55,019 nt of DNA, taken from the IMG/VR virus record IMGVR_UViG_3300028557_000047, positions 1 through 55,019 of that record, one strand, 5' to 3'. Position numbers and translations under genes: made by a program. Under the pieces are notes generated by a model. That model was not told where the DNA came from, made no database searches, and saw only the letters and a list, made by a program, of their open reading frames with translations. This document shows, piece by piece, positions 1 through 55,019 of this stretch. Source of the stretch: a virus. The first letter of the stretch is position 1, and each line of letters starts with the position of its first letter.

Positions 1-270
1 TAATACAGTTGCGGTAACGGGTGCAGCCACATTTTCAAATACTATTGCGGTAACAAATACTGCCACATTCAGTAATACAGTTGCGGTAACGGGCGCTGCC
101 ACATTTTCAAATACTATTGCGGTAACAAATACTGCCACATTCAGTAATACAGTTGCGGTAACGGGCAACGCTACGTTCAGTAATACAGTTGCGGTAACGG
201 GTGCAGCCACATTTTCAAATACTATTGCGGTAACGGGTGCGGCCACATTTTCAAATACGATGGGGGTCAC
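1..270 (+). repeat. 36-bp in-frame tandem repeats
   Basis: Near-identical 36-base units encoding TFSNTVAVTGAA-like dodecapeptides, arranged as a 72-base higher-order unit in which alternate copies read IAVTNTA. Copies at the left edge differ by only a few bases, implying recent unequal exchange. Diverged copies recur at about 1745-1925 and inside the next two fibre genes (about 2690-2830 and 3235-3320). Confidence 0.85.
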
Positions 271-2290
271 CGGACTAACTACGCTTGGGGCAGTTAATGC
301 CATCACCGCAAACGCGTCTGTCATTGTCAATGTTGGTGCAAATGTCCATGCCAATACTACTTCACTTAAAGTTGGTAATGCCACTGTAAATACTGTGGTG
401 ACTAGTGCTACTGTTACTGTAGCCAATTCGACCACCTCACTGGTAACCACTCCCGGCTCTGTTGCTACTGGTATTACTACTGTAAATACTACGGCGCTGA
501 GTGTTGGCGCGAATGTGGTAGCAAATAGTTCAGCCTTGGTTGTGGGTAACACTACGGTCGGTCACGTTACCGTATCAGTGGGCGCCAATGTGGTTTTAGA
601 AACATCTAGACTGGCGGTAGGTAATTCTACAACAAATACTATTATTTCACAGGCACAAGTTCACACTGATGGCAACTTAACGGTCGCAGGCACTACTACT
701 CTAAGTGGAGTAAATAATCTTAACGGTGCCACTACAGTTGCCAATACACTAGGTGTCACAGGACTAACTACACTTGTAAATGTGAATGCTGCCGTTGCAA
801 ACGCATCAACTATTGTGAACGTAGGCGCCAATGTTCATGCTAATACAACCTCACTTAAGGTTGGTAACTCAACTGTAAATACTGTTGTAACTGGGGCTCT
901 TACTACACTACAAGACGCAACTGGCTCGATCACCCTATCACCATCTGTGATTACCGCCGGGCTTGCTACTATTAACTCTACTGCAATCGCGGTTGGAGCA
1001 AATAATGTGTCTAATAGCTCTGCCGTGGTGGTAGGGAATACAGTACTAAGGCATACAACAGTCACAGTAGGTAGCAACGTATCACTGGATACAGCCGCGG
1101 TTCGAGTGGGCAACTCAACTGTGAATACTGTTATTTCTCAATCGTCAGTTTACACCGACGGCGCTATCACCGTGCAGGGTGCAGCAACAATTAATGGCAC
1201 AGTAACTCTAACTGCGCTTACCGCCGCCAATAATCTAACTGCTAACGTAGCTAACGCGGCGACAATTGTGAATGTCGGTGCCAATGTTCATGCTAATACT
1301 ACTTCACTCAAGGTAGGCAACTCTACCGTAAATACCGTAATTACATCTTCTACTACAAACGTATCAAACTCTACTGTCAATACGTTTATCACTGTAGGTT
1401 CTGGGCTATTTGGTAATTCTACGGCTAATGCTACTGTGAACTCATCCTCGTTCATGACACAGAGTTCAGCCACAGTTAATACTTCTATCACTCCTACTCA
1501 GATTAGAATTATTAATAGTTCTGGTAATGCAACCATCACACCTACTTCTATTACTGTAGGTCTGTTTACCGGCAATGCTACTTCAATGGCGGTCGGCGCC
1601 AATGTGGTTGCCAATACTACCTCGCTTGTCATCGGCGCTAACGTGTCTCTTGATGCCGCTGCGCTTCGCGTAGGAAACTCCACTGTCAACTCAGTCATCA
1701 CCTCGTCGTCATTATCTACTACTGGCACGCTTGGGGCCATTGGAGCAGCTACATTTAGCAATACTGTTGCGGTTACAGGCGCAGTTACACTCAGTAATAC
1801 ATCTAGCCACGTTGGCGCTGCTACTTTCTCCAATACCGTGGCGGTTACTGGCGCTGCCACATTCAGTAACACGGTTGCGGCCACGGGTGCCGCTACATTC
1901 AGCAATACCGTAACTGTTACTGGCAATGTCAATGCAAATGCTTCAGTTACCATCAATACCGACTACAGCATGATTGTTACTGCAAATACTAATGTCGGAT
2001 CAAATTCGGCGCCTAGAATTGTATTCAGTTTCCCTAAGGCCACATGGAAAGGCGCCAAGATCATTGCCATGGCCGACAACGCGGGAACAAATCAGATCAC
2101 AGAAATGGCAGTGGTGCACGATGGTACAACAGCTTGGTCTACTACATACGCAACAATCTCGTCTCCTGGCGGCGGTGAAACCGCTCTAGGAACTTACTCT
2201 TCACAGATAAATAATGCTAACGTAGAGATTTTACTCACTCAAGTTCTATCTGGCACCTCCGTTAAAATCATCAGTCACCTTATAAAGTAA
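1..2290 (+). CDS. Repetitive virion fibre protein (5' end outside window)
   Basis: The reading frame is already open at base 2, so the N-terminus lies upstream of the window. The visible product (about 760 residues) is almost entirely low-complexity Asn/Thr/Ser/Val/Ala sequence made of two repeat types. One is a 12-residue unit of the type TFSNTVAVTGAA, at the start and again near 1740-1930. The other is a module of roughly 150-160 residues with the core VNVGANVHANTTSLKVGN, seen three times (about 315, 805 and 1260). The last 110 residues are non-repetitive and look like a globular tip. Similar beta-repeat proteins in marine T4-like phages are tail or whisker fibres; that role is inferred from composition and from the two neighbouring fibre genes, not from a recognised domain. 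An ATG at 260 is internal, not a start. Confidence 0.7.
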   Translation, partial: NTVAVTGAATFSNTIAVTNTATFSNTVAVTGAATFSNTIAVTNTATFSNTVAVTGNATFSNTVAVTGAATFSNTIAVTGAATFSNTMGVTGLTTLGAVNAITANASVIVNVGANVHANTTSLKVGNATVNTVVTSATVTVANSTTSLVTTPGSVATGITTVNTTALSVGANVVANSSALVVGNTTVGHVTVSVGANVVLETSRLAVGNSTTNTIISQAQVHTDGNLTVAGTTTLSGVNNLNGATTVANTLGVTGLTTLVNVNAAVANASTIVNVGANVHANTTSLKVGNSTVNTVVTGALTTLQDATGSITLSPSVITAGLATINSTAIAVGANNVSNSSAVVVGNTVLRHTTVTVGSNVSLDTAAVRVGNSTVNTVISQSSVYTDGAITVQGAATINGTVTLTALTAANNLTANVANAATIVNVGANVHANTTSLKVGNSTVNTVITSSTTNVSNSTVNTFITVGSGLFGNSTANATVNSSSFMTQSSATVNTSITPTQIRIINSSGNATITPTSITVGLFTGNATSMAVGANVVANTTSLVIGANVSLDAAALRVGNSTVNSVITSSSLSTTGTLGAIGAATFSNTVAVTGAVTLSNTSSHVGAATFSNTVAVTGAATFSNTVAATGAATFSNTVTVTGNVNANASVTINTDYSMIVTANTNVGSNSAPRIVFSFPKATWKGAKIIAMADNAGTNQITEMAVVHDGTTAWSTTYATISSPGGGETALGTYSSQINNANVEILLTQVLSGTSVKIISHLIK
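300..1350 (+). repeat. Long-period protein repeat, three copies
   Basis: A module starting with Ala-Asn-Ala-(S/T) and VNVGANVHANTTSLKVGN occurs at about 315, 805 and 1260, giving spacings near 490 and 455 bases. Secondary motifs (VGANVV, VGNSTVNTVIS) recur inside each copy. The DNA copies are clearly diverged, so this is an older repeat than the 36-base array. Confidence 0.7.
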
Positions 2291-2297
2291 AGATCAT

Positions 2298-3170
2298 ATG
2301 GCCGATACAAGATTCAAGGTAGAAAATGGACTGTTAGCAGTAGGAGGGGCTGGGAGTAGTTCTAGATTTGAACACCCTCTTACCGTTGCTGCCAACACTA
2401 CAATTGACGGAGACCTGCTATTGGTGCAGGGTAACTTTACCGTCGTTGGTAACACAATTTACCAGGGTGTTCTAAACTATGCAGCCGATCTTATTCCGAC
2501 TACCAATGGCACGTTAACAATTGGCACTTCCACCAACACCTATAACGGGCATTTTAATACCCTAATTAGCCATAGTGGAATCTTTCCGTTAGCAAATACC
2601 GTAGCACTAGGAAATACAAGCAGACGGTTTGAAGGCTTTGTAACTAATATTAATGCATCTGGCACTGGAACAATCACAGGCGCCGCAACATTCTCTAACA
2701 CAATTGTTGTTACGGGGAACGCACAGTTCTCTAATACAGTTGCTGTAACGGGTAATGCTACATTCTCTAATACAATTGCTGCCACTGGTGCTGCTACATT
2801 CTCTAATACAGTTACAGCAACCGGCGCCGTAACTACTCCTGCGGTCATTCTTACCAACGGCGGACTTTATTCCAATCAAGCTACAGTGTCCACTACTTCC
2901 CCAACCGTAGTTGATTCGTTCCCACTTGCCTCTGCTACTGGCGCAAGGTATACTGTTACCGCAAGACTTGCGGGTACTTCTAGACATGCAGTTGAACTTC
3001 TTACCGTTCACGAAGGCACCAATGTTCTTGCTACTCAATACGCAGAGATTTTTAATACCAGGCTTGGGGTGTTTGATATAAATATCAATGGCGCAAATGT
3101 TGAACTAACATTCACTCCTCTTACCGCCGTGGCTCATACCGTCAGAGTCATCCGCCAGCAGATACTATAA
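2298..3170 (+). CDS. Fibre/adhesin-like virion protein
   Basis: A 290-residue protein starting seven bases after the preceding fibre gene. The N-terminal 100 residues carry the pattern FEHPLTVAANTTIDGDLLL and LIPTTNGTLTIGTSTNTYNG, the 'layered' style of phage fibre shafts. The middle (about 125-180) has four copies of the same dodecapeptide repeat as the upstream gene (ATFSNTVAVTGN). The last 110 residues (from about 190) form a non-repetitive domain that resembles the C-terminus of the upstream protein: both have a SFP(K/L)A...GA/AK segment followed by VHDG/VHEGT. That suggests the two genes are paralogues with alternative tips. The precise structural role is inferred. Confidence 0.65.
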   Translation: MADTRFKVENGLLAVGGAGSSSRFEHPLTVAANTTIDGDLLLVQGNFTVVGNTIYQGVLNYAADLIPTTNGTLTIGTSTNTYNGHFNTLISHSGIFPLANTVALGNTSRRFEGFVTNINASGTGTITGAATFSNTIVVTGNAQFSNTVAVTGNATFSNTIAATGAATFSNTVTATGAVTTPAVILTNGGLYSNQATVSTTSPTVVDSFPLASATGARYTVTARLAGTSRHAVELLTVHEGTNVLATQYAEIFNTRLGVFDININGANVELTFTPLTAVAHTVRVIRQQIL

Positions 3171-3179
3171 GGATAACCA

Positions 3180-5309
3180 ATGGCTATCAATAATAATTTC
3201 AGGGCGGTACACGGGCTAGAGGCTAACGGGGCCGTAACTTTTGCTAATACGCTTGCCGTGACCGGTGGCTCTACCCTGTCTAATACACTGGCGGTGACTG
3301 GCGCAGCCACATTTAGCAATAACGTAACGATCGGTGGTAACTTTACCGTAACCGGCACTACCACCTACGTCAACACGGCTGTTCTTAATATTGCCGACAA
3401 TATTATGTCTCTTAATTCAGATGTTGTCGGAGCTCCTACGGAGAATTGCGGGCTGGAAGTTAACCGTGGCTCATCTGCTAACGTTTCATTTATCTGGAAT
3501 GAAACATCTGATAGATGGCAGATTACCAATGACGGTTCCACCTTCGGTAATGTGCACTCGACTTTAGCTTCTGTTGTGCTTGGAACTCATACTTCTGGCA
3601 ATTATGTAGGCACCGTGACCGCTGGTACTGGCGTCAGTTTATCTGGAGCTTCTGGCGCAAATGCTGCTCACTCCATTTCAATTGGGCAGAACGTAGATAC
3701 TACGGCTGCTGTTACATTCGGCCGCCTGACCGCTGGGGCCGGTAGCGCTAATAGTTCTGCAAACAGCACGGTTGTCCAGGTAGCCAACAGTACACTTTCT
3801 TCTCAGATGACTGCAGGAGGGTTTACGGCTGGTTCTACTACTATGACCGCATCTGGGTTCACTGGGAACTTAACCGGTACGTCATCCAACACTACCAATC
3901 TCAATGGGCAACCCGCTTCATTCTATTCAAACGCCACTAACCTAGCCACGGGCACGGTGCCTACTGCTAGACTTGCTACCTCTGGTACTGCAAACTCTAT
4001 TACATTTTTAGCGGGGGATCAAACTTGGAAAGTAGGGCCTCTAGGATACACCGGGTCTCAAGGAAACCAGGGTAACCAGGGGGTCATCGGCTTTACTGGA
4101 TCAACCGGCTTTACTGGATCGCAGGGCATTCAGGGCGCCACAGGAGCCACAGGCGGGCAAGGGCCCATCGGCTTTACTGGATCAACCGGCTTCACAGGTT
4201 CAACCGGCTTTACTGGATCGCAGGGCATTCAGGGCGCCACAGGAGCCACAGGCGGGCAGGGCCCCATCGGCTTTACTGGATCAACCGGCTTTACTGGATC
4301 GCAGGGCTCTCAAGGAATCCAGGGCAATCAAGGAATCCAGGGTAACCAAGGCAGCATCGGCCTCACAGGTTCAACCGGCTTTACTGGATCGCAGGGCATT
4401 CAGGGCAATCAAGGAATCCAGGGTAACCAAGGAATCCAGGGCAACACCGGCTTCACAGGTTCAACCGGCTTTACTGGATCGCAGGGCATTCAGGGCAATC
4501 AAGGAATCCAGGGTAACCAAGGAATCCAGGGCAACACCGGCTTTACTGGATCGCAGGGCATTCAGGGCGCCACAGGAGCCACAGGCGGGCAGGGTAACCA
4601 AGGCAGCATCGGCCTCACAGGTTCAACCGGCTTTACTGGATCAAGGGGATTCAAAGGAGATCTAGGAGACTCTGGCGTGGCCGGCGGAATAGGCCTCACT
4701 GGATCAACTGGATCAACTGGATTTACTGGTTCTAAAGGAGATACTGGCACCACTGGTACTCAAGGCGCCACTGGATTTACTGGTTCTAAAGGAGATACTG
4801 GCACCACTGGTACTCAAGGCGCCACCGGCTTTACTGGCTCTGGATATGGCACCGCGGCTAATGTTGAGATGAACTCTCTTGGAGTTGGTACTCCGGGCTC
4901 TGGTACTGCAGGTGAGATTCGTGCCACCAATAATATCACGGCATACTATTCCGATAGAAGGCTCAAGGAAAATATTGTATGCATTCCAGATGCGCTGGAT
5001 AAAGTTGACTCTATCAATGGAGTGACATTTACTTCTAACGATCTAGCCGAAACCTTTGGTTATCTGGATAAGTCTAGTCAGGTGGGTGTTATCGCGCAGG
5101 AAATTCAAGCGGTGCTGCCTCAAATCGTAGTACCGGCGCCATTTGACATTGGTCAGAATGAGGATGGCACTGAGTATAGCTTATCCGGTGAGAATTATGT
5201 AACCGTTCACTACGAAAAACTCATCCCGTTGCTTATCGAGGCGATCAAGGAACTTAGGGCAGACCTCCGCGAACTTGAAACTAAGGTGACCAACCATGGT
5301 GTCAATTAA
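3180..5309 (+). CDS. Tail fibre with collagen-like stalk and S74 chaperone domain
   Basis: A 709-residue fibre. Residues 1-60 carry dodecapeptide repeats (LAVTGAATFSN). About 75-125 is a fibre domain with NIADNIMSLNSD and FIWNETSDRWQ, a pattern common in marine T4-like tail fibres. Residues 286 to about 553 are an uninterrupted Gly-X-Y collagen-like stalk of GFTGSTGFTGSQGIQ-type triplets. The C-terminus (from Ser591, SDRRLKENI) is a Peptidase S74 intramolecular chaperone, which in characterised members folds the trimer and is then self-cleaved before that serine. GVIAQEIQ and VHYEKLIPLLIEAIKEL further on are typical of S74. The gene overlaps the next by 14 bases. It probably encodes a trimeric host-recognition fibre. 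Confidence 0.85.
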   Translation: MAINNNFRAVHGLEANGAVTFANTLAVTGGSTLSNTLAVTGAATFSNNVTIGGNFTVTGTTTYVNTAVLNIADNIMSLNSDVVGAPTENCGLEVNRGSSANVSFIWNETSDRWQITNDGSTFGNVHSTLASVVLGTHTSGNYVGTVTAGTGVSLSGASGANAAHSISIGQNVDTTAAVTFGRLTAGAGSANSSANSTVVQVANSTLSSQMTAGGFTAGSTTMTASGFTGNLTGTSSNTTNLNGQPASFYSNATNLATGTVPTARLATSGTANSITFLAGDQTWKVGPLGYTGSQGNQGNQGVIGFTGSTGFTGSQGIQGATGATGGQGPIGFTGSTGFTGSTGFTGSQGIQGATGATGGQGPIGFTGSTGFTGSQGSQGIQGNQGIQGNQGSIGLTGSTGFTGSQGIQGNQGIQGNQGIQGNTGFTGSTGFTGSQGIQGNQGIQGNQGIQGNTGFTGSQGIQGATGATGGQGNQGSIGLTGSTGFTGSRGFKGDLGDSGVAGGIGLTGSTGSTGFTGSKGDTGTTGTQGATGFTGSKGDTGTTGTQGATGFTGSGYGTAANVEMNSLGVGTPGSGTAGEIRATNNITAYYSDRRLKENIVCIPDALDKVDSINGVTFTSNDLAETFGYLDKSSQVGVIAQEIQAVLPQIVVPAPFDIGQNEDGTEYSLSGENYVTVHYEKLIPLLIEAIKELRADLRELETKVTNHGVN
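4035..4850 (+). repeat. Collagen-like Gly-X-Y repeat tract
   Basis: About 270 codons of Gly-X-Y. Nucleotide repeats of 9 and 18 bases are nested in larger blocks (the GSQGIQGATGATGGQG block occurs at about 4109, 4216 and 4550). An almost exact 60-base duplication lies near 4725-4830 (SKGDTGTTGTQGATGFTG twice). Such tracts vary in length by slippage. Confidence 0.9.
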
Positions 5310-5628
5310 AACTAAGTTGCGGATGGAACAGGGCGCTAATTTTAGTGCTACCGTTCCTGTGCTAGGAGATGATGGCTTACCATTCAATTTGACTGGGTAC
5401 ACTGGCGCAGCACAAGTAAGAAAACACTATTCGTCTTTGACCGCTTATACTTTTACTGTTGCTCTAGGCGGAAACACAGGCATAGTTACTTTAAGCATGA
5501 CTCCAGTACAAACTGGAGCTATTAGCCCTGGTATCCACGTATTTGACTGTGAAGTCACATCAGGAAATACTGTGTATCGCGTAGCCGAAGGGCAAGTACA
5601 TATAACCGCACAGGTTACTAAAGCTTAG
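5296..5628 (+). CDS. Small beta-sandwich-like virion/baseplate-associated protein
   Basis: A 110-residue protein whose ATG overlaps the end of the fibre gene by 14 bases, so the two are probably translationally coupled. The sequence alternates predicted strands (RMEQGANFSATVPVL, LTGYTGAAQVRKHY, GIHVFDCEVT, YRVAEGQVHI) like the small Ig-like proteins next to tail-fibre genes in cyanophages and other marine myoviruses. No catalytic motif is visible. Its stop lies only two bases from the stop of the convergent glycosyltransferase gene. Function unassigned; association with the fibre is inferred from position. Confidence 0.6.
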   Translation: MVSIKTKLRMEQGANFSATVPVLGDDGLPFNLTGYTGAAQVRKHYSSLTAYTFTVALGGNTGIVTLSMTPVQTGAISPGIHVFDCEVTSGNTVYRVAEGQVHITAQVTKA

Positions 5629-5630
5629 TT

Positions 5631-8600
5631 TTAGCGCCGGATAAAGTAATAATCTCCGTCTGGCTTATCTACCTCGGTGAATTGACCTGCACACTCAAAG
5701 CCAATGCTATCCAGATATTCAATCACTTCTTCAGCTTTAGGCGCACCGACATTGTAGTCGGTTTTCTGTAGTTCAAGAAGTAGGTGGTTACACCCTTTCA
5801 GGGTTTCAGTTGCGCCTTTAAGCACATCGAGTTCCGCTCCCTGAATATCCATCTTGATCAAGTCGGGTGTTGGAAACTGATTCATCTTGCACACGCTATC
5901 AAGTGACATTCCGATCCGCTTCTTCTTATTCTCTTCTGGGAATAGAGTTGGAGCAAGAGGACTGAGTTCTGGGTTCTCTGTGTAATAACTATTTCCAGCC
6001 GGATCATGCGTGTTTTCGTTGAAGTCTAGTTCCGTGAAATCATTCTCGGTAAGCAGGCCTAGGTGATGATCGTAGTCGTTGTAAAGAAATCTAACCTCTG
6101 ACATTGCCTCAAATAGCACAAACTTGGATTCAGGCCATACCTTTTTAGCTTCGTTAGTCCAATGAAGAACACAAGAGCCAATGTCATAGATAACGGCAGG
6201 TTTGATCATGCCGCTAAGTTTTCTCAGGAACTCTATGTGGTCAAGTGGCAACATAGGAGTATCATGTAGAGCTTTGAGTCTTTGTCTCTCTGGAGACTCT
6301 GGAGCCGAAGCATTATCTTCAATACGGAACACCCGATCCCCGTGATGGTCACAAACAATCGTAACATCGCACCAAATACCATAACCTAGCTTGCGAGCTT
6401 TCATACAGAAGTCTAGGTCCTCACTGACTGTATTGGTATGATCTAGTGCCGAGTGATAGACAAACTGTGGATAGCCTACGGCTTTGAATACTTCAGACTT
6501 GATCAGAACACAGCCCAGCCCACAACCGCAAATCTCTACAAAAGACCATTGTTTAAGAGCCGCCCAGGGAATGTTATGGTGAAGATGATCATACACTTCA
6601 AGAATTTGTTCCTCTTTGCGCTGTCTATAAACTCCGGTTACAATAGGTTTATCATGCGCCAGTAGTTTTACCAGCGTATCCGGCGCAAATGCAATATCAT
6701 GATCCACAGAAAAAAGATAATCGTATGATCGAACGGTCCAGTCTGCAATGAGATTCCGAACTTGGTCTACGTTGTAGCCATAGAAATATTGAAAGTCAAC
6801 TTCATAGCCTTCCGGCACGATAAGATCATAGATTGATTTGAATGTTGCGACCTCAATATTTTTGGCGGTGGGAATTGCAATTAGTATCTTCTTATTTTTC
6901 ATAATCTTGCCCTTGGTTACAGCATTCACGGTTCTTGTTTGTTCGTCACTATTAATCTTATAGTCATTTATCGGATTCTTATCGTTGTAGTTATACACGA
7001 TATCAGGCACACATACGACTTTGTCTGGGTCAGCTAGTTCCAATAGAGTGTAAAAGACGGCGGTGTCTCCACCTGCTTTAAGCCATTTGTCATCCTTATC
7101 TTGGAACGCCGTATCATCTGGCACCAAGTTAAACAACTTGCCTTTAAATGTCCTCATATGAGTGTAAGGCATATGCCAGTTGAACTCATAGCTGCGGTAC
7201 GATTTGTTTCTTTTAATCTCTGGAGGATATGGCTGTGCAACTAGAGGAATGTTGTCAGCCATAGACCAACAAGAGCCGTATGTAAACTCAGCACCTTCGT
7301 CGTACAGGTTGTTGTACATATGGAAGATAGTTGGATCATTAACTAGAGTATCGTCTCCGTCAATGAGTATACAAATATCATCGCCATCTGGCTCAATATT
7401 GCGAAGGCTTGTTATCTGATTACATACAGCGCCGCGGTTGACGGTATTATTTATTAGGTGAAATTTGCTCTCTGTTTCCAAGTCAAGCGTGTTTAGTGCG
7501 TTGTTTATACGATCCCAAGTGGAATCAGTTGATGCATCATTAATAATTGTTACGTCATAGTTATCATAATCTTGGGCCGCAATAGACTTAATGCAATCCT
7601 CAATATAGTTCTCTGCGTTATAGACAGGAACGATAACGTGTATGCGCTTTTCTTTTGTCTTTGGTTGTAGTAGCTCCTCGGGGTTTAGATATCGGCGATT
7701 GAACACCGATCGTACCTTCTTATTAATAGCAGTCACCTTTCGGTATTCGTCAACTCGAAGATAGTTTCCCATCTTGTGATACAGATGTTGTTTCCATTGT
7801 AGGGCAACGGAATCCCAACCACAAATAGTGGCTACGTCCCCGCAGGCTTTTTGCTTTTCATCAAGCCTTGAGTAGTGGTATGCATCAATGACTAGATTAG
7901 CAAACTCTTGAGCTTGCCGATCGGCATCAAGCTCAGGTACTATCCAATTTGGTTCAACTGGGTACTTAAGTTTCCATGAGGCCGCGTCAATAGCGGTCTC
8001 TGATAGTCCGGCATAATCACAAGTGATGACCGGAGTATTGTAGTAGAGTGACTCAAGCACGGAAATACCAAACGTCTCAGGCTGATCACACGGATAGATC
8101 ATATAGGTGGAACTTGCCACCTCTTGTGCTACTTGCTTCGGGGTCAGTATTCCAGTGAACGTGATAGTATCATTGCAGGTAAGCTTTGATAGCCGATTGT
8201 ATTCTACTTCTTGTGCATCGGGACCGTGCGACTCGGCAAATTTGTAGTAGCCACCTAGAACTTTCAGTCGTGCGGTCGGAATGGCCGCTACTACTTTAGG
8301 CCAAATCTTTTCTACCAGAGGAGTCATACCTTTTGATACCGCAGAATTGAACACAAAGAGGTTGGGATCTTTTTTGGCGTGAGGAGAGATCTTGTGTCTA
8401 GCCATTCCATTTCTTGTGTGGAATTGTTTCTTCTTAAAGTTCTCTGACATTCTGTAGTGCCCATGATTGGCATTAGCAACATATGAACTGTGCCAGTCTG
8501 TCAGGGTGAATACCTCGTCTAGCCGATTTTCGTTCAGATATTGCTCGAGCAGACCATCGCCGTCCAGGAAGGTATCGTGCATCCATAAAGCTTTAAAGCC

Positions 8601-8948
8601 CGATTGCCCGATCATCCCGCTGAAGTCTGGAAGATAGGTATAGGTTTTGAAGTTCTCTCTCATCTCGGGTGGTGCGTATGCCACCAGAGAACGACTGGCA
8701 ATTACGATATCAAAGCCTGGATGCCCTTGCACATCAATGAGAGGCCTATACAGAACACCGTTATAGAAGCCAGGCTTTGTGTCGGGGCCTTCGCACGTGT
8801 TAAACACCGTTACATCAAAGCCAATCTTTGCAAGTTCGGCAGATAATAGTATTACTGAGGCCTCAGAACCACCGAGACCTCTTTTGTTTAGGGTATCACC
8901 ATCGTAGCATTGCCCCAGGGTATCAATGAATGCAATTGTCTTGTTCAT
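5631..8948 (-). CDS. Four-domain glycosyltransferase/FkbM methyltransferase fusion
   Basis: A 1105-residue protein with four recognisable modules. Residues 1 to about 405 are a GT4/GT1-type glycosyltransferase (N-terminal KRGLGGSE loop, and PETFGISVLES, the usual C-terminal E-x7-E-like donor site). About 436-640 is a GT-A family 2 domain (HVIVPVYNAENYI, then LIDGDD at about 531). About 683-900 is a second GT-A-like domain (KILIAIPTAK, then SVDHDIAF at about 748) resembling the separate gene at 37562. About 915-1105 is an FkbM-type methyltransferase (IYDIGS, LIKMDIQGAELDVLKGA). The start overlaps the upstream gene as ATGA. A single polypeptide probably builds and O-methylates a glycan on a virion protein or cell surface; the substrate is unknown. 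A late-type promoter lies upstream of the two-gene operon. Confidence 0.85.
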   Translation of the reverse strand: MNKTIAFIDTLGQCYDGDTLNKRGLGGSEASVILLSAELAKIGFDVTVFNTCEGPDTKPGFYNGVLYRPLIDVQGHPGFDIVIASRSLVAYAPPEMRENFKTYTYLPDFSGMIGQSGFKALWMHDTFLDGDGLLEQYLNENRLDEVFTLTDWHSSYVANANHGHYRMSENFKKKQFHTRNGMARHKISPHAKKDPNLFVFNSAVSKGMTPLVEKIWPKVVAAIPTARLKVLGGYYKFAESHGPDAQEVEYNRLSKLTCNDTITFTGILTPKQVAQEVASSTYMIYPCDQPETFGISVLESLYYNTPVITCDYAGLSETAIDAASWKLKYPVEPNWIVPELDADRQAQEFANLVIDAYHYSRLDEKQKACGDVATICGWDSVALQWKQHLYHKMGNYLRVDEYRKVTAINKKVRSVFNRRYLNPEELLQPKTKEKRIHVIVPVYNAENYIEDCIKSIAAQDYDNYDVTIINDASTDSTWDRINNALNTLDLETESKFHLINNTVNRGAVCNQITSLRNIEPDGDDICILIDGDDTLVNDPTIFHMYNNLYDEGAEFTYGSCWSMADNIPLVAQPYPPEIKRNKSYRSYEFNWHMPYTHMRTFKGKLFNLVPDDTAFQDKDDKWLKAGGDTAVFYTLLELADPDKVVCVPDIVYNYNDKNPINDYKINSDEQTRTVNAVTKGKIMKNKKILIAIPTAKNIEVATFKSIYDLIVPEGYEVDFQYFYGYNVDQVRNLIADWTVRSYDYLFSVDHDIAFAPDTLVKLLAHDKPIVTGVYRQRKEEQILEVYDHLHHNIPWAALKQWSFVEICGCGLGCVLIKSEVFKAVGYPQFVYHSALDHTNTVSEDLDFCMKARKLGYGIWCDVTIVCDHHGDRVFRIEDNASAPESPERQRLKALHDTPMLPLDHIEFLRKLSGMIKPAVIYDIGSCVLHWTNEAKKVWPESKFVLFEAMSEVRFLYNDYDHHLGLLTENDFTELDFNENTHDPAGNSYYTENPELSPLAPTLFPEENKKKRIGMSLDSVCKMNQFPTPDLIKMDIQGAELDVLKGATETLKGCNHLLLELQKTDYNVGAPKAEEVIEYLDSIGFECAGQFTEVDKPDGDYYFIRR

Positions 8949-10249
8949 GCTATGGTTCCTAGTTCACACTTATTCAATGTTCGGCGCCCAAATACTTTAT
9001 GGGCTCGCTGATTTATACGATTGACTTTATTTAGCAAAGCTTTACTCATGGGCTTTCCAAATGTAAAGCAGAAGTGTTGGTGCCATTGTAAGGCAACTGT
9101 GTCCCACTCACAAATATCAGCTACTGCGTTGCAGGCATATTGCTTTTGCTGGTGCAGATAGGGAGTGTTGTATGCTCTGATTACCATATCGGCAAACAGT
9201 TGAGCCTGAGCATCTTGATCAATCCACGGCACCATCCAGTTTGGAGTCACTGGATATCTAATCTTGTATGATGCGGAATCAATTGCTGTTTCCTCTAGCG
9301 CTGCAAACTCGCAGGTGAATACTGGGGTATTATAGTAGATGGATTCTAGGGTGGAGATACCAAAGGTCTCTGGATCAGCGCACGGAAAGATGGTATAGGC
9401 GGCTTTGGCTAAAATATTAGCGATTTCCGATTGCTTGATAATGCCGGTGAACTCGATGGAATCACCGCACAGTGCTTTAAGTCTCAGATAGTTCTGTTCA
9501 AACATATCAGGCATGTCGCAATCATTGAACCTATAATACCCGCCGATAATCTTTAGTCTGGCTTGAGGAATTGCTTTGTGGACAATAGGCCAAACTTTTT
9601 CGACCAGCGGGGCCATTCCTTTTGACACTGACGCATTGTATACGAAAAGGTTCGGGTCTTTATCTTTGATATCTACCCAGTCAATGTGCTTCTTGATGCC
9701 GTTGCGGGTCTGGAAAATCTTCTGATGGAAGTTTTCGGACATTCTCTTTTTGCCATGGTCAGCATGTGAAACGTAGGAACTATGCCAATCTGAGAGAGTA
9801 AACACTTCATCGATCACGCCGTCGTTCAGGTATTGCTCAATCAAATGATCGCCATGACAGAACGTATCTTGCATCCATAGGATTTTGTGCAATGCGGCAT
9901 CAACTATAGGACTAAAGTCTGGAAGATGGGCGAAAGCGTTGAGCGAATCCCTTTCTTCATGCGGGACAAATGCCGCTACGGACCTGAAGCCAATGACGAT
10001 ATCGTATTCATAGTACTCTGGATTTTCCACCTCGCGTAGAGGCTTGAACGATACTCCGTTATAGACACCAGGGCTAGAGTATGGACTCTCACAATTATTG
10101 TAAACAGTTACATCATAACCAAGTTTTACCAGTTCTGCCGACATGTAAATGACCGCCGACTCGGAGCCACCTAGGCCTCGCTTGCTTAGGGTTTCACCGT
10201 CATAACTTAACCCCACCGCATCAATAATTGCAATTGTGTACATGTTCAC
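8945..10249 (-). CDS. GT4-like glycosyltransferase, paralogue of the fusion's first domain
   Basis: A 434-residue glycosyltransferase that aligns along its whole length with residues 1-430 of the downstream fusion protein: both have DG(D/E)TLxKRGLGGSE, LPDFS, SDWHSSYV-type and PETFGIS segments. It therefore arose by tandem duplication. It carries the donor-binding C-terminal half typical of GT-B enzymes. The first codon could be GTG at 10249 or ATG two codons later (10243). An AGGTGA sits immediately before the ATG, while only a weak GGA precedes the GTG, so the start is uncertain by two residues. Its stop and the next start overlap in ATGA, so the pair is coupled. Confidence 0.82.
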   Translation of the reverse strand: MNMYTIAIIDAVGLSYDGETLSKRGLGGSESAVIYMSAELVKLGYDVTVYNNCESPYSSPGVYNGVSFKPLREVENPEYYEYDIVIGFRSVAAFVPHEERDSLNAFAHLPDFSPIVDAALHKILWMQDTFCHGDHLIEQYLNDGVIDEVFTLSDWHSSYVSHADHGKKRMSENFHQKIFQTRNGIKKHIDWVDIKDKDPNLFVYNASVSKGMAPLVEKVWPIVHKAIPQARLKIIGGYYRFNDCDMPDMFEQNYLRLKALCGDSIEFTGIIKQSEIANILAKAAYTIFPCADPETFGISTLESIYYNTPVFTCEFAALEETAIDSASYKIRYPVTPNWMVPWIDQDAQAQLFADMVIRAYNTPYLHQQKQYACNAVADICEWDTVALQWHQHFCFTFGKPMSKALLNKVNRINQRAHKVFGRRTLNKCELGTIA

Positions 10250-10272
10250 CTATGTCCAGACTATTTTCTTAT

Positions 10273-10280
10273 TATAAATA
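10273..10280 (+). promoter_or_regulatory. Late promoter for gp13 block
   Basis: Perfect TATAAATA, the T4 gp55-dependent late promoter octamer, 65 bases upstream of the gp13 start and pointing rightward. It lies left of the opposing late promoter at 10325-10332, so the two primary transcripts would overlap by about 45 bases. Confidence 0.75.
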
Positions 10281-10324
10281 CACGGAGTAATAAAGTCAAC
10301 CATATAGTTGCATTATCCCGCACC

Positions 10325-10332
10325 TATTTATA
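10325..10332 (-). promoter_or_regulatory. Late promoter for glycosyltransferase operon
   Basis: TATTTATA on the + strand, i.e. perfect TATAAATA reading leftward, 76-82 bases upstream of the glycosyltransferase start. It is only 12 bases before the gp13 start codon and faces through the rightward late promoter. Confidence 0.7.
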
Positions 10333-10344
10333 GCGAGAAATACC

Positions 10345-11088
10345 ATGGCAACACCAACAAATAAAGCTGAATTCAAAGAATATTGCCTCCGTAAGTTAGG
10401 TAAGCCCGTAATTGAAATTAACGTAGACGACGATCAGATTGACGATCGGATTGACGAAGCGCTACGATACTACTGGGACTATCACTTTGACGGCACCGAG
10501 AAAATCTACTACAAGCATCAAGTGACACAGCAGGATATAGATAACCAGTACATTACTCTGCCCGAAAACATCATCGGCGCAGTATCAATTTTTAACGTCG
10601 ATGATCCATCCATCGCCAACGCGGACATTTTTAATCTACGATATCAGATTGCCTTGAACGATATCCACACGCTTACTTCTGTTTCAATGGTTCCATACTA
10701 TATGGCCATGGAAAAGCTGGCTCTAATCTCTGAAATGCTGGTCGGCAAGGCTCCTATCCGATACACGCGGCACTCAAATAAACTACACATTGACTTCAAC
10801 TGGTCACGGGTTAACGTAGGAGAGTTCTTGCTGGTTGAAGCATACGAAATACTCGATCCTGCTGTCTATACCGACGTTTGGAACGACCGCTGGCTACAGA
10901 ACTATGCTACAGCAAAGATCAAAGCAAACTGGGGCGCCAATATATCTAAATACAGTGGTATGCAACTTCCCGGCGGAGTCACATTTAATGGTGATAGAAT
11001 CCTGGACGATGCAAATGCAGAAATTGCAAAGATGGAAGAAGAAATGATTTCGTCCTATTCGCTGCCAGTTCTGGATATGATCGCGTAG
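10345..11088 (+). CDS. gp13: Neck protein gp13
   Basis: A 247-residue orthologue of T4 gp13, which with gp14 forms the head-tail connector below the portal that is added after DNA packaging. Recognised from the N-terminal KAEFKEYCLRKLGKPVIEIN, the DDQIDDRIDEAL segment and the YDVW-like TDVWNDRWLQNYATAKIKANW block, which are conserved in marine T4-like gp13 proteins. It is somewhat shorter than T4 gp13 (about 309 residues), as in cyanophages. It opens the rightward late block behind its own TATAAATA and is followed 30 bases later by gp14. Confidence 0.88.
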   Translation: MATPTNKAEFKEYCLRKLGKPVIEINVDDDQIDDRIDEALRYYWDYHFDGTEKIYYKHQVTQQDIDNQYITLPENIIGAVSIFNVDDPSIANADIFNLRYQIALNDIHTLTSVSMVPYYMAMEKLALISEMLVGKAPIRYTRHSNKLHIDFNWSRVNVGEFLLVEAYEILDPAVYTDVWNDRWLQNYATAKIKANWGANISKYSGMQLPGGVTFNGDRILDDANAEIAKMEEEMISSYSLPVLDMIA

Positions 11089-11118
11089 CATATACTTCGT
11101 GAAGATAGGATATAGTAC

Positions 11119-11856
11119 ATGCCGGTAAATCCATACTTTAATAATTTCAAGTCCTCAATGGAACAGACACTCATTGAGGACCTTGTAGTGGAATCTATTA
11201 AAGTATACGGCATTGATGTTCAGTATTGCCCTCGCACTATTGTTGCCAAGGATGAACTGTATGGTGCTGATACAGTATCCGAATATAACTCATCCACCGA
11301 TATTGAAATGTACATTAAGAGTGTCGATGGTTTTGAAGGTGATGGAGTCTTCCTGTCTAAATTCGGGCTTGAAATGCGGGATCAGATTGTTCTTACTGTA
11401 TCACTTAGGGCCTTTGATAATGAGATACGGCACATTTCAAACCAAGAGAAGCCCAGAGAAGGCGATCTTATTTACTTTACACTAAATCCAAATCGCCCAC
11501 AACTATATGCGGTCAAGTATGTTAATGATCGCTCTATTTTCTATCAGTTAGGCGGGATGCAAGTGTATGATCTAACCTGTGAACTCTTCGAGTATTCAGG
11601 AGAGCAACTAAATACAGGCATCGATGAAATTGACGCTCTCGAAGCCAAGCTTACTACAAACATGGGCGCATTCGGTATTCTAACTCACGAAGGAAAGAAC
11701 ATTGTCACCTCTGCTGGTTACAGCATTATACGAAGTGAGTTCAACTTAGATACACAGTTGCAGGATGCCGGCGACGATTCTGAATACTTCCAATCTAATG
11801 CTAATGGCTTTATTGACTTCAGTGATATTGATCCGTTTTCAGAGGGAGCATTCTAA
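11119..11856 (+). CDS. gp14: Neck protein gp14
   Basis: A 245-residue orthologue of T4 gp14, partner of gp13 in the neck. It is recognised by the N-terminal NPYFNNF, the EDLVVESIKVYGIDVQYCPRT segment and the DLIYF...NRPQLYAVKYV region, shared with T4-like gp14 proteins, and by its position between gp13 and gp15. The last 30 residues end in an aromatic/acidic tail (FIDFSDIDPFSEGAF) typical of this family in marine phages. The stop abuts the gp15 ATG, so translation is likely coupled. Confidence 0.9.
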   Translation: MPVNPYFNNFKSSMEQTLIEDLVVESIKVYGIDVQYCPRTIVAKDELYGADTVSEYNSSTDIEMYIKSVDGFEGDGVFLSKFGLEMRDQIVLTVSLRAFDNEIRHISNQEKPREGDLIYFTLNPNRPQLYAVKYVNDRSIFYQLGGMQVYDLTCELFEYSGEQLNTGIDEIDALEAKLTTNMGAFGILTHEGKNIVTSAGYSIIRSEFNLDTQLQDAGDDSEYFQSNANGFIDFSDIDPFSEGAF

Positions 11857-12678
11857 ATGTTTGGTCAAACTTGGCACCATGGGCTGATCAGGAAATACGT
11901 CATTCTGTTTGGAACTCTATTCAATAATATCTACATCAACCGCGAAGCCGCAGATGGAACTCACCTGCAAACACTTAAAGTGCCGCTTACCTATGGCCCT
12001 AAAGATAAGTTCCTATCAAGAGTAGACAACGATCCTGGCATGGATAAGGCGGTGGGAATAAGTCTGCCTATCATGTCGTTTGAAATGAATACTCTAGAAT
12101 ATGCGGCAGACCGTAAACTTAATACTATCAATAAGATGGTAGCGGTAGGCACTTCTCCCAATAAAGTTCAGTTTCAATACGGCCCGGTCCCATACAACAT
12201 TAACTTTTCGTTGAATATAATGGTGAAGAATGTTGAGGATGGAACTAGAATCATTGAGCAAATCTTACCATATTTTACTCCGGAATGGACGGCGTCCGTA
12301 AGGGTTATTCCTGAAATGAACATCGTTCATGATATTCCTATCATCCTCAACTCTACTTCAGTCGAAGATAGTTATGCCGGTGAATACACCCAGAGGAGAG
12401 CATTAACTTATACACTTGAGTTTACTATGAAGGCATATATTTACGGCCCGGTCAAAAAGCCTGGCGCTGCAATAATCAAAACGGCAACTGGCGATATATT
12501 CAACGGACTTACCGCTAACAGTGCTAGTGCTTCAGTTGATGTTACACCCGGGCTTGATAACCAAGGAAACCCAATTAACTATTATGGAACTCTAGCCAAC
12601 ACTGGCACAATCGACATTGCCTCTATCGATGCAGGTGATGATTATGGGTTCGTTAATACTATCACGGAAGATAACTAA
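11857..12678 (+). CDS. gp15: Tail sheath stabiliser and completion protein gp15
   Basis: A 273-residue orthologue of T4 gp15, the hexameric terminator that caps the tail and joins it to the neck. Recognised by the N-terminal GLIRKYVILFGTLFNNIYI, by VPLTYGPKDKFLSR and by the SLPIMSFEM segment, all characteristic of gp15. Length matches T4 (272 residues). The start directly follows the gp14 stop, and the stop overlaps the gp16 ATG by one base, placing it inside a tightly packed late operon. Confidence 0.92.
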   Translation: MFGQTWHHGLIRKYVILFGTLFNNIYINREAADGTHLQTLKVPLTYGPKDKFLSRVDNDPGMDKAVGISLPIMSFEMNTLEYAADRKLNTINKMVAVGTSPNKVQFQYGPVPYNINFSLNIMVKNVEDGTRIIEQILPYFTPEWTASVRVIPEMNIVHDIPIILNSTSVEDSYAGEYTQRRALTYTLEFTMKAYIYGPVKKPGAAIIKTATGDIFNGLTANSASASVDVTPGLDNQGNPINYYGTLANTGTIDIASIDAGDDYGFVNTITEDN

Positions 12679-13073
12679 TGTCAACACTAGATAACGCACT
12701 AGGACTTACTCCATACAAACCAGAAAAACAAAGTCCTACACTAGTTCAAACTGAGAATGTAGATACGGTAGACTTTGATCATGCCAGGTCAACACTCTAT
12801 GATGTGCTCGAGGAAACCAAGTCCGCAGTAGATGAAATGATCGGCATTGCTAGCCAGTCTCAGCACCCAAAGTCATACGAAGTGCTCAATGGCATACTTA
12901 AGACTATGGCAGATGTAAGTATGAACTTAGTGGACTTGGATATAAAGCGACGTAAAGTGCTCGGTGCTACAGAAGCGGCCGCTGCTCCTGTGACAAATAA
13001 TCTGTTTGTCGGTAGCACTGCTGAGTTGCAAATGATGATTGCTCAGATGCAAGCAAGTAAAGATGAGCAGTGA
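12678..13073 (+). CDS. gp16: Terminase small subunit gp16
   Basis: A 131-residue small terminase subunit, which in T4 forms a ring that regulates DNA recognition and gp17 ATPase/nuclease activity. It is predicted mostly helical, with a central coiled region (about 35-100) and a short C-terminal tail. Identification rests on position immediately before gp17 and on the YDVLEETKSAVDEMI...AQSQHPKSYEVL style conserved in marine T4-like gp16. It is shorter than T4 gp16 (164). Its 3' end overlaps the true gp17 start by 11 bases. Confidence 0.82.
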   Translation: MSTLDNALGLTPYKPEKQSPTLVQTENVDTVDFDHARSTLYDVLEETKSAVDEMIGIASQSQHPKSYEVLNGILKTMADVSMNLVDLDIKRRKVLGATEAAAAPVTNNLFVGSTAELQMMIAQMQASKDEQ

Positions 13074-15339
13074 GTTTAAGGGCTACAATGGCAATCACAA
13101 TCTAAAGAAAGGCGGAGTTCAGATTGACTGGACTCCCGCCCTAGTACAAGAGTATCTAAAGTGTTCACAGGACCCAGTATACTTCTGTGAAACTTACATG
13201 AAGATCATTAACGTCGACGAAGGTCTAATCCCATTCGAGATGTATGATTACCAAAAGGAAATGATTACCAGTATGGCGGATAATCGCTATACTATTATCA
13301 CCACGGCTCGCCAGACCGGAAAATGTGTTGATGGGGGCACAAAGGTAGAAATTAAGTTTTTAGACTCTGGTTGGGCAAAGCTTTCTATTAGCACGATTCA
13401 TGAAATTAGTCTTTTTGTAAATAACTACAGGTTACGGTGGTTGCAGGAAGACGACTATAATGTTTTTAGAAAACAAGTATACATTTACTTATCTTCTATT
13501 GATGAGGAAGAGGCAAACGTATTTGATCGACTTTGGAGAGAAGCATCACATACTACCAAAGTCTCTTGGTGGGAGCAACTTACCAGAACATCTAGTTATA
13601 ATGAAAGCAGTCTGGGCGCTAAGGAAAGCGACAAAAAATTCATTGAGTCCTTCAGCCTAACCGGTTTTTATACTACATCAAGTGACGGTGTGGTTCCCAT
13701 TTCGGAATCCCACAAAACTATTGAATATAATGTCTGGGAACTAGTAACAGAAACAAAAACACTAAACGCAGCTGATATGCATATAGTGTTTTTGAAAAAT
13801 GATGTGCAAAAATTCATAAAAGACTTAATGTTAGGTGATGAAATCATTACTGACACTGGGTTAGAAAAGATTATATCAGTCACAAAGACAGCCCGTTCTG
13901 TTAATATGTATGATCTTGGTATTAATCATGAACAGCATCGCTATTATACCAATGGAATTTTATCCCATAACAGCACCACTACTTGCGGGTTTATTCTTTG
14001 GTACATTCTATTCCACTCTGAAAAAACGGTTGCTCTACTTGCAAACAAAGGCGATACCGCCCGAGAAATTCTAAGTAAGATTCAGCTTGCTTATGAGCAT
14101 CTACCCAAGTGGCTTCAGCAAGGTGTGCGCGAATGGAATAAGGGTTCGTTTGAATTAGAAAACAACTCCAGAGTTATTGCTACTGCCACCAGTGGCAACA
14201 ACATCCGTGGTTATGCCATTAACCTACTGTTCATCGACGAAGCCGCGTTTATTGCTAACTGGGAAGAATTCTTCACATCAGTACTACCTACTATCTCGTC
14301 CGGTAAGTCCACAAAAATTGTGCTTGTGTCTACTCCAAACGGGCTAAATCACTTCCATAAACTTTGGGCTGGTGCCAATGATGGGACCAATAACTTTAAT
14401 CCGATTAAGGTTATGTGGAGCGAAGTGCCGGGGAGAGATGAGACCTGGAAAAAAGATACTCTAGCAGCGATGGGTAACGATACGGAAAAGTTCAACCAAG
14501 AACACTGCTGTGAATTCCTAGGCAGTTCTGGCACTCTCATTGCTGGCTGGAAGCTAAAAGAACTGACTTTCAAACTCCCTCGACTTGCTGGGGAAGGTGT
14601 TTCTCAGTACGAAGCTCCAATCCCGGATAACAAATATGTAATGGTGTGTGATGTGTCACGAGGTAAGGGTCTTGACTATTCTGCATTTCAGTTGATCGAT
14701 ACCACTGCCATGCCTTACCGGCAAGTAATGGTTTACCGAAATAATCTAATTTCACCGATTGACTATGCCGAAGTGATCCATCGAATTGCAAAGACGTACA
14801 ACAATGCCGCCATTCTGGTGGAATCCAATGATATCGGGCAACAAGTTGCCGACACAATCTATCAAGAATATGAGTATGAAAATATCCTATTTACTGAGGG
14901 TGCTGGTAGGGCTGGTAAGAAAATCTCATCTGGCTTTAGTTCTGGGTCTGACATTGGCGTCCGAACCACAAAATCTGTTAAGGCGGTCGGATGTTCTATT
15001 CTCAAACTACTCATCGAACAGAACCAACTTATTCTTCGCGATCATCAAACTATTAAAGAAATATCTACGTTCTCAAAGAAAGCCAACTCATTCGAGGCCG
15101 AGTCTGGTTGTCACGATGATTTGGTCATGGGACTAGTACTATTTGCCTGGCTATCCGACCAGCAGTACTTTAAAGACATGACGGACATTAATACTCTCAT
15201 GCGACTAAGAGAAAAAACGGAAGATGAATGGGATAGAGAACTGATTCCGTTCGGCTTTATTGAAACCGGGCAAGAGGAACACGAAGATATAGTGGAACTT
15301 AAGCCTGGCGATACATTTGAGTCAAGACTGTGCGGCTAG
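13063..15339 (+). CDS. gp17: Terminase large subunit gp17, intein-containing precursor
   Basis: DNA-packaging ATPase and headful nuclease. The start chosen is ATG 13063 (MSSEFKG), overlapping gp16; an in-frame ATG at 13039 lies well inside gp16. The precursor is 758 residues. Removing the 216-residue intein (residues 88-303) leaves a 542-residue mature protein with a rebuilt Walker A (ARQTGK joined to STTTCGF), Walker B LLFIDEAAF, and an RNase H-like nuclease (MVCDVSRGKGLDYSAF, later HDDLVMGLVLFAW). The flanking extein matches T4 gp17 order and spacing. As the insert splits the P-loop, packaging must depend on splicing. Confidence 0.93.
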   Translation: MSSEFKGYNGNHNLKKGGVQIDWTPALVQEYLKCSQDPVYFCETYMKIINVDEGLIPFEMYDYQKEMITSMADNRYTIITTARQTGKCVDGGTKVEIKFLDSGWAKLSISTIHEISLFVNNYRLRWLQEDDYNVFRKQVYIYLSSIDEEEANVFDRLWREASHTTKVSWWEQLTRTSSYNESSLGAKESDKKFIESFSLTGFYTTSSDGVVPISESHKTIEYNVWELVTETKTLNAADMHIVFLKNDVQKFIKDLMLGDEIITDTGLEKIISVTKTARSVNMYDLGINHEQHRYYTNGILSHNSTTTCGFILWYILFHSEKTVALLANKGDTAREILSKIQLAYEHLPKWLQQGVREWNKGSFELENNSRVIATATSGNNIRGYAINLLFIDEAAFIANWEEFFTSVLPTISSGKSTKIVLVSTPNGLNHFHKLWAGANDGTNNFNPIKVMWSEVPGRDETWKKDTLAAMGNDTEKFNQEHCCEFLGSSGTLIAGWKLKELTFKLPRLAGEGVSQYEAPIPDNKYVMVCDVSRGKGLDYSAFQLIDTTAMPYRQVMVYRNNLISPIDYAEVIHRIAKTYNNAAILVESNDIGQQVADTIYQEYEYENILFTEGAGRAGKKISSGFSSGSDIGVRTTKSVKAVGCSILKLLIEQNQLILRDHQTIKEISTFSKKANSFEAESGCHDDLVMGLVLFAWLSDQQYFKDMTDINTLMRLREKTEDEWDRELIPFGFIETGQEEHEDIVELKPGDTFESRLCG
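13324..13971 (+). other. Intein in gp17 Walker A motif (216 residues)
   Basis: The insert starts with Cys1 (CVDGGTKVEI, block A) directly after ARQTGK and ends HRYYTNGILSHN (blocks F and G with the penultimate His and terminal Asn), followed by Ser as the +1 extein nucleophile. A block-B-like T-x-x-x-x-H (TLNAADMH) and a KDLMLGDEI segment complete the Hint fold. Between block A and block B there is about 75 residues of extra sequence with no LAGLIDADG motif; this segment covers an out-of-frame HNH remnant. All splicing residues look intact, so the intein should be active. P-loop insertion is typical of inteins, since the site is hard to lose or mutate. Confidence 0.92.
13460..13660 (+). pseudogene. 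HNH homing endonuclease relic, out of frame inside the intein
   Basis: In the +1 frame relative to gp17, an open stretch of 66 codons encodes FGEKHHILPKSLGGSN followed by LPEHLVIM. This matches the HNH homing-endonuclease core of T4-like phages (EKHHIIPKSLGGSN..ENLV) residue for residue over the catalytic His pair and the Gly-Gly turn; the second conserved Asn appears as His. The upstream NKYTFTY...KRQ also fits the family's N-terminal helix. It ends at a stop without the downstream helix, and gp17 itself reads through the same DNA in another frame. The simplest reading is a frameshifted endonuclease whose flanks stayed in frame to preserve splicing. An AGGAAG ten bases before ATG 13460 leaves open independent translation of a fragment. 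Confidence 0.78.
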
Positions 15340-15360
15340 AATTCCTGTAAATGGGTAAAG

Positions 15361-15368
15361 TATAAATA
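15361..15368 (+). promoter_or_regulatory. Late promoter for tail sheath
   Basis: Perfect TATAAATA 38-45 bases upstream of the gp18 ATG, in the short gap after gp17. AAAGGGAGA serves as the ribosome binding site. Confidence 0.8.
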
Positions 15369-15405
15369 TAAGCAATGAATCACACACTTCTAAAGGGAGA
15401 ATAAC

Positions 15406-17505
15406 ATGGCGGTTTCTAATTTTGGCTCAGGTGGAGGTGGATTCCAGGTCAGCCCAGGCATCAACATCAGCGAAATTGATATCACTAGCGTAGTTCCAGC
15501 AGTTTCATCTACTGTTGGTGCCATCGGCGGCGTATTTCGTTGGGGCCCGGTTGACAAACTACAACTAGTTGACTCAGAAAACTCACTGGCTATTCTATAT
15601 GGCAAGCCTTCGAACCTAAACTCAGAAACCTGGTTCACCGCTGCCAGCTTTCTTTCATATAGCAATGCGCTCTATGTCAGCCGCGCTAAGGACGTTTCGC
15701 TTCTATCAGCTGTAGCCGGGACCGGCCTTTCCACTTCAAATTCTGCTCATACCGTTCTCAATTCAGACGATCATGAAGCAAAACAAGCCACATTCGATGC
15801 CGCCGTGGACTATGTTGCTCGTTACCCTGGCGCTCTTGGCAATACGCTTAAAGTTTCCGTTTGTGACTCAGCCGCTCAATATAGTTCAAATGTTAATCTA
15901 GGCACCGTCGGAAGCAACACACTATTTGGCAATGCTGCAACTAAGCTAACACTAGCCGTAGGCAGCAACACTGCTCAGGTTGTTCTTGCAAACACAGGCG
16001 CACTTGTTAATGATAACTCTGCGCCATATGCAATTACTGTTAAGGCCCAATTCACTGTCGGTGATGTAATCACAGTTGGTAATAGCACCATCGGCACACA
16101 AACAATTAAGATCACGGGCCTAGGTGAAACCAGCACCACTGTATATGCCAACGGATCAAATCTGCCCGCTGGTTATGCTGCATTTTCCGTATCACTTGAT
16201 CAGCCTCTAAAACTTGCCGGTGCGGTTGATACCGTGACCGTCCCTCGTTTCTGGGAATACTTTAACCAAGTCAACCAAGCCCCAGGGAAGTCCGAATTCC
16301 AGAATTCATACGGCACCAATGTCAATGACGAACTTCACGTAGTTGTTGCTGACGAGGACGGCCTATTTACAGGCAATCCCGGCACCGTGCTAGAAGTCTA
16401 CGCAGGTCTATCACGCGCAACTGATGCCAAGCTATCAGATGGTGGCACAAACTATTACAAGAATGTTATCAATAGCCGGTCACAGTTTATTTGGTTTGCA
16501 TCAGATCGTGCGCTAGCCACCTCCGCGGCCGCCGCATCCCTTACTGCATCTACAAATACGGTTCCTCTGACCCTATCTTTTGTCGGCGGAGTTGATACTG
16601 CCACAGAAGATGCTATTCTGTTTGGTGGCCTAGCGACTGCTTATGACCTCTTTGCTACCACCGCCGGCATCGATATCTCACTTCTCATGACCGGTAAGTC
16701 AAGAGGCGGTTCAACTGGAGAGCAGCTAGGTAACTATCTCATCGACAATGTTGCCGAGGTTCGCAAGGATTGTATTGTGTTTGTCTCACCAAGACGGGAA
16801 GCGGTTGTTAATAACCCCATCACCGCCGCAGCAGACATTGTTGCCATGAGAAACAACATGAGATCATCTTCATATGGAGTCATGGATAGCGGCTACAAGT
16901 ACATTTATGACAAGTACAATGATCTGTATCGCTACATTCCGCTAAACGGTGACATTGCCGGTCTCTGTGTTCGCACCGACGCTAATCGTGACCCATGGTT
17001 CTCACCTGCCGGTATCAATCGCGGGCAGATCAAGAATAGCATCAAGCTATCTTATAACCCATCAAAGGCCGATCGTGACGTTCTATACAAGTCAAGCGTT
17101 AACCCAGTCGTAACACAGCCTGGCTATGGCAGCATGCTGTTCGGTGATAAGACACTTCTCTCAAAGCCAAGCGCCTTTGATCGTATCAATGTTCGTCGCC
17201 TATTCATTGTTCTTGAGAAAGCCGTTGCAAATGCGGCTCAATCCACAATCTTTGAATTCAACGATGAGTTCACCCGCACTCAGTTCCGCAACCTAATCGA
17301 GCCTTTCCTACGGGATATTCAGGGCCGTCGGGGTATCTATGACTATAAGGTGGTTTGTGATGAAACAAACAACACCGCCGAGGTCATTGACGGTAACCGA
17401 TTCGTAGGTGACATTTATGTCAAGCCCGCCAAGTCAATCAATTACATTCAACTGAACTTCGTTGCTGTCAGAAGTGGCATTGAGTTCTCCGCCATTGTCG
17501 GCTAA
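15406..17505 (+). CDS. gp18: Tail sheath protein gp18
   Basis: A 699-residue contractile sheath subunit. The N-terminus (FQVSPGINISEIDITSVVPAV) and the C-terminal VFVSPRREAV, LYRYIPLNGDIAGLCVRTDANRDPWFSPAG and QFRNLIEPFLRDIQGRRGIYDYKVVCDETNN segments are hallmark gp18 motifs. Length is close to T4 (659). The middle, about residues 130-280, is Ala/Asn/Thr rich with GSNT and ANGS stretches; it corresponds to the surface-exposed protease-resistant domains that vary between T4-like phages. It has its own late promoter and is followed 27 bases later by the tube gene. Confidence 0.95.
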   Translation: MAVSNFGSGGGGFQVSPGINISEIDITSVVPAVSSTVGAIGGVFRWGPVDKLQLVDSENSLAILYGKPSNLNSETWFTAASFLSYSNALYVSRAKDVSLLSAVAGTGLSTSNSAHTVLNSDDHEAKQATFDAAVDYVARYPGALGNTLKVSVCDSAAQYSSNVNLGTVGSNTLFGNAATKLTLAVGSNTAQVVLANTGALVNDNSAPYAITVKAQFTVGDVITVGNSTIGTQTIKITGLGETSTTVYANGSNLPAGYAAFSVSLDQPLKLAGAVDTVTVPRFWEYFNQVNQAPGKSEFQNSYGTNVNDELHVVVADEDGLFTGNPGTVLEVYAGLSRATDAKLSDGGTNYYKNVINSRSQFIWFASDRALATSAAAASLTASTNTVPLTLSFVGGVDTATEDAILFGGLATAYDLFATTAGIDISLLMTGKSRGGSTGEQLGNYLIDNVAEVRKDCIVFVSPRREAVVNNPITAAADIVAMRNNMRSSSYGVMDSGYKYIYDKYNDLYRYIPLNGDIAGLCVRTDANRDPWFSPAGINRGQIKNSIKLSYNPSKADRDVLYKSSVNPVVTQPGYGSMLFGDKTLLSKPSAFDRINVRRLFIVLEKAVANAAQSTIFEFNDEFTRTQFRNLIEPFLRDIQGRRGIYDYKVVCDETNNTAEVIDGNRFVGDIYVKPAKSINYIQLNFVAVRSGIEFSAIVG

Positions 17506-17532
17506 TAAATAAAAGAAACATAGGAGAAATAA

Positions 17533-18084
17533 ATGGCTTTTAACATTAACGACATGAGAAGTAATCTTAAGTTTGGTGGAGCTCGCCCAACACTCTTTCA
17601 GGTTACTATCACTAACCCGGTAAACCCGGTTGCGGATATTCAGATTCCGTTTCTTGTTCGGACTACCTCTCTTCCTGCCTTTAATCTTGGCACGGTTGAG
17701 GTTCCTTACTTTGGGCGTAAAATGAAGGTGGTCGGTGACCGCACATTTGAACCGTGGTCCACTACTGTTATCAATGATGAAGACTTTGCCATCCGAAATT
17801 CACTTGAGGCTTGGTCTTCCGCAATGAATACCAATCTTACTAACGCTCGGAACCTTCCTAGTTCTGCTCCAGCAGAATATAAGTCTACCGCTCAGGTCAT
17901 TCAGTTTGGTAAGAAGGGTGAAATTCTGCGAGAATATCGCTTTAACGGTTGCTGGCCTTCAGAAATCTCAAGTATCGACCTAGACTGGGATCAGACTGAC
18001 ACCATTGAAACTTTCAATGTCACATGGCAGTATGATTGGTTTGATGTTACTCGCGGCACCACAGTCGATGGTACTGTTATCTAA
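17533..18084 (+). CDS. gp19: Tail tube protein gp19
   Basis: A 183-residue tube subunit that stacks in hexamers inside the sheath. Recognised by FNINDMRSNLKFGGARPTLF, VPYFGRKMKVVGDRTFEPW and the C-terminal IETFNVTWQYDWFDV, which are conserved in T4-like gp19. Length fits T4 (163) and cyanophage homologues. The 27-base gap from gp18 contains CTAATAAATAAAAG, a one-mismatch relative of the late octamer, and an AGGAGAAATA ribosome binding site. A strong hairpin follows the stop. Confidence 0.93.
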   Translation: MAFNINDMRSNLKFGGARPTLFQVTITNPVNPVADIQIPFLVRTTSLPAFNLGTVEVPYFGRKMKVVGDRTFEPWSTTVINDEDFAIRNSLEAWSSAMNTNLTNARNLPSSAPAEYKSTAQVIQFGKKGEILREYRFNGCWPSEISSIDLDWDQTDTIETFNVTWQYDWFDVTRGTTVDGTVI

Positions 18085-18094
18085 ATAATGAAAG

Positions 18095-18118
18095 GTGGGC
18101 GGGGGAAACTCCGCCCAC
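18095..18118 (+). terminator. GNRA-capped hairpin between gp19 and gp20
   Basis: A 10-bp stem (GTGGGCGGGG pairing with CTCCGCCCAC, one G-U) closed by a GAAA tetraloop. No U-tract follows, so rather than a classical terminator it may be an attenuator, RNA-stability element or processing site that sets tube versus portal mRNA levels. Confidence 0.6.
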
Positions 18119-18146
18119 ATCTATACAGATAGAAAGAAGTGACACT

Positions 18147-19694
18147 ATGGATCTATTTGGATTCGAGATTAAAAGAGCCAATAACGCAGTAAAGCCATTA
18201 CCTTCATTTGTAGCCGATGATAGAATTGACGGGTCCATGGTGGTCGAAGGCGGCATCCAAGGGTCCTATTTGGACCTTGATGGAGTAGTTCGCAACGAAA
18301 CTGAGCTAGTAAACCAATACAGAGAAATGACTCTGGCGCAGGAAATTGACCAGGCGCTAGATGACATTGTAAACGAGGCTATTGTAGGCGAAGCCGGAGT
18401 CAAGGTAGTAGAAATTAACCTTGAAAATCTAAAACAGCCCGATAGAGTAAAAAATATTATCCGAGATGAGTTTCAAACTATTCTAGAACTATATGACTTC
18501 AAGCATAATGGTTACGATATCTTTAGACGTTGGTATGTGGACGGGCGGCTTCCATACCATATTACTGTCGATCCAAAAGATACCAAAGCTGGGATCAAAG
18601 AACTTAGGTACATTGACAGCAGAAAAATCCGTAAAGTACGAGAGATCAAAAAGAATAAAACTGAAAACAATGTAATCGTGCAGGAGATAAAGTCCGAGTA
18701 CTATATCTATAATGAAGCCGGCTTCATTAAAACAATTCCGGGTATTGGGCGATCAGGTACCGCCTCGGGCATTAAGATTGCTAAGGATTCTATTATCTAC
18801 TGCACAAGTGGCCTAACAAATCCAGATGGTGACCAAACATACTCATATCTCCATAAGGCTATTAAGCCACTCAATCAACTTAAGTCACTCGAAGATTCAC
18901 TTGTTATCTATCGTATTTCCAGAGCGCCAGAACGTCGTATCTTTTATATTGACGTAGGCAATCTACCAAAGATTAAAGCTGAACAATATCTACGCGATAT
19001 TATGACTCGGTTCAAGAATAAAGTTGTCTATGACTCCAAGACTGGTCAAATCAGAGACGATAGAAAACATATGACTATGCTAGAGGACTTCTGGCTACCT
19101 AGGCGTGAAGGCAGCCGCGGCACAGAAATCTCTACACTAGCAGGAGGGCAGAACCTAGGCCAGATTGAAGACGTAGTTTACTTCCAGCAAAACTTGTTTA
19201 AGTCACTGAATGTTCCCATCACACGGCTTCTTCCAGAGACACAGTTTAGTGTTGGGCGTTCAGCAGAGATTAGCCGTGACGAAATTAAGTTTTCCAAATT
19301 CATTGATCGCCTACGGTCTAGGTTCTCCTTTATCTTTACTGAAGCTCTAAAGGTTCAACTTATCCTCAAAGGTACCGTGACACTTGAAGAATGGCCTGAA
19401 TTTGCTACCGCCATTACATATGACTATGGGCAGGACAACTATTTTGCGGAACTTAAAGAGACTGAAATTCTTCGTGATAGGATATCAATGCTGAGAGACC
19501 TGGACGATGCTGTAGGCAAATATTACTCTATTTCTTGGGTTCGTAAAAATGTGCTTAGGCAGTCTGAGGAAGATATTCAAGATATTGATAGAGAAATTGA
19601 AGAAGATAAAAAGAAATACGGCGAACCTATGGAGCAACAGACTCCGCAGCCAGATCAGCAACCAACAGCTCAGCCTAGCGAGCCGCCTAAATAA
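18147..19694 (+). CDS. gp20: Portal vertex protein gp20
   Basis: A 515-residue dodecameric portal. Diagnostic segments are EMTLAQEIDQALDDIVNEAI, FRRWYVDGRLPYH, the KAIKPLNQLKSLEDSLVIYRISRAPERRIFYIDVGNLPK block (the most conserved gp20 region, used for PCR surveys of T4-like phages) and NVPITRLLPETQFSVGRSAEI. Length matches T4 (524). The C-terminal 30 residues are a Gln/Pro-rich tail. GAAAGAAGTG precedes the ATG. Confidence 0.96.
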   Translation: MDLFGFEIKRANNAVKPLPSFVADDRIDGSMVVEGGIQGSYLDLDGVVRNETELVNQYREMTLAQEIDQALDDIVNEAIVGEAGVKVVEINLENLKQPDRVKNIIRDEFQTILELYDFKHNGYDIFRRWYVDGRLPYHITVDPKDTKAGIKELRYIDSRKIRKVREIKKNKTENNVIVQEIKSEYYIYNEAGFIKTIPGIGRSGTASGIKIAKDSIIYCTSGLTNPDGDQTYSYLHKAIKPLNQLKSLEDSLVIYRISRAPERRIFYIDVGNLPKIKAEQYLRDIMTRFKNKVVYDSKTGQIRDDRKHMTMLEDFWLPRREGSRGTEISTLAGGQNLGQIEDVVYFQQNLFKSLNVPITRLLPETQFSVGRSAEISRDEIKFSKFIDRLRSRFSFIFTEALKVQLILKGTVTLEEWPEFATAITYDYGQDNYFAELKETEILRDRISMLRDLDDAVGKYYSISWVRKNVLRQSEEDIQDIDREIEEDKKKYGEPMEQQTPQPDQQPTAQPSEPPK

Positions 19695-19719
19695 ATAGAA
19701 GGTACACAGGAGAACAACT

Positions 19720-21009
19720 ATGAGCATCATCGACCATATCCTAAAGGAAAAAGCAAGTTCAGTCTATTTTGAACTTTCACGCATGCTCGACGAGAAGGCA
19801 TCTGAAATTGCTTCTCAGTACAAAAATGAGTTTGACAAGGAGTGCTTTGACGATATCAATGAAAGCCCTCTTACCGGCAATCAGCACAAGATTGATGCCA
19901 ATAAAAACGGCAAACTTGATGCCCATGACTTTAAGCTCCTTCGTGCAAAAAATGATAAGCCGCCTTTCGATCAGCCTTATTCCAAGACTAAGGTGCACAA
20001 GGATGAGTATGGTAACGTAATCAGAAATGTTGCTAAGCGCCTAGCCAAGAAGGGTATGGCCGCTAACGAAGAAATGAGTCCGCAAGAAGCACATTACCGC
20101 AAACGTGGTTTCTATAGTTACGCACTCAAAGCTCCCACCCCAGCTGAGGCAATCGGCCATGCAATGAATACGATTACCGCGAAGTATGCAAAATCAAAGA
20201 AGAAAACTAACGAAGAAGCTGACCTTCATGAGCTGTCTAAAGAGAAGCTCGCAGATTACTTAGACAAGAGCCAAAGCGGCAGACAACACCCTACTCCCGA
20301 AAAGTTCCGTAAGTCAGCAAAAATGGCTACCATTGCGGCCAAAAAGATCGGGAAACGCTTCCCTGGTTCGGGGCAGGTAAGTGTTAAGGTCAAAGCGACT
20401 AACGAAGAAGCTGTTATTGACGAAAACGCGAAGGCATACGACGCTCACTTTGACAAGCAAACAGACGCAGTTAAAAACAGACTTAACCTCCATATGAGAA
20501 ACGGGTTGACATATCCCGAGGCGGTAGCAAAAACTAGAAAAGTGGGAAGCTCAGTAAAAGGTTGCACACCACTCAACGAAGAAGTTGAAGATGACGGCTG
20601 GTATGCTCATAAAGAAATGCACGGCAAGGTTTCAAAAGAAGATTGGAAAAAAGGCTGGAGATATAACAAGCTCCGCCCCAAGGTTCCTTTCTATCATGGG
20701 CCGACGAAGACGTACCACGCTAAAATTAAAGAAGAATATATGGATGAGAAGACACTCACCTCAGCTGAAATGAAAAAGCGGGAAGAAGTTGTCAAAACCA
20801 TCGAGCGTAAAAAAGAGCGCAAGGGATATGACCCCGGTGCTGACGAGGCTGTTTACGAGGATAAAACTCGAGTCGGAACCCTTGCACAGCGCACTCAAGC
20901 GTATCGTGATGACAAAGCAAAGGCGCTAAAAGGTAAGCAGCACAAACTCGACAAGAACAAGAACGGCAAACTTGATGCTCACGATTTTAAGCTATTGAGA
21001 AAAGATTAG
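19720..21009 (+). CDS. Portal-adjacent late protein with two EF-hand-like loops
   Basis: A 429-residue, Lys/Glu-rich, probably largely disordered protein of unknown function located where T4 carries prohead core genes. Two nearly identical 12-residue calcium-loop motifs sit near its ends: DANKNGKLDAHD (about residue 64) and DKNKNGKLDAHD (about 413), each inside a longer repeat reading (Q)HK(I/L)D..KNGKLDAHDFKLLR. The positions 1, 3, 5, 6 and 12 fit an EF-hand or dockerin loop. It contains several short NEE(A/M/V) spacers and a KKERKGYDPGADEAVYED segment that resembles part of the protein at 22224. A structural or scaffold role is inferred from location and the AATAAATA-type late box at 19690; AGGAG precedes the start. 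Confidence 0.6.
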   Translation: MSIIDHILKEKASSVYFELSRMLDEKASEIASQYKNEFDKECFDDINESPLTGNQHKIDANKNGKLDAHDFKLLRAKNDKPPFDQPYSKTKVHKDEYGNVIRNVAKRLAKKGMAANEEMSPQEAHYRKRGFYSYALKAPTPAEAIGHAMNTITAKYAKSKKKTNEEADLHELSKEKLADYLDKSQSGRQHPTPEKFRKSAKMATIAAKKIGKRFPGSGQVSVKVKATNEEAVIDENAKAYDAHFDKQTDAVKNRLNLHMRNGLTYPEAVAKTRKVGSSVKGCTPLNEEVEDDGWYAHKEMHGKVSKEDWKKGWRYNKLRPKVPFYHGPTKTYHAKIKEEYMDEKTLTSAEMKKREEVVKTIERKKERKGYDPGADEAVYEDKTRVGTLAQRTQAYRDDKAKALKGKQHKLDKNKNGKLDAHDFKLLRKD

Positions 21010-21039
21010 AATTACTGCTATTCCTGAATAATACAATAT

Positions 21040-21047
21040 GATAAATA
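21040..21047 (+). promoter_or_regulatory. Probable late promoter (one mismatch)
   Basis: GATAAATA, one base from the late consensus, 28-35 bases upstream of the next ATG, which has a strong AAGGAGGAC ribosome binding site. Confidence 0.45.
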
Positions 21048-21074
21048 TAAAGAACTCAACAAGGAGGACTTCTC

Positions 21075-21908
21075 ATGCCACAATGGGGCAATACGGACAA
21101 CACTGCTAACTCAGTCCTGTGGGGTGTATCACAGCTAAAGCAAGTTGCAAATTCAACTACTCAAACCAACCTATACGGCAATACTACACCTGATGCTTTC
21201 ATTAGCGGGCAGACAACCGGAGTGTTTGGTCTTGATACCACAGAAATTGGAGTTGCAAACAGCTCGGTTGTGGCATATGAAGTAACATTCACCGGCTCTG
21301 GTTATACAGCTAATGCCGCGGTTACAGTAAGCGGTACTGCTACCGCCAATGCTACTGCCAACTCAACCGGTCGCATCTCTGCTGTAAACATTGTTCTTCC
21401 TGGCAACTCATACACAACGGCTCCTACCGTCGCTGTAGCCGCGCCTGCCGCCATTACATTTTCTGCTAACTCTACCTCAGTTACAGTAGGGAACTCTACC
21501 GTTAAAGGGTTTATCACTCTAGGTGCCAATACTCTTTTCTTAAGTAACAATGATATTGTTAACTATCGTGTTCCAGCTGCAAATACAGCCGTTGGTGGTC
21601 TTGCCAACAACAACAACTATTTTGTCATCGTCGCAAACTCTACTGCGATCCAACTAGCCACCAATGCCGATGGTCCTGCAATCAATCTTGCTTCGGTTGG
21701 AACTGGTGCTCAACCTCACACCCTAACCGGGCAGGCAGCTCTTGCTACCGCTACTGTGTCTGGTGTTGCCTCTGGTGCCGCTCACGTAGGTTGGGTTCTT
21801 CGTACCGTAGGCAAAGGTGGGCGTGCAGGGCGGGTTCAATACGAAACACTAGTAGCAATGTCTGGCATTACCAGTGATGGTGAAGATACCATCCTGAAGG
21901 ATGCCTAA
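21075..21908 (+). CDS. Virion structural protein, function unknown
   Basis: A 277-residue Ala/Asn/Thr/Val-rich protein. The N-terminus (MPQWGNTDNTANSVLWG) and C-terminus (GWVLRTVGKGGRAGRVQYETLVAM...SDGEDTILKDA) match a family of structural proteins found near gp20-gp21 in marine T4-like phages. In between is a beta-rich region with an internal YTANAAVTVSG and FVIVANST. The VGNSTVKGFITLGAN piece echoes the low-complexity fibre genes at the left end. A head-decoration role is possible but not demonstrated by sequence. It sits in the capsid assembly block with a very strong ribosome binding site, suggesting abundant expression. Confidence 0.65.
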   Translation: MPQWGNTDNTANSVLWGVSQLKQVANSTTQTNLYGNTTPDAFISGQTTGVFGLDTTEIGVANSSVVAYEVTFTGSGYTANAAVTVSGTATANATANSTGRISAVNIVLPGNSYTTAPTVAVAAPAAITFSANSTSVTVGNSTVKGFITLGANTLFLSNNDIVNYRVPAANTAVGGLANNNNYFVIVANSTAIQLATNADGPAINLASVGTGAQPHTLTGQAALATATVSGVASGAAHVGWVLRTVGKGGRAGRVQYETLVAMSGITSDGEDTILKDA

Positions 21909-21935
21909 TAAATAAGCGGTAAGAAGGAGACAATT

Positions 21936-22220
21936 ATGAGTCAGACCAAAAACATCGTAGAGGCAGTAATGAATGAATCACCAACTACCGCGAAAGAGCT
22001 AGTATCAGAACTTCTTAAGAGTAAAGCCACCAATCGGGTGCTTGAACACAAAGAATATTTTAGCCGCACTCTGTTCACTGAAGAAGATGAACTTGAGGAT
22101 GACGATCTGGACCTAGACGATGAAGATGATTTTGATGATGACGCCGACGACTTTGATGACGATGATCTAGACTTGGATGATCTAGACCTAGACGACCTAG
22201 ACCTGGATGACGAGGACTAA
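21936..22220 (+). CDS. gp67: Prohead core protein gp67-like
   Basis: A 94-residue protein with a helical N-terminal half (TKNIVEAVMNESPTTAKELVSELLK) and a C-terminal half that is almost pure Asp/Glu/Leu (tandem DLDDLDLDD). This matches T4 gp67, an 80-residue prohead core component with a polyacidic tail that is cut to internal peptides by gp21. Composition, size and position between gp20 and gp21 support the call, while primary sequence similarity in the N-terminal half is modest. The LEHKE and VMNE segments may be gp21 cleavage sites. CTAATAAATA lies just upstream of the AGAAGGAGA ribosome binding site. Confidence 0.6.
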   Translation: MSQTKNIVEAVMNESPTTAKELVSELLKSKATNRVLEHKEYFSRTLFTEEDELEDDDLDLDDEDDFDDDADDFDDDDLDLDDLDLDDLDLDDED

Positions 22221-22223
22221 TCT

Positions 22224-22850
22224 ATGAAAAAATTCTCACAGTTCCTTGAACCTAAAAAAGGCGAGGCCTCAAAGGCCACTGGGTATCTCCGGGTCCGTTC
22301 ACCAGACGAGCAGCGGTTTCTTGATGCTCATAGGCTAGAGGTAACTCCTGATGCCAATGGCAATGACGACGATCTGTTCAAAGCCAAAACCATCAAGTAC
22401 ATTAAGCGTAAGCCAGAGCGCCATGGTTATGATGCTCCTAGAGATGCCGAAGTGAACGAAGCTACAATGTGTTCAGCCGATCGTAGAAAAGCTAGACTCA
22501 GAGAAAAGCTTAATGGCGCCAAAACAATGAAGGAAGATGCTAAGTCTGCTTCATACAGTGAGATTAACGTGCGCGAACCAAACGGCAAGATTGTTACTCG
22601 CAAGAAAAAAGACGTAATCAAGTTAGAGTCAATTCTTGATACAGATTATGGTGTGCCTATTATTCTTGAGTTTGCCGATCACACGGAACGGCTGCCGACC
22701 GCTAAGGAAGTTGCTCTAATGAGTGCAACTATTAACTCACTCTCAGAAGCTAACGCTAACGAGTTTATCATCACAGCGGAACGAAATGCTGCTGGCTTTG
22801 ATGCCATGCTTTCGTTTGCTATTGAAAACAAAGAACTACTGGGGGTCTAA
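22224..22850 (+). CDS. Prohead-core-region protein (gp68 position)
   Basis: A 208-residue protein in the position of T4 gp68, between the gp67-like gene and gp21. The N-terminus MKKFSQFLEPKK resembles the F-x-x-F-(I/L/V)-x-E peptides that target proteins to the T4 prohead core. About residues 55-75 read KYIKRKPERHGYDAPRDAEVNEA, closely like KKERKGYDPGADEAVYE in the protein at 19720. The C-terminal half (from 110) looks globular: ILEFADHTERLPTAKEVALM. Function unknown; core or scaffold role inferred. Confidence 0.5.
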   Translation: MKKFSQFLEPKKGEASKATGYLRVRSPDEQRFLDAHRLEVTPDANGNDDDLFKAKTIKYIKRKPERHGYDAPRDAEVNEATMCSADRRKARLREKLNGAKTMKEDAKSASYSEINVREPNGKIVTRKKKDVIKLESILDTDYGVPIILEFADHTERLPTAKEVALMSATINSLSEANANEFIITAERNAAGFDAMLSFAIENKELLGV

Positions 22851-23234
22851 ATGACATATAGTATTCAAGCAAATAGAAAGAATCTATCAGCAACACTGCA
22901 TTTCACTGCCAATTCTACTATCACTATTGCAGGTAATAATTCTGTTTCTAACGTCGCTATCGGCTCTGAAGTTCTAACTGGAGCATATATCACCCAGGCT
23001 TGGTGCGGAAGTTCATCTGGCGCAGGTGCCTATTGGAGAGTAAAGCGTGGCGCCAATACCGTGGCAGTCTTTGACTCTACTGCATATCTTGATTTTGCTG
23101 GTTGTGGCAATCCACTTACTCTAGATTCCACTGCAACCTTAGTAGTAGATTTGATCGGTGGCACTGACGGATTTTTGATTCTTGAATTGGCTAAGCAAGG
23201 CACATTGCCGTCACCGTATTTCACCCAGGAATAA
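22851..23234 (+). CDS. Small beta-rich virion protein
   Basis: A 127-residue protein starting immediately after the previous stop. It is predicted all-beta, with the motif TYSIQANRKNLSATLHFTANSTITIAG at the start and GAYWRVKRGANTVAVFDSTAYLDFAG in the middle, a pattern found in small structural proteins of marine T4-like phages. It has two Cys (WCGSSSG and FAGCGNP). No enzyme motif is present. Placed between core genes and the prohead protease, it may be a capsid accessory or decoration protein; that is an inference from synteny. Confidence 0.5.
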   Translation: MTYSIQANRKNLSATLHFTANSTITIAGNNSVSNVAIGSEVLTGAYITQAWCGSSSGAGAYWRVKRGANTVAVFDSTAYLDFAGCGNPLTLDSTATLVVDLIGGTDGFLILELAKQGTLPSPYFTQE

Positions 23235-23237
23235 ACT

Positions 23238-23906
23238 ATGAAGCTTATTACCGAAATTAACGAAGATGTAAAGTATGTGACTGAAGCCAAGGAAGATGGC
23301 ACCAAGTCGCTATACATCCAAGGCCCATTCTTGCAAGCAGAGATCACCAATCGTAATGGTCGGTGCTATCCTGCTAGCATTATGGAAAATGAGGTAAACA
23401 GATATACAAAGGAACTTGTGGGCTGTGGGCGCGCCCTTGGTGAACTTGGGCACCCTGACACTCCTGCAATTAATCTTGACCGGGTGTCACATATGATTGT
23501 AAGTCTAGTCCGTGAAGGTAATAACTGGAACGGCAAAGCTAAAATCATGAATACTCCAATGGGAAATATTGCTCGTGGACTTATCGAGGATGGAGTTCGG
23601 CTTGGAGTTTCTTCCCGTGGCCTTGGTTCACTAGAAAATAGAAATGGTATCAAATACGTTAAAGAAGACTTCCGTATCTCAACCGCCGCAGATATTGTAG
23701 CCGATCCTTCTGCCCCCGATGCATTTGTTAATGGCATCATGGAGGGAGTTGAATATTGGTATGACTCAAAGGGCGCTCTGGTCGCAGAACAAATTGCAGA
23801 TCGCGCCCGTAAGGATATCGAAACTCTAGCCAGAACTCGTAAGCTCACAGAAGCCAATAAACTTAAAGCTTTCAAGTCATATCTCAATCGTCTAACCAAG
23901 TCTTAA
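23238..23906 (+). CDS. gp21: Prohead maturation protease gp21
   Basis: A 222-residue serine protease of the T4 prohead family (herpesvirus-assemblin-like fold). The expected catalytic residues are visible: His72 in GRALGELGHPDTPAINL and Ser125/126 in LGVSSRGLGSL. YIQGPFLQAEITNRNGRCYP at the N-terminus is the family signature. It cleaves scaffold and capsid precursors after (L/I/V)-x-Glu sites and then itself. Its length matches T4 gp21 (212). It is the last gene before the gp22 late promoter. Confidence 0.95.
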   Translation: MKLITEINEDVKYVTEAKEDGTKSLYIQGPFLQAEITNRNGRCYPASIMENEVNRYTKELVGCGRALGELGHPDTPAINLDRVSHMIVSLVREGNNWNGKAKIMNTPMGNIARGLIEDGVRLGVSSRGLGSLENRNGIKYVKEDFRISTAADIVADPSAPDAFVNGIMEGVEYWYDSKGALVAEQIADRARKDIETLARTRKLTEANKLKAFKSYLNRLTKS

Positions 23907-23925
23907 AACCTAAGATCACCACTTT

Positions 23926-23933
23926 TATAAATA
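23926..23933 (+). promoter_or_regulatory. Late promoter for gp22
   Basis: Perfect TATAAATA 28-35 bases upstream of the gp22 ATG; AAGGAGATT is the ribosome binding site. Confidence 0.82.
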
Positions 23934-23960
23934 CCAGATAATCTATCAAGGAGATTACAT

Positions 23961-24986
23961 ATGTCCGAACTACCAGAAGATGACTACATTGACGATCTAG
24001 AAGATTATCTAGACGATGAAGAAGACGACCTAGAGCCCGTTGACGAATCCGCTGCATCCGATACACTTGCTCCAGGCAAGGGGTCTGGTGGTGGTGATCA
24101 GGGTCGCACTCAACTCATGGCCTCAGTCGTTGCTGCTATGGGCGGCATGGGCAAGGAAGACCTCAACAAGTTCAGTGAGGTTCTTGCTCAATTTGCCAAG
24201 AACAAGATGCCCGGCGCGGTTGATAACTCTGCCAAGAATAAGAACTCAATTCGTGCTACTGGTGTGGTTCGTGAGGATGTTGATGCTCTTTTTGAAGGCC
24301 AGGACCTATCCGAAGAGTTCAAGGCCAAGACCACTGCTCTGTTTGAAGCCGCAGTTTCAATCCAAGTTGAACTAGAAGTTGCTCGTCTCGAGGAAGCTTT
24401 TGAAGAACAGCTTGCAGAAGAAACGCAAGAGATTGAAACTCGCCTTGGTAAGTATCTTGACCACATTGTAGAAGAATGGCTCGAAGAAAATCAGATTGCC
24501 ATTGATTCTTCACTTCGGGTTGAAGCCACAGAGAACTTTATTGAAGGCCTTCGTAACCTATTCGCCGAGAACTTCATCGATGTTCCCGATGAGCGTCTAG
24601 ATATCGTTGGTGAACTATCGGCTCAACTTGAAGCCCTTGAGGATAAGCTAGATGAAGTAATCAATGAAAACATCGAACTCACTTCACTAGTCAATGAAGC
24701 CACACTAGAAGCTACATTCGAGGATGTTGCTGAAGGTCTTGCCATTACTCAAGTAGAAAAGCTACGCAATATTGCTGAAAACCTAAGCTTTGACTCGGTT
24801 GAAGAGTACAAGGAAAAGCTAGAACTCGTTCGTGAAAATTACTTCACTGCAAAACCAGCAACCTCAGAGTTATTCACCGAATCATTTGTTGCCCCAACTT
24901 CAATCTTTGAAGAAGCAGAAACCACAATTGCGGACCCTACAATGAATCGGTATGCCCAAGCCATCGCCAAAACCACTAAGAAATAA
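23961..24986 (+). CDS. gp22: Prohead core scaffold gp22
   Basis: A 341-residue scaffold. It starts with an acidic segment (DDYIDDLEDYLDDEEDDLEP), followed by a Gly-rich linker and then a long Glu-rich helical/coiled-coil region (about 115-290), as in T4 gp22. The C-terminal NRYAQAIAK(T)TKK is a strongly conserved gp22 terminus. It is longer than T4 gp22 (269). Several (L/I)-x-E sites suitable for gp21 digestion occur. It is translated from a late promoter and immediately precedes the capsid gene, whose own promoter boosts capsid over scaffold. Confidence 0.93.
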   Translation: MSELPEDDYIDDLEDYLDDEEDDLEPVDESAASDTLAPGKGSGGGDQGRTQLMASVVAAMGGMGKEDLNKFSEVLAQFAKNKMPGAVDNSAKNKNSIRATGVVREDVDALFEGQDLSEEFKAKTTALFEAAVSIQVELEVARLEEAFEEQLAEETQEIETRLGKYLDHIVEEWLEENQIAIDSSLRVEATENFIEGLRNLFAENFIDVPDERLDIVGELSAQLEALEDKLDEVINENIELTSLVNEATLEATFEDVAEGLAITQVEKLRNIAENLSFDSVEEYKEKLELVRENYFTAKPATSELFTESFVAPTSIFEEAETTIADPTMNRYAQAIAKTTKK

Positions 24987-24991
24987 GTTCT

Positions 24992-24999
24992 TATAAATA
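24992..24999 (+). promoter_or_regulatory. Late promoter for gp23
   Basis: Perfect TATAAATA 34-41 bases before the capsid ATG, followed by an AGGAGGGAAA ribosome binding site, the strongest seen in the window. Confidence 0.87.
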
Positions 25000-25032
25000 A
25001 AAAAACTAATCACCCATAGGAGGGAAAGAATT

Positions 25033-26352
25033 ATGAATCTCACAGAAGAAAACCTACGCAATAAGTGGCAGCCAATTCTAGAGCATGCTGACCTTGCCCC
25101 AATCGTTAGCGCCCAGCGCCGCGACATTACTGCTACTCTACTAGAGAACACAGAAATTGCGCTACGCGAAAGCGGCTCTTTCCAAGGTCACACTCTACTT
25201 GGCGAGTCACCAGCCAACGTCACTGGTTCATCCATTGACAATTTCGACCCAGTCCTAATCTCACTTGTCCGTCGTTCAATGCCTAACCTAATGGCATATG
25301 ATATCTGCGGCGTTCAGGCCATGACAGGCCCTTCAGGTCTAATCTTCGCCATGCGCGCCCGTTATGGTGCTCAGAACGGTCCCGAGGCCTTCTACAATGA
25401 AGCCAACACCGGCTTCTCAACCATCGGTTCCGGTAACACTACTGTTAACCTAGCTGGTGGCCGTAATATCGGTGCCAACCTTACTTCTTCTAACAACGCC
25501 GGTTCAAACACCTATAACTATGCTACCGGTCTTGCTACTTCAGTCGGTGAACTATACGGTAACTCAACTGTTGAAATTCCTGAAATGTCCTTCTCAGTCG
25601 AGAAGGTTACTGCAACCGCTGTTACCCGTGCTCTAAAGGCCGAGTACACAATGGAACTTGCGCAGGACCTCAAGTCAATCCACGGTCTAGATGCCGAGAG
25701 CGAACTTGCTAACATCCTATCAGCCGAACTAATTGCCGACATCAACCGTGAAGTTGTCCGCGCCATTAACGTCTCCGCCGTTCAGGGTGCTTCATCCGAT
25801 ACTACTACTGCTGGTATCTTTGACCTAGACACCGACTCAAACGGCCGCTGGTCAGTTGAGAAGTTCAAGGGTCTAATGTTCCAGATCGAGCGTGAAGCTA
25901 ACAAGATTGCCCGTGACACTCGTCGCGGTAAGGGTAACATCGTGATCTGTTCATCTGATGTTGCTTCAGCCCTACAAATGGCTGGTGTCCTTGACTATGC
26001 TCCTGCTCTAAACAGCAACAACCTAAATGTTGATGACACCGGCAATACCTTCGCTGGTGTTCTTAACGGCCGCATGAAGGTCTACATCGACCCATATGCT
26101 GGCACTAACTATATGACCGTCGGTTATAAGGGTGCTGGTAAGTTCGATGCTGGTCTATTCTATTGCCCCTACGTTCCTCTACAAATGGTTCGTGCGACCG
26201 ATACCAGTTCATTCCAGCCCAAGATCGGCTTCAAGACCCGCTATGCCATGGTTGCCAACCCATTTGCCGAAGGTACTACCGAGGGCAATGGCGCTATCAC
26301 TCAAGATACCAACCGGTATTACCGCCGGATCATCGTTCAGAACCTACTATAA
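25033..26352 (+). CDS. gp23: Major capsid protein gp23
   Basis: A 439-residue HK97-fold capsid precursor. Conserved segments include SIDNFDPVLISLVRRSMPNLMAYDICGVQAM near residues 65-95, PEMSFSVEKVTATAVTRALKAEYTMELAQDLKSIHGLDAE, and LFYCPYVPLQMVRA near the end. The N-terminal propeptide probably ends at Glu58 (HTLLGE before SPANVTG), which fits the gp21 rule. It is shorter than T4 gp23 (521), as in marine relatives. Its Leu codons are about two-thirds CTA, the rest CTT/CTC, with no CTG, TTA or TTG that I can find, a marked codon bias. A strong Rho-independent terminator follows. Confidence 0.97.
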   Translation: MNLTEENLRNKWQPILEHADLAPIVSAQRRDITATLLENTEIALRESGSFQGHTLLGESPANVTGSSIDNFDPVLISLVRRSMPNLMAYDICGVQAMTGPSGLIFAMRARYGAQNGPEAFYNEANTGFSTIGSGNTTVNLAGGRNIGANLTSSNNAGSNTYNYATGLATSVGELYGNSTVEIPEMSFSVEKVTATAVTRALKAEYTMELAQDLKSIHGLDAESELANILSAELIADINREVVRAINVSAVQGASSDTTTAGIFDLDTDSNGRWSVEKFKGLMFQIEREANKIARDTRRGKGNIVICSSDVASALQMAGVLDYAPALNSNNLNVDDTGNTFAGVLNGRMKVYIDPYAGTNYMTVGYKGAGKFDAGLFYCPYVPLQMVRATDTSSFQPKIGFKTRYAMVANPFAEGTTEGNGAITQDTNRYYRRIIVQNLL

Positions 26353-26376
26353 GTTTCGGCGCCCACAACTAAGATC

Positions 26377-26403
26377 GGGGGAGCTTTCGGGCTCCCCCTT
26401 TTT
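26377..26403 (+). terminator. Rho-independent terminator after gp23
   Basis: Perfect 8-bp GC stem GGGGGAGC / GCTCCCCC with a six-base TTTCGG loop, followed by TTTTT. Confidence 0.93.
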
Positions 26404-26407
26404 AGCA

Positions 26408-26415
26408 TATAAATA
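26408..26415 (+). promoter_or_regulatory. Late promoter for gp3-like gene
   Basis: Perfect TATAAATA right after the gp23 terminator and 27-34 bases before the next ATG, so the gp3-like gene is uncoupled from capsid transcription. Confidence 0.8.
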
Positions 26416-26441
26416 GAGTAGGAAGAAGAAAAGGATTTGTA

Positions 26442-26960
26442 ATGAGCTTGAATACACAACCCGATAATGTCAATTTTCTATCTCCGGTAGGTTTCAAGAT
26501 GGTGCTTACAAGAGCGCCAACTACTTCGTTTTTTCTACAGAATGTTACCATTCCAGGTATTTCCATGCCATCTACTACACAGCCCACCCCATTTGTAAAA
26601 ATTCCTATCCCTGGGGATCATATCGACTACGAGGATCTTCAGATCGCGTTTAAGCTCGACGAAAATCTCTCAAACTGGCTAGAGATTCACAACTGGCTCG
26701 AAGCTCTTGGATTCCCAGATAAGTTCGAGCAGTATAAGGCTCTGGCAAATAAAGAAAACGGTGATACAGATTTAATCACTTCTGATATTACTGTGACGAT
26801 CCTAAATAGCGCCATGAAACCTAACATCGAATTCAAGTTTGAGGATGCATTTCCCATCTCTCTTAGTTCGTTTGACCTAAATACTATGGATCAGGGGATT
26901 GATTACGTATCATCTAGCGCTACATTCAAGTATAGAAAATATACCATTACAAAGTTGTAA
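26442..26960 (+). CDS. gp3: Tail completion protein gp3-like (tail-tube fold family)
   Basis: A 172-residue protein between gp23 and uvsY, the place held by gp3 (tail tube terminator) in cyanophage genomes. The sequence NFLSPVGFKMVLTRAPTTSFFLQNVTIPGISMPS, PGDHIDYEDLQIAFKLDENLSNWLEIHNWLEALGFPD and the C-terminal FPISLSSFDLNT...YVSSSATFKYRKYTI follow the gp19-like tube domain pattern shared by gp3, gp19 and gp54. Length matches T4 gp3 (176). Synteny favours gp3 over gp54, but the sequence alone does not exclude another tube-fold protein. Confidence 0.65.
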   Translation: MSLNTQPDNVNFLSPVGFKMVLTRAPTTSFFLQNVTIPGISMPSTTQPTPFVKIPIPGDHIDYEDLQIAFKLDENLSNWLEIHNWLEALGFPDKFEQYKALANKENGDTDLITSDITVTILNSAMKPNIEFKFEDAFPISLSSFDLNTMDQGIDYVSSSATFKYRKYTITKL

Positions 26961-26976
26961 TGGGCGCACTTTTTTG

Positions 26977-27005
26977 TTGACATTGAACTAGTACGTGATT
27001 ATAAT
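26977..27005 (+). promoter_or_regulatory. Consensus sigma70 promoter for uvsY-uvsW operon
   Basis: TTGACA and TATAAT, both perfect, separated by 17 bases. This is the best sigma70 match in the window and reads toward uvsY across a 150-base leader. Confidence 0.88.
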
Positions 27006-27072
27006 AGGTTAGTGACCCTGACAAATGAACATAGGTTTCATTACAATCAAACACATCATAAATCATTTTTGT

Positions 27073-27091
27073 TTGGAAGCTTGTCTTCCAA
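27073..27091 (+). other. Hairpin in uvsY leader
   Basis: A 7-bp stem TTGGAAG / CTTCCAA with a five-base loop, about 70 bases before uvsY in a leader of roughly 150 bases that holds no convincing ORF. No U-tract follows; possible mRNA-stability or translational control element. Confidence 0.45.
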
Positions 27092-27159
27092 CGCGAAGCG
27101 GGTTCGGTAAAGTTTATCAGGTTGGGTTAATGCCTGGTTGGACATAGAAAGAGTATAGC

Positions 27160-27594
27160 ATGAAGCTGCAAGATATCTTTGACCTCTGGAAGGTTGATGT
27201 TGAGATCAATAGAAATGAACTAGGCGAGGAAGCACTCAAACTACCAAAGCTACACCACAAGTACTTTAGTATCTTCACGGAAGAAAAGCTAAAGCTTAGA
27301 GCATATGAGGCAGAGCTCAAGAAACTAAGGCTAGACAAGTATGAGTTTTTTACTCAGGGACCTTCGGATGAAACTGAAGCACTTGGTTGGAAACTTCCTC
27401 CAATTGGTAGAATAATTAAAGCCGATGCCAATAACTACATCGACGTAGATGAAGAAGTGGTTAAGCAGACTCTGCGGATCGGCATTCAGCAGGAAAAGAT
27501 TGCACTTCTGGACTCGATTATCCGCTCGCTAAATACTAGAGGCTTCTTGATTAAGAACGCCATCGACTGGGCGAGATTCCAAGTAGGCGGATAG
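27160..27594 (+). CDS. uvsY: UvsY recombination mediator
   Basis: A 144-residue protein that loads UvsX recombinase onto gp32-coated single-stranded DNA. It starts KLQDIFDLWKVDVEI and carries LPKLHHKYFSIFTEEKLKL (the LKxxY-like DNA-binding region of UvsY), and ends in SIIRSLNTRGFLIKNAIDWARFQVGG, all typical of T4-like UvsY. Length matches T4 (137). It is followed by uvsW after three bases. Confidence 0.93.
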   Translation: MKLQDIFDLWKVDVEINRNELGEEALKLPKLHHKYFSIFTEEKLKLRAYEAELKKLRLDKYEFFTQGPSDETEALGWKLPPIGRIIKADANNYIDVDEEVVKQTLRIGIQQEKIALLDSIIRSLNTRGFLIKNAIDWARFQVGG

Positions 27595-27597
27595 AGT

Positions 27598-29070
27598 ATG
27601 GACAGAATTCATCTACAGTATGTGAACGAGAGCTATGTAAAAGTAGTGGCGGATATGGCCCTCATGGCAGAGCTCAACGATCACTTTACCTACTTTGCAG
27701 AGAACTATAAGTTTCACCCAAAGTTCAAGATGGGCTTCTGGGATGGCAAGATACGACTTCTCAATATGATGACTGGGCTAATCTACGCAGGTCTTGCTCA
27801 TAAGATCAAGAAGTTCTGTGACAGTAGAGGTTATACATTTACGTTTGACGATCAGCTAGCATATGACGATGTATCTGTAGCCGAGGTGCGGAAGTTTATC
27901 AAGACTCTGAACCTACCTGCAGATAGAGAGCCTCGTGAATATCAAGTGGATGCGGTGGTAAAGTGTCTTAGGTCCCGCCGCAGAACTCTACTATCTCCTA
28001 CCAGCTCTGGTAAGTCACTCATCATCTACATACTATGTATGTGGTACAATACCAAGCAACTAATCATTGTGCCTACTACTGGTCTTGTTCTACAGATGAC
28101 AGCAGACTTTGAATCATATGGCTATAAGGGCACGATCCATAAGTCTACCGACAAGCTTAACAAAGGTCTCATCGAAGAACCTATCACTATAGCTTGCTGG
28201 CAGTCGATTGATAACGGTAAGTATAGTGTTCCGACTGCATGGTACTCTCAGTTTAAGTGTGTTATTGTAGACGAAGCTCATACTGCCAAGGCTACACAGA
28301 TCATCAAGATTGTTTCCAAGATGACCAAGTGTAAGTATCGCTTTGGCACTACGGGTACACTGGATGATAAGGACCTAAACACTGCCACCATCGAAGGACT
28401 ATTTGGTCCAAAGTATGCGGTTACTACCACAAAAGAACTAATGAATGATGGGCACGTCTCAAAGCTTACCATTAAGTGTATTATACTAAAGCACACAGAA
28501 AAGTCAAGGAAAGAATTCAAGGCTAAAGGAACTACCTACCCGGAAGAGATTGACTTTATCGTAGGGCACAATAGGCGGAACCATTTTATTAAGAATCTGG
28601 CGCTTTCCCTTAAAGGAAACAAACTTATCTTCTTTAAGTTGGTTGACAAACATGGCAAAGTGTTATATGATATACTTAAGGATGAAGCTAAAAATGTATT
28701 CTACATTGATGGCGCCGTAAAAGCCGTTGATCGGGAAGCAATTCGTACCGCAATCGAACAAGAAGAAGATGCAATACTTCTAGCTTCCCTGGGAACAACC
28801 TCAACCGGGGTTTCTATCAATCGACTTAAGCATATGATTGCCGCCTCTCCGTCAAAGTCAAAGATCAAAGTTCTACAGTCAATCGGTCGACTTCTGCGCC
28901 TGCACGAGGACAAGGAAGCTACAGGTGCTATCCTTTATGATATCGTTGACGACCTAGGCACAAAATCCAGCCAGAACTATACACTAAAGCACTTTGCCGA
29001 ACGTATCAAAATCTATGATCGTGAAGGCTTTGATTACAAAATCTATGTAGTAGGAATGAGAGATGAGTGA
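27598..29070 (+). CDS. uvsW: UvsW helicase
   Basis: A 490-residue superfamily 2 helicase that unwinds branched DNA and R-loops, shutting off origin replication late in T4 infection. It has an N-terminal DNA-binding domain (ENYKFHPKFKMGFWDGKIRL), Walker A SPTSSGKSLI (about 132-141), DEAH box VDEAHT (about 223), a motif III-like FGTTGTL, and motif VI QSIGRLLRLH. Length matches T4 (503). The stop overlaps the next gene by eight bases. Confidence 0.95.
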   Translation: MDRIHLQYVNESYVKVVADMALMAELNDHFTYFAENYKFHPKFKMGFWDGKIRLLNMMTGLIYAGLAHKIKKFCDSRGYTFTFDDQLAYDDVSVAEVRKFIKTLNLPADREPREYQVDAVVKCLRSRRRTLLSPTSSGKSLIIYILCMWYNTKQLIIVPTTGLVLQMTADFESYGYKGTIHKSTDKLNKGLIEEPITIACWQSIDNGKYSVPTAWYSQFKCVIVDEAHTAKATQIIKIVSKMTKCKYRFGTTGTLDDKDLNTATIEGLFGPKYAVTTTKELMNDGHVSKLTIKCIILKHTEKSRKEFKAKGTTYPEEIDFIVGHNRRNHFIKNLALSLKGNKLIFFKLVDKHGKVLYDILKDEAKNVFYIDGAVKAVDREAIRTAIEQEEDAILLASLGTTSTGVSINRLKHMIAASPSKSKIKVLQSIGRLLRLHEDKEATGAILYDIVDDLGTKSSQNYTLKHFAERIKIYDREGFDYKIYVVGMRDE

Positions 29071-29380
29071 ACGGTACCTTCTTATTAAGCTTTGTAACGG
29101 TGAGGAACTCATCGGCGAAGTAGTATCCTCTGAGGGTAGCAATGAGATGCTCATCCACAAACCAATGTCAATTAGTCAAGGAAGTATTTCCAGGTATCAC
29201 TACTATAGAGATGAAGATGATCCATATGTAGTGCTGTTTAAGCATGGGATAATCTCTACCGCTACTCCGGGCGCCCAATACATCAACTTCTATCTAAAGT
29301 GTCTTGATCTTGAGAAAGGTATGACCACCGTTCCAGTTCTAGCAGATACTGTGTTTGAAGGAACAGGCACTATCAACTAA
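29063..29380 (+). CDS. Sm/SH3-like conserved phage protein
   Basis: A 105-residue conserved protein overlapping the uvsW 3' end. It begins RYLLIKLCNGEELIGEVVS, the LxxGxELIGEV pattern of Sm-like or SH3-like barrels, followed by MLIHKPMSI, and ends with a helix (INFYLKCLDLEK). Comparable small proteins sit between uvsW and gp55 in other marine T4-like phages. No biochemical function is known to me; the Sm-like fold is an inference from the strand pattern, and RNA binding would be a guess. Confidence 0.6.
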   Translation: MSERYLLIKLCNGEELIGEVVSSEGSNEMLIHKPMSISQGSISRYHYYRDEDDPYVVLFKHGIISTATPGAQYINFYLKCLDLEKGMTTVPVLADTVFEGTGTIN

Positions 29381-29386
29381 GTTGTG

Positions 29387-29414
29387 TTGACTTTATTACA
29401 GTTTGTGATACTAT
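29387..29414 (+). promoter_or_regulatory. Sigma70-type promoter for gp55
   Basis: TTGACT, 16 bases, TACTAT, a member of the recurring TTGAC(A/T)/TACTAT family seen at many accessory genes. AGGAGAC lies before the gp55 ATG. Confidence 0.75.
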
Positions 29415-29441
29415 GACTATATTATACCCAGGAGACTACCA

Positions 29442-30023
29442 ATGACAGCAAAGCCGAAGCCCGCGCACTATGTCGATAACAAGCTGCTTTATCAAGTGAT
29501 GAAGGAGTACATTGATGCTGTCAACGAGGCTGAGCGCGCCGGCAAGGAAAAGCCTAAGATTCCAAAGTATGTTGGTGAATGTATTGTTAAAATCTCCACT
29601 AGACTAGCTAGCCGCCCGAACTTCTACAACTATTCCTACAAGGATGATATGATATCGGACGGCATTGAGACTTGTTGTAGGTATCTGCATAACTTCTCTA
29701 CAGAAAAATCACAGAATCCATTTAGTTACTTCACACAGATCATCTACTACTCTTTCCTACAGCGGATTGCTAAAGAGAAGAAGCAAGCTTATGTGAAATC
29801 AAAGGCAATGGAAACCTACAGCATCATGAATATGCTAGTGGACCAGCCATTTAGTGATGATCACTTTACACTACCTGATTCCATTGCCAAGACCATTCCT
29901 GGTGATAAGATCAAGGACTATGAAGATACTATGAACGCCAAAAAGAAAATGAAACTTAAACCAGCAAAAGGACTTGACAAGTTTATTCCGGTCGAGGAAG
30001 AGGAGGAAGATTATGGATCATGA
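29442..30023 (+). CDS. gp55: Late-transcription sigma factor gp55
   Basis: A 193-residue highly diverged sigma70-family protein that recognises TATAAATA late promoters with host RNA polymerase and the gp45 clamp. The core segment MISDGIETCCRYLHNFSTEKSQNPFSYFTQIIYYSFLQRI corresponds to sigma region 2 (polymerase binding and promoter melting). Length matches T4 gp55 (185). Its own promoter is sigma70-like rather than late-type, consistent with middle expression. The presence of about ten TATAAATA sites in the window fits this factor. Confidence 0.93.
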   Translation: MTAKPKPAHYVDNKLLYQVMKEYIDAVNEAERAGKEKPKIPKYVGECIVKISTRLASRPNFYNYSYKDDMISDGIETCCRYLHNFSTEKSQNPFSYFTQIIYYSFLQRIAKEKKQAYVKSKAMETYSIMNMLVDQPFSDDHFTLPDSIAKTIPGDKIKDYEDTMNAKKKMKLKPAKGLDKFIPVEEEEEDYGS

Positions 30024-30195
30024 TAACGTGCCTGTGGCTATTCAGCAGATGTTTAGCAATGCAATGGATCAGACCACACCAAAGCACATCCGTTATAACT
30101 ATGTTGTGTCCATGCGCGCCGTGATTAAGTATTGTGAACGCGCTATTGCTAGCTATGAGAAATCACTAATTGGTTCGCCGGAGAAAAAGAAGTAA
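30013..30195 (+). CDS. Small conserved protein downstream of gp55
   Basis: A 60-residue protein starting at ATG 30013, which overlaps the gp55 end; GAGGAAG precedes it at good spacing, so an upstream in-frame ATG at 29974 is not used. The sequence MDHDNVPVAIQQMFSNAMDQTTPKHIRYNYVVSMRAVIKYCERAI is helical and mildly basic at its end. Similar 60-residue proteins accompany gp55 in marine T4-like phages. Function unknown; a late-transcription accessory would be a position-based guess. Confidence 0.6.
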   Translation: MDHDNVPVAIQQMFSNAMDQTTPKHIRYNYVVSMRAVIKYCERAIASYEKSLIGSPEKKK

Positions 30196-30202
30196 ACATT
30201 AG

Positions 30203-30218
30203 AAGAAGGTGCCTTCTT
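30203..30218 (+). other. Weak hairpin before gp47
   Basis: AAGAAG / CTTCTT with a four-base loop, followed by T-rich sequence, in the 50-base gap between the gp55 operon and gp47. It may be a weak terminator or attenuator. Confidence 0.35.
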
Positions 30219-30246
30219 TGTTACAACGGAACTTGGAGATATATGA

Positions 30247-31308
30247 ATGAAGATTGCCCTGATAAATGATCAGCATTTTGGCGCAAGAAATGATAGCATA
30301 AAATTTCTAGACTATATGGAAAAATTCTATAGTAAAGTATTCTTTCCTTATCTGGAAGAGCATAACATCACGCGCATCATTGATGGCGGGGATACGTTTG
30401 ACCGTAGAAAGTATGTAAATTTTTATACTTTAGAAAGAGCTAAGAAATTTTGGTTTGACCCGATTGAAGAAAAAGGTCTTCGGCTAGATGTGATAGTTGG
30501 TAACCACTGCACATACTTCAAAAACACCAATGAGGTTAACTCACCTAATATTTTACTAAACCAATATAATAATGTGTTCGTCTATTCTGAACCAGTAGAA
30601 CTAGAGATTGATGGACTTAAGATTGCTCTGCTGCCCTGGGTATGCTCTGGAAACTATGTGGAAAGCATGAAGTTCATCGAGAACACCACGGCGACAGTTC
30701 TGTATGGGCACCTGGAACTCACTGGGTTTGAAATGTATCGTGGCGCTATGAATGAGCACGGCATGGACCCATCGGTCTTTTCCAAGTTTCAGATTGTCAT
30801 GTCAGGGCACTTTCACACCAAATCTACCAAAAAGAATATCCACTACCTTGGCGCACCATATGAGATGACTTGGTCGGACTATGATGATGCTCGGGGCTTC
30901 CATGTGTTTGATACTGAAACTTTAGAGTTGACATATATTAAGAATCCATATAGTATCTTCCATAAGGTGTATTATAACGACTTGGATAAGACACTTGACG
31001 AAGTACTAAACTTTGATCCTTCTGTCTATACCAACACGTTTGTAAAATTAGTCGTTAGGGCTAAGAGCAATCCCTACTGGCTGGATATGGTGGTGGAGAA
31101 ACTAGAGGCAGCTGATGTTCTTGATCTACAGATCATTGAAGATAATATCGGACTTGCTCTAGATGACGACAGTGACACCGTGGATGAAGCAGATGATACC
31201 CTGGTCATCCTAAAGAAATATGTGGACCAACTCGAGACAAATGTAGACCGAGGACTCATTAACAAGTTCATCTCGGACCTGCATCACGAAGCGCTTAACC
31301 TGGAGTAA
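30247..31308 (+). CDS. gp47: Recombination nuclease subunit gp47 (Mre11/SbcD-like)
   Basis: A 353-residue metallophosphoesterase. The five Mre11 motifs are visible: NDQHFGAR, DGGDTFDRR, VGNHC, LYGHLE and SGHFHTKS, providing the His/Asp/Asn ligands for two Mn ions. It forms the gp46/gp47 complex that resects DNA ends for recombination-dependent replication. Length is close to T4 (339). It is separated from gp46 by two bases. Confidence 0.96.
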   Translation: MKIALINDQHFGARNDSIKFLDYMEKFYSKVFFPYLEEHNITRIIDGGDTFDRRKYVNFYTLERAKKFWFDPIEEKGLRLDVIVGNHCTYFKNTNEVNSPNILLNQYNNVFVYSEPVELEIDGLKIALLPWVCSGNYVESMKFIENTTATVLYGHLELTGFEMYRGAMNEHGMDPSVFSKFQIVMSGHFHTKSTKKNIHYLGAPYEMTWSDYDDARGFHVFDTETLELTYIKNPYSIFHKVYYNDLDKTLDEVLNFDPSVYTNTFVKLVVRAKSNPYWLDMVVEKLEAADVLDLQIIEDNIGLALDDDSDTVDEADDTLVILKKYVDQLETNVDRGLINKFISDLHHEALNLE

Positions 31309-31310
31309 CT

Positions 31311-33023
31311 ATGAAATTAGACTTTAAGAAAATCAGGTGGCAGAATTTTCTATCTACTGGTAATGTTTTTACTGAAATTCAACTGAACCGTTCCAAGTCT
31401 ACCATGATCGTCGGTGAGAACGGTGCGGGTAAATCTACTCTGCTCGATGCGCTACTTTATGTTCTATATGGTAAACCATTCCGCAATATCAATAAGCCTC
31501 AGCTTGTCAACAGCATAACAAAGAAGGACCTATTGGTCGAGATTGAATTCTCTACCGGTGGCAAAGAATACCTAGTCCGTCGTGGTATGAAGCCTAACAT
31601 CTTTGAAATCATAATCGACGGTAAACTGCTCAACCAATCTGCAAGTGTTAAAGAATACCAGGACCTTCTAGAGAAGAACATTCTCCAGATGAATACCAAG
31701 TCGTTCAGTCAGATTGTAGTCCTAGGTTCCGCCAACTATATGCCTTTCATGCAACTACCTGCACAGCATAGGCGAGAGGTAATCGAGGACCTTCTAGACA
31801 TTCAAATCTTCTCGGTGATGAATAGCCTACTTAAGACCAAAATTGCAGACAACAAGACCTCCATAAGTGATACGGACTATCGTATTGCTCTATGCGAGCA
31901 GAAGTTGGATATGCACCGTAAGCATCTTGATGGGCTAAAGCAGAACAATGATGCCATCATCAAGCACAAAGAAGGAAAGATCAAGGAGCACCAGGAACGA
32001 ATTGCACAGATTGACCTAGAACTATCAGCAAGGTATGTGGAAATCTCCGATCTTTCATCCACCATTACGGGCTTTGCCGGAACATTTGAACGGAACAAGA
32101 AACTAGTTGATACCAAGAAAGCACTAGAAGACAGAATTAAGAAACTCACTAAGGAAATTGCATTCTATCAGGAAAACGACAACTGCCCGACTTGTCACCA
32201 AGGCATTGAGCATAACTTTAAGAGTACTGTTGTCTCAACTAAGGAAACAAAGATTGATGAAGTGAATGCCGGGCTAGAGAAGCTTGACATTAGTTGGAGA
32301 AAAGTACTAGATAGACTTGACCAAATCTCCGAAGTACAAAGGCAAATCAATGAACTGAATGCCACTATTGCCGATCTAAATAAAGACAGGTGGTTTGCGA
32401 CTGGGCACATTGCAGAACTTGCTAAGGAACTGGCACTTCTAAATAAACCAGCTGAAACTCGCTCTAATAATGTGACAGAACTATATACTATCAATGCCGA
32501 ATTGTCAGACTTTAAGAAGCAAAAGGAACAACTAGTTAACAGCCGAGAACTCTACGAGGTGTCTGGGTATCTACTTAAGGATGGTGGTATCAAGTCCAAA
32601 ATCATCCGTCAGTATATTCCCATCATGAACAAGATCATCAATAAGTATCTAGCTTCAATGAACTTCTTTGTCAACTTTGAACTCGACGATTCGTTCAACG
32701 AAACTATCAAATCAAGAGGAAGGGATGACTTTACCTATTCCTCATTTAGTGAAGGTGAAAAGGCTAGACTAGACCTAGCACTCATGTTCACTTGGCGCGC
32801 CCTGGCAAAACTAAGAAACTCTGCTTCTACTAACTTGCTCATCTTGGATGAAGTTTTTGACTCATCACTTGATACCGCAGGTAATGACTATCTAACTGAT
32901 ATTCTAGACCTGCACACGGATGGTAACGTATTTGTAATCAGTCACAAATCTACAGGCAGAGACAAGTTCCATAGTATTATTGAGTTCACAAAACACAAGA
33001 ACTTTAGCAGGATAGAACAATGA
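31311..33023 (+). CDS. gp46: Recombination nuclease subunit gp46 (Rad50/SbcC-like)
   Basis: A 570-residue SMC-like ATPase. It has Walker A GENGAGKST (35-43), long coiled coils on each side of a zinc hook CPTCHQ (about 291), an ABC signature SFSEGEKARLDLAL (about 479), Walker B LLILDEVFDSSLD (about 510) and the H-loop VISHK. Length matches T4 gp46 (560). Its stop overlaps the deformylase start as ATGA. Confidence 0.96.
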   Translation: MKLDFKKIRWQNFLSTGNVFTEIQLNRSKSTMIVGENGAGKSTLLDALLYVLYGKPFRNINKPQLVNSITKKDLLVEIEFSTGGKEYLVRRGMKPNIFEIIIDGKLLNQSASVKEYQDLLEKNILQMNTKSFSQIVVLGSANYMPFMQLPAQHRREVIEDLLDIQIFSVMNSLLKTKIADNKTSISDTDYRIALCEQKLDMHRKHLDGLKQNNDAIIKHKEGKIKEHQERIAQIDLELSARYVEISDLSSTITGFAGTFERNKKLVDTKKALEDRIKKLTKEIAFYQENDNCPTCHQGIEHNFKSTVVSTKETKIDEVNAGLEKLDISWRKVLDRLDQISEVQRQINELNATIADLNKDRWFATGHIAELAKELALLNKPAETRSNNVTELYTINAELSDFKKQKEQLVNSRELYEVSGYLLKDGGIKSKIIRQYIPIMNKIINKYLASMNFFVNFELDDSFNETIKSRGRDDFTYSSFSEGEKARLDLALMFTWRALAKLRNSASTNLLILDEVFDSSLDTAGNDYLTDILDLHTDGNVFVISHKSTGRDKFHSIIEFTKHKNFSRIEQ

Positions 33024-33511
33024 ATCTAGTAGCATCAACCGACCCCATCCTAAAGACTGCCGCATTGCCATTTGAGTTTGGTGACCAAATGCCAGTGAAT
33101 CCAATCGAGCTATATAATGATATGGCAAAGTTTATGCTAGAGAAATCTGGACTAGGTTTATCCGCTAATCAGGTCGGGCTACCATATCGATTTTTTGTGA
33201 TGCGAGCTGAGGAAGTGATTGGGTGCTTCAATCCTAAGATTGTGGACTTTGGTGAGCAGACTGTCTATTTGGATGAAGGCTGTCTATCATTTCCAGGGCT
33301 CTTCATTAAAGTAAAGCGCCCGGCAAATATCAAGGTTCGCTATACAGAACCAAATGGCAACACCGTGACCAGAAAGTTCAGTGGGATGTCAGCTAGAATC
33401 TTTCAGCACGAACTTGACCATCTAGATGGTGTGACCTATAAACAAAGAGCCGCTAGAATCCATCTGGAAAGAGCCGAACGGGCAAAACACGCAGCAAAGA
33501 AAGCTAAATAG
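33020..33511 (+). CDS. def: Peptide deformylase
   Basis: A 163-residue deformylase that removes formyl groups from nascent proteins. All three metal-site motifs are present: GLSANQVG (46-53), EGCLS (86-90, Cys ligand) and HELDH (130-134, two His ligands and catalytic Glu). The C-terminal helix of bacterial enzymes is reduced to a short Lys/Arg/Ala-rich tail (HLERAERAKHAAKKAK). Phage deformylases are common in marine T4-like genomes, where they are thought to support host or phage protein turnover. It is coupled to gp46 through ATGA overlap. Confidence 0.95.
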   Translation: MNLVASTDPILKTAALPFEFGDQMPVNPIELYNDMAKFMLEKSGLGLSANQVGLPYRFFVMRAEEVIGCFNPKIVDFGEQTVYLDEGCLSFPGLFIKVKRPANIKVRYTEPNGNTVTRKFSGMSARIFQHELDHLDGVTYKQRAARIHLERAERAKHAAKKAK

Positions 33512-33515
33512 CCGG

Positions 33516-33544
33516 TTGACATTAATATCAGCCCAATGTAAAGT
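33516..33544 (+). promoter_or_regulatory. Probable sigma70-type promoter
   Basis: TTGACATTAAT matches the left half of the recurring promoter cassette. A TAAAGT at 17 bases could be the -10; a better TATAAT at 33548 is 26 bases away, too far for this -35. The exact -10 is unresolved. Confidence 0.45.
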
Positions 33545-33563
33545 GGATATAATAAAGGAGAAC

Positions 33564-33929
33564 ATGATGAACAAACCAGAAGAATTTGACGACTGCATCG
33601 GCTTTAAAGAACAAAAGGACCGCCCAGGTTCTCTAGCTGGTTTTCTTGGAATTGACGAAATCCCAGAGACTGAGGCAGATGCTTGGGCAGAACACAACTA
33701 TATGAACTGGCGTGAACACTGGCAGGATATGCCAGACTTCAAGGTCCGTAATATGGAAGCAGTGAAGCAACTCCTTGTGAACTTTAAGACACAAGAAGAG
33801 TTCCTTGCGTTTGCGGCGGTCCTTGGGCAGAGCCTGACACCTAAAACTCGTAGCGTCTGGTGGCCTCCACAGGAACGTGACAGTAATATCCTAAAGCGCT
33901 GGATTGACGAAGATGATGCGGGGGTATAG
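33564..33929 (+). CDS. Phage protein with WP/TKS-type domain, function unknown
   Basis: A 121-residue protein starting at ATG 33564 (or the adjacent ATG 33567) behind AAAGGAGAAC; an earlier in-frame start would overlap the promoter. The C-terminal half, WQDMPDFKVRNMEAVKQLLVNFKTQEEFLAFAAVLGQ then LTPKTRSVWWPPQERD, resembles a domain found in many phage proteins, sometimes next to ParB-like nuclease or DNA methylase domains. No catalytic residues can be assigned. Its last nine codons (IDEDDAGV) recur almost exactly near the 3' end of the next gene. Confidence 0.55.
   Translation: MMNKPEEFDDCIGFKEQKDRPGSLAGFLGIDEIPETEADAWAEHNYMNWREHWQDMPDFKVRNMEAVKQLLVNFKTQEEFLAFAAVLGQSLTPKTRSVWWPPQERDSNILKRWIDEDDAGV
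33902..33926 (+). repeat. 25-bp direct repeat, copy 1
   Basis: Starts GATTGACGAAGATGATGC at the extreme 3' end of the gene ending 33929; 23 of 25 bases match the copy at 34339-34363. Confidence 0.8.
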
Positions 33930-33931
33930 AA

Positions 33932-34378
33932 ATGGCTAAATGGAATCTGAGCCCCAAATACGAGAAGAATATTGAAGACATTAACTTCTGGGCAAAAGAA
34001 GATAAGATGATTTGGTATAGTACTTGGTGGAGAGGCGGCACCGTTATTATTACCACTGCCACCGATGAAGCACCCGTTATCGATTTGGATAATATCAGTG
34101 ATGATGGACTATCAGTTTATGATCTTCTTGGTGATGGTGAAACCATACTAGATGTAGAAGTGGCTCATTTGTGGGACGGTGACAACTCCGAATGGGCTGT
34201 TATCTCCGGAGATGCATCAGACGAACTGCAAGAAGTTATTGCTGCCTGGGAAGAAGATTGGACCGAAGGGGTAGAAAACCTTGGCTGGACTCAAGAAGAT
34301 ACCGTAATATTTTTCCACGGTGAACTAATACTTGAAAAGATTGACGAAGATGATGCAGGAGTAGTGAGTGAGCAATAA
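33932..34378 (+). CDS. Acidic hypothetical protein
   Basis: A 148-residue, Asp/Glu/Trp-rich protein with no recognised domain. Predicted alternating strands and helices (WYSTWWRGGTVIITTATDEAPVIDL; DELQEVIAAWEEDWTEG). The C-terminus IDEDDAGVVSEQ repeats the end of the upstream gene at DNA level. Its 3' end overlaps the GTG start of the TAGT-like glycosyltransferase by 11 bases and supplies that gene's AGGAG. The strongly acidic composition would suit a DNA mimic or inhibitor, but there is no direct evidence. Confidence 0.45.
   Translation: MAKWNLSPKYEKNIEDINFWAKEDKMIWYSTWWRGGTVIITTATDEAPVIDLDNISDDGLSVYDLLGDGETILDVEVAHLWDGDNSEWAVISGDASDELQEVIAAWEEDWTEGVENLGWTQEDTVIFFHGELILEKIDEDDAGVVSEQ
34339..34363 (+). 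repeat. 25-bp direct repeat, copy 2
   Basis: Second copy, in the same reading frame (IDEDDAGV) near the 3' end of the next gene. Confidence 0.8.
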
Positions 34379-35255
34379 GCCAGAACACCAACCAAAATAT
34401 CCGATCTATATTATTTCCAAAGGGCGTGCAGATACAAGGTTTACAAGTAAGGCGCTAGAACTACTCAAAGTACCATATTACATCGCCGTTGAAGAACACG
34501 AATATGATGCCTACTGTGCGGTGATTGATCCTGCCAAGGTACTGAAGCTACCATTTAGCAACCACGGCAAGGGCTCTGGTGTGGCTCGAAACTGGGTGTG
34601 GGAACACTCTATTGCTAATGGCTTTGATCGTCACTGGGTTCTTGATGACAACATCAAGGAATTTTGGCGCTTCCATCACAATCAACGTATTCGTGTTCAG
34701 TCCGGTTCATTCTTTAGAGCCTGTGAGGACTTCTGTGATCGGTATGAGAACATCGGGCTTGCTGGCTTGCAGTATAAGTTCTTCTGCATGGACAACTATC
34801 CGCACCCGCCTATCACTCAGAACACTCGCCTCATGTCGTGCATTCTCATCGATAACAAGATGGAACATCGCTGGAGAGGCAAGTATAATGAGGACGTGGA
34901 CCTATCACTCAGAGTGCTAAAGTCTGGACTATGCACTATCTTGTTCTATGCTTTCTTGCAGGGTAAGATGAGAACTGGTACCGTGAAAGGCGGCAACACT
35001 GATGAACTGTATGGCATTGGCACATTTGAAAAGTCAAAGATGCTAGTTGAAATGCATCCCGACTGTGTGAAACTTGCCCGACGGTATGGGCGCTGGCACC
35101 ATGTCGTAGACATGAAGCCATTCCGAGGAAATAAACTCATCAAGAAGGAAGGGCTAAATATCAAGAACCAAGTCAATAACTATGGGCTGGTCCTGGCAGA
35201 TAATTTTGGTACCCCAGAGCAGTGTATCATGGAAAAACCGAGAGAAAGATTTTAA
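34368..35255 (+). CDS. TET/JBP-associated-type glycosyltransferase (TAGT/GREB1-like)
   Basis: A 295-residue GT-A-like glycosyltransferase starting at GTG with AGGAG seven bases upstream. The N-terminus YPIYIISKGRADTRFTSKAL, then VPYYIAVEEHEYDAYCAV, SGVARNWVWEHS and the HWVLDDN motif (DxD-like metal site), followed by YNEDVDLSLRVL, match the TAGT family. Comparative genomics links that family to phage DNA-base hypermodification, often with TET/JBP dioxygenases. No dioxygenase is in this window. It forms a translationally overlapping operon with an NDP-sugar epimerase and UDP-glucose dehydrogenase, which could supply its sugar donor. The target (modified base versus protein) is inferred, not shown. 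Confidence 0.75.
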   Translation: MSNKPEHQPKYPIYIISKGRADTRFTSKALELLKVPYYIAVEEHEYDAYCAVIDPAKVLKLPFSNHGKGSGVARNWVWEHSIANGFDRHWVLDDNIKEFWRFHHNQRIRVQSGSFFRACEDFCDRYENIGLAGLQYKFFCMDNYPHPPITQNTRLMSCILIDNKMEHRWRGKYNEDVDLSLRVLKSGLCTILFYAFLQGKMRTGTVKGGNTDELYGIGTFEKSKMLVEMHPDCVKLARRYGRWHHVVDMKPFRGNKLIKKEGLNIKNQVNNYGLVLADNFGTPEQCIMEKPRERF

Positions 35256-36214
35256 TGAGCAAAATTCTAATCACCGGCATTGCAGGCTTTATCGGCTCGA
35301 CGCTTGCACACAAACTTAAAGCCGAAGGGCATGATGTTTGTGGCTTTGATAGCTTCAACGACTATTATGATATCAAACTTAAGTATGATAGAGCCAACTT
35401 GCTAGCTACGGCTTCTGCACCTAGAGTTCCAGTTCACAATTGCAATCTTCTTGAGATTCGCAGACTAGACCGACTGTTTGACTTGGTGAGACCCGAGGTG
35501 GTAATTCACCTAGCGGCATATGCAGGTGTCCGTCACTCATTTGACAACCAGCAACTTTACATTGATAACAACATTACTGGCACTCAGAACCTTATTGAGG
35601 TGTGCGAACGGTATGGTGTCGAGAATGTAATCTATGCTTCGACTTCATGCACTATGGCTGGTTGCCCGCTTCCATGGAAAGAAGACCAGCCGCTGAATAT
35701 GCAGCTGAATCCATATGGTTACACAAAGCGAACCAATGAGTGCCAGTTCAACATGTCAAAGATTAAGAACACCATCGGACTTAGATTTTTTACTGTTTAT
35801 GGTCCATGGGGGCGCCCTGACATGGCGCTGTTTACCTTCACCAAGAAAATCCTAGCTGGTGAACCGATCGACGTGTTTAACAATGGCAATATGATCCGTG
35901 ACTTTACCTACGTGGATGATATTGTAAACGGGCTAAATATTATGATCAACCACATTAATTCGGTTGACAATGCTCGAGAAGTATATAATATAGGTAATGG
36001 TAGACAGGTAAACCTGATGGACTTTATTGCAGAGATTGAGAAAAACCTCGGCATCAAAGCTATTAAGAACTATCTACCAAAACACCCAGCGGATACAATT
36101 GAAACTTGGTCAGATACCACCAAAATTCAAGCGCTAGGCTACACAGCCAATACTCCTATCGAGCAAGGTGTGGCTGAATTTATCAAATGGTATCGTTCTT
36201 ACTATGGAGTCTAA
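35255..36214 (+). CDS. NAD-dependent nucleotide-sugar epimerase (UDP-glucuronate 4-epimerase-like)
   Basis: A 319-residue extended short-chain dehydrogenase. Start ATG 35255 overlaps the previous stop as TAATG. It has the NAD motif GIAGFIG near the N-terminus, VIHLAAYAGVRHSFDNQ, the catalytic STS and YGYTK (Y-x-x-x-K) and RFFTVYGPWGRPDMALFTFT, the last highly typical of UDP-glucuronate/UDP-galacturonate 4-epimerases. Together with the adjacent UDP-glucose dehydrogenase it would make UDP-glucose to UDP-glucuronate to UDP-galacturonate. Other C4 epimerase or dehydratase specificities cannot be excluded. Confidence 0.85.
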   Translation: MSKILITGIAGFIGSTLAHKLKAEGHDVCGFDSFNDYYDIKLKYDRANLLATASAPRVPVHNCNLLEIRRLDRLFDLVRPEVVIHLAAYAGVRHSFDNQQLYIDNNITGTQNLIEVCERYGVENVIYASTSCTMAGCPLPWKEDQPLNMQLNPYGYTKRTNECQFNMSKIKNTIGLRFFTVYGPWGRPDMALFTFTKKILAGEPIDVFNNGNMIRDFTYVDDIVNGLNIMINHINSVDNAREVYNIGNGRQVNLMDFIAEIEKNLGIKAIKNYLPKHPADTIETWSDTTKIQALGYTANTPIEQGVAEFIKWYRSYYGV

Positions 36215-36215
36215 C

Positions 36216-37058
36216 TTGAAAATTGCAATTGTTGGTTTTGGTTTTGTTGGCAAAGCCGTGTCATGGGGGTTTACTCATAAAAAAGTACGACAGTACCTGG
36301 TAGACCCTCTACTGGGTAAAGATATCAGTTCACTAGATAACGTGCACCCAGACATTGCATTTGTCTGTGTCCCTACCCCAATGTCTGAGACGGGAGAGAT
36401 TGAGCCCGCTCTAGTGGTGAATACAGTCAAGTACCTAATTGAAAACACTCCGGCGCTTGTGGTGATTAAGTCGACTATCACCCCTACAGTACTTAAACTA
36501 ATCAAGATGAGTTTGAATCATCCTGGTACTATGGACCGGGTGGTTTATAACCCTGAGTTCTTGACTGAGAACAACGCCAACAGTGACTTTGCAAATCCAG
36601 ACCTGCAGGTCTTTGGTGGAAACATCGTAAGCTGTGAACAGGTGGCGGCAGCATATGATGCATACAGTATTTGTGCTCCATGTCGTACATATTTTGTCAC
36701 ACACGAGGAAGCTAGCTTTATCAAGTATGGCATCAACTGTTACCTTGCCAGTAAAGTTCTTTGGTTTAATCAGTTCAGTGACATTGTCGAAGCCTCAGGA
36801 TGTAGTTACGATGCTGTTTCTACCGCCATGCAAGCAGATGATAGAATCGGCACTTCACACATGATGGTCCCTGGTCCTGATGGTAAAAAAGGCTTTGGCG
36901 GTGCTTGCTTTGCAAAAGACACGGCTGCATTCTCACACTACTCTAATGAGTACTTCACTGTCCTAGATGAAGTCATTGCTAGGAACAACGAAATTCGACT
37001 ACAATATCCTCTTGACCCACGCGAAATCGCGCAATCTGTAACATATAAAGGAAAGTGA
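36216..37058 (+). CDS. UDP-glucose 6-dehydrogenase
   Basis: About 280 residues. I choose TTG 36216 as start: GGAG lies seven bases before it and the protein then begins KIAIVGFGFVG as in homologues. An ATG at 36204 lacks a ribosome binding site. Features are the N-terminal NAD motif GFGFVG, VCVPTP, STITP, YNPEFLTENNA and the catalytic GGACFAKD cysteine loop. It is shorter than bacterial enzymes (about 390), ending soon after the Cys loop, so the C-terminal UDP-binding domain is abbreviated; phage versions are often short. It oxidises UDP-glucose to UDP-glucuronate. TGATG overlap couples it to the next gene. Confidence 0.85.
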   Translation: MKIAIVGFGFVGKAVSWGFTHKKVRQYLVDPLLGKDISSLDNVHPDIAFVCVPTPMSETGEIEPALVVNTVKYLIENTPALVVIKSTITPTVLKLIKMSLNHPGTMDRVVYNPEFLTENNANSDFANPDLQVFGGNIVSCEQVAAAYDAYSICAPCRTYFVTHEEASFIKYGINCYLASKVLWFNQFSDIVEASGCSYDAVSTAMQADDRIGTSHMMVPGPDGKKGFGGACFAKDTAAFSHYSNEYFTVLDEVIARNNEIRLQYPLDPREIAQSVTYKGK

Positions 37059-37501
37059 TGATCGACTACAAATATAGTGAAGATAAAATCCTAAAGGAAG
37101 TCACTGACTATGTCAATGGCACGTATGGTGGGCATTACAGTTACAGTAAGTTCCAAGCTACAGAGTTTATCTTTGATGCTGGTCATGGCACCGGCTTTAA
37201 CATTGGCAACATCCTGAAGTATGCTCAGCGATATGGGCGTAAAGGAACCAAGGAAGAATGGCGCAAGGATATGATGAAAGTCATCCATTATGCCATCATG
37301 CAGCTTCATGTTCACGATAATGAGCAAGATGAACTCATTGAATTCACGGATGCCATTACTCCTGTTACTCCTGATTTTGACTTGAATGGTATCCCTTACC
37401 CTAGCACTGCTGGATACGCCCGCGGAAAACCGATCGATCTAAAGACCGCAGTAGAAACTAAGCTTTCAGTTCCATATGTAAGTAGCAAATCGCATAAATA
37501 A
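37058..37501 (+). CDS. DUF3310/SaV-like protein
   Basis: A 147-residue protein starting at ATG 37058 (TGATG overlap, AAAGGAAAG upstream). Residues 20-75 (YSYSKFQATEFIFDAG...FNIGNILKYAQRYGRKGTKEEWRKDMMKVIHYAIMQL) match the phage DUF3310 pattern, in which a short helix supplies GNxxKYxxR, followed by D(L/M)xKxxxY. These are often labelled nucleotide-kinase-like without biochemical proof. A C-terminal low-complexity 50 residues follows. The role in the sugar operon is unknown. Confidence 0.65.
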   Translation: MIDYKYSEDKILKEVTDYVNGTYGGHYSYSKFQATEFIFDAGHGTGFNIGNILKYAQRYGRKGTKEEWRKDMMKVIHYAIMQLHVHDNEQDELIEFTDAITPVTPDFDLNGIPYPSTAGYARGKPIDLKTAVETKLSVPYVSSKSHK

Positions 37502-37561
37502 GATAGGCGTTAGAGTTTACACTCACCCAAAATCCCCGACATTACATAATAGGAGACAAAT

Positions 37562-38416
37562 TTGTCCATCGAAATTAAAGTACCCATCGAAACTATGCGC
37601 CGCCGTAAACTCTTCGTAGCAACACCGATGTATGGTGGGCAATGCGCCGGAATGTTTACTAAGTCAATTGCTGACCTTTCGGCTCTATGCACAGCAAACG
37701 GAATCCAGGTCCGATTCTACTTCCTATTCAATGAATCACTAATCACAAGAGCTCGAAACTACTGTGCCGATGAGTTCATGCGGTCGGGCGACACTCATAT
37801 GATGTTTATTGATTCTGATATCGGCTTTAATCCTCATGATGTTCTAGCGCTTATGGCTCTACAGGATCATGAAGATGAAACCAACGAATACGATATCATC
37901 GCCGGTCCTTATCCCAAGAAGTGTATCTCATGGGAGAAAATTAAACTGGCAGTAGACAAGGGCTTTGCAGACGAGAATCCAGAAGAACTAAGTAAGTTCG
38001 TTGGTGACTACGTGTTCAACCCAGCCAACGGGACTACCTCTATCCTTCTAGGCGAACCAGCCGAAGTTCTGGAAGCTGGCACTGGCTTCATGATGATCCG
38101 TCGTAAGACCTTTGAAAAGTTCCAGGAAGCATATCCTGAGCAGATGTACACACCCGACCACGTTCGCACTGAGCACTTTGATGGCACCAGGCAGATTATG
38201 GCTTTCTTTGATACTCCCATCTGTAAGGATAGCAACCGGTATCTATCAGAGGACTATATGTTCTGTCAATGGACCCGCAAAGCCGGCATGAAGGTTTGGC
38301 TCTGCCCATGGATGCAACTCAGCCATGTCGGTATGATGATCTTTGGCGGTTCACTAAGTGACCTGGCTAAGATTGGCGCAAATGCTACCGCCGACAGTAG
38401 TGTGAAAAAGAAATAG
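37562..38416 (+). CDS. GT-A-like glycosyltransferase
   Basis: A 284-residue protein read from TTG 37562 behind AGGAGACAAA; an internal ATG at 37595 is the alternative. KLFVATPMYGGQCAGMF, NESLITRARNYCADEF, the FIDSDIGF metal-binding motif and DIIAGPYPKK identify a GT family common in marine myoviruses. The third domain of the large fusion at 5631-8948 has the same layout (IPT, RN.IAD, D-x-D-I-x-F-x-P, IVTG.Y), so they are likely paralogues. Three separate glycosyltransferase loci in one window suggest substantial glycan activity. Confidence 0.8.
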   Translation: MSIEIKVPIETMRRRKLFVATPMYGGQCAGMFTKSIADLSALCTANGIQVRFYFLFNESLITRARNYCADEFMRSGDTHMMFIDSDIGFNPHDVLALMALQDHEDETNEYDIIAGPYPKKCISWEKIKLAVDKGFADENPEELSKFVGDYVFNPANGTTSILLGEPAEVLEAGTGFMMIRRKTFEKFQEAYPEQMYTPDHVRTEHFDGTRQIMAFFDTPICKDSNRYLSEDYMFCQWTRKAGMKVWLCPWMQLSHVGMMIFGGSLSDLAKIGANATADSSVKKK

Positions 38417-38424
38417 AATATTCT

Positions 38425-38432
38425 TATAAATA
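38425..38432 (+). promoter_or_regulatory. Late promoter for gene 38464
   Basis: Perfect TATAAATA 32-39 bases upstream of the ATG; AAAGGACC is the ribosome binding site. Confidence 0.8.
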
Positions 38433-38463
38433 CATAGGAACACTTTCTTAAAGGACCACCTCC

Positions 38464-39063
38464 ATGCCATTACCCGCTTCAGGCGCAATCTCGTTAAATG
38501 ACCTACAAACTGAGTTTGGTGGGTCCAATCCTATTGCCATAACTGAGTATTATCGGGGGGGTGGGCTTGTCCCCGATATTGCAGCAAATAGTTCAGTGCC
38601 GACGAGCGGGCAGATCAGCCTGTCCAACTTCTATAATGCTACCAATGCGGACCCTGTTCCTGCGGCGTTTGATATCACCGGACCTGCAGGTAATGCAAAT
38701 AGTAATCAGATAACCATCACAGGCATCAATACTCCGATTACTCTGAACTTCGGAACAAGTAACGCATATGCCAACGGCATCGACCCAGATCCACTCTATC
38801 TCGAGGAACCCGGCGAAGAATCTATCAGTCTTCAGCTCTACATCTATGTAAACGGATCGTTAGCGAATACGGTGTCATGGGCCTCGCCAGGCGTCGGCAA
38901 CTCAGGTAACATTACTCTTAATGCGAAAGTTACCGTTTCTAATAATGACACACTTAAAGTTGGGCTGGGTGTTTCCGGAGGTGGGAGCGGAGGTGCAACG
39001 TTCAACATAACAAACGACTCTAGTTCTAACACCTCGTTGGATACATTTGATGTCTCGTCATAG
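38464..39063 (+). CDS. Virion (fibre/appendage-like) protein ending at an amber codon
   Basis: A 199-residue late protein. MPLPASGAISLNDLQTEFGG..PIAITEYYRGG and PTSGQISLSNFYNA form an N-terminal module seen in phage appendage and structural proteins. The rest is a beta-sandwich-like module whose C-terminus reads VTVSNNDTLKVG...ITNDSSSNTSLDTFDVSS. The stop is TAG at 39061; the same frame then stays open for 60 codons and encodes a recognisable second copy of that terminal module. The product is therefore either truncated by a nonsense mutation or extended by amber readthrough. Confidence 0.7.
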   Translation: MPLPASGAISLNDLQTEFGGSNPIAITEYYRGGGLVPDIAANSSVPTSGQISLSNFYNATNADPVPAAFDITGPAGNANSNQITITGINTPITLNFGTSNAYANGIDPDPLYLEEPGEESISLQLYIYVNGSLANTVSWASPGVGNSGNITLNAKVTVSNNDTLKVGLGVSGGGSGGATFNITNDSSSNTSLDTFDVSS

Positions 39064-39246
39064 CATCTAAAAAGAACGGTATCAAATAATGATGTGGTTA
39101 CAGTCAACTATTTGATATCTGTCACAGGTGAAAGTCCGGGCGGAGGAGGAACTCAAGTGCCTACCTTATGGACAGTGTCTAATGATTCGAATGCCAACAC
39201 CATACTATCTACATTTACACTTTCCGGGTCTCTAACTAATACATAA
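39064..39246 (+). pseudogene. In-frame continuation after amber stop
   Basis: Sixty sense codons directly after TAG 39061-39063, ending in TAA. It reads HLKRTVSNNDVVTVNYLISV, a Gly-rich turn, then VSNDSNANTILSTFTLSGS. These align with the preceding gene's TVSNNDTLKV, Gly-rich turn and ITNDSSSNTSLDTFDVSS. The frame, module order and absence of an intervening start or ribosome binding site indicate a C-terminal domain separated from its protein by one stop codon. Confidence 0.75.
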
Positions 39247-39290
39247 TAATAAGCTAGTGGCTCGCCAAGATAATCTCTAAAACAAATTGG

Positions 39291-39319
39291 TTGACTTTAT
39301 TGTCTTCCCATAGTACTAT
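39291..39319 (+). promoter_or_regulatory. Sigma70-type promoter for clamp operon
   Basis: TTGACT, 17 bases, TACTAT, then CAATAATCG. The promoter before uvsX (52945) has the same TAGTACTATCAATAATCG core, so the two replication operons share a promoter subtype. Confidence 0.8.
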
Positions 39320-39347
39320 CAATAATCGTGAAACTAGGAGTTTAATA

Positions 39348-40001
39348 ATGAAATTTACACCATCTACTATCCAACTACTTAAGAACTTTGCGGCAATCAA
39401 TCCTTCAATTATCTTCAAAGAAGGTGATACCCTAAGTACTCTATCTCAGTCAAAGTCTGTTTTGGCAAAGGCTAAGCTAGATACTACCATCGTAAAGCAA
39501 TTTGCCATTTACGATCTATCTCGGTTCCTATCGACTCTGGCACTATTCAGCGATCCAGTAATCGAGATCAATGATACAAATATGACTATCAAGCAAGGTA
39601 CTCGTAAGATTAACTACGTCTTTGCCGACCCGTCGCTTATCATTGCGCCACCCGAAAAAGACCTAAAGCTGCCAGCCCCAGAGATTAAGTTCACGCTTAA
39701 TGAAACTGACTTTGCCGACCTAATGAAGGCGCAGTCTGTTCTAAGCCTGCCTGAAATCTCAATTACTGGCGACGGTGAAACCATCACCATCGGCTGTGTC
39801 GATAGTAAAAAGGGCGGCGATAGCTACAGCACTGCCGTTGGCAAGACAACTGATACCTTCCGAATGCTCATCCTTGCAGAGAACATCCGAATCCTGCCTG
39901 GCAATTATGAAGTTGAAGTCACTTCAAAGGGCCTTTCCAAGTTCACCGGTGCTCAGGCAGAGTACTGGATTGCAGTGGAATCCAACAGCACCTTCGGCTA
40001 A
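39348..40001 (+). CDS. gp45: Sliding clamp gp45
   Basis: A 217-residue trimeric clamp for the gp43 polymerase and for gp55-dependent late transcription. Start ATG 39348 follows CTAGGAG; an upstream in-frame ATG overlaps the promoter. KFTPSTIQLLKNFAAINPSI, FAIYDLSRFLSTLAL and the C-terminal half with FRMLILAENIRILPGNYEVEV are typical of T4-like clamps. Length matches T4 gp45 (228). First gene of gp45-44-62-regA. Confidence 0.95.
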   Translation: MKFTPSTIQLLKNFAAINPSIIFKEGDTLSTLSQSKSVLAKAKLDTTIVKQFAIYDLSRFLSTLALFSDPVIEINDTNMTIKQGTRKINYVFADPSLIIAPPEKDLKLPAPEIKFTLNETDFADLMKAQSVLSLPEISITGDGETITIGCVDSKKGGDSYSTAVGKTTDTFRMLILAENIRILPGNYEVEVTSKGLSKFTGAQAEYWIAVESNSTFG

Positions 40002-40020
40002 ACAATAGGACCTTTACATT

Positions 40021-40962
40021 ATGATAAAAGATGACTTCCTTTGGACCGAACTCTATCGGCCCAAGACAATTGAAGACACAATCCTATCCCCTGAGTATAA
40101 GAAAATGTTCCAGAAGTTTGTGGACCAGGGCAACATCCCTAACCTCATTCTCTCTGGAACAGCAGGGGTAGGCAAAACCACTGTAGCCAAAGCCATGCTA
40201 GAGCAACTTGGGTGCGATTACATCGTAATCAATGGTTCGCTCAATGCAGGTATTGACGTCCTTCGGCATGACATTCAACAGTTTGCATCGTCGGTCTCTA
40301 TGCTCGGCGGCCGCAAGTATGTTATTCTTGACGAGGCGGACTATCTATCTGCTGACAAAGTGCAACCGGCTCTGCGTAACTTCATTGAAGAATACTCAAA
40401 GAACTGTGGTTTCATTATGACCTGTAACTACAAGCACAGGATCATTGAGCCACTACACTCTCGGTGCACGGTCATCGACTTCAAGATCAAGAAGGAGGAC
40501 CTACCTTCTCTTGCAGGTCAGTTCCACAAACGTGCTATGCAAATCCTCAAGACTGAAAATGTTGAGGCTGACCCAGCCGCGGTTGCTGCTCTGATTAAGA
40601 TGCACCTACCCGACTGGCGCCGAGTACTAAATGAGCTTCAACGCTACAGTGCCTCTGGTAAGATTGACAGTGGTATTCTCACTTCACTTGATCCTCGGGC
40701 ATTCAAGGAACTCACCGGGTTCCTAAAGAACAAACAGTTCGGTGATGCTCGTCGGTGGCTTGTAGCCAATGCCGACACAGATACCGCTACTCTGTTTAGA
40801 GCGCTATATGATAACTGCTCTCAATACGTAGAACTTGGCTCGATTCCAGCGATGGTGATGGTTCTGGCAAAGTACCAATACCAAGCGGCTTTCGTTGCAG
40901 ATCATGAGATCAACCTTGCTGCGGCGCTGGTTGAACTTATGGTCGAATGTGAGTTCAAGTGA
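40021..40962 (+). CDS. gp44: Clamp loader ATPase gp44
   Basis: A 313-residue AAA+ ATPase, the large clamp loader subunit (four copies with one gp62 in T4). LWTELYRPKTIEDTI starts the protein. Walker A is GTAGVGKTT, Walker B LDEADYLS, sensor 1 FIMTCNY, and the arginine-finger region HSRC follows. The C-terminal collar is helical. Length matches T4 (319). The GTG start of gp62 overlaps its stop. Confidence 0.96.
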   Translation: MIKDDFLWTELYRPKTIEDTILSPEYKKMFQKFVDQGNIPNLILSGTAGVGKTTVAKAMLEQLGCDYIVINGSLNAGIDVLRHDIQQFASSVSMLGGRKYVILDEADYLSADKVQPALRNFIEEYSKNCGFIMTCNYKHRIIEPLHSRCTVIDFKIKKEDLPSLAGQFHKRAMQILKTENVEADPAAVAALIKMHLPDWRRVLNELQRYSASGKIDSGILTSLDPRAFKELTGFLKNKQFGDARRWLVANADTDTATLFRALYDNCSQYVELGSIPAMVMVLAKYQYQAAFVADHEINLAAALVELMVECEFK

Positions 40963-41342
40963 CCACCGAGCCATGGCCCTGGCTGGCTAGCATTAACGGC
41001 AACAAGAAAGACCTGATGGTGGATGATATTGCAGAAAAGCAATATCCCGCCTGGGTAATCAACCGAGGTCTATCGTACTACCCTGATACAGTCATGCAAT
41101 CCAACTTTGTCAATATGCACCACCACCTAGACAATAGGATGGCGTATGACTATCTTATAAATAGCATAAGACCCAGGAAGCGTAATGAGAAGTGGGGTCA
41201 GAAGAATAAATCTGCTGATCTAGCTCTTATATGTGAATATTATGGTTGTGATCGCCGCAAAGGACTCACCGCTCTTTCTATTCTTACGCTCGACCAGATC
41301 GAAGCTATTAAGAAAAAGAACAATAAGGGTGGCGTAAAATGA
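40959..41342 (+). CDS. gp62: Clamp loader small subunit gp62
   Basis: A 127-residue clamp-loader subunit starting at GTG within the gp44 stop (GTGA overlap). PWPWLASINGNKKDLM, YPAWVINRGLSYYPDTVMQSN and HHLDNRMAYDYLINSIRPRKR are diagnostic. Like cyanophage versions it is shorter than T4 gp62 (187). It is coupled to regA by ATGA. Confidence 0.92.
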   Translation: MTTEPWPWLASINGNKKDLMVDDIAEKQYPAWVINRGLSYYPDTVMQSNFVNMHHHLDNRMAYDYLINSIRPRKRNEKWGQKNKSADLALICEYYGCDRRKGLTALSILTLDQIEAIKKKNNKGGVK

Positions 41343-41743
41343 ACATTGTTGACAGGCTAGTGGAAATCCGACTTGGTGAACAAGACGACTTTCTTAAGGT
41401 AAGAGAAACTCTTACTAGGATCGGTGTGGCTTCTTCAAAAACAAAGACTATCTATCAGTCATGCCATATCCTGCACAAGCAGGGCCTTTATTACATTGTT
41501 CACTTCAAGGAGCTATTTGCTCTAGATGGCAAGCCTAGCAACATGACAAGCGACGACATAGGGCGCCGGAACACCATCATCTCATTGCTCGCCGACTGGG
41601 GCCTTATCAAAGTTGTGGGCATTGATAAGATCAAAGAACCAAGGTTGCCTCTGAACCTAATCAAGATTCTCCCGCACAAGGAAAAGGGTGACTGGGAGCT
41701 TGTGGCAAAATATAATATCGGTAGGCGCATTATTTCTGGATAA
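41339..41743 (+). CDS. regA: Translational repressor RegA
   Basis: A 134-residue RNA-binding repressor. FLKVRETLTRIGVASSKTKTIYQSCHILHKQGLYYIVHFKELFALDGK matches T4 RegA (122 residues), including the Lys-rich start and the conserved HFKELFALDG loop. In T4 it represses early mRNAs, including gp45, gp44 and its own, by binding near start codons; the same operon arrangement suggests that here. It ends in a short tail, IGRRIISG. Confidence 0.93.
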   Translation: MNIVDRLVEIRLGEQDDFLKVRETLTRIGVASSKTKTIYQSCHILHKQGLYYIVHFKELFALDGKPSNMTSDDIGRRNTIISLLADWGLIKVVGIDKIKEPRLPLNLIKILPHKEKGDWELVAKYNIGRRIISG

Positions 41744-41748
41744 TTCGT

Positions 41749-41776
41749 TTGACTTTAATCTTGGTCCTGTTATTAT
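41749..41776 (+). promoter_or_regulatory. Promoter cassette copy 1
   Basis: TTGACT, 16-base spacer ending in TG-T (extended -10), TATTAT, followed by GATAATAGGAAGTGAAA. This is a member of the 45-base family described in the findings. Confidence 0.8.
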
Positions 41777-41805
41777 GATAATAGGAAGTGAAAAGGAATA
41801 CCGAA

Positions 41806-42186
41806 ATGCTTACCCTCGCTCAAATCACCGATGACCGCGCCGCCATTTACTCGGACCTGTATAAGGACGTGTACGGCTCACGGCCGCGGAACGTTGTTTT
41901 TGCTTCGCGAGAGGCATTCAATGAGGAATGGGATTACCTCGAGGGCGCTCTGGAGCGCAACATGGAGCGCGAAGCCCAAGAACAAGCTCTGGCCATGGAG
42001 CAATTTGTCACCGCCGTAAACATTGTGCGCGGTACCATGCGGTGCGGTCTTCAGAAGGCAATTGATACCCTTATTGAGGCCGATGCCGCACTTGACGTGG
42101 ACTTCTACGGGTATGAGGAGGTGGAATACGCCTACGGTCTCAAATATGGCTCCATTAAGAAAATGCTAGACGAGGACAAAAGCTAA
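41806..42186 (+). CDS. Small hypothetical protein
   Basis: A 126-residue, mainly helical protein. The start chosen is ATG 41806 behind AAAAGGAAT; a GTG at 41788 belongs to the promoter cassette. Sequence features are MLTLAQITDDRAAIYSDLYKDVYGSRPR, then a charged helical stretch (GALERNMEREAQEQALAMEQF) and an acidic end (MLDEDKS). The opening resembles small phage proteins with an ..YKDVYGxRPR motif, known from many podo- and myoviruses but without assigned function. Its cassette promoter suggests early expression. Confidence 0.55.
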   Translation: MLTLAQITDDRAAIYSDLYKDVYGSRPRNVVFASREAFNEEWDYLEGALERNMEREAQEQALAMEQFVTAVNIVRGTMRCGLQKAIDTLIEADAALDVDFYGYEEVEYAYGLKYGSIKKMLDEDKS

Positions 42187-42371
42187 CCTCGAGTAGCTGG
42201 TTACACATTTACTACCTGCCGGTATTTGATGTGTGGGTTAAAATCATATCCATGATTGGTGAGGAGCGGTAGGGGGCGACTTCACAACTTTATTATTATG
42301 AGAGAGAAAAGGAAGCACTGAGAGATGTAACAACTTGCTGTGGTCTTTCAGCGGATGTGCTAAACTAGTGG

Positions 42372-42400
42372 TTGACTTTATATCAGAGATGTACTATATT
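42372..42400 (+). promoter_or_regulatory. Sigma70-type promoter
   Basis: TTGACT, 17 bases, TATATT, in a 240-base stretch (42187-42428) that otherwise shows no ORF with a ribosome binding site and no clear repeat. Confidence 0.65.
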
Positions 42401-42428
42401 ATATAATGATCTTGTGGAGAATATGGAC

Positions 42429-42632
42429 ATGACCGAAGTAAAGCATTTTGACCTCCCCACTATGGCAAAAGATGGCCCGGTGGTGGTTGAGAATAAATAT
42501 TGCGAAATCCTGAACCTACGACGGAACGGCAGCGAAGTGCCTAATGAAGTACTTGACTGGATGGACGCAGCTAACACATGGCTAATCACAGCCGACAACT
42601 TTCAACAAAAGGTATACGATGCTAATCTTTGA
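42429..42632 (+). CDS. Small hypothetical protein before ThyX
   Basis: A 67-residue protein, or 69 residues if ATG 42423 is used; GGAG at 42416 is nine and three bases from these, favouring 42429. MTEVKHFDLPTMAKDGPVVVENKYCEILNLRRNGSEVPNE has no recognised domain, and the last part (VLDWMDAANTWLITADNF) is helical. It overlaps thyX by 14 bases, so it may be coupled to nucleotide metabolism. Function unknown. Confidence 0.5.
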   Translation: MTEVKHFDLPTMAKDGPVVVENKYCEILNLRRNGSEVPNEVLDWMDAANTWLITADNFQQKVYDANL

Positions 42633-43446
42633 ACCTACCGTCACAGTAGTGGGTAAATCCCAGTTTGATTTTGAGGGACTTGAGTCCTGGGCCATTCAGA
42701 ATGGCTATGGTGACTTGGACGAAACGACACCATTTGGTAACATTATGGAGTCAGAAAGCTATCCAGCACCAGAACTCATCTCTGAGTTTGCTGGGCGATT
42801 CTGTTACAACAGCTTCTCTAAGGGCCGCCCGTCTGACGAGTATCTAGCCAACGTGATCGAGATGCGGCATGGGTCGGTGCTAGAACACGTTAACTTTACC
42901 TTTGCTATTTCTGGTGTGTCGAGAGCTCTGACGCACGAACTTATCCGACACCGAGCTGGCTTTGCTGTAAGTCAAGAGTCACAGCGCTACGTTGACGCCA
43001 AGGACATCAAGTTCGTGGTGCCGCCTCTGCTTCTGTGGCAGTGTTCTTTCAATAAAGACCACCCAAGAATCAAACGGTTTGAAGCCTCATGCGCCAGAGC
43101 ACTTGAGGACTATAAGCTCGAGCAGGCGGACTATGTTGCCGCGCTCAATGAGGTTGATGATATCAAGGAAAAGACGGTAATCAAGAAGCGTGCAAACGAA
43201 GCGGCTAGGTCCGTTCTTCCAAACTCATGTGAGACAAAGCTTGTATGGACTGGAAACATGCGAGCTCTAAGACATGTTCTAGAACTTCGTGGTGATAGTC
43301 ATGCAGACCTTGAGATTCGCCGCCTGGCCGCAGAACTTGCCTATCTCATGCTACTAGAAGCTCCGTATACATTCAATGATATTACCATTCATCCCGATGG
43401 CGACTTTGGTGTTCCGATTACAACTGTAAAAGCAACGAAAGTATAA
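42619..43446 (+). CDS. thyX: Flavin-dependent thymidylate synthase ThyX
   Basis: A 275-residue FAD-dependent enzyme making dTMP from dUMP with methylene-tetrahydrofolate and NADPH. The signature RHR..S is present as LIRHRAGFAVSQESQRY (110-124), with eight rather than the usual seven residues between RHR and Ser as I read it. EMRHGSVLEHVNFTFAISGVSR and MRALRHVLELRGDSHADLEIRRLAAEL are also typical. It is followed by a MazG-like gene in the same operon, suggesting control of pyrimidine pools for phage DNA. Confidence 0.95.
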   Translation: MLIFEPTVTVVGKSQFDFEGLESWAIQNGYGDLDETTPFGNIMESESYPAPELISEFAGRFCYNSFSKGRPSDEYLANVIEMRHGSVLEHVNFTFAISGVSRALTHELIRHRAGFAVSQESQRYVDAKDIKFVVPPLLLWQCSFNKDHPRIKRFEASCARALEDYKLEQADYVAALNEVDDIKEKTVIKKRANEAARSVLPNSCETKLVWTGNMRALRHVLELRGDSHADLEIRRLAAELAYLMLLEAPYTFNDITIHPDGDFGVPITTVKATKV

Positions 43447-43447
43447 T

Positions 43448-43957
43448 ATGACTATGAACACACTTAAATACGCTACAAATGACGTTATCGGCTTTCATCT
43501 AGCATTCAATCATCCAGCTCCACTCACCCCTACCATGCTAACTAGAGAACGCGCAGCGCAGCGTGCTAGTTGGTGTGAGGAGGAAGCTCAAGAACTACGT
43601 GATGCCACTACTCTTGTAGAACAAGCTGATGCGGCTATTGACGGGCTTTATTTTAATATCGGAATCCTTGTAGAGCTTGGACTAGACCCAGGCCCGCTGT
43701 GGGATATTGTCCATACAGCCAATATGAAAAAGTTACATCTAATCGATGGTGTCTACAAAGTGGTATACTATCCTGAAGGGCACCCAAAAGCCGGCAAAGT
43801 TATGAAGCCCGCGAACTGGGCCGACCCAGGCCCAGAGCTTCAGACCGAGATTGATGGGCAAATTCGGCGTGCCGCAGCAATGGAAGAACTTGAAAAGATT
43901 GCTGAATACCAGGACAAACTCGAGGCTCTAAAATGGGTGGCGCAAAATAGCGGTTGA
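43448..43957 (+). CDS. MazG/PRA-PH-like nucleotide pyrophosphohydrolase
   Basis: A 169-residue all-alpha NTP-pyrophosphatase-like protein starting at ATG 43448 or 43454. The metal-binding pattern is visible: RASWCEEEAQELRDA (E-x-x-E), followed by QADAAIDGLYFNIGILVELGLDPGPLWDIVHTANMKKL, with the D-x-x-x-D of the family. These enzymes hydrolyse nucleoside triphosphates to monophosphates. The C-terminal 60 residues are a charged helix. Adjacent thyX suggests a dUTP/dCTP or modified-nucleotide role, but substrate is unknown. Confidence 0.72.
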   Translation: MTMNTLKYATNDVIGFHLAFNHPAPLTPTMLTRERAAQRASWCEEEAQELRDATTLVEQADAAIDGLYFNIGILVELGLDPGPLWDIVHTANMKKLHLIDGVYKVVYYPEGHPKAGKVMKPANWADPGPELQTEIDGQIRRAAAMEELEKIAEYQDKLEALKWVAQNSG

Positions 43958-43981
43958 CTTTAATTAGAGTCCTGTTACTAT
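43954..43981 (+). promoter_or_regulatory. Promoter cassette copy 2
   Basis: TTGACT, 16-base spacer ending TG-T, TACTAT, followed by GATAATAGGAAGTGAAAGG that also supplies a ribosome binding site. The -35 lies in the stop region of the MazG-like gene. Confidence 0.85.
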
Positions 43982-44009
43982 GATAATAGGAAGTGAAAGG
44001 GAATACATT

Positions 44010-44213
44010 ATGATTGATCGTCACGATTTTATAGACCACCGTCTTGAAGCCGCTAAGGCCACCGGAGACCGCTATGCCCGAGAACGGTCTTGGTGCATTA
44101 TCCCTGAAGCGGAAAAGACTCCTATTTCCGTTCGGGTAGTTCTTGGTTGCGTCATTGCTGCCACCGTTCTATTCGTTGCTGTGCCCGTCATTGTTAGAGC
44201 TCTATTGTCGTAA
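44010..44213 (+). CDS. Small membrane protein
   Basis: A 67-residue protein with start ATG 44010; the in-frame ATG at 43980 is part of the promoter cassette. A hydrophilic, charged N-terminus (MIDRHDFIDHRLEAAKATG) is followed by one strong C-terminal membrane helix (VVLGCVIAATVLFVAVPVIV). The expected topology is N-in, single-pass inner membrane. It could be a superinfection, lysis or host-takeover factor, but nothing in the sequence distinguishes these. Confidence 0.55.
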   Translation: MIDRHDFIDHRLEAAKATGDRYARERSWCIIPEAEKTPISVRVVLGCVIAATVLFVAVPVIVRALLS

Positions 44214-44219
44214 ACCCGT

Positions 44220-44247
44220 TTGACATTAATTAGAGTCCTGTTACTAT
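44220..44247 (+). promoter_or_regulatory. Promoter cassette copy 3
   Basis: TTGACA, 16 bases ending TG-T, TACTAT, then GATAATAGGAAGTGAAAGG. Nearly identical to copy 2 although the flanking genes are unrelated. Confidence 0.85.
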
Positions 44248-44274
44248 GATAATAGGAAGTGAAAGGGAATCAAA

Positions 44275-44490
44275 ATGCTACCCGAAATTGGTGATCATGT
44301 CTCGTGGGTCTCAGAGAAAGGCCTGCGCTGCGGCACCGTCTGCAATCTCTACCCAAAGGCAGGAACCGTTCTCGTAAAACACTCAAAGGACGGTGATTTT
44401 TACATCAAAGACACATTGGCGAACCTCCGTATGATCGATTTTTCGGTTGATCGTCGCGGCGGCAGAGGCGCAATGGCTCTTGCTGTATGA
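44275..44490 (+). CDS. Small SH3/KOW-like protein
   Basis: A 71-residue basic protein driven by its own promoter cassette. LPEIGDHVSWVSEKGLRCGTVCNLYPKAGTVLVKHSKDGDFYIKD suggests an SH3-like barrel of the type found in KOW or hypervariable phage proteins; the end is Arg/Gly rich (DRRGGRGAM). Function unknown. It lies directly before the tRNA with CAT anticodon. Confidence 0.5.
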   Translation: MLPEIGDHVSWVSEKGLRCGTVCNLYPKAGTVLVKHSKDGDFYIKDTLANLRMIDFSVDRRGGRGAMALAV

Positions 44491-44494
44491 TTTT

Positions 44495-44570
44495 AGGCGC
44501 GTAGCTCAATGGTTAGAGCCGACCGCTCATAACGGTCTGGTTGCAGGTTCGAGACCTGCCGCGCCTACCA
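44495..44570 (+). tRNA. tRNA with CAU anticodon (Met or Ile2)
   Basis: A full cloverleaf: acceptor AGGCGCG/CGCGCCT, D stem GCTC/GAGC, anticodon stem GACCG/CGGTC with loop CTCATAA, T arm GCAGG TTCGAGA CCTGC, discriminator A and encoded CCA. A1-U72 pairs, so it is not an initiator tRNA. CAU can be elongator Met, or Ile for AUA if the wobble C becomes lysidine; the choice needs enzyme-recognition analysis. Confidence 0.93.
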
Positions 44571-44578
44571 AATTTTCA

Positions 44579-44586
44579 TATAAATA
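44579..44586 (+). promoter_or_regulatory. Late promoter for CTS-bearing protein
   Basis: Perfect TATAAATA 34-41 bases before the GTG start at 44620, nine bases after the tRNA CCA. Confidence 0.78.
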
Positions 44587-44619
44587 CGCGATCATGCTTA
44601 GCACACAGGAAATAGCAGA

Positions 44620-45627
44620 GTGAAAACTTTTAATCAATTCGTGGCAGAATCTTACGTTCGAATGACGACTCTTCGAGAAATTGTCGCTGCAATCGCCGTT
44701 CATAAAAAGGCTGGTGAGATTGTAAATCCTGTCTATCAGGACCTCAGCTCTCAAGCTCGTCGTGTCTTTGGCAAAGAAGCCGAGATCGGCCGTGACTTGA
44801 TCCTTAAAGTCATGCATGCTGGTGGCGGCGCACAGAATCGTGACGCTGATATTTCAGATCTTTATTATGCATGGCCACATGACTCATTCCAGGGCCTAGG
44901 CAAGTTTGAAAAGATTCTGCTCAAGGTCGAGAAGATGAAGAAGCAAAATATGGCTCCGGTCATTAAGGCTGGAAAGGACATTCTTGCTAACTGGAAACCT
45001 GTTGCCGAAGACCTTAAAATGCTCAAAGGCAAGGTGGTTAAGATCACTGCTAAACGAGCTCAAGCTAAACAGGCGGCTGCTAAAGAAATGGGCGCAAAAT
45101 TCAATGACTCATCTTCGCTTATCAAGGTGCTGGAAAGCCACCTCGGTGAGTATAAAGCTATGGCTAAACAGCGTGCCGAAGAGTTTATCGAGAATAAACT
45201 CGATTACCTTAGTAAACATGACTGGATTCTAAACAAAGCGGCGCCCTACCCTAGTGGATACGGTGCCGACTACAAGCGGGTGCAGAATATGCGGTCACTG
45301 TATAATTCCATCACCAAGTCAAAGTTTACCAGCCGCCCGGTTGGCGAGCCTGACATTCTTGCGCCCGATCAGCAGAAAATTGATCGCTATGTTAAAAATA
45401 GTGTTGATGGTGCCGAAGCAAGCTATCGTGAGTTCATGGCAAAGATGATCACGAAGATTGGCAAACCAGTTATTGATGCTAAGATGCTTGGCAATATTTG
45501 GACCAATGCGGTGCTAACTGTCACCACAAACGACGGTGAAGAGCAAGTCTGGAACACGAAGATGATCCTGAACTTCTCGAAATACGGCCGGCAATTTAAT
45601 CAGTTTCCATCCCGCCGAAAGAGTTGA
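44620..45627 (+). CDS. Late protein with T4-like capsid-targeting N-terminus
   Basis: A 335-residue Lys/Ala-rich protein read from GTG 44620 with CAGGAAA upstream. The N-terminus MKTFNQFVAES closely resembles the capsid targeting sequence MKTYQEFIAEA of T4 internal proteins, which directs them into the prohead core and is cut after Glu by gp21; the same cut would fall after Glu10. The remainder is helical, with a C-terminal VTTNDGEEQVWNTKMILNFSKYGRQFNQFPSRR. With its late promoter this suggests a packaged and possibly injected protein. No enzymatic motif is recognised. Confidence 0.55.
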   Translation: MKTFNQFVAESYVRMTTLREIVAAIAVHKKAGEIVNPVYQDLSSQARRVFGKEAEIGRDLILKVMHAGGGAQNRDADISDLYYAWPHDSFQGLGKFEKILLKVEKMKKQNMAPVIKAGKDILANWKPVAEDLKMLKGKVVKITAKRAQAKQAAAKEMGAKFNDSSSLIKVLESHLGEYKAMAKQRAEEFIENKLDYLSKHDWILNKAAPYPSGYGADYKRVQNMRSLYNSITKSKFTSRPVGEPDILAPDQQKIDRYVKNSVDGAEASYREFMAKMITKIGKPVIDAKMLGNIWTNAVLTVTTNDGEEQVWNTKMILNFSKYGRQFNQFPSRRKS

Positions 45628-45648
45628 AAAAACTTTTAGGAGTACGAC

Positions 45649-45777
45649 ATGACAAATATAACACATAAAATGTTTACCGCAAACATGGGTGGGACTGCTG
45701 CGGCAAATTACATCGGCATCACAGTCTTCACCTTATCCGAGACCTGCGGTTCCAAGTGCGGTTCTTACTGTAACTAA
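45649..45777 (+). CDS. Cys-rich 42-residue peptide
   Basis: A short gene behind an AGGAG six bases from the ATG. The product MTNITHKMFTANMGGTAAAN, then YIGITVFTLSETCGSKCGSYCN, ends in C-x3-C-x3-C. Spacing differs from the radical-SAM CxxxCxxC and from standard zinc knuckles. It may be a complete peptide or the truncated start of a larger metal-binding protein. The strong ribosome binding site argues it is translated. Confidence 0.45.
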   Translation: MTNITHKMFTANMGGTAAANYIGITVFTLSETCGSKCGSYCN

Positions 45778-45795
45778 AATCTAAGGCTTAATATT

Positions 45796-46335
45796 TTGAA
45801 TATCTTTTATGTACATGAAAATCCAGTTATAGCAGCTCAAAGTCTCGTTGATAAACACGTTGTGAAAATGGTTCTAGAAACTGCGCAGTTACTATCGACC
45901 GCGCACAGGGTCATTGACGGCGTTATGTCGGTTGATGCATCGTCTGGGCGTAAGAAGAAAGTATGGAAACTACCAGACGACCGAGACGATATTCTGTATA
46001 GCGCTACTCATATTAATCACCCAAGTGCCGTATGGGCTCGACAATCAATCTCAAACTACAACTGGCTGGTTGAGCATTTGTTTGCCCTTGGTGATGAGTA
46101 CACATACCGCTATGGCAAAAAGCATCTGACTATGACTAAGCTAGGGTATGAGCTTCAGTCCCCGCCATTTAAGTTAAAAGAGTATGACTGGACTAAAATG
46201 CCTTCTTGTATGCCAGACTGCTACAAGACGTCGGATAACCCCGTTATCAACTATCGGAACTACTACCGAGGCGACAAAGCCCGTATGCATGCCTGGAAAA
46301 AACGAGATATCCCAGATTGGATTAAAACCGTTTGA
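45796..46335 (+). CDS. Conserved phage protein, function unknown
   Basis: A 179-residue protein with TTG start; the N-terminus NIFYVHENPVIAAQSLVDKHVVKMVLETAQLLSTAHRV matches a widespread phage family in which this motif (D.DP...A...DKHV.KM..E..Q.L) is the signature. It continues HPSAVWARQSISNYNWLVEHLFAL and ends in a basic YYRGDKARMHAWKKRDIPDWI. The family is often of unknown function. A DNA-repair glycosylase relationship has been suggested for some, but I cannot support it from motifs. AAGG precedes the start at nine bases. Confidence 0.65.
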   Translation: MNIFYVHENPVIAAQSLVDKHVVKMVLETAQLLSTAHRVIDGVMSVDASSGRKKKVWKLPDDRDDILYSATHINHPSAVWARQSISNYNWLVEHLFALGDEYTYRYGKKHLTMTKLGYELQSPPFKLKEYDWTKMPSCMPDCYKTSDNPVINYRNYYRGDKARMHAWKKRDIPDWIKTV

Positions 46336-46359
46336 CTTTAATTAAGTTCCTGTTACTAT
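46332..46359 (+). promoter_or_regulatory. Promoter cassette copy 4
   Basis: TTGACT, 16 bases ending TG-T, TACTAT, then GATAATAGGAAGTGAAATGGATAT. The -35 is inside the stop codon region of the preceding gene. Confidence 0.85.
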
Positions 46360-46389
46360 GATAATAGGAAGTGAAATGGATATACATAC

Positions 46390-46995
46390 GTGACTAAGAT
46401 TAATAAGTCTAATTTTGTCCCGATGGATGAACGCCCGCGATGCTCTGAAGAAGGTTGTAACAATGCCGCGCAGAAAAATGGTAAATACTATGCCAAGCAA
46501 TGTTGGTCTTGCGGAAAAGGCCGGTTGGCCAAAAATAGGGTTATTCCCCCAATACACGAACGCCCATTTTGCAAAGTAGAAGGATGCACCGACCGCGTGA
46601 CAACTGCGACCGGGTGCAGAAAAGATGGTACTGCATATCTCAGAAAGAAATGTTGGCAGCACATCCAGTATGATCTTGCAATAAAGCGCGGATTTAATTC
46701 TATAACAGAGTTGGTAAATAGTCGGAGTCCCTACCGTAAGCACCGAAAAACATATTGTGAGAATATTGACGGCAGACTTGGGTTCGTTTGCACCACAACC
46801 ATCTTAGATGAGGCCCAAGGCGCCCAGCTCGATGTAGATCATCGGGACGGTAACAAAAAAAATAACAATGATGAGAATCTTCAGACTCTTTGTGCGTCAT
46901 GTCATCGTTATAAAACTTGGAAAGAGAAAGATACGAGATCGGCAAAGCGCAAGGACTATAAACGCATGCATGGCATCGTGGCTGAAGCACTTTAA
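46390..46995 (+). CDS. Free-standing HNH endonuclease
   Basis: A 201-residue HNH nuclease starting at GTG 46390. Two CxxxxxC/CWxxC-type clusters (RCSEEGC...KQCWSCGKG and FCKVEGC...KKCWQH) form probable zinc-binding repeats in the N-terminal half. The HNH core is LDVDHRDGNKKNNNDENLQTLCASCHRYK, with His151, Asn163 and His172 and a structural Cys pair. The C-terminal tail is basic. It resembles free-standing homing endonucleases of T4-like phages; its likely cleavage site is in a nearby gene of related phages. Codon use looks similar to that of neighbouring genes. Confidence 0.85.
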   Translation: MTKINKSNFVPMDERPRCSEEGCNNAAQKNGKYYAKQCWSCGKGRLAKNRVIPPIHERPFCKVEGCTDRVTTATGCRKDGTAYLRKKCWQHIQYDLAIKRGFNSITELVNSRSPYRKHRKTYCENIDGRLGFVCTTTILDEAQGAQLDVDHRDGNKKNNNDENLQTLCASCHRYKTWKEKDTRSAKRKDYKRMHGIVAEAL

Positions 46996-47021
46996 CACAA
47001 ACTCAAGGCGAATAGTTCAAA

Positions 47022-47261
47022 ATGATTAACCTAAACACCAAGCAATTTTCTAAGCACGAAGCTACGATGAAAGAGCTCGGGCTCACTGAACTACCACAGC
47101 ATATCAACATGCGGGTGGATCAGCTCAATCGGGCGCTCATGTACGAACTCACTAGCGAAGTGCTAGACGAGACCGATGAAACTCTAGTCATGGCTGTATA
47201 CGAATGTATGGCACGGCATTGCTCTATGTCCAATGTCAAGTACTACGTGTTCCCAGACTAA
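47022..47261 (+). CDS. Small hypothetical protein
   Basis: A 79-residue predicted helical protein with AAGG 12 bases upstream. NTKQFSKHEATMKELGLTELPQHINMRVDQLNRALMYELT and the end KYYVFPD are without recognised similarity. It ends three bases before a tRNA-derived half-gene. Function unknown. Confidence 0.45.
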   Translation: MINLNTKQFSKHEATMKELGLTELPQHINMRVDQLNRALMYELTSEVLDETDETLVMAVYECMARHCSMSNVKYYVFPD

Positions 47262-47264
47262 TCC

Positions 47265-47298
47265 GTCTCCTTAGCTCAGCTGGATAGAGCAACAGACT
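47265..47298 (+). pseudogene. 5' half of a tRNA gene
   Basis: GTCTCCT-TA-GCTC-AGCTGGATA-GAGC-A-ACAGACT reproduces the acceptor 5' strand, U8-A9, a perfect D arm and the start of an anticodon stem. No matching 3' half follows: no T arm or pairing acceptor strand is found before the complete tRNA-Arg begins 31 bases later. It looks like a broken tRNA from a duplication or deletion in the tRNA cluster. Confidence 0.75.
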
Positions 47299-47329
47299 AA
47301 GTTTATGTTTTTCATAAATAAAGTTAAAT

Positions 47330-47404
47330 GCAGCTATGGTGAAAAGGATATCACAGGAGCCTTCTAAGCTCTTATTCCAGGTTCGAATCCTGGTAGCCGC
47401 GCCA
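47330..47404 (+). tRNA. tRNA-Arg (UCU)
   Basis: Cloverleaf: acceptor GCAGCTA/TAGCCGC (one A-C mismatch at position 3-70), D stem GTGA/TCAC with loop AAAGGATA, anticodon arm GGAGC CTTCTAA GCTCT, T arm CCAGG TTCGAAT CCTGG, discriminator G and encoded CCA. The anticodon TCT reads AGA/AGG. It is followed by a T-rich run and the next promoter cassette. Confidence 0.88.
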
Positions 47405-47412
47405 TTTTTTGT

Positions 47413-47440
47413 TTGACTTTAATTAGAGTCCTGTTAGTAT
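47413..47440 (+). promoter_or_regulatory. Promoter cassette copy 5
   Basis: TTGACT, 16 bases ending TG-T, TAGTAT, then GATAATAGGGATTGAAAAGG before the next ATG. Confidence 0.83.
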
Positions 47441-47467
47441 GATAATAGGGATTGAAAAGGAAGAAAT

Positions 47468-47653
47468 ATGACCACCACAAGTAAAGCGCTCACCTATCAG
47501 GAACTACTGTTTCTGTTGGCTGAGTACCAAGCATTCATGAACGCTGAGGTTAAGGATGTTGACCCTGACGGCTTCAGGACTTGGATGACTTCGTGCATTG
47601 AACTTGAGGATAGAGTTACTGCAGCCATTTCGGCGGTAGAGAATAACGTATGA
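47468..47653 (+). CDS. Small hypothetical protein
   Basis: A 61-residue helical protein directly behind a promoter cassette, with AAAAGGAAG as ribosome binding site. The sequence has LTYQELLFLLAEYQAFMNAE and CIELEDRVTAAISAVENN, two amphipathic helices; no known domain. Its stop overlaps a possible 15-codon frame (47651-47698). Probably an early host-directed or regulatory peptide, by promoter type only. Confidence 0.5.
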   Translation: MTTTSKALTYQELLFLLAEYQAFMNAEVKDVDPDGFRTWMTSCIELEDRVTAAISAVENNV

Positions 47654-47709
47654 CCGCCGCAATTATTATCGTCGGGCCCTGGATGGCCATCACATAGAAA
47701 GGCTGTATA

Positions 47710-47889
47710 ATGAGTGAACTGTTACTTGGAGCCGCCATCGTTCTCTCTTGTTTACTTAACCTGCTGATAGGTTTTATCATCGGAGAGAAATATGGTGTTA
47801 AGTCTGGGTCCATCTTTACGGTGGAGCTATTCAAAAAACATGGGTTCCTGAAAGTAGATGAAAACGGGAACATCGAAAAAATCGTTTGA
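47710..47889 (+). CDS. Small membrane protein (59 residues)
   Basis: A 59-residue protein starting at ATG 47710 after AAAGG. An N-terminal hydrophobic helix (LLLGAAIVLSCLLNLLIGFII) is followed by a hydrophilic, Lys-rich cytoplasmic tail (GEKYGVKSGSIF...LKVDENGNIEKIV). It is a single-pass membrane protein of unknown role. The stop codon TGA overlaps the -35 of the next promoter cassette. Confidence 0.55.
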   Translation: MSELLLGAAIVLSCLLNLLIGFIIGEKYGVKSGSIFTVELFKKHGFLKVDENGNIEKIV

Positions 47890-47913
47890 CTTTAATTAGG
47901 GTCCTGATAGTAT
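47886..47913 (+). promoter_or_regulatory. Promoter cassette copy 6, leaderless output
   Basis: TTGACT, 16 bases, TAGTAT. The following ATG (47920) lies six or seven bases after the -10, where transcription should start, giving an mRNA with essentially no leader. Confidence 0.78.
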
Positions 47914-47919
47914 CATACT

Positions 47920-48426
47920 ATGATAATCAATGTGACTGGCGGAAACGCGAAAGAACGACTTGCTGTGAACGCGGCGGCTGCATTTTATGCCGACCTCCTT
48001 CTTCATCCTGCTACCAACCGAAAGGTTGTAGTGGATATTGAAATCAGTTCCACTGGCAAGTTTATGGGGCTTTGTGTCAACGAAGATGCAAAGCGGAATC
48101 CCAGAGAGTTTACCATCCATCTTCGTAAAAAGAAGGGTGACGACTGTATGCTCAAGACTCTGGCTCACGAAATGGTCCATCTAAAGCAGTTTGCAAAGAA
48201 TGAGTTGACCGACGTGGGTGGCAATAAGTCAACCGTCTATCGTGGCGGGCAAAGCTACTCCACTAAGTGGATGGGCAAAGTCTGGGCGCCGAAAGGCAAA
48301 GAACATCCCTACTATGATGCCCCATGGGAAATTGCAGCTTATGGGCAAGAAGTAGGACTATATAAACGACTGGCTGAACGAATTGAGGGCCTAAACAATG
48401 AGGAACAATATGCTAGATCAGAATGA
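47920..48426 (+). CDS. SprT-like metalloprotease
   Basis: A 168-residue SprT/zincin-like protein. The active site is LAHEMVHLKQ (His83-Glu84-x-x-His87), followed by a conserved PYYDAPWEIAAYGQE segment that may provide the third ligand. Homologues in cells degrade DNA-protein crosslinks (Spartan) or act as phage-encoded proteases; the phage function is unknown. The ATG coincides with the predicted transcription start and no Shine-Dalgarno is visible, so translation is probably leaderless. A GTG four codons later is an alternative but has no better signal. Confidence 0.75.
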   Translation: MIINVTGGNAKERLAVNAAAAFYADLLLHPATNRKVVVDIEISSTGKFMGLCVNEDAKRNPREFTIHLRKKKGDDCMLKTLAHEMVHLKQFAKNELTDVGGNKSTVYRGGQSYSTKWMGKVWAPKGKEHPYYDAPWEIAAYGQEVGLYKRLAERIEGLNNEEQYARSE

Positions 48427-48613
48427 ACTACTTGACGGCTTTGCGAAGCTGCAAACTCGACTTATGGCCGATATCATGTCTGGCATCGGTGTCACGGCTT
48501 GCGCTGTAGATGACATCGTCGCAGAGACACGAGAACAAAACCGCGACACTTGGACTTCGTATTGTCTGGATATGCAGAGGCTGTTTGCCTCAGCGGCGCT
48601 TAAGGACGACTAA
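48410..48613 (+). CDS. Small hypothetical protein
   Basis: A 67-residue protein starting at ATG 48410 with GAGGAA five bases upstream, overlapping the protease gene by 17 bases. MLDQNELLDGFAKLQTRLMADIMSGIGVTACAVDD is helical; the C-terminus is YCLDMQRLFASAALKDD. Its stop overlaps the stop of the convergent endolysin gene by four bases. No domain recognised. Confidence 0.45.
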   Translation: MLDQNELLDGFAKLQTRLMADIMSGIGVTACAVDDIVAETREQNRDTWTSYCLDMQRLFASAALKDD

Positions 48614-49230
48614 GCGGCAGCAAGCCAGCCAAAGTACTGTCTGGTTAGCTTTTCGCGGTGATCAAGTCCGTTAGTGCCGCCGTTTACCTTCTTGGTAACA
48701 GCAAGAATAGCACTGTCGGTTACACCTGCATCACAGGCATCCCAGAGTCCAGCTCTTGTATTAAAGTAATGCAGGGCGGATTCAAACGAGTAGTCAGTAG
48801 CTACTACATCTGGATTGGAAAGAATCTCTGGCTTGTTCAGCGCTTTGCTAAAGAGTTCGTAGTTATCCTGCCCGGTGAGTTGAATAGCACCCCGGCCTCT
48901 AAACTTCCAGCCGTCACCAGACGCCTCAGGTCCATTTCCCATACGGCCGCCATAAACTCTATTGGCAATCATCTCTGGCTTTCTAGCATATGCTTTAGCG
49001 GTCGTAGCATTGAAATACTTACCAAATGTTTTTAGCAGACCTTCGGCGGAGTAGTTTAGGTTTTCGGTGAACACTCGGAACTCTCCGGTCTCATGCGCTA
49101 CCTGCCCAAAGAAATGTGCCGCACGAACATTGGATAGTTTGAAATGCGCCGCGGCGGCTCTAAGGGTTTTGGGGCCAAATGTGCCATCAGCAGTAAGGCC
49201 TAGTTTCTTTTGTAGTGCAATGAGACTCAT
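48610..49230 (-). CDS. Endolysin, GH19 chitinase/lysozyme-like
   Basis: A 206-residue peptidoglycan hydrolase on the minus strand. Start ATG 49230 (AAGGAT upstream); longer readings extend into the DNA polymerase gene and are rejected. Residues 1-35 form a peptidoglycan-binding-like repeat (LQKKLGLTADGTFGPKTLRAA). The GH19-like domain follows with HFFGQVAHETGEF (Glu catalytic region), YFNATTAKAYARKPEMIANRVYGGRMGNG and FRGRGAIQLTGQDNY, then a C-terminal LTRQYFGWLAAA. No signal peptide is seen, so it relies on a holin not obvious here. Confidence 0.88.
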   Translation of the reverse strand: MSLIALQKKLGLTADGTFGPKTLRAAAAHFKLSNVRAAHFFGQVAHETGEFRVFTENLNYSAEGLLKTFGKYFNATTAKAYARKPEMIANRVYGGRMGNGPEASGDGWKFRGRGAIQLTGQDNYELFSKALNKPEILSNPDVVATDYSFESALHYFNTRAGLWDACDAGVTDSAILAVTKKVNGGTNGLDHREKLTRQYFGWLAAA

Positions 49231-49245
49231 TTGTAATCCTTTGGG

Positions 49246-49274
49246 TTGACAGTAAATGGTGGTTGTAGTACTAT
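49246..49274 (+). promoter_or_regulatory. Sigma70-type promoter for DNA polymerase
   Basis: TTGACA, 17 bases, TACTAT, sharing the TAGTACTAT -10 with the clamp and uvsX promoters. ACAAGGATAG lies before the gp43 ATG at 49300. The endolysin start lies only 15 bases left of the -35. Confidence 0.78.
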
Positions 49275-49299
49275 ATATAATCTCACACAAGGATAGCGC

Positions 49300-51819
49300 A
49301 TGACTAAGTTTTTCACCAACGTGTCGCTCCAAGGCGATAATATCCTTCTCAGAGGCTATGAGGACGGCAATCGAATCTTCACCAAGATTCCATATAAGCC
49401 GTATCTGTTTGTGCCTGCAAAGAATGGTGAGTCCGATTATAAAACCATTGGCGGCACCCCGGTTGGGCGGGTCGACTTTGATAGCATTGGATCGGCAAAG
49501 GACTTTGTAAAGACGTACAAGGACGTTAATGGAATGCCTATCTATGGCATGACCAACTTCCAGTATCCCTTCATCAACGACTACTACCCGGGTGAAATCA
49601 AATACGACCCAGCGCAGGTAGCCGTGGTGGGTATTGACATTGAGGTGGATATCTCGGATGGATATCCAGATGTAGAAAAAGCACAGAACGAAGTTACCGC
49701 CATCACTCTCTCCAGAGATGGTGTCAAAGTAGCACTTGGTTGTCGTGACTATACTCCGCCCGATAAGAGTATCACGTACTACAAGTGTACGAACGAGGAA
49801 CATCTACTACAGTCCTTCCTTGGTTTGTGGCAGGGCCCAACCTACTCACCTGATATCGTGACCGGATGGAACGTGGAGTACTTTGACATTCCATATCTGG
49901 TCAACCGTATCGGTGTCGTCCTAGGCGAGGAAGCTATCAAACGAATGTCGCCTTGGTATCGAGTGACCGAGCACCTTGTTACTGTAATGAATAGGACCCA
50001 GCAGTCGTATGACTTGGCTGGCATTTCAGTTCTTGACTACCTTCAACTATACAAGAAGTTTGTTTATGTCAAACACGAGTCCTATACTCTGGACTTCATT
50101 GCCAACTACGAGCTTGGTGAACGAAAGCTTGACTACTCCGAGTTTGACGGGCTGAATGGACTATACCATAACAACTTCCAGAAGTACATGGAGTATAACA
50201 TCCGAGACGTAGAGCTTGTCGATCGGTTGGATGATAAGCTTAAACTCATTGAACTAGTGATGACGTTTGCCTACGATGCCAAGGTCAACTACAACGACAC
50301 GTTTGCTACGGTGCGGCCCTGGGATGTTATTATCCACAACCATCTACTTGATCAGAACATTGTCATCCCACAGAACCAAAACAATGGAAACCCAGACGAC
50401 TTTATGGGCGGGTACGTCAAGGAACCGATGGTGGGTATGCACAAGTGGGTGGTGTCGCTCGACCTAAACAGCCTTTATCCTCACCTGATCATGCAGTATA
50501 ATATCTCGCCTGAGATGCACAGAGGCACTCTTGGCGTCACGATGACAGTTGACGATATCCTGGCTGGGGGACTGACTGAACATCACAAGACTCTGGTTGA
50601 CAACGACCTTACCGTTGCCGCAAACATGAATGTGTTCTATCGGGCAAAGCAGGGCTTCTTGCCCAAACTCATGCAGAAAATGTATGACGACCGCGTGGTC
50701 TACAAACAAAAGATGCTTGAGGCCAAGAAGGAACTCAACGACCTGAAGCCTGGGCAGGGCGGGACTCAACTGGTAAAGGATATTGCCCGATACCACAATC
50801 TTCAAATGTACAAAAAGATTGCCCTGAACTCCGCATATGGCGCTCTGGCAAATCAGCACTTCCGTTGGTTCCAGCTAGAGTTTGCTGAAGCCATTACATC
50901 CTCTGGGCAACTATCAATCCGATGGATCGAAATCAAGCTCAACGAATACCTCAACAAGTTGCTCAAGACCCAAGGCATTGACTACGTGGTTGCCATGGAC
51001 ACAGACAGTTGCTACATAAAACTAGATACGCTGGTTGAAAAGTACTTCCCTGGTGAAACCGACTCTCCCAAGATTGCAAAAATGCTTGATCGGTTTATCA
51101 CCGACAAACTAGAGCCCTACATCGACGAATCGTACCAGTTGCTTGCGGATTATACAAACAGCCGCGAACAAAAGATGAAGATGAAACGAGAGTGCGTGGC
51201 TGACCTTGCTATCTGGACGGCCGCCAAGCGCTACATCCTTAATGTCTATAACGAGGAAGGTGTTATCTACGACACGCCGAAACTAAAGATGACGGGCATC
51301 GAAGCCATCAGAACCTCGACTCCGATGGCTTGCCGTGATGCTATTAAGGAAGCCATGAAGATTACTATGCGTGGTGACGAAGCCGCACTGCAGGTGTTCA
51401 TTGAGGACTTCAGAAGCAAGTTTATGGCTCTGACTCCGGAGGAAATCTCATTCCCGCGTGGCATGCATGAAATGGGCAAGTGGCAGGATGCAAAAACCAT
51501 CTACAAGAAGGGCACTCCAATCCACGTGAAGGGCTCGCTTCTCTACAATGCCACCATCAAAAAGCTAGGGCTATCATCCAAGCTACAGGATATCACCTCA
51601 GGTGAAAAGATTAAGTTCGTGTATCTGGTAGAGCCAAACCCACTGCGGGCGCCGGTGATATCCTTTCCGCAGCGGCTACCCACCGAACTAGGGCTGGATA
51701 AGTATATCGACCGGGACCTAATGTTTACAAAGACGTTCCTTGACCCGCTTCAAGGTATCCTGAAGGTGATCGGATGGAGTTCGACTAAAGTTTCTACCCT
51801 GGAGGACTTTTTTTCGTAG
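49300..51819 (+). CDS. gp43: Replicative DNA polymerase gp43
   Basis: An 839-residue family B polymerase. The 3'-5' exonuclease motifs are GIDIEVDISDGYPD (Exo I), TGWNVEYFDIPYL (Exo II) and YNIRDVELV (Exo III). The polymerase motifs are SLDLNSLYPHLIMQYNISPE (motif A), KIALNSAYGALAN (motif B) and MDTDSCY (motif C), with the KMKRE thumb-region motif further on. Length is slightly below T4 (898). The C-terminal SSTKVSTLEDFFS resembles the clamp-binding peptide (LxxFF) of T4 polymerase. No intron or intein interrupts it. Confidence 0.97.
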   Translation: MTKFFTNVSLQGDNILLRGYEDGNRIFTKIPYKPYLFVPAKNGESDYKTIGGTPVGRVDFDSIGSAKDFVKTYKDVNGMPIYGMTNFQYPFINDYYPGEIKYDPAQVAVVGIDIEVDISDGYPDVEKAQNEVTAITLSRDGVKVALGCRDYTPPDKSITYYKCTNEEHLLQSFLGLWQGPTYSPDIVTGWNVEYFDIPYLVNRIGVVLGEEAIKRMSPWYRVTEHLVTVMNRTQQSYDLAGISVLDYLQLYKKFVYVKHESYTLDFIANYELGERKLDYSEFDGLNGLYHNNFQKYMEYNIRDVELVDRLDDKLKLIELVMTFAYDAKVNYNDTFATVRPWDVIIHNHLLDQNIVIPQNQNNGNPDDFMGGYVKEPMVGMHKWVVSLDLNSLYPHLIMQYNISPEMHRGTLGVTMTVDDILAGGLTEHHKTLVDNDLTVAANMNVFYRAKQGFLPKLMQKMYDDRVVYKQKMLEAKKELNDLKPGQGGTQLVKDIARYHNLQMYKKIALNSAYGALANQHFRWFQLEFAEAITSSGQLSIRWIEIKLNEYLNKLLKTQGIDYVVAMDTDSCYIKLDTLVEKYFPGETDSPKIAKMLDRFITDKLEPYIDESYQLLADYTNSREQKMKMKRECVADLAIWTAAKRYILNVYNEEGVIYDTPKLKMTGIEAIRTSTPMACRDAIKEAMKITMRGDEAALQVFIEDFRSKFMALTPEEISFPRGMHEMGKWQDAKTIYKKGTPIHVKGSLLYNATIKKLGLSSKLQDITSGEKIKFVYLVEPNPLRAPVISFPQRLPTELGLDKYIDRDLMFTKTFLDPLQGILKVIGWSSTKVSTLEDFFS

Positions 51820-51824
51820 GGGGG

Positions 51825-51852
51825 TTGACATAATACCTAGTCCTGTTACTAT
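51825..51852 (+). promoter_or_regulatory. Promoter cassette copy 7
   Basis: TTGACA, 16 bases ending TG-T, TACTAT, then GATAATAGGAAGTGAAATGG, immediately after the gp43 stop. Confidence 0.84.
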
Positions 51853-51880
51853 GATAATAGGAAGTGAAATGGATATAAGC

Positions 51881-52180
51881 ATGAACCGAGACATTCTACA
51901 GAAACAACTATCAGAAAAGATCGTAGCTCAGCGGATTGCTAAAGCTCGAGCCTGCGGAAAGTCGGAGGCCGTGCATGGGTCTACCACTTACTGGGGTCGA
52001 GTGTATGCAGACGAAGCCCGACAATGGGAAGCTGCAGCAGAACGAGCAAAGGCAGGCGACCTGACACCATTTACGCTGAAACCAGTAACTCCTTCAGCTG
52101 TGGTTTTCAATGGCGTCAGCTATGAAGCAAAACAACAAATCAATGTGGCAATCCAGGCTTATGGAGTAATCAATGCTTGA
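51881..52180 (+). CDS. Small basic hypothetical protein
   Basis: A 99-residue protein with start ATG 51881; an in-frame ATG at 51851 belongs to the promoter cassette. MNRDILQKQLSEKIVAQRIAKARACGKSEAVHGSTTYWGRVYADEARQWEAAAERAKAG is basic and helical, and the C-terminus LKPVTPSAVVFNGVSYEAKQQINVAIQ is mixed. No domain recognised. It overlaps the next gene by eight bases. Its promoter type suggests early expression. Confidence 0.5.
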   Translation: MNRDILQKQLSEKIVAQRIAKARACGKSEAVHGSTTYWGRVYADEARQWEAAAERAKAGDLTPFTLKPVTPSAVVFNGVSYEAKQQINVAIQAYGVINA

Positions 52181-52517
52181 TCAAACTATCGAAGACGTAA
52201 AGAAAGCTCTAGCTGCTATCGCGGACGGTGCTTCGTATAGCACCTCCGACATATATGCAGGAAGCCTACTAGTTCTAGTAGAGAATGCCGAGTATACGCC
52301 AGATAATGGGCAGGACCCACACTTGGGCTTTGAAACTCCTGTTCGTTCGGCGAAGGTTGGTGCTGGTCTGGAGCAAATGTCTCTTGACAAGTTTTTTGCG
52401 GATTATCTCATTCCACATGCAACACAAGCAGAATACGAAGGCGATTACGTAAAGGCGCTTGTTCTTCGAGAAGCAATTCGTCGCCTTGAACAAAATAATA
52501 CATATGTCGTGGAATAA
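52173..52517 (+). CDS. Small acidic hypothetical protein
   Basis: A 114-residue protein overlapping the previous gene by eight bases. It starts with a helical segment (LDQTIEDVKKALAAIADG), has a Gly/Pro-rich centre (YTPDNGQDPHLGFETPVRSAKVGAG), and ends in a helical basic-acidic mix (ALVLREAIRRLEQNNTYVVE). No recognised domain. Confidence 0.45.
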   Translation: MLDQTIEDVKKALAAIADGASYSTSDIYAGSLLVLVENAEYTPDNGQDPHLGFETPVRSAKVGAGLEQMSLDKFFADYLIPHATQAEYEGDYVKALVLREAIRRLEQNNTYVVE

Positions 52518-52566
52518 TATAATCCCTGGGTCTATTGCCCATATATGAGCGCACTGGAAAACCAGC

Positions 52567-52665
52567 ATGACTACAGGAAAATTCTATGCAGGTATAGGAA
52601 GTCGAGATACACCTCCTGATATCCTAGAGCAAATGGCAGAAATTGCTAGCATCTTCTTGATCTGA
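52567..52665 (+). pseudogene. Truncated SLOG-like gene (N-terminal remnant)
   Basis: Thirty-two codons encode MTTGKFYAGIGSRDTPPDIL then EQMAEIASIFLI and stop. The FYAGIGSR(D/E)TPP opening is the N-terminal strand-loop of phage SLOG/LOG-type Rossmann proteins, which normally continue with a GG.(S/A)GAD nucleotide-binding loop. That loop and the rest are missing. No good ribosome binding site precedes it. It is most likely the stub of a larger deleted gene; a functional micropeptide is less likely. Confidence 0.55.
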
Positions 52666-52698
52666 TGTATTTAATACACTTTCTTTAAAGGACTATAA

Positions 52699-52941
52699 AT
52701 GAAACCTTCAATCGATATGGATAACTTTGACTTCGGCTTTACCGCGGTAGGTGAGGCTGATATCTTAGCGCCAGCGGTAGAGCAAGAAAATAGCAAGGTC
52801 GAGACCATGTATAAACTCATTATGCCTCTCCTGAATAATCTGATTAAAGATTCAGAGACCAAGGAGTATATCCACTGGCCTAATCGTAAAGCAAAGCTCG
52901 AGGAATTTGTAGCCAAACTAAATGCACTAAGATCATCTTAA
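52699..52941 (+). CDS. Conserved small protein upstream of UvsX
   Basis: An 80-residue protein with AAAGGAC before its ATG. PSIDMDNFDFGFTAVGE, TMYKLIMPLLNNLIKDSETKEYIHWPNRKAKLEEFVAKL matches a small protein family immediately preceding uvsX in marine T4-like phages. The WPNRxxK(L/I)xxF segment is its most recognisable part. The function is unknown; proximity to uvsX suggests a recombination or replication accessory. Confidence 0.65.
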   Translation: MKPSIDMDNFDFGFTAVGEADILAPAVEQENSKVETMYKLIMPLLNNLIKDSETKEYIHWPNRKAKLEEFVAKLNALRSS

Positions 52942-52944
52942 TGA

Positions 52945-52973
52945 TTGACATAATTGTCCTCTTATAGTACTAT
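52945..52973 (+). promoter_or_regulatory. Sigma70-type promoter for uvsX
   Basis: TTGACA, 17 bases, TACTAT, then CAATAATCG as in the clamp operon promoter. AGGAGGAC precedes the uvsX ATG. Confidence 0.82.
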
Positions 52974-53000
52974 CAATAATCGCCGAACACAGGAGGACAA

Positions 53001-54074
53001 ATGTCCGATCTACTAAATAAGCTGCGCAAGAACTCAACTATCAAGGAAACAGATATCCTTGTTGACTCAAAGTTTTTCAACAAAAAAGATATGGTCCAAA
53101 CACCAGTGCCTGCGATTAACGTGGCACTATCTGGCTCACTAACTGGTGGCCTGACCCCAGGTCTTACTACTCTGGCTGGTCCGTCTCGACACTTCAAGAC
53201 CGGCTTTGGGCTACTGATGGCTAAAGCCTACATGGACAAGTATCCAGATGCCGTGCTAATGTTCTATGACTCGGAGTTTGGTACTCCAAAGTCATACTTC
53301 GAGGCGTTTGACATTGACGCTTCTCGAGTGCTGCATACTCCGCTCACCGACATCGAACAGCTCAAGTTTGATGTGATGACTCAGCTCGATGTTATTACTC
53401 GAGGTGAGCGTGTCATCTTTCTAATTGACTCGGTGGGCAACCTGGCCTCAAAGAAGGAAGTAGATGATGCAATCAAGCAGAACTCTGCCGCTGATATGAC
53501 CAGGGCAAAGCAACTCAAGTCTCTGTTCCGTATGATCACCCCACACCTGAACATTAAAGATATTCCTATGCTGGTGGTGAACCACGTGTATATGACTCAA
53601 GAGATGTTCTCCAAGCCAGTGGTCAGTGGTGGTACCGGTGTCATGTACTCCAGCGATACTGTGTTCATCATCGGCCGCCAACAGGAAAAAGATGGCAAGG
53701 AACTCATGGGCTACAACTTTATCATCAATGTCGAGAAGTCTCGGTACGTGAAAGAAAAGTCTAAGATTCCAGTCGAAGTCACCTTTGAAGGTGGTATCTC
53801 TCGGTGGGGTGGGCTGCTTGAAATGGCTCAGGAATCCGGGCACGTGATCAAGCCAAAGAACGGTTGGTACCAGCGAGTTGATATGGCCACAGGTGAAGTT
53901 GCGGATAAGAGCTATCGTGAAAAAGATACCTATAAGGCAGAGTTCTGGAACCCAGTGCTAAGTTGCCCTGTGTTTGGCGAGTACATCGAGAAAAAGTACC
54001 AAGTATCACACGGTGCTATTATGAAGAGCGAAGACACGGTTGATGAAGTATACAGTAACATTACGGAGGACTAA
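53001..54074 (+). CDS. uvsX: UvsX recombinase
   Basis: A 357-residue RecA/Rad51-like strand-exchange protein. Features include the N-terminal LLNKLRKNSTIKETDILVDSKFF, the variant Walker A GPSRHFKT, Walker B FLIDSVGNLASKKEVDDA, and the DNA-binding loop region around MLVVNHVYMTQEMFSKPVVSGG. The C-terminal acidic tail (KSEDTVDEVYSNITED) is typical. Length is slightly below T4 UvsX (391). It works with UvsY, UvsW, gp46 and gp47, all encoded in this window. The stop overlaps the gp41 ATG by one base. Confidence 0.96.
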   Translation: MSDLLNKLRKNSTIKETDILVDSKFFNKKDMVQTPVPAINVALSGSLTGGLTPGLTTLAGPSRHFKTGFGLLMAKAYMDKYPDAVLMFYDSEFGTPKSYFEAFDIDASRVLHTPLTDIEQLKFDVMTQLDVITRGERVIFLIDSVGNLASKKEVDDAIKQNSAADMTRAKQLKSLFRMITPHLNIKDIPMLVVNHVYMTQEMFSKPVVSGGTGVMYSSDTVFIIGRQQEKDGKELMGYNFIINVEKSRYVKEKSKIPVEVTFEGGISRWGGLLEMAQESGHVIKPKNGWYQRVDMATGEVADKSYREKDTYKAEFWNPVLSCPVFGEYIEKKYQVSHGAIMKSEDTVDEVYSNITED

Positions 54075-55019
54075 TGCAAGTAGAGCATCTTATTCTAAAG
54101 AACCTGCTTGCGAATGAGGAATATACTAGACGCGTATTACCATACGTCAAGCCGGAATACTTCCATAATCGTGTGGATAAAATTGTACTAGAACTAATCT
54201 CTGACTACACCAACAAGTACAACAAAGTCCCTACCAAGGATGCTTTGCTAGTTGATATCGGGGCTCTTTCTGGGCTTCATGCCGAAGAATATACTTCCGG
54301 TGTAGCTCTAATCAATGAAATGTCTGCCAGAGGAGATGATCTTCCCGCCGATATCGAATGGGTTCTGACTACTACAGAGAAGTTCTGTCAGGACAAGGCC
54401 ATCTATAATGGTATTATGGATGCTATCAAAATCCTAGACGATAAAGATAGCAGTATCTCTAAGGGCGGCATTCCAAAGATACTATCCGATGCCCTTGGAG
54501 TTAACTTTGATGCCCATATCGGGCACGATTTTATTGAGGACAGTAATGCTCGATTTGAGTTTTACAATCGAGTTGTGAGTAAAATCCCCTTCGACCTAGA
54601 GTACTTTAATAAAATCACCGGCGGTGGGCTGCCTAGTAAAACACTCAGTGTCTGCTTGGCGGGCACCGGGGCTGGCAAGAGTCTTTTCATGTGTCACTGT
54701 GCGGCTGCAAACCTCATGGACCACAGGAATGTTCTCTATATCACATTGGAACTAGCAGAAGAACGGGTAGCAGAACGAATTGATGCTAACCTGCTCGACA
54801 TTCCAATCTCTGAACTTGCCACGATTGACAAGGCTCGATATGACTCAAAGATGACTCGGGTCAAGTCTAAGTCTAAGGGCAAACTTGTGGTGAAAGAATA
54901 CCCAACGGCATCTGCTGGCGCCGGGCACTTCCGTCACCTACTGAACGAACTGAAGCTTAAAAAGAACTTCAAGCCTGACATTATCTACATTGACTATATG
55001 AACATCTGTACTTCCAGCA
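54074..55019 (+). CDS. gp41: Replicative helicase gp41 (3' end outside window)
   Basis: A DnaB-like hexameric helicase running off the right edge (315 codons visible). Start ATG 54074 overlaps the uvsX stop as TAATG, with GGAGGA upstream. EHLILKNLLANEEYTRRVLPYVKPEYF is the conserved N-terminus. The RecA core starts after residue 170: FNKITGGGLPSKTLSVCLAGTGAGKS (Walker A GTGAGKS), LYITLELAEERVAERIDANLLD and PDIIYIDYMNI (Walker B). It drives the fork with gp43 and gp61 primase. About 460-480 residues are expected in total. Confidence 0.95.
   Translation, partial: MQVEHLILKNLLANEEYTRRVLPYVKPEYFHNRVDKIVLELISDYTNKYNKVPTKDALLVDIGALSGLHAEEYTSGVALINEMSARGDDLPADIEWVLTTTEKFCQDKAIYNGIMDAIKILDDKDSSISKGGIPKILSDALGVNFDAHIGHDFIEDSNARFEFYNRVVSKIPFDLEYFNKITGGGLPSKTLSVCLAGTGAGKSLFMCHCAAANLMDHRNVLYITLELAEERVAERIDANLLDIPISELATIDKARYDSKMTRVKSKSKGKLVVKEYPTASAGAGHFRHLLNELKLKKNFKPDIIYIDYMNICTSS

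Follow-up and report, generated by a model that had tools for sequence, protein, structure and literature searches.

The window analyzed here is the whole 55,019-nucleotide stretch of viral DNA in IMG/VR record IMGVR_UViG_3300028557_000047, in which a gene with a GTG start encodes a two-domain protein of 335 residues (Table 1). Because the nearest upstream in-frame stop lies only six codons before GTG 44620, the start of this open reading frame (ORF) is unambiguous. The preliminary description had proposed a late ORF of this length preceded by a perfect late promoter, and both features were confirmed on the plus strand, the ORF at 44620-45627 and the promoter as an exact copy of TATAAATA at 44579-44586. 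This promoter sequence occurs 10 times in the window compared to the 2.5 occurrences expected from shuffled sequences, and other copies precede the genes for the tail sheath, gp22, gp23, and a tail-tube-like protein. Judging from the TATAAATA site, the gene is likely expressed late, as would be required of a T4-type internal protein. Initiation at the internal Met15 could yield a leaderless form that is not packaged, which counts against packaging. Elsewhere in this region, three near-identical stretches of approximately 50 bp (43955-44010, 44218-44272, and 46331-46385; TTGACtTTAATTA...TGTTACTATGATAATAGGAAGTGAAA) each precede genes, and these look like a repeated early promoter of the sigma-70 type.

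Table 1. Coordinates of the late gene, its parts and signals, and the head genes of the window
Feature	Position	Strand	Basis or remark
T4-type late promoter TATAAATA	44579..44586	+	Exact match; 41 nt upstream of the start
Shine-Dalgarno-like AGGA	44607..44610	+	Sequence
Late gene for two-domain 335-aa protein	44620..45627	+	GTG start; 23 IMG/VR relatives, with matches that begin at residue 1 in nearly all
Predicted capsid-targeting leader MKTFNQFVAE, residues 1-10	44620..44649	+	Conservation at positions 4, 7, 8, and 10 across 23 members; these coincide with the positions mapped in T4 IPIII (PMC9026906)
Ser11, predicted N-terminus of the processed protein (prohead-protease cut at Glu10/Ser11)	44650..44652	+	Predicted from the T4 gp21 rule (PMC9026906)
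Helical basic N-domain, residues 12-160	44653..45099	+	AlphaFold2 model, mostly helices; ~150 aa
Met15	44662	+	Shortly after the leader; kept as RMTT in many relatives
C-domain, PHROG 4687, residues 171-333	45130..45618	+	E 1.1e-34, profile 16-182 of 184
Prohead protease, gp21 type, presumed processing enzyme	23238..23906	+	PHROG 207, E 2.6e-74
Prohead scaffold, gp22 type, presumed core where the leader docks	23961..24986	+	PHROG 237, E 4.7e-66
Major head protein, gp23 type	25033..26352	+	PHROG 138, E 9.8e-161

Since the window encodes a gp20 portal in addition to the gp21 protease, the gp22 scaffold, and gp23, the apparatus cognate to a T4-type leader is present. The N-terminal region of gp23 contains the candidate cleavage sites LRE/S and LGE/S. 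The two immediate neighbors of the family gene in contig L020 are gp23 (73% identical to that of the window) and the next head or tail gene, the latter a homolog (42%) of the gene that follows gp23 in the window. The position of the family gene differs between contigs. The closest cultured gp23 proteins are those of Stenotrophomonas phage DLP6, Methylophilales phages Melnitz, Pelagibacter phage HTVC008M, and Sinorhizobium phages phiM7, phiM12, and phiM19, and the full-length protein is absent both from these cultured relatives and from all 50,697 phage records searched.

Two further ORFs of the window deserve mention. The ORF at 22224-22850, located between the gp67-like and gp21 genes, starts with MKKFSQFLEP, which is leader-like except that its Glu is at position 9, and possibly encodes a gp68-like core protein. 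The large terminase ORF (13039-15339) appears to carry an intein-like insertion that extends from near CVDGGTKVEI to ...ILSHNSTTT.

Leader sequences within and beyond the family

The protein begins with MKTFNQFVAES, and translation of the T4 record gives MKTYQEFIAEA for both ipII and ipIII, in agreement with the previously noted likeness to the T4 internal-protein targeting peptide. Experiments on T4 IPIII have established that its ten N-terminal residues are enough for packaging, with residues 4 and 7 determining targeting and residues 8 and 10 determining processing, and that gp21 cleaves after L/I-x-E (PMC9026906). The pattern M-x2-[FY]-x2-[FY]-[FILMV]-x-E is expected by chance 0.1 times per window, and so the leader alone is suggestive only and calls for independent evidence.

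Two IMG/VR scans yielded 23 loci with relatives, all of which open with a leader of the same kind; examples include MKTFAQFVTES, MKSFKSYIKES, MQSFKNYVVES, MHTFRTYIQEA, and MITFKQFLTEA. Leaders were compared among 23 full-length members from uncultivated phages, a set that includes the window protein and three later finds and excludes near-copies. Phe4 is present in all 23, as is Phe or Tyr at position 7. Glu10 is invariant, position 8 holds Ile (13 members), Val (6), Leu (3), or Phe (1), and positions 2, 3, 5, 6, 9, and 11 are variable. The conserved positions are thus exactly the four mapped in T4 IPIII, even in relatives with identities down to 36%. Conservation of this sort across the family rules out a chance origin and indicates that the leader is under selection.

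The gp21-type cleavage after Glu that had been suggested in the preliminary description gains from the invariance of Glu10 and from the presence of the protease gene, with the reservation that the window carries V-A-E where the T4 rule calls for L/I-x-E. Because the conserved positions coincide with those mapped in T4, and given the protease gene, the late promoter, and a relative located within a head gene cluster, a functional T4-type capsid-targeting leader that is cleaved after Glu10 is well supported.

This kind of leader has previously been used to find internal proteins in T-even phages. When the leader was searched as a DNA pattern against a reversed-pattern control, 24 sites versus 3 were obtained in six records of the phage group of the window and 33 versus 2 in fourteen more records, with some of the sites not at gene starts. 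A scan of T4 with the leader pattern returns ipII, ipIII, and gp61.1 only. The annotation of gp61.1 is no more than that of a hypothetical protein, so carrying the motif may not ensure packaging. Genes bearing the leader cluster in runs, such as three consecutive genes in G001 (128590-132109) and a series in G019 (107708-112110). Repeated paralogs that start with MKSFKTYITEKKDHLIDKL, a multiplied leader-bearing family, are also present in G019 (56030-60057 and 108766-111233; L218 and L219).

A search for other genes with this N-terminus, which had been proposed at the outset, recovered proteins with recognizable domains. The first is a homolog of Acb1 (G001:49486-49938, equivalent to L011:9486-9938; PF23474, E 3.8e-28) with the leader MKTFLEYVTE/G and both HxT motifs, whose gene starts approximately 110 bases beyond gp23. 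The anti-CBASS activity of Acb1 is well established, and the T4 gene for this enzyme lies next to ipI (PMC9117128). The second is a protein with an ADP-ribosyltransferase domain (G021:124995-125786, equivalent to L220:2996-3787; PF03496, E 6.4e-12), which has the leader MLNFKEFVTE and is encoded in a run of leader-bearing genes. Further products with the leader include DUF6267 proteins (PF19782) and proteins with a KTDG motif, which by this motif may be ligase-like.

The predicted mature protein and its two domains

Removal of the leader would leave a mature protein of 325 residues (36.7 kDa) with a predicted pI of 9.7 and a net charge of +19. T4 IPIII likewise has a pI of 9.7, compared to 4.1 for the scaffold gp22, and the frequency of [IL]xE sites per 100 residues is 0.6 in the mature protein, 0.5 in IPIII, and 3.5 in gp22. 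Both domains are positively charged across the family. In the full AlphaFold2 model, the leader forms an isolated helix of low confidence. The C-domain modeled alone with a deeper alignment reached a pLDDT of 94.9 and a pTM of 0.85, and its invariant residues include Trp, Asn, Ser, and Gln.

Searches with the window protein gave no usable match in Pfam, NCBIfam, or PADLOC, and only chance-level matches in a sequence-profile search of the PDB. Foldseek comparisons with the PDB returned no match at E <= 0.001 for the full model or for the C-domain model, for which the best hit had an E value of 0.045 and a TM score of 0.2. Structural matches were limited to viral models without assigned function, and no enzymatic or inhibitory activity can be assigned to the protein from its matches.

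The C-domain also occurs as a stand-alone protein of approximately 170-190 residues in Ackermannviridae (including Vi01_185c), Erythrobacter phage XM05, and Pectobacterium phage POP12, and as a protein of 240 residues in Agrobacterium phage 7-7-1. These PHROG 4687 proteins are homologous to the C-domain of the window protein at approximately 35% identity but have no leader and no N-domain. In Vi01 and in Dickeya phage phiDP10.3, the stand-alone gene has the DNA polymerase gene in its vicinity. A proteomic study of Vi01-like virions names a few hypothetical proteins by gene number, none of which could be matched to the PHROG 4687 protein (PMC10892097), and these data were therefore set aside.

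A further scan with the C-domain yielded 80 loci, among which the leader is found on most long two-domain forms and on none of the stand-alone forms. Where the additional loci from a scan with the N-domain profile (A3) were read, all have the C-domain following. With few exceptions, the long forms group together on one side of a tree built from 61 C-domains; L131 was entered as short because its contig cuts off the gene start. This locus and L132 are on the two contigs that a genome scan for the C-domain found in metagenome-assembled genomes, neither of which offers a functional clue. Neighboring genes of some relatives (encoding HAD phosphatase, ligase-like, and cytidylyltransferase-like proteins) had hinted at a role connected with RNA repair or NAD metabolism, but this idea was dropped because the window copy has no such neighbors.

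As a point against the packaging account, four long-form relatives (L163, L165, L172, and L207) lack the canonical leader. L163 starts with MRVNDLLEN and L207, at the likelier of two starts, with MLISQLLEN. Both of these hold an L-x-E motif, and the pattern of their starts recurs elsewhere on the same contigs, while L165 and L172 have neither leader type. A second gene-start motif, MKVxELFE or MRVNDLLE, is commoner than its control in G016, G017, and G009 (the L163, L207, and L037 contigs). Its presence on long-form relatives without the usual leader suggests that it is perhaps an alternative capsid-targeting leader.

Proposed packaging and injection, and competing roles

The observations above are probably best explained if the gene product is an accessory internal head protein that is basic and made late. 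The ten-residue leader would dock the protein into the prohead core, after which a gp21-type protease would remove the leader by cutting between Glu10 and Ser11. The mature protein would then be carried in the head along with the DNA and be ejected into the next host, where the C-domain would act before phage gene expression, most likely by blocking a host defense or by modifying a host target whose nature is speculative. Packaging and processing can be inferred with good support, and injection and a role in counter-defense are plausible by analogy with T4.

This analogy is closest for T4 IPI, IPII, and IPIII, which are injected and each inhibit different GmrSD (type IV) restriction enzymes (PMC12373910). 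They share with the window protein a ten-residue N-terminal leader with Phe or Tyr at positions 4 and 7, an aliphatic residue at 8, and Glu at 10, as well as late expression and a basic mature chain with few protease sites. However, they are smaller (approximately 8-20 kDa when mature, compared to a chain with two domains), no relation was found in the mature part, the residue of the window protein at P3 is Val, and its packaging and injection are inferred. T4 Alt, an ADP-ribosyltransferase that is packaged, ejected, and cleaved by gp21, offers a parallel for the concept of a packaged protein that acts immediately on the host. In contrast to the window protein, Alt has another, shorter propeptide, and neither Pfam, NCBIfam, nor fold matching revealed an ADP-ribosyltransferase domain in the window protein. 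The preliminary description had raised the possibility of an injected effector that counters host defenses. This remains a reasonable proposal given that known effector families share the leader, although the part of the claim that concerns function finds no counterpart in the matches to the protein itself.

Given its charge, a real alternative is that the main purpose of packaging the mature protein is to bind and condense the DNA within the head, or to protect DNA as it enters the cell, with no specific host target. The lysines of T4 internal proteins do touch packaged DNA (PMC3012670), and the positive charge of both domains throughout the family would suit such a role. Nevertheless, the C-domain is predicted with confidence to have a compact fold, and together with the invariant residues this points to a specific ligand. 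Leaderless stand-alone copies also do not suit a packaging function, and so DNA binding as the main role is unlikely.

A slightly poorer prospect is that the protein serves in the prohead core or in assembly, like gp67 or gp68, using the same docking peptide to help build the head and taking no action in the next host. The leader would dock into the core in either case, one relative sits in a head cluster, and the ORF at 22224-22850, between the gp67-like and gp21 genes, also has a leader-like start. Unlike core genes, however, the family gene varies in position and is missing from cultured phages with close gp23 proteins, and this accessory character makes a core role less likely. The protein is also basic with few protease sites, versus the many sites in gp22, and its C-domain is made by other phages as a separate protein that lacks the leader, with some of these phages encoding it beside a DNA polymerase gene. 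It is highly improbable that the N-terminal likeness reflects coincidence or an ordinary amphipathic helix on a protein that stays in the cytoplasm: the 0.1 expected occurrences per window and the pattern in gp61.1, which has no known packaging, give this idea some footing, but the four functional positions are selectively kept, the leader is restricted to the long form, and the pattern is enriched over reversed-pattern controls.

The window gene product is most likely a packaged, ejected protein and represents a new, sizeable member of an already known kind. Because the tag for loading into the head is conserved across its family, the protein is probably a pre-loaded weapon or shield. A more general proposal, which we regard as tentative and somewhat doubtful in its full extent, is that the tagged cargo is interchangeable. 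Many uncultivated T4-like phages might use a removable tag of ten residues to pre-load their heads with proteins for takeover or counter-defense, such as Acb1-type cyclic-nucleotide nucleases, ADP-ribosyltransferases, and ligase-like enzymes. Among the new cargoes identified here, the window protein would then be the one shared most widely, a two-domain effector with a fold unmatched among solved structures, which would have arisen when the tag and a helical domain were joined to what other phages produce as a stand-alone protein.

For distant and uncultivated T4-like phages, the leader signature of four positions can serve as a genome-wide marker, which flags a known anti-CBASS family, an ADP-ribosyltransferase, and many uncharacterized proteins. 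Candidate injected effectors can thereby be listed in a practical manner from sequence alone, and the family of the window protein is well defined among these candidates.
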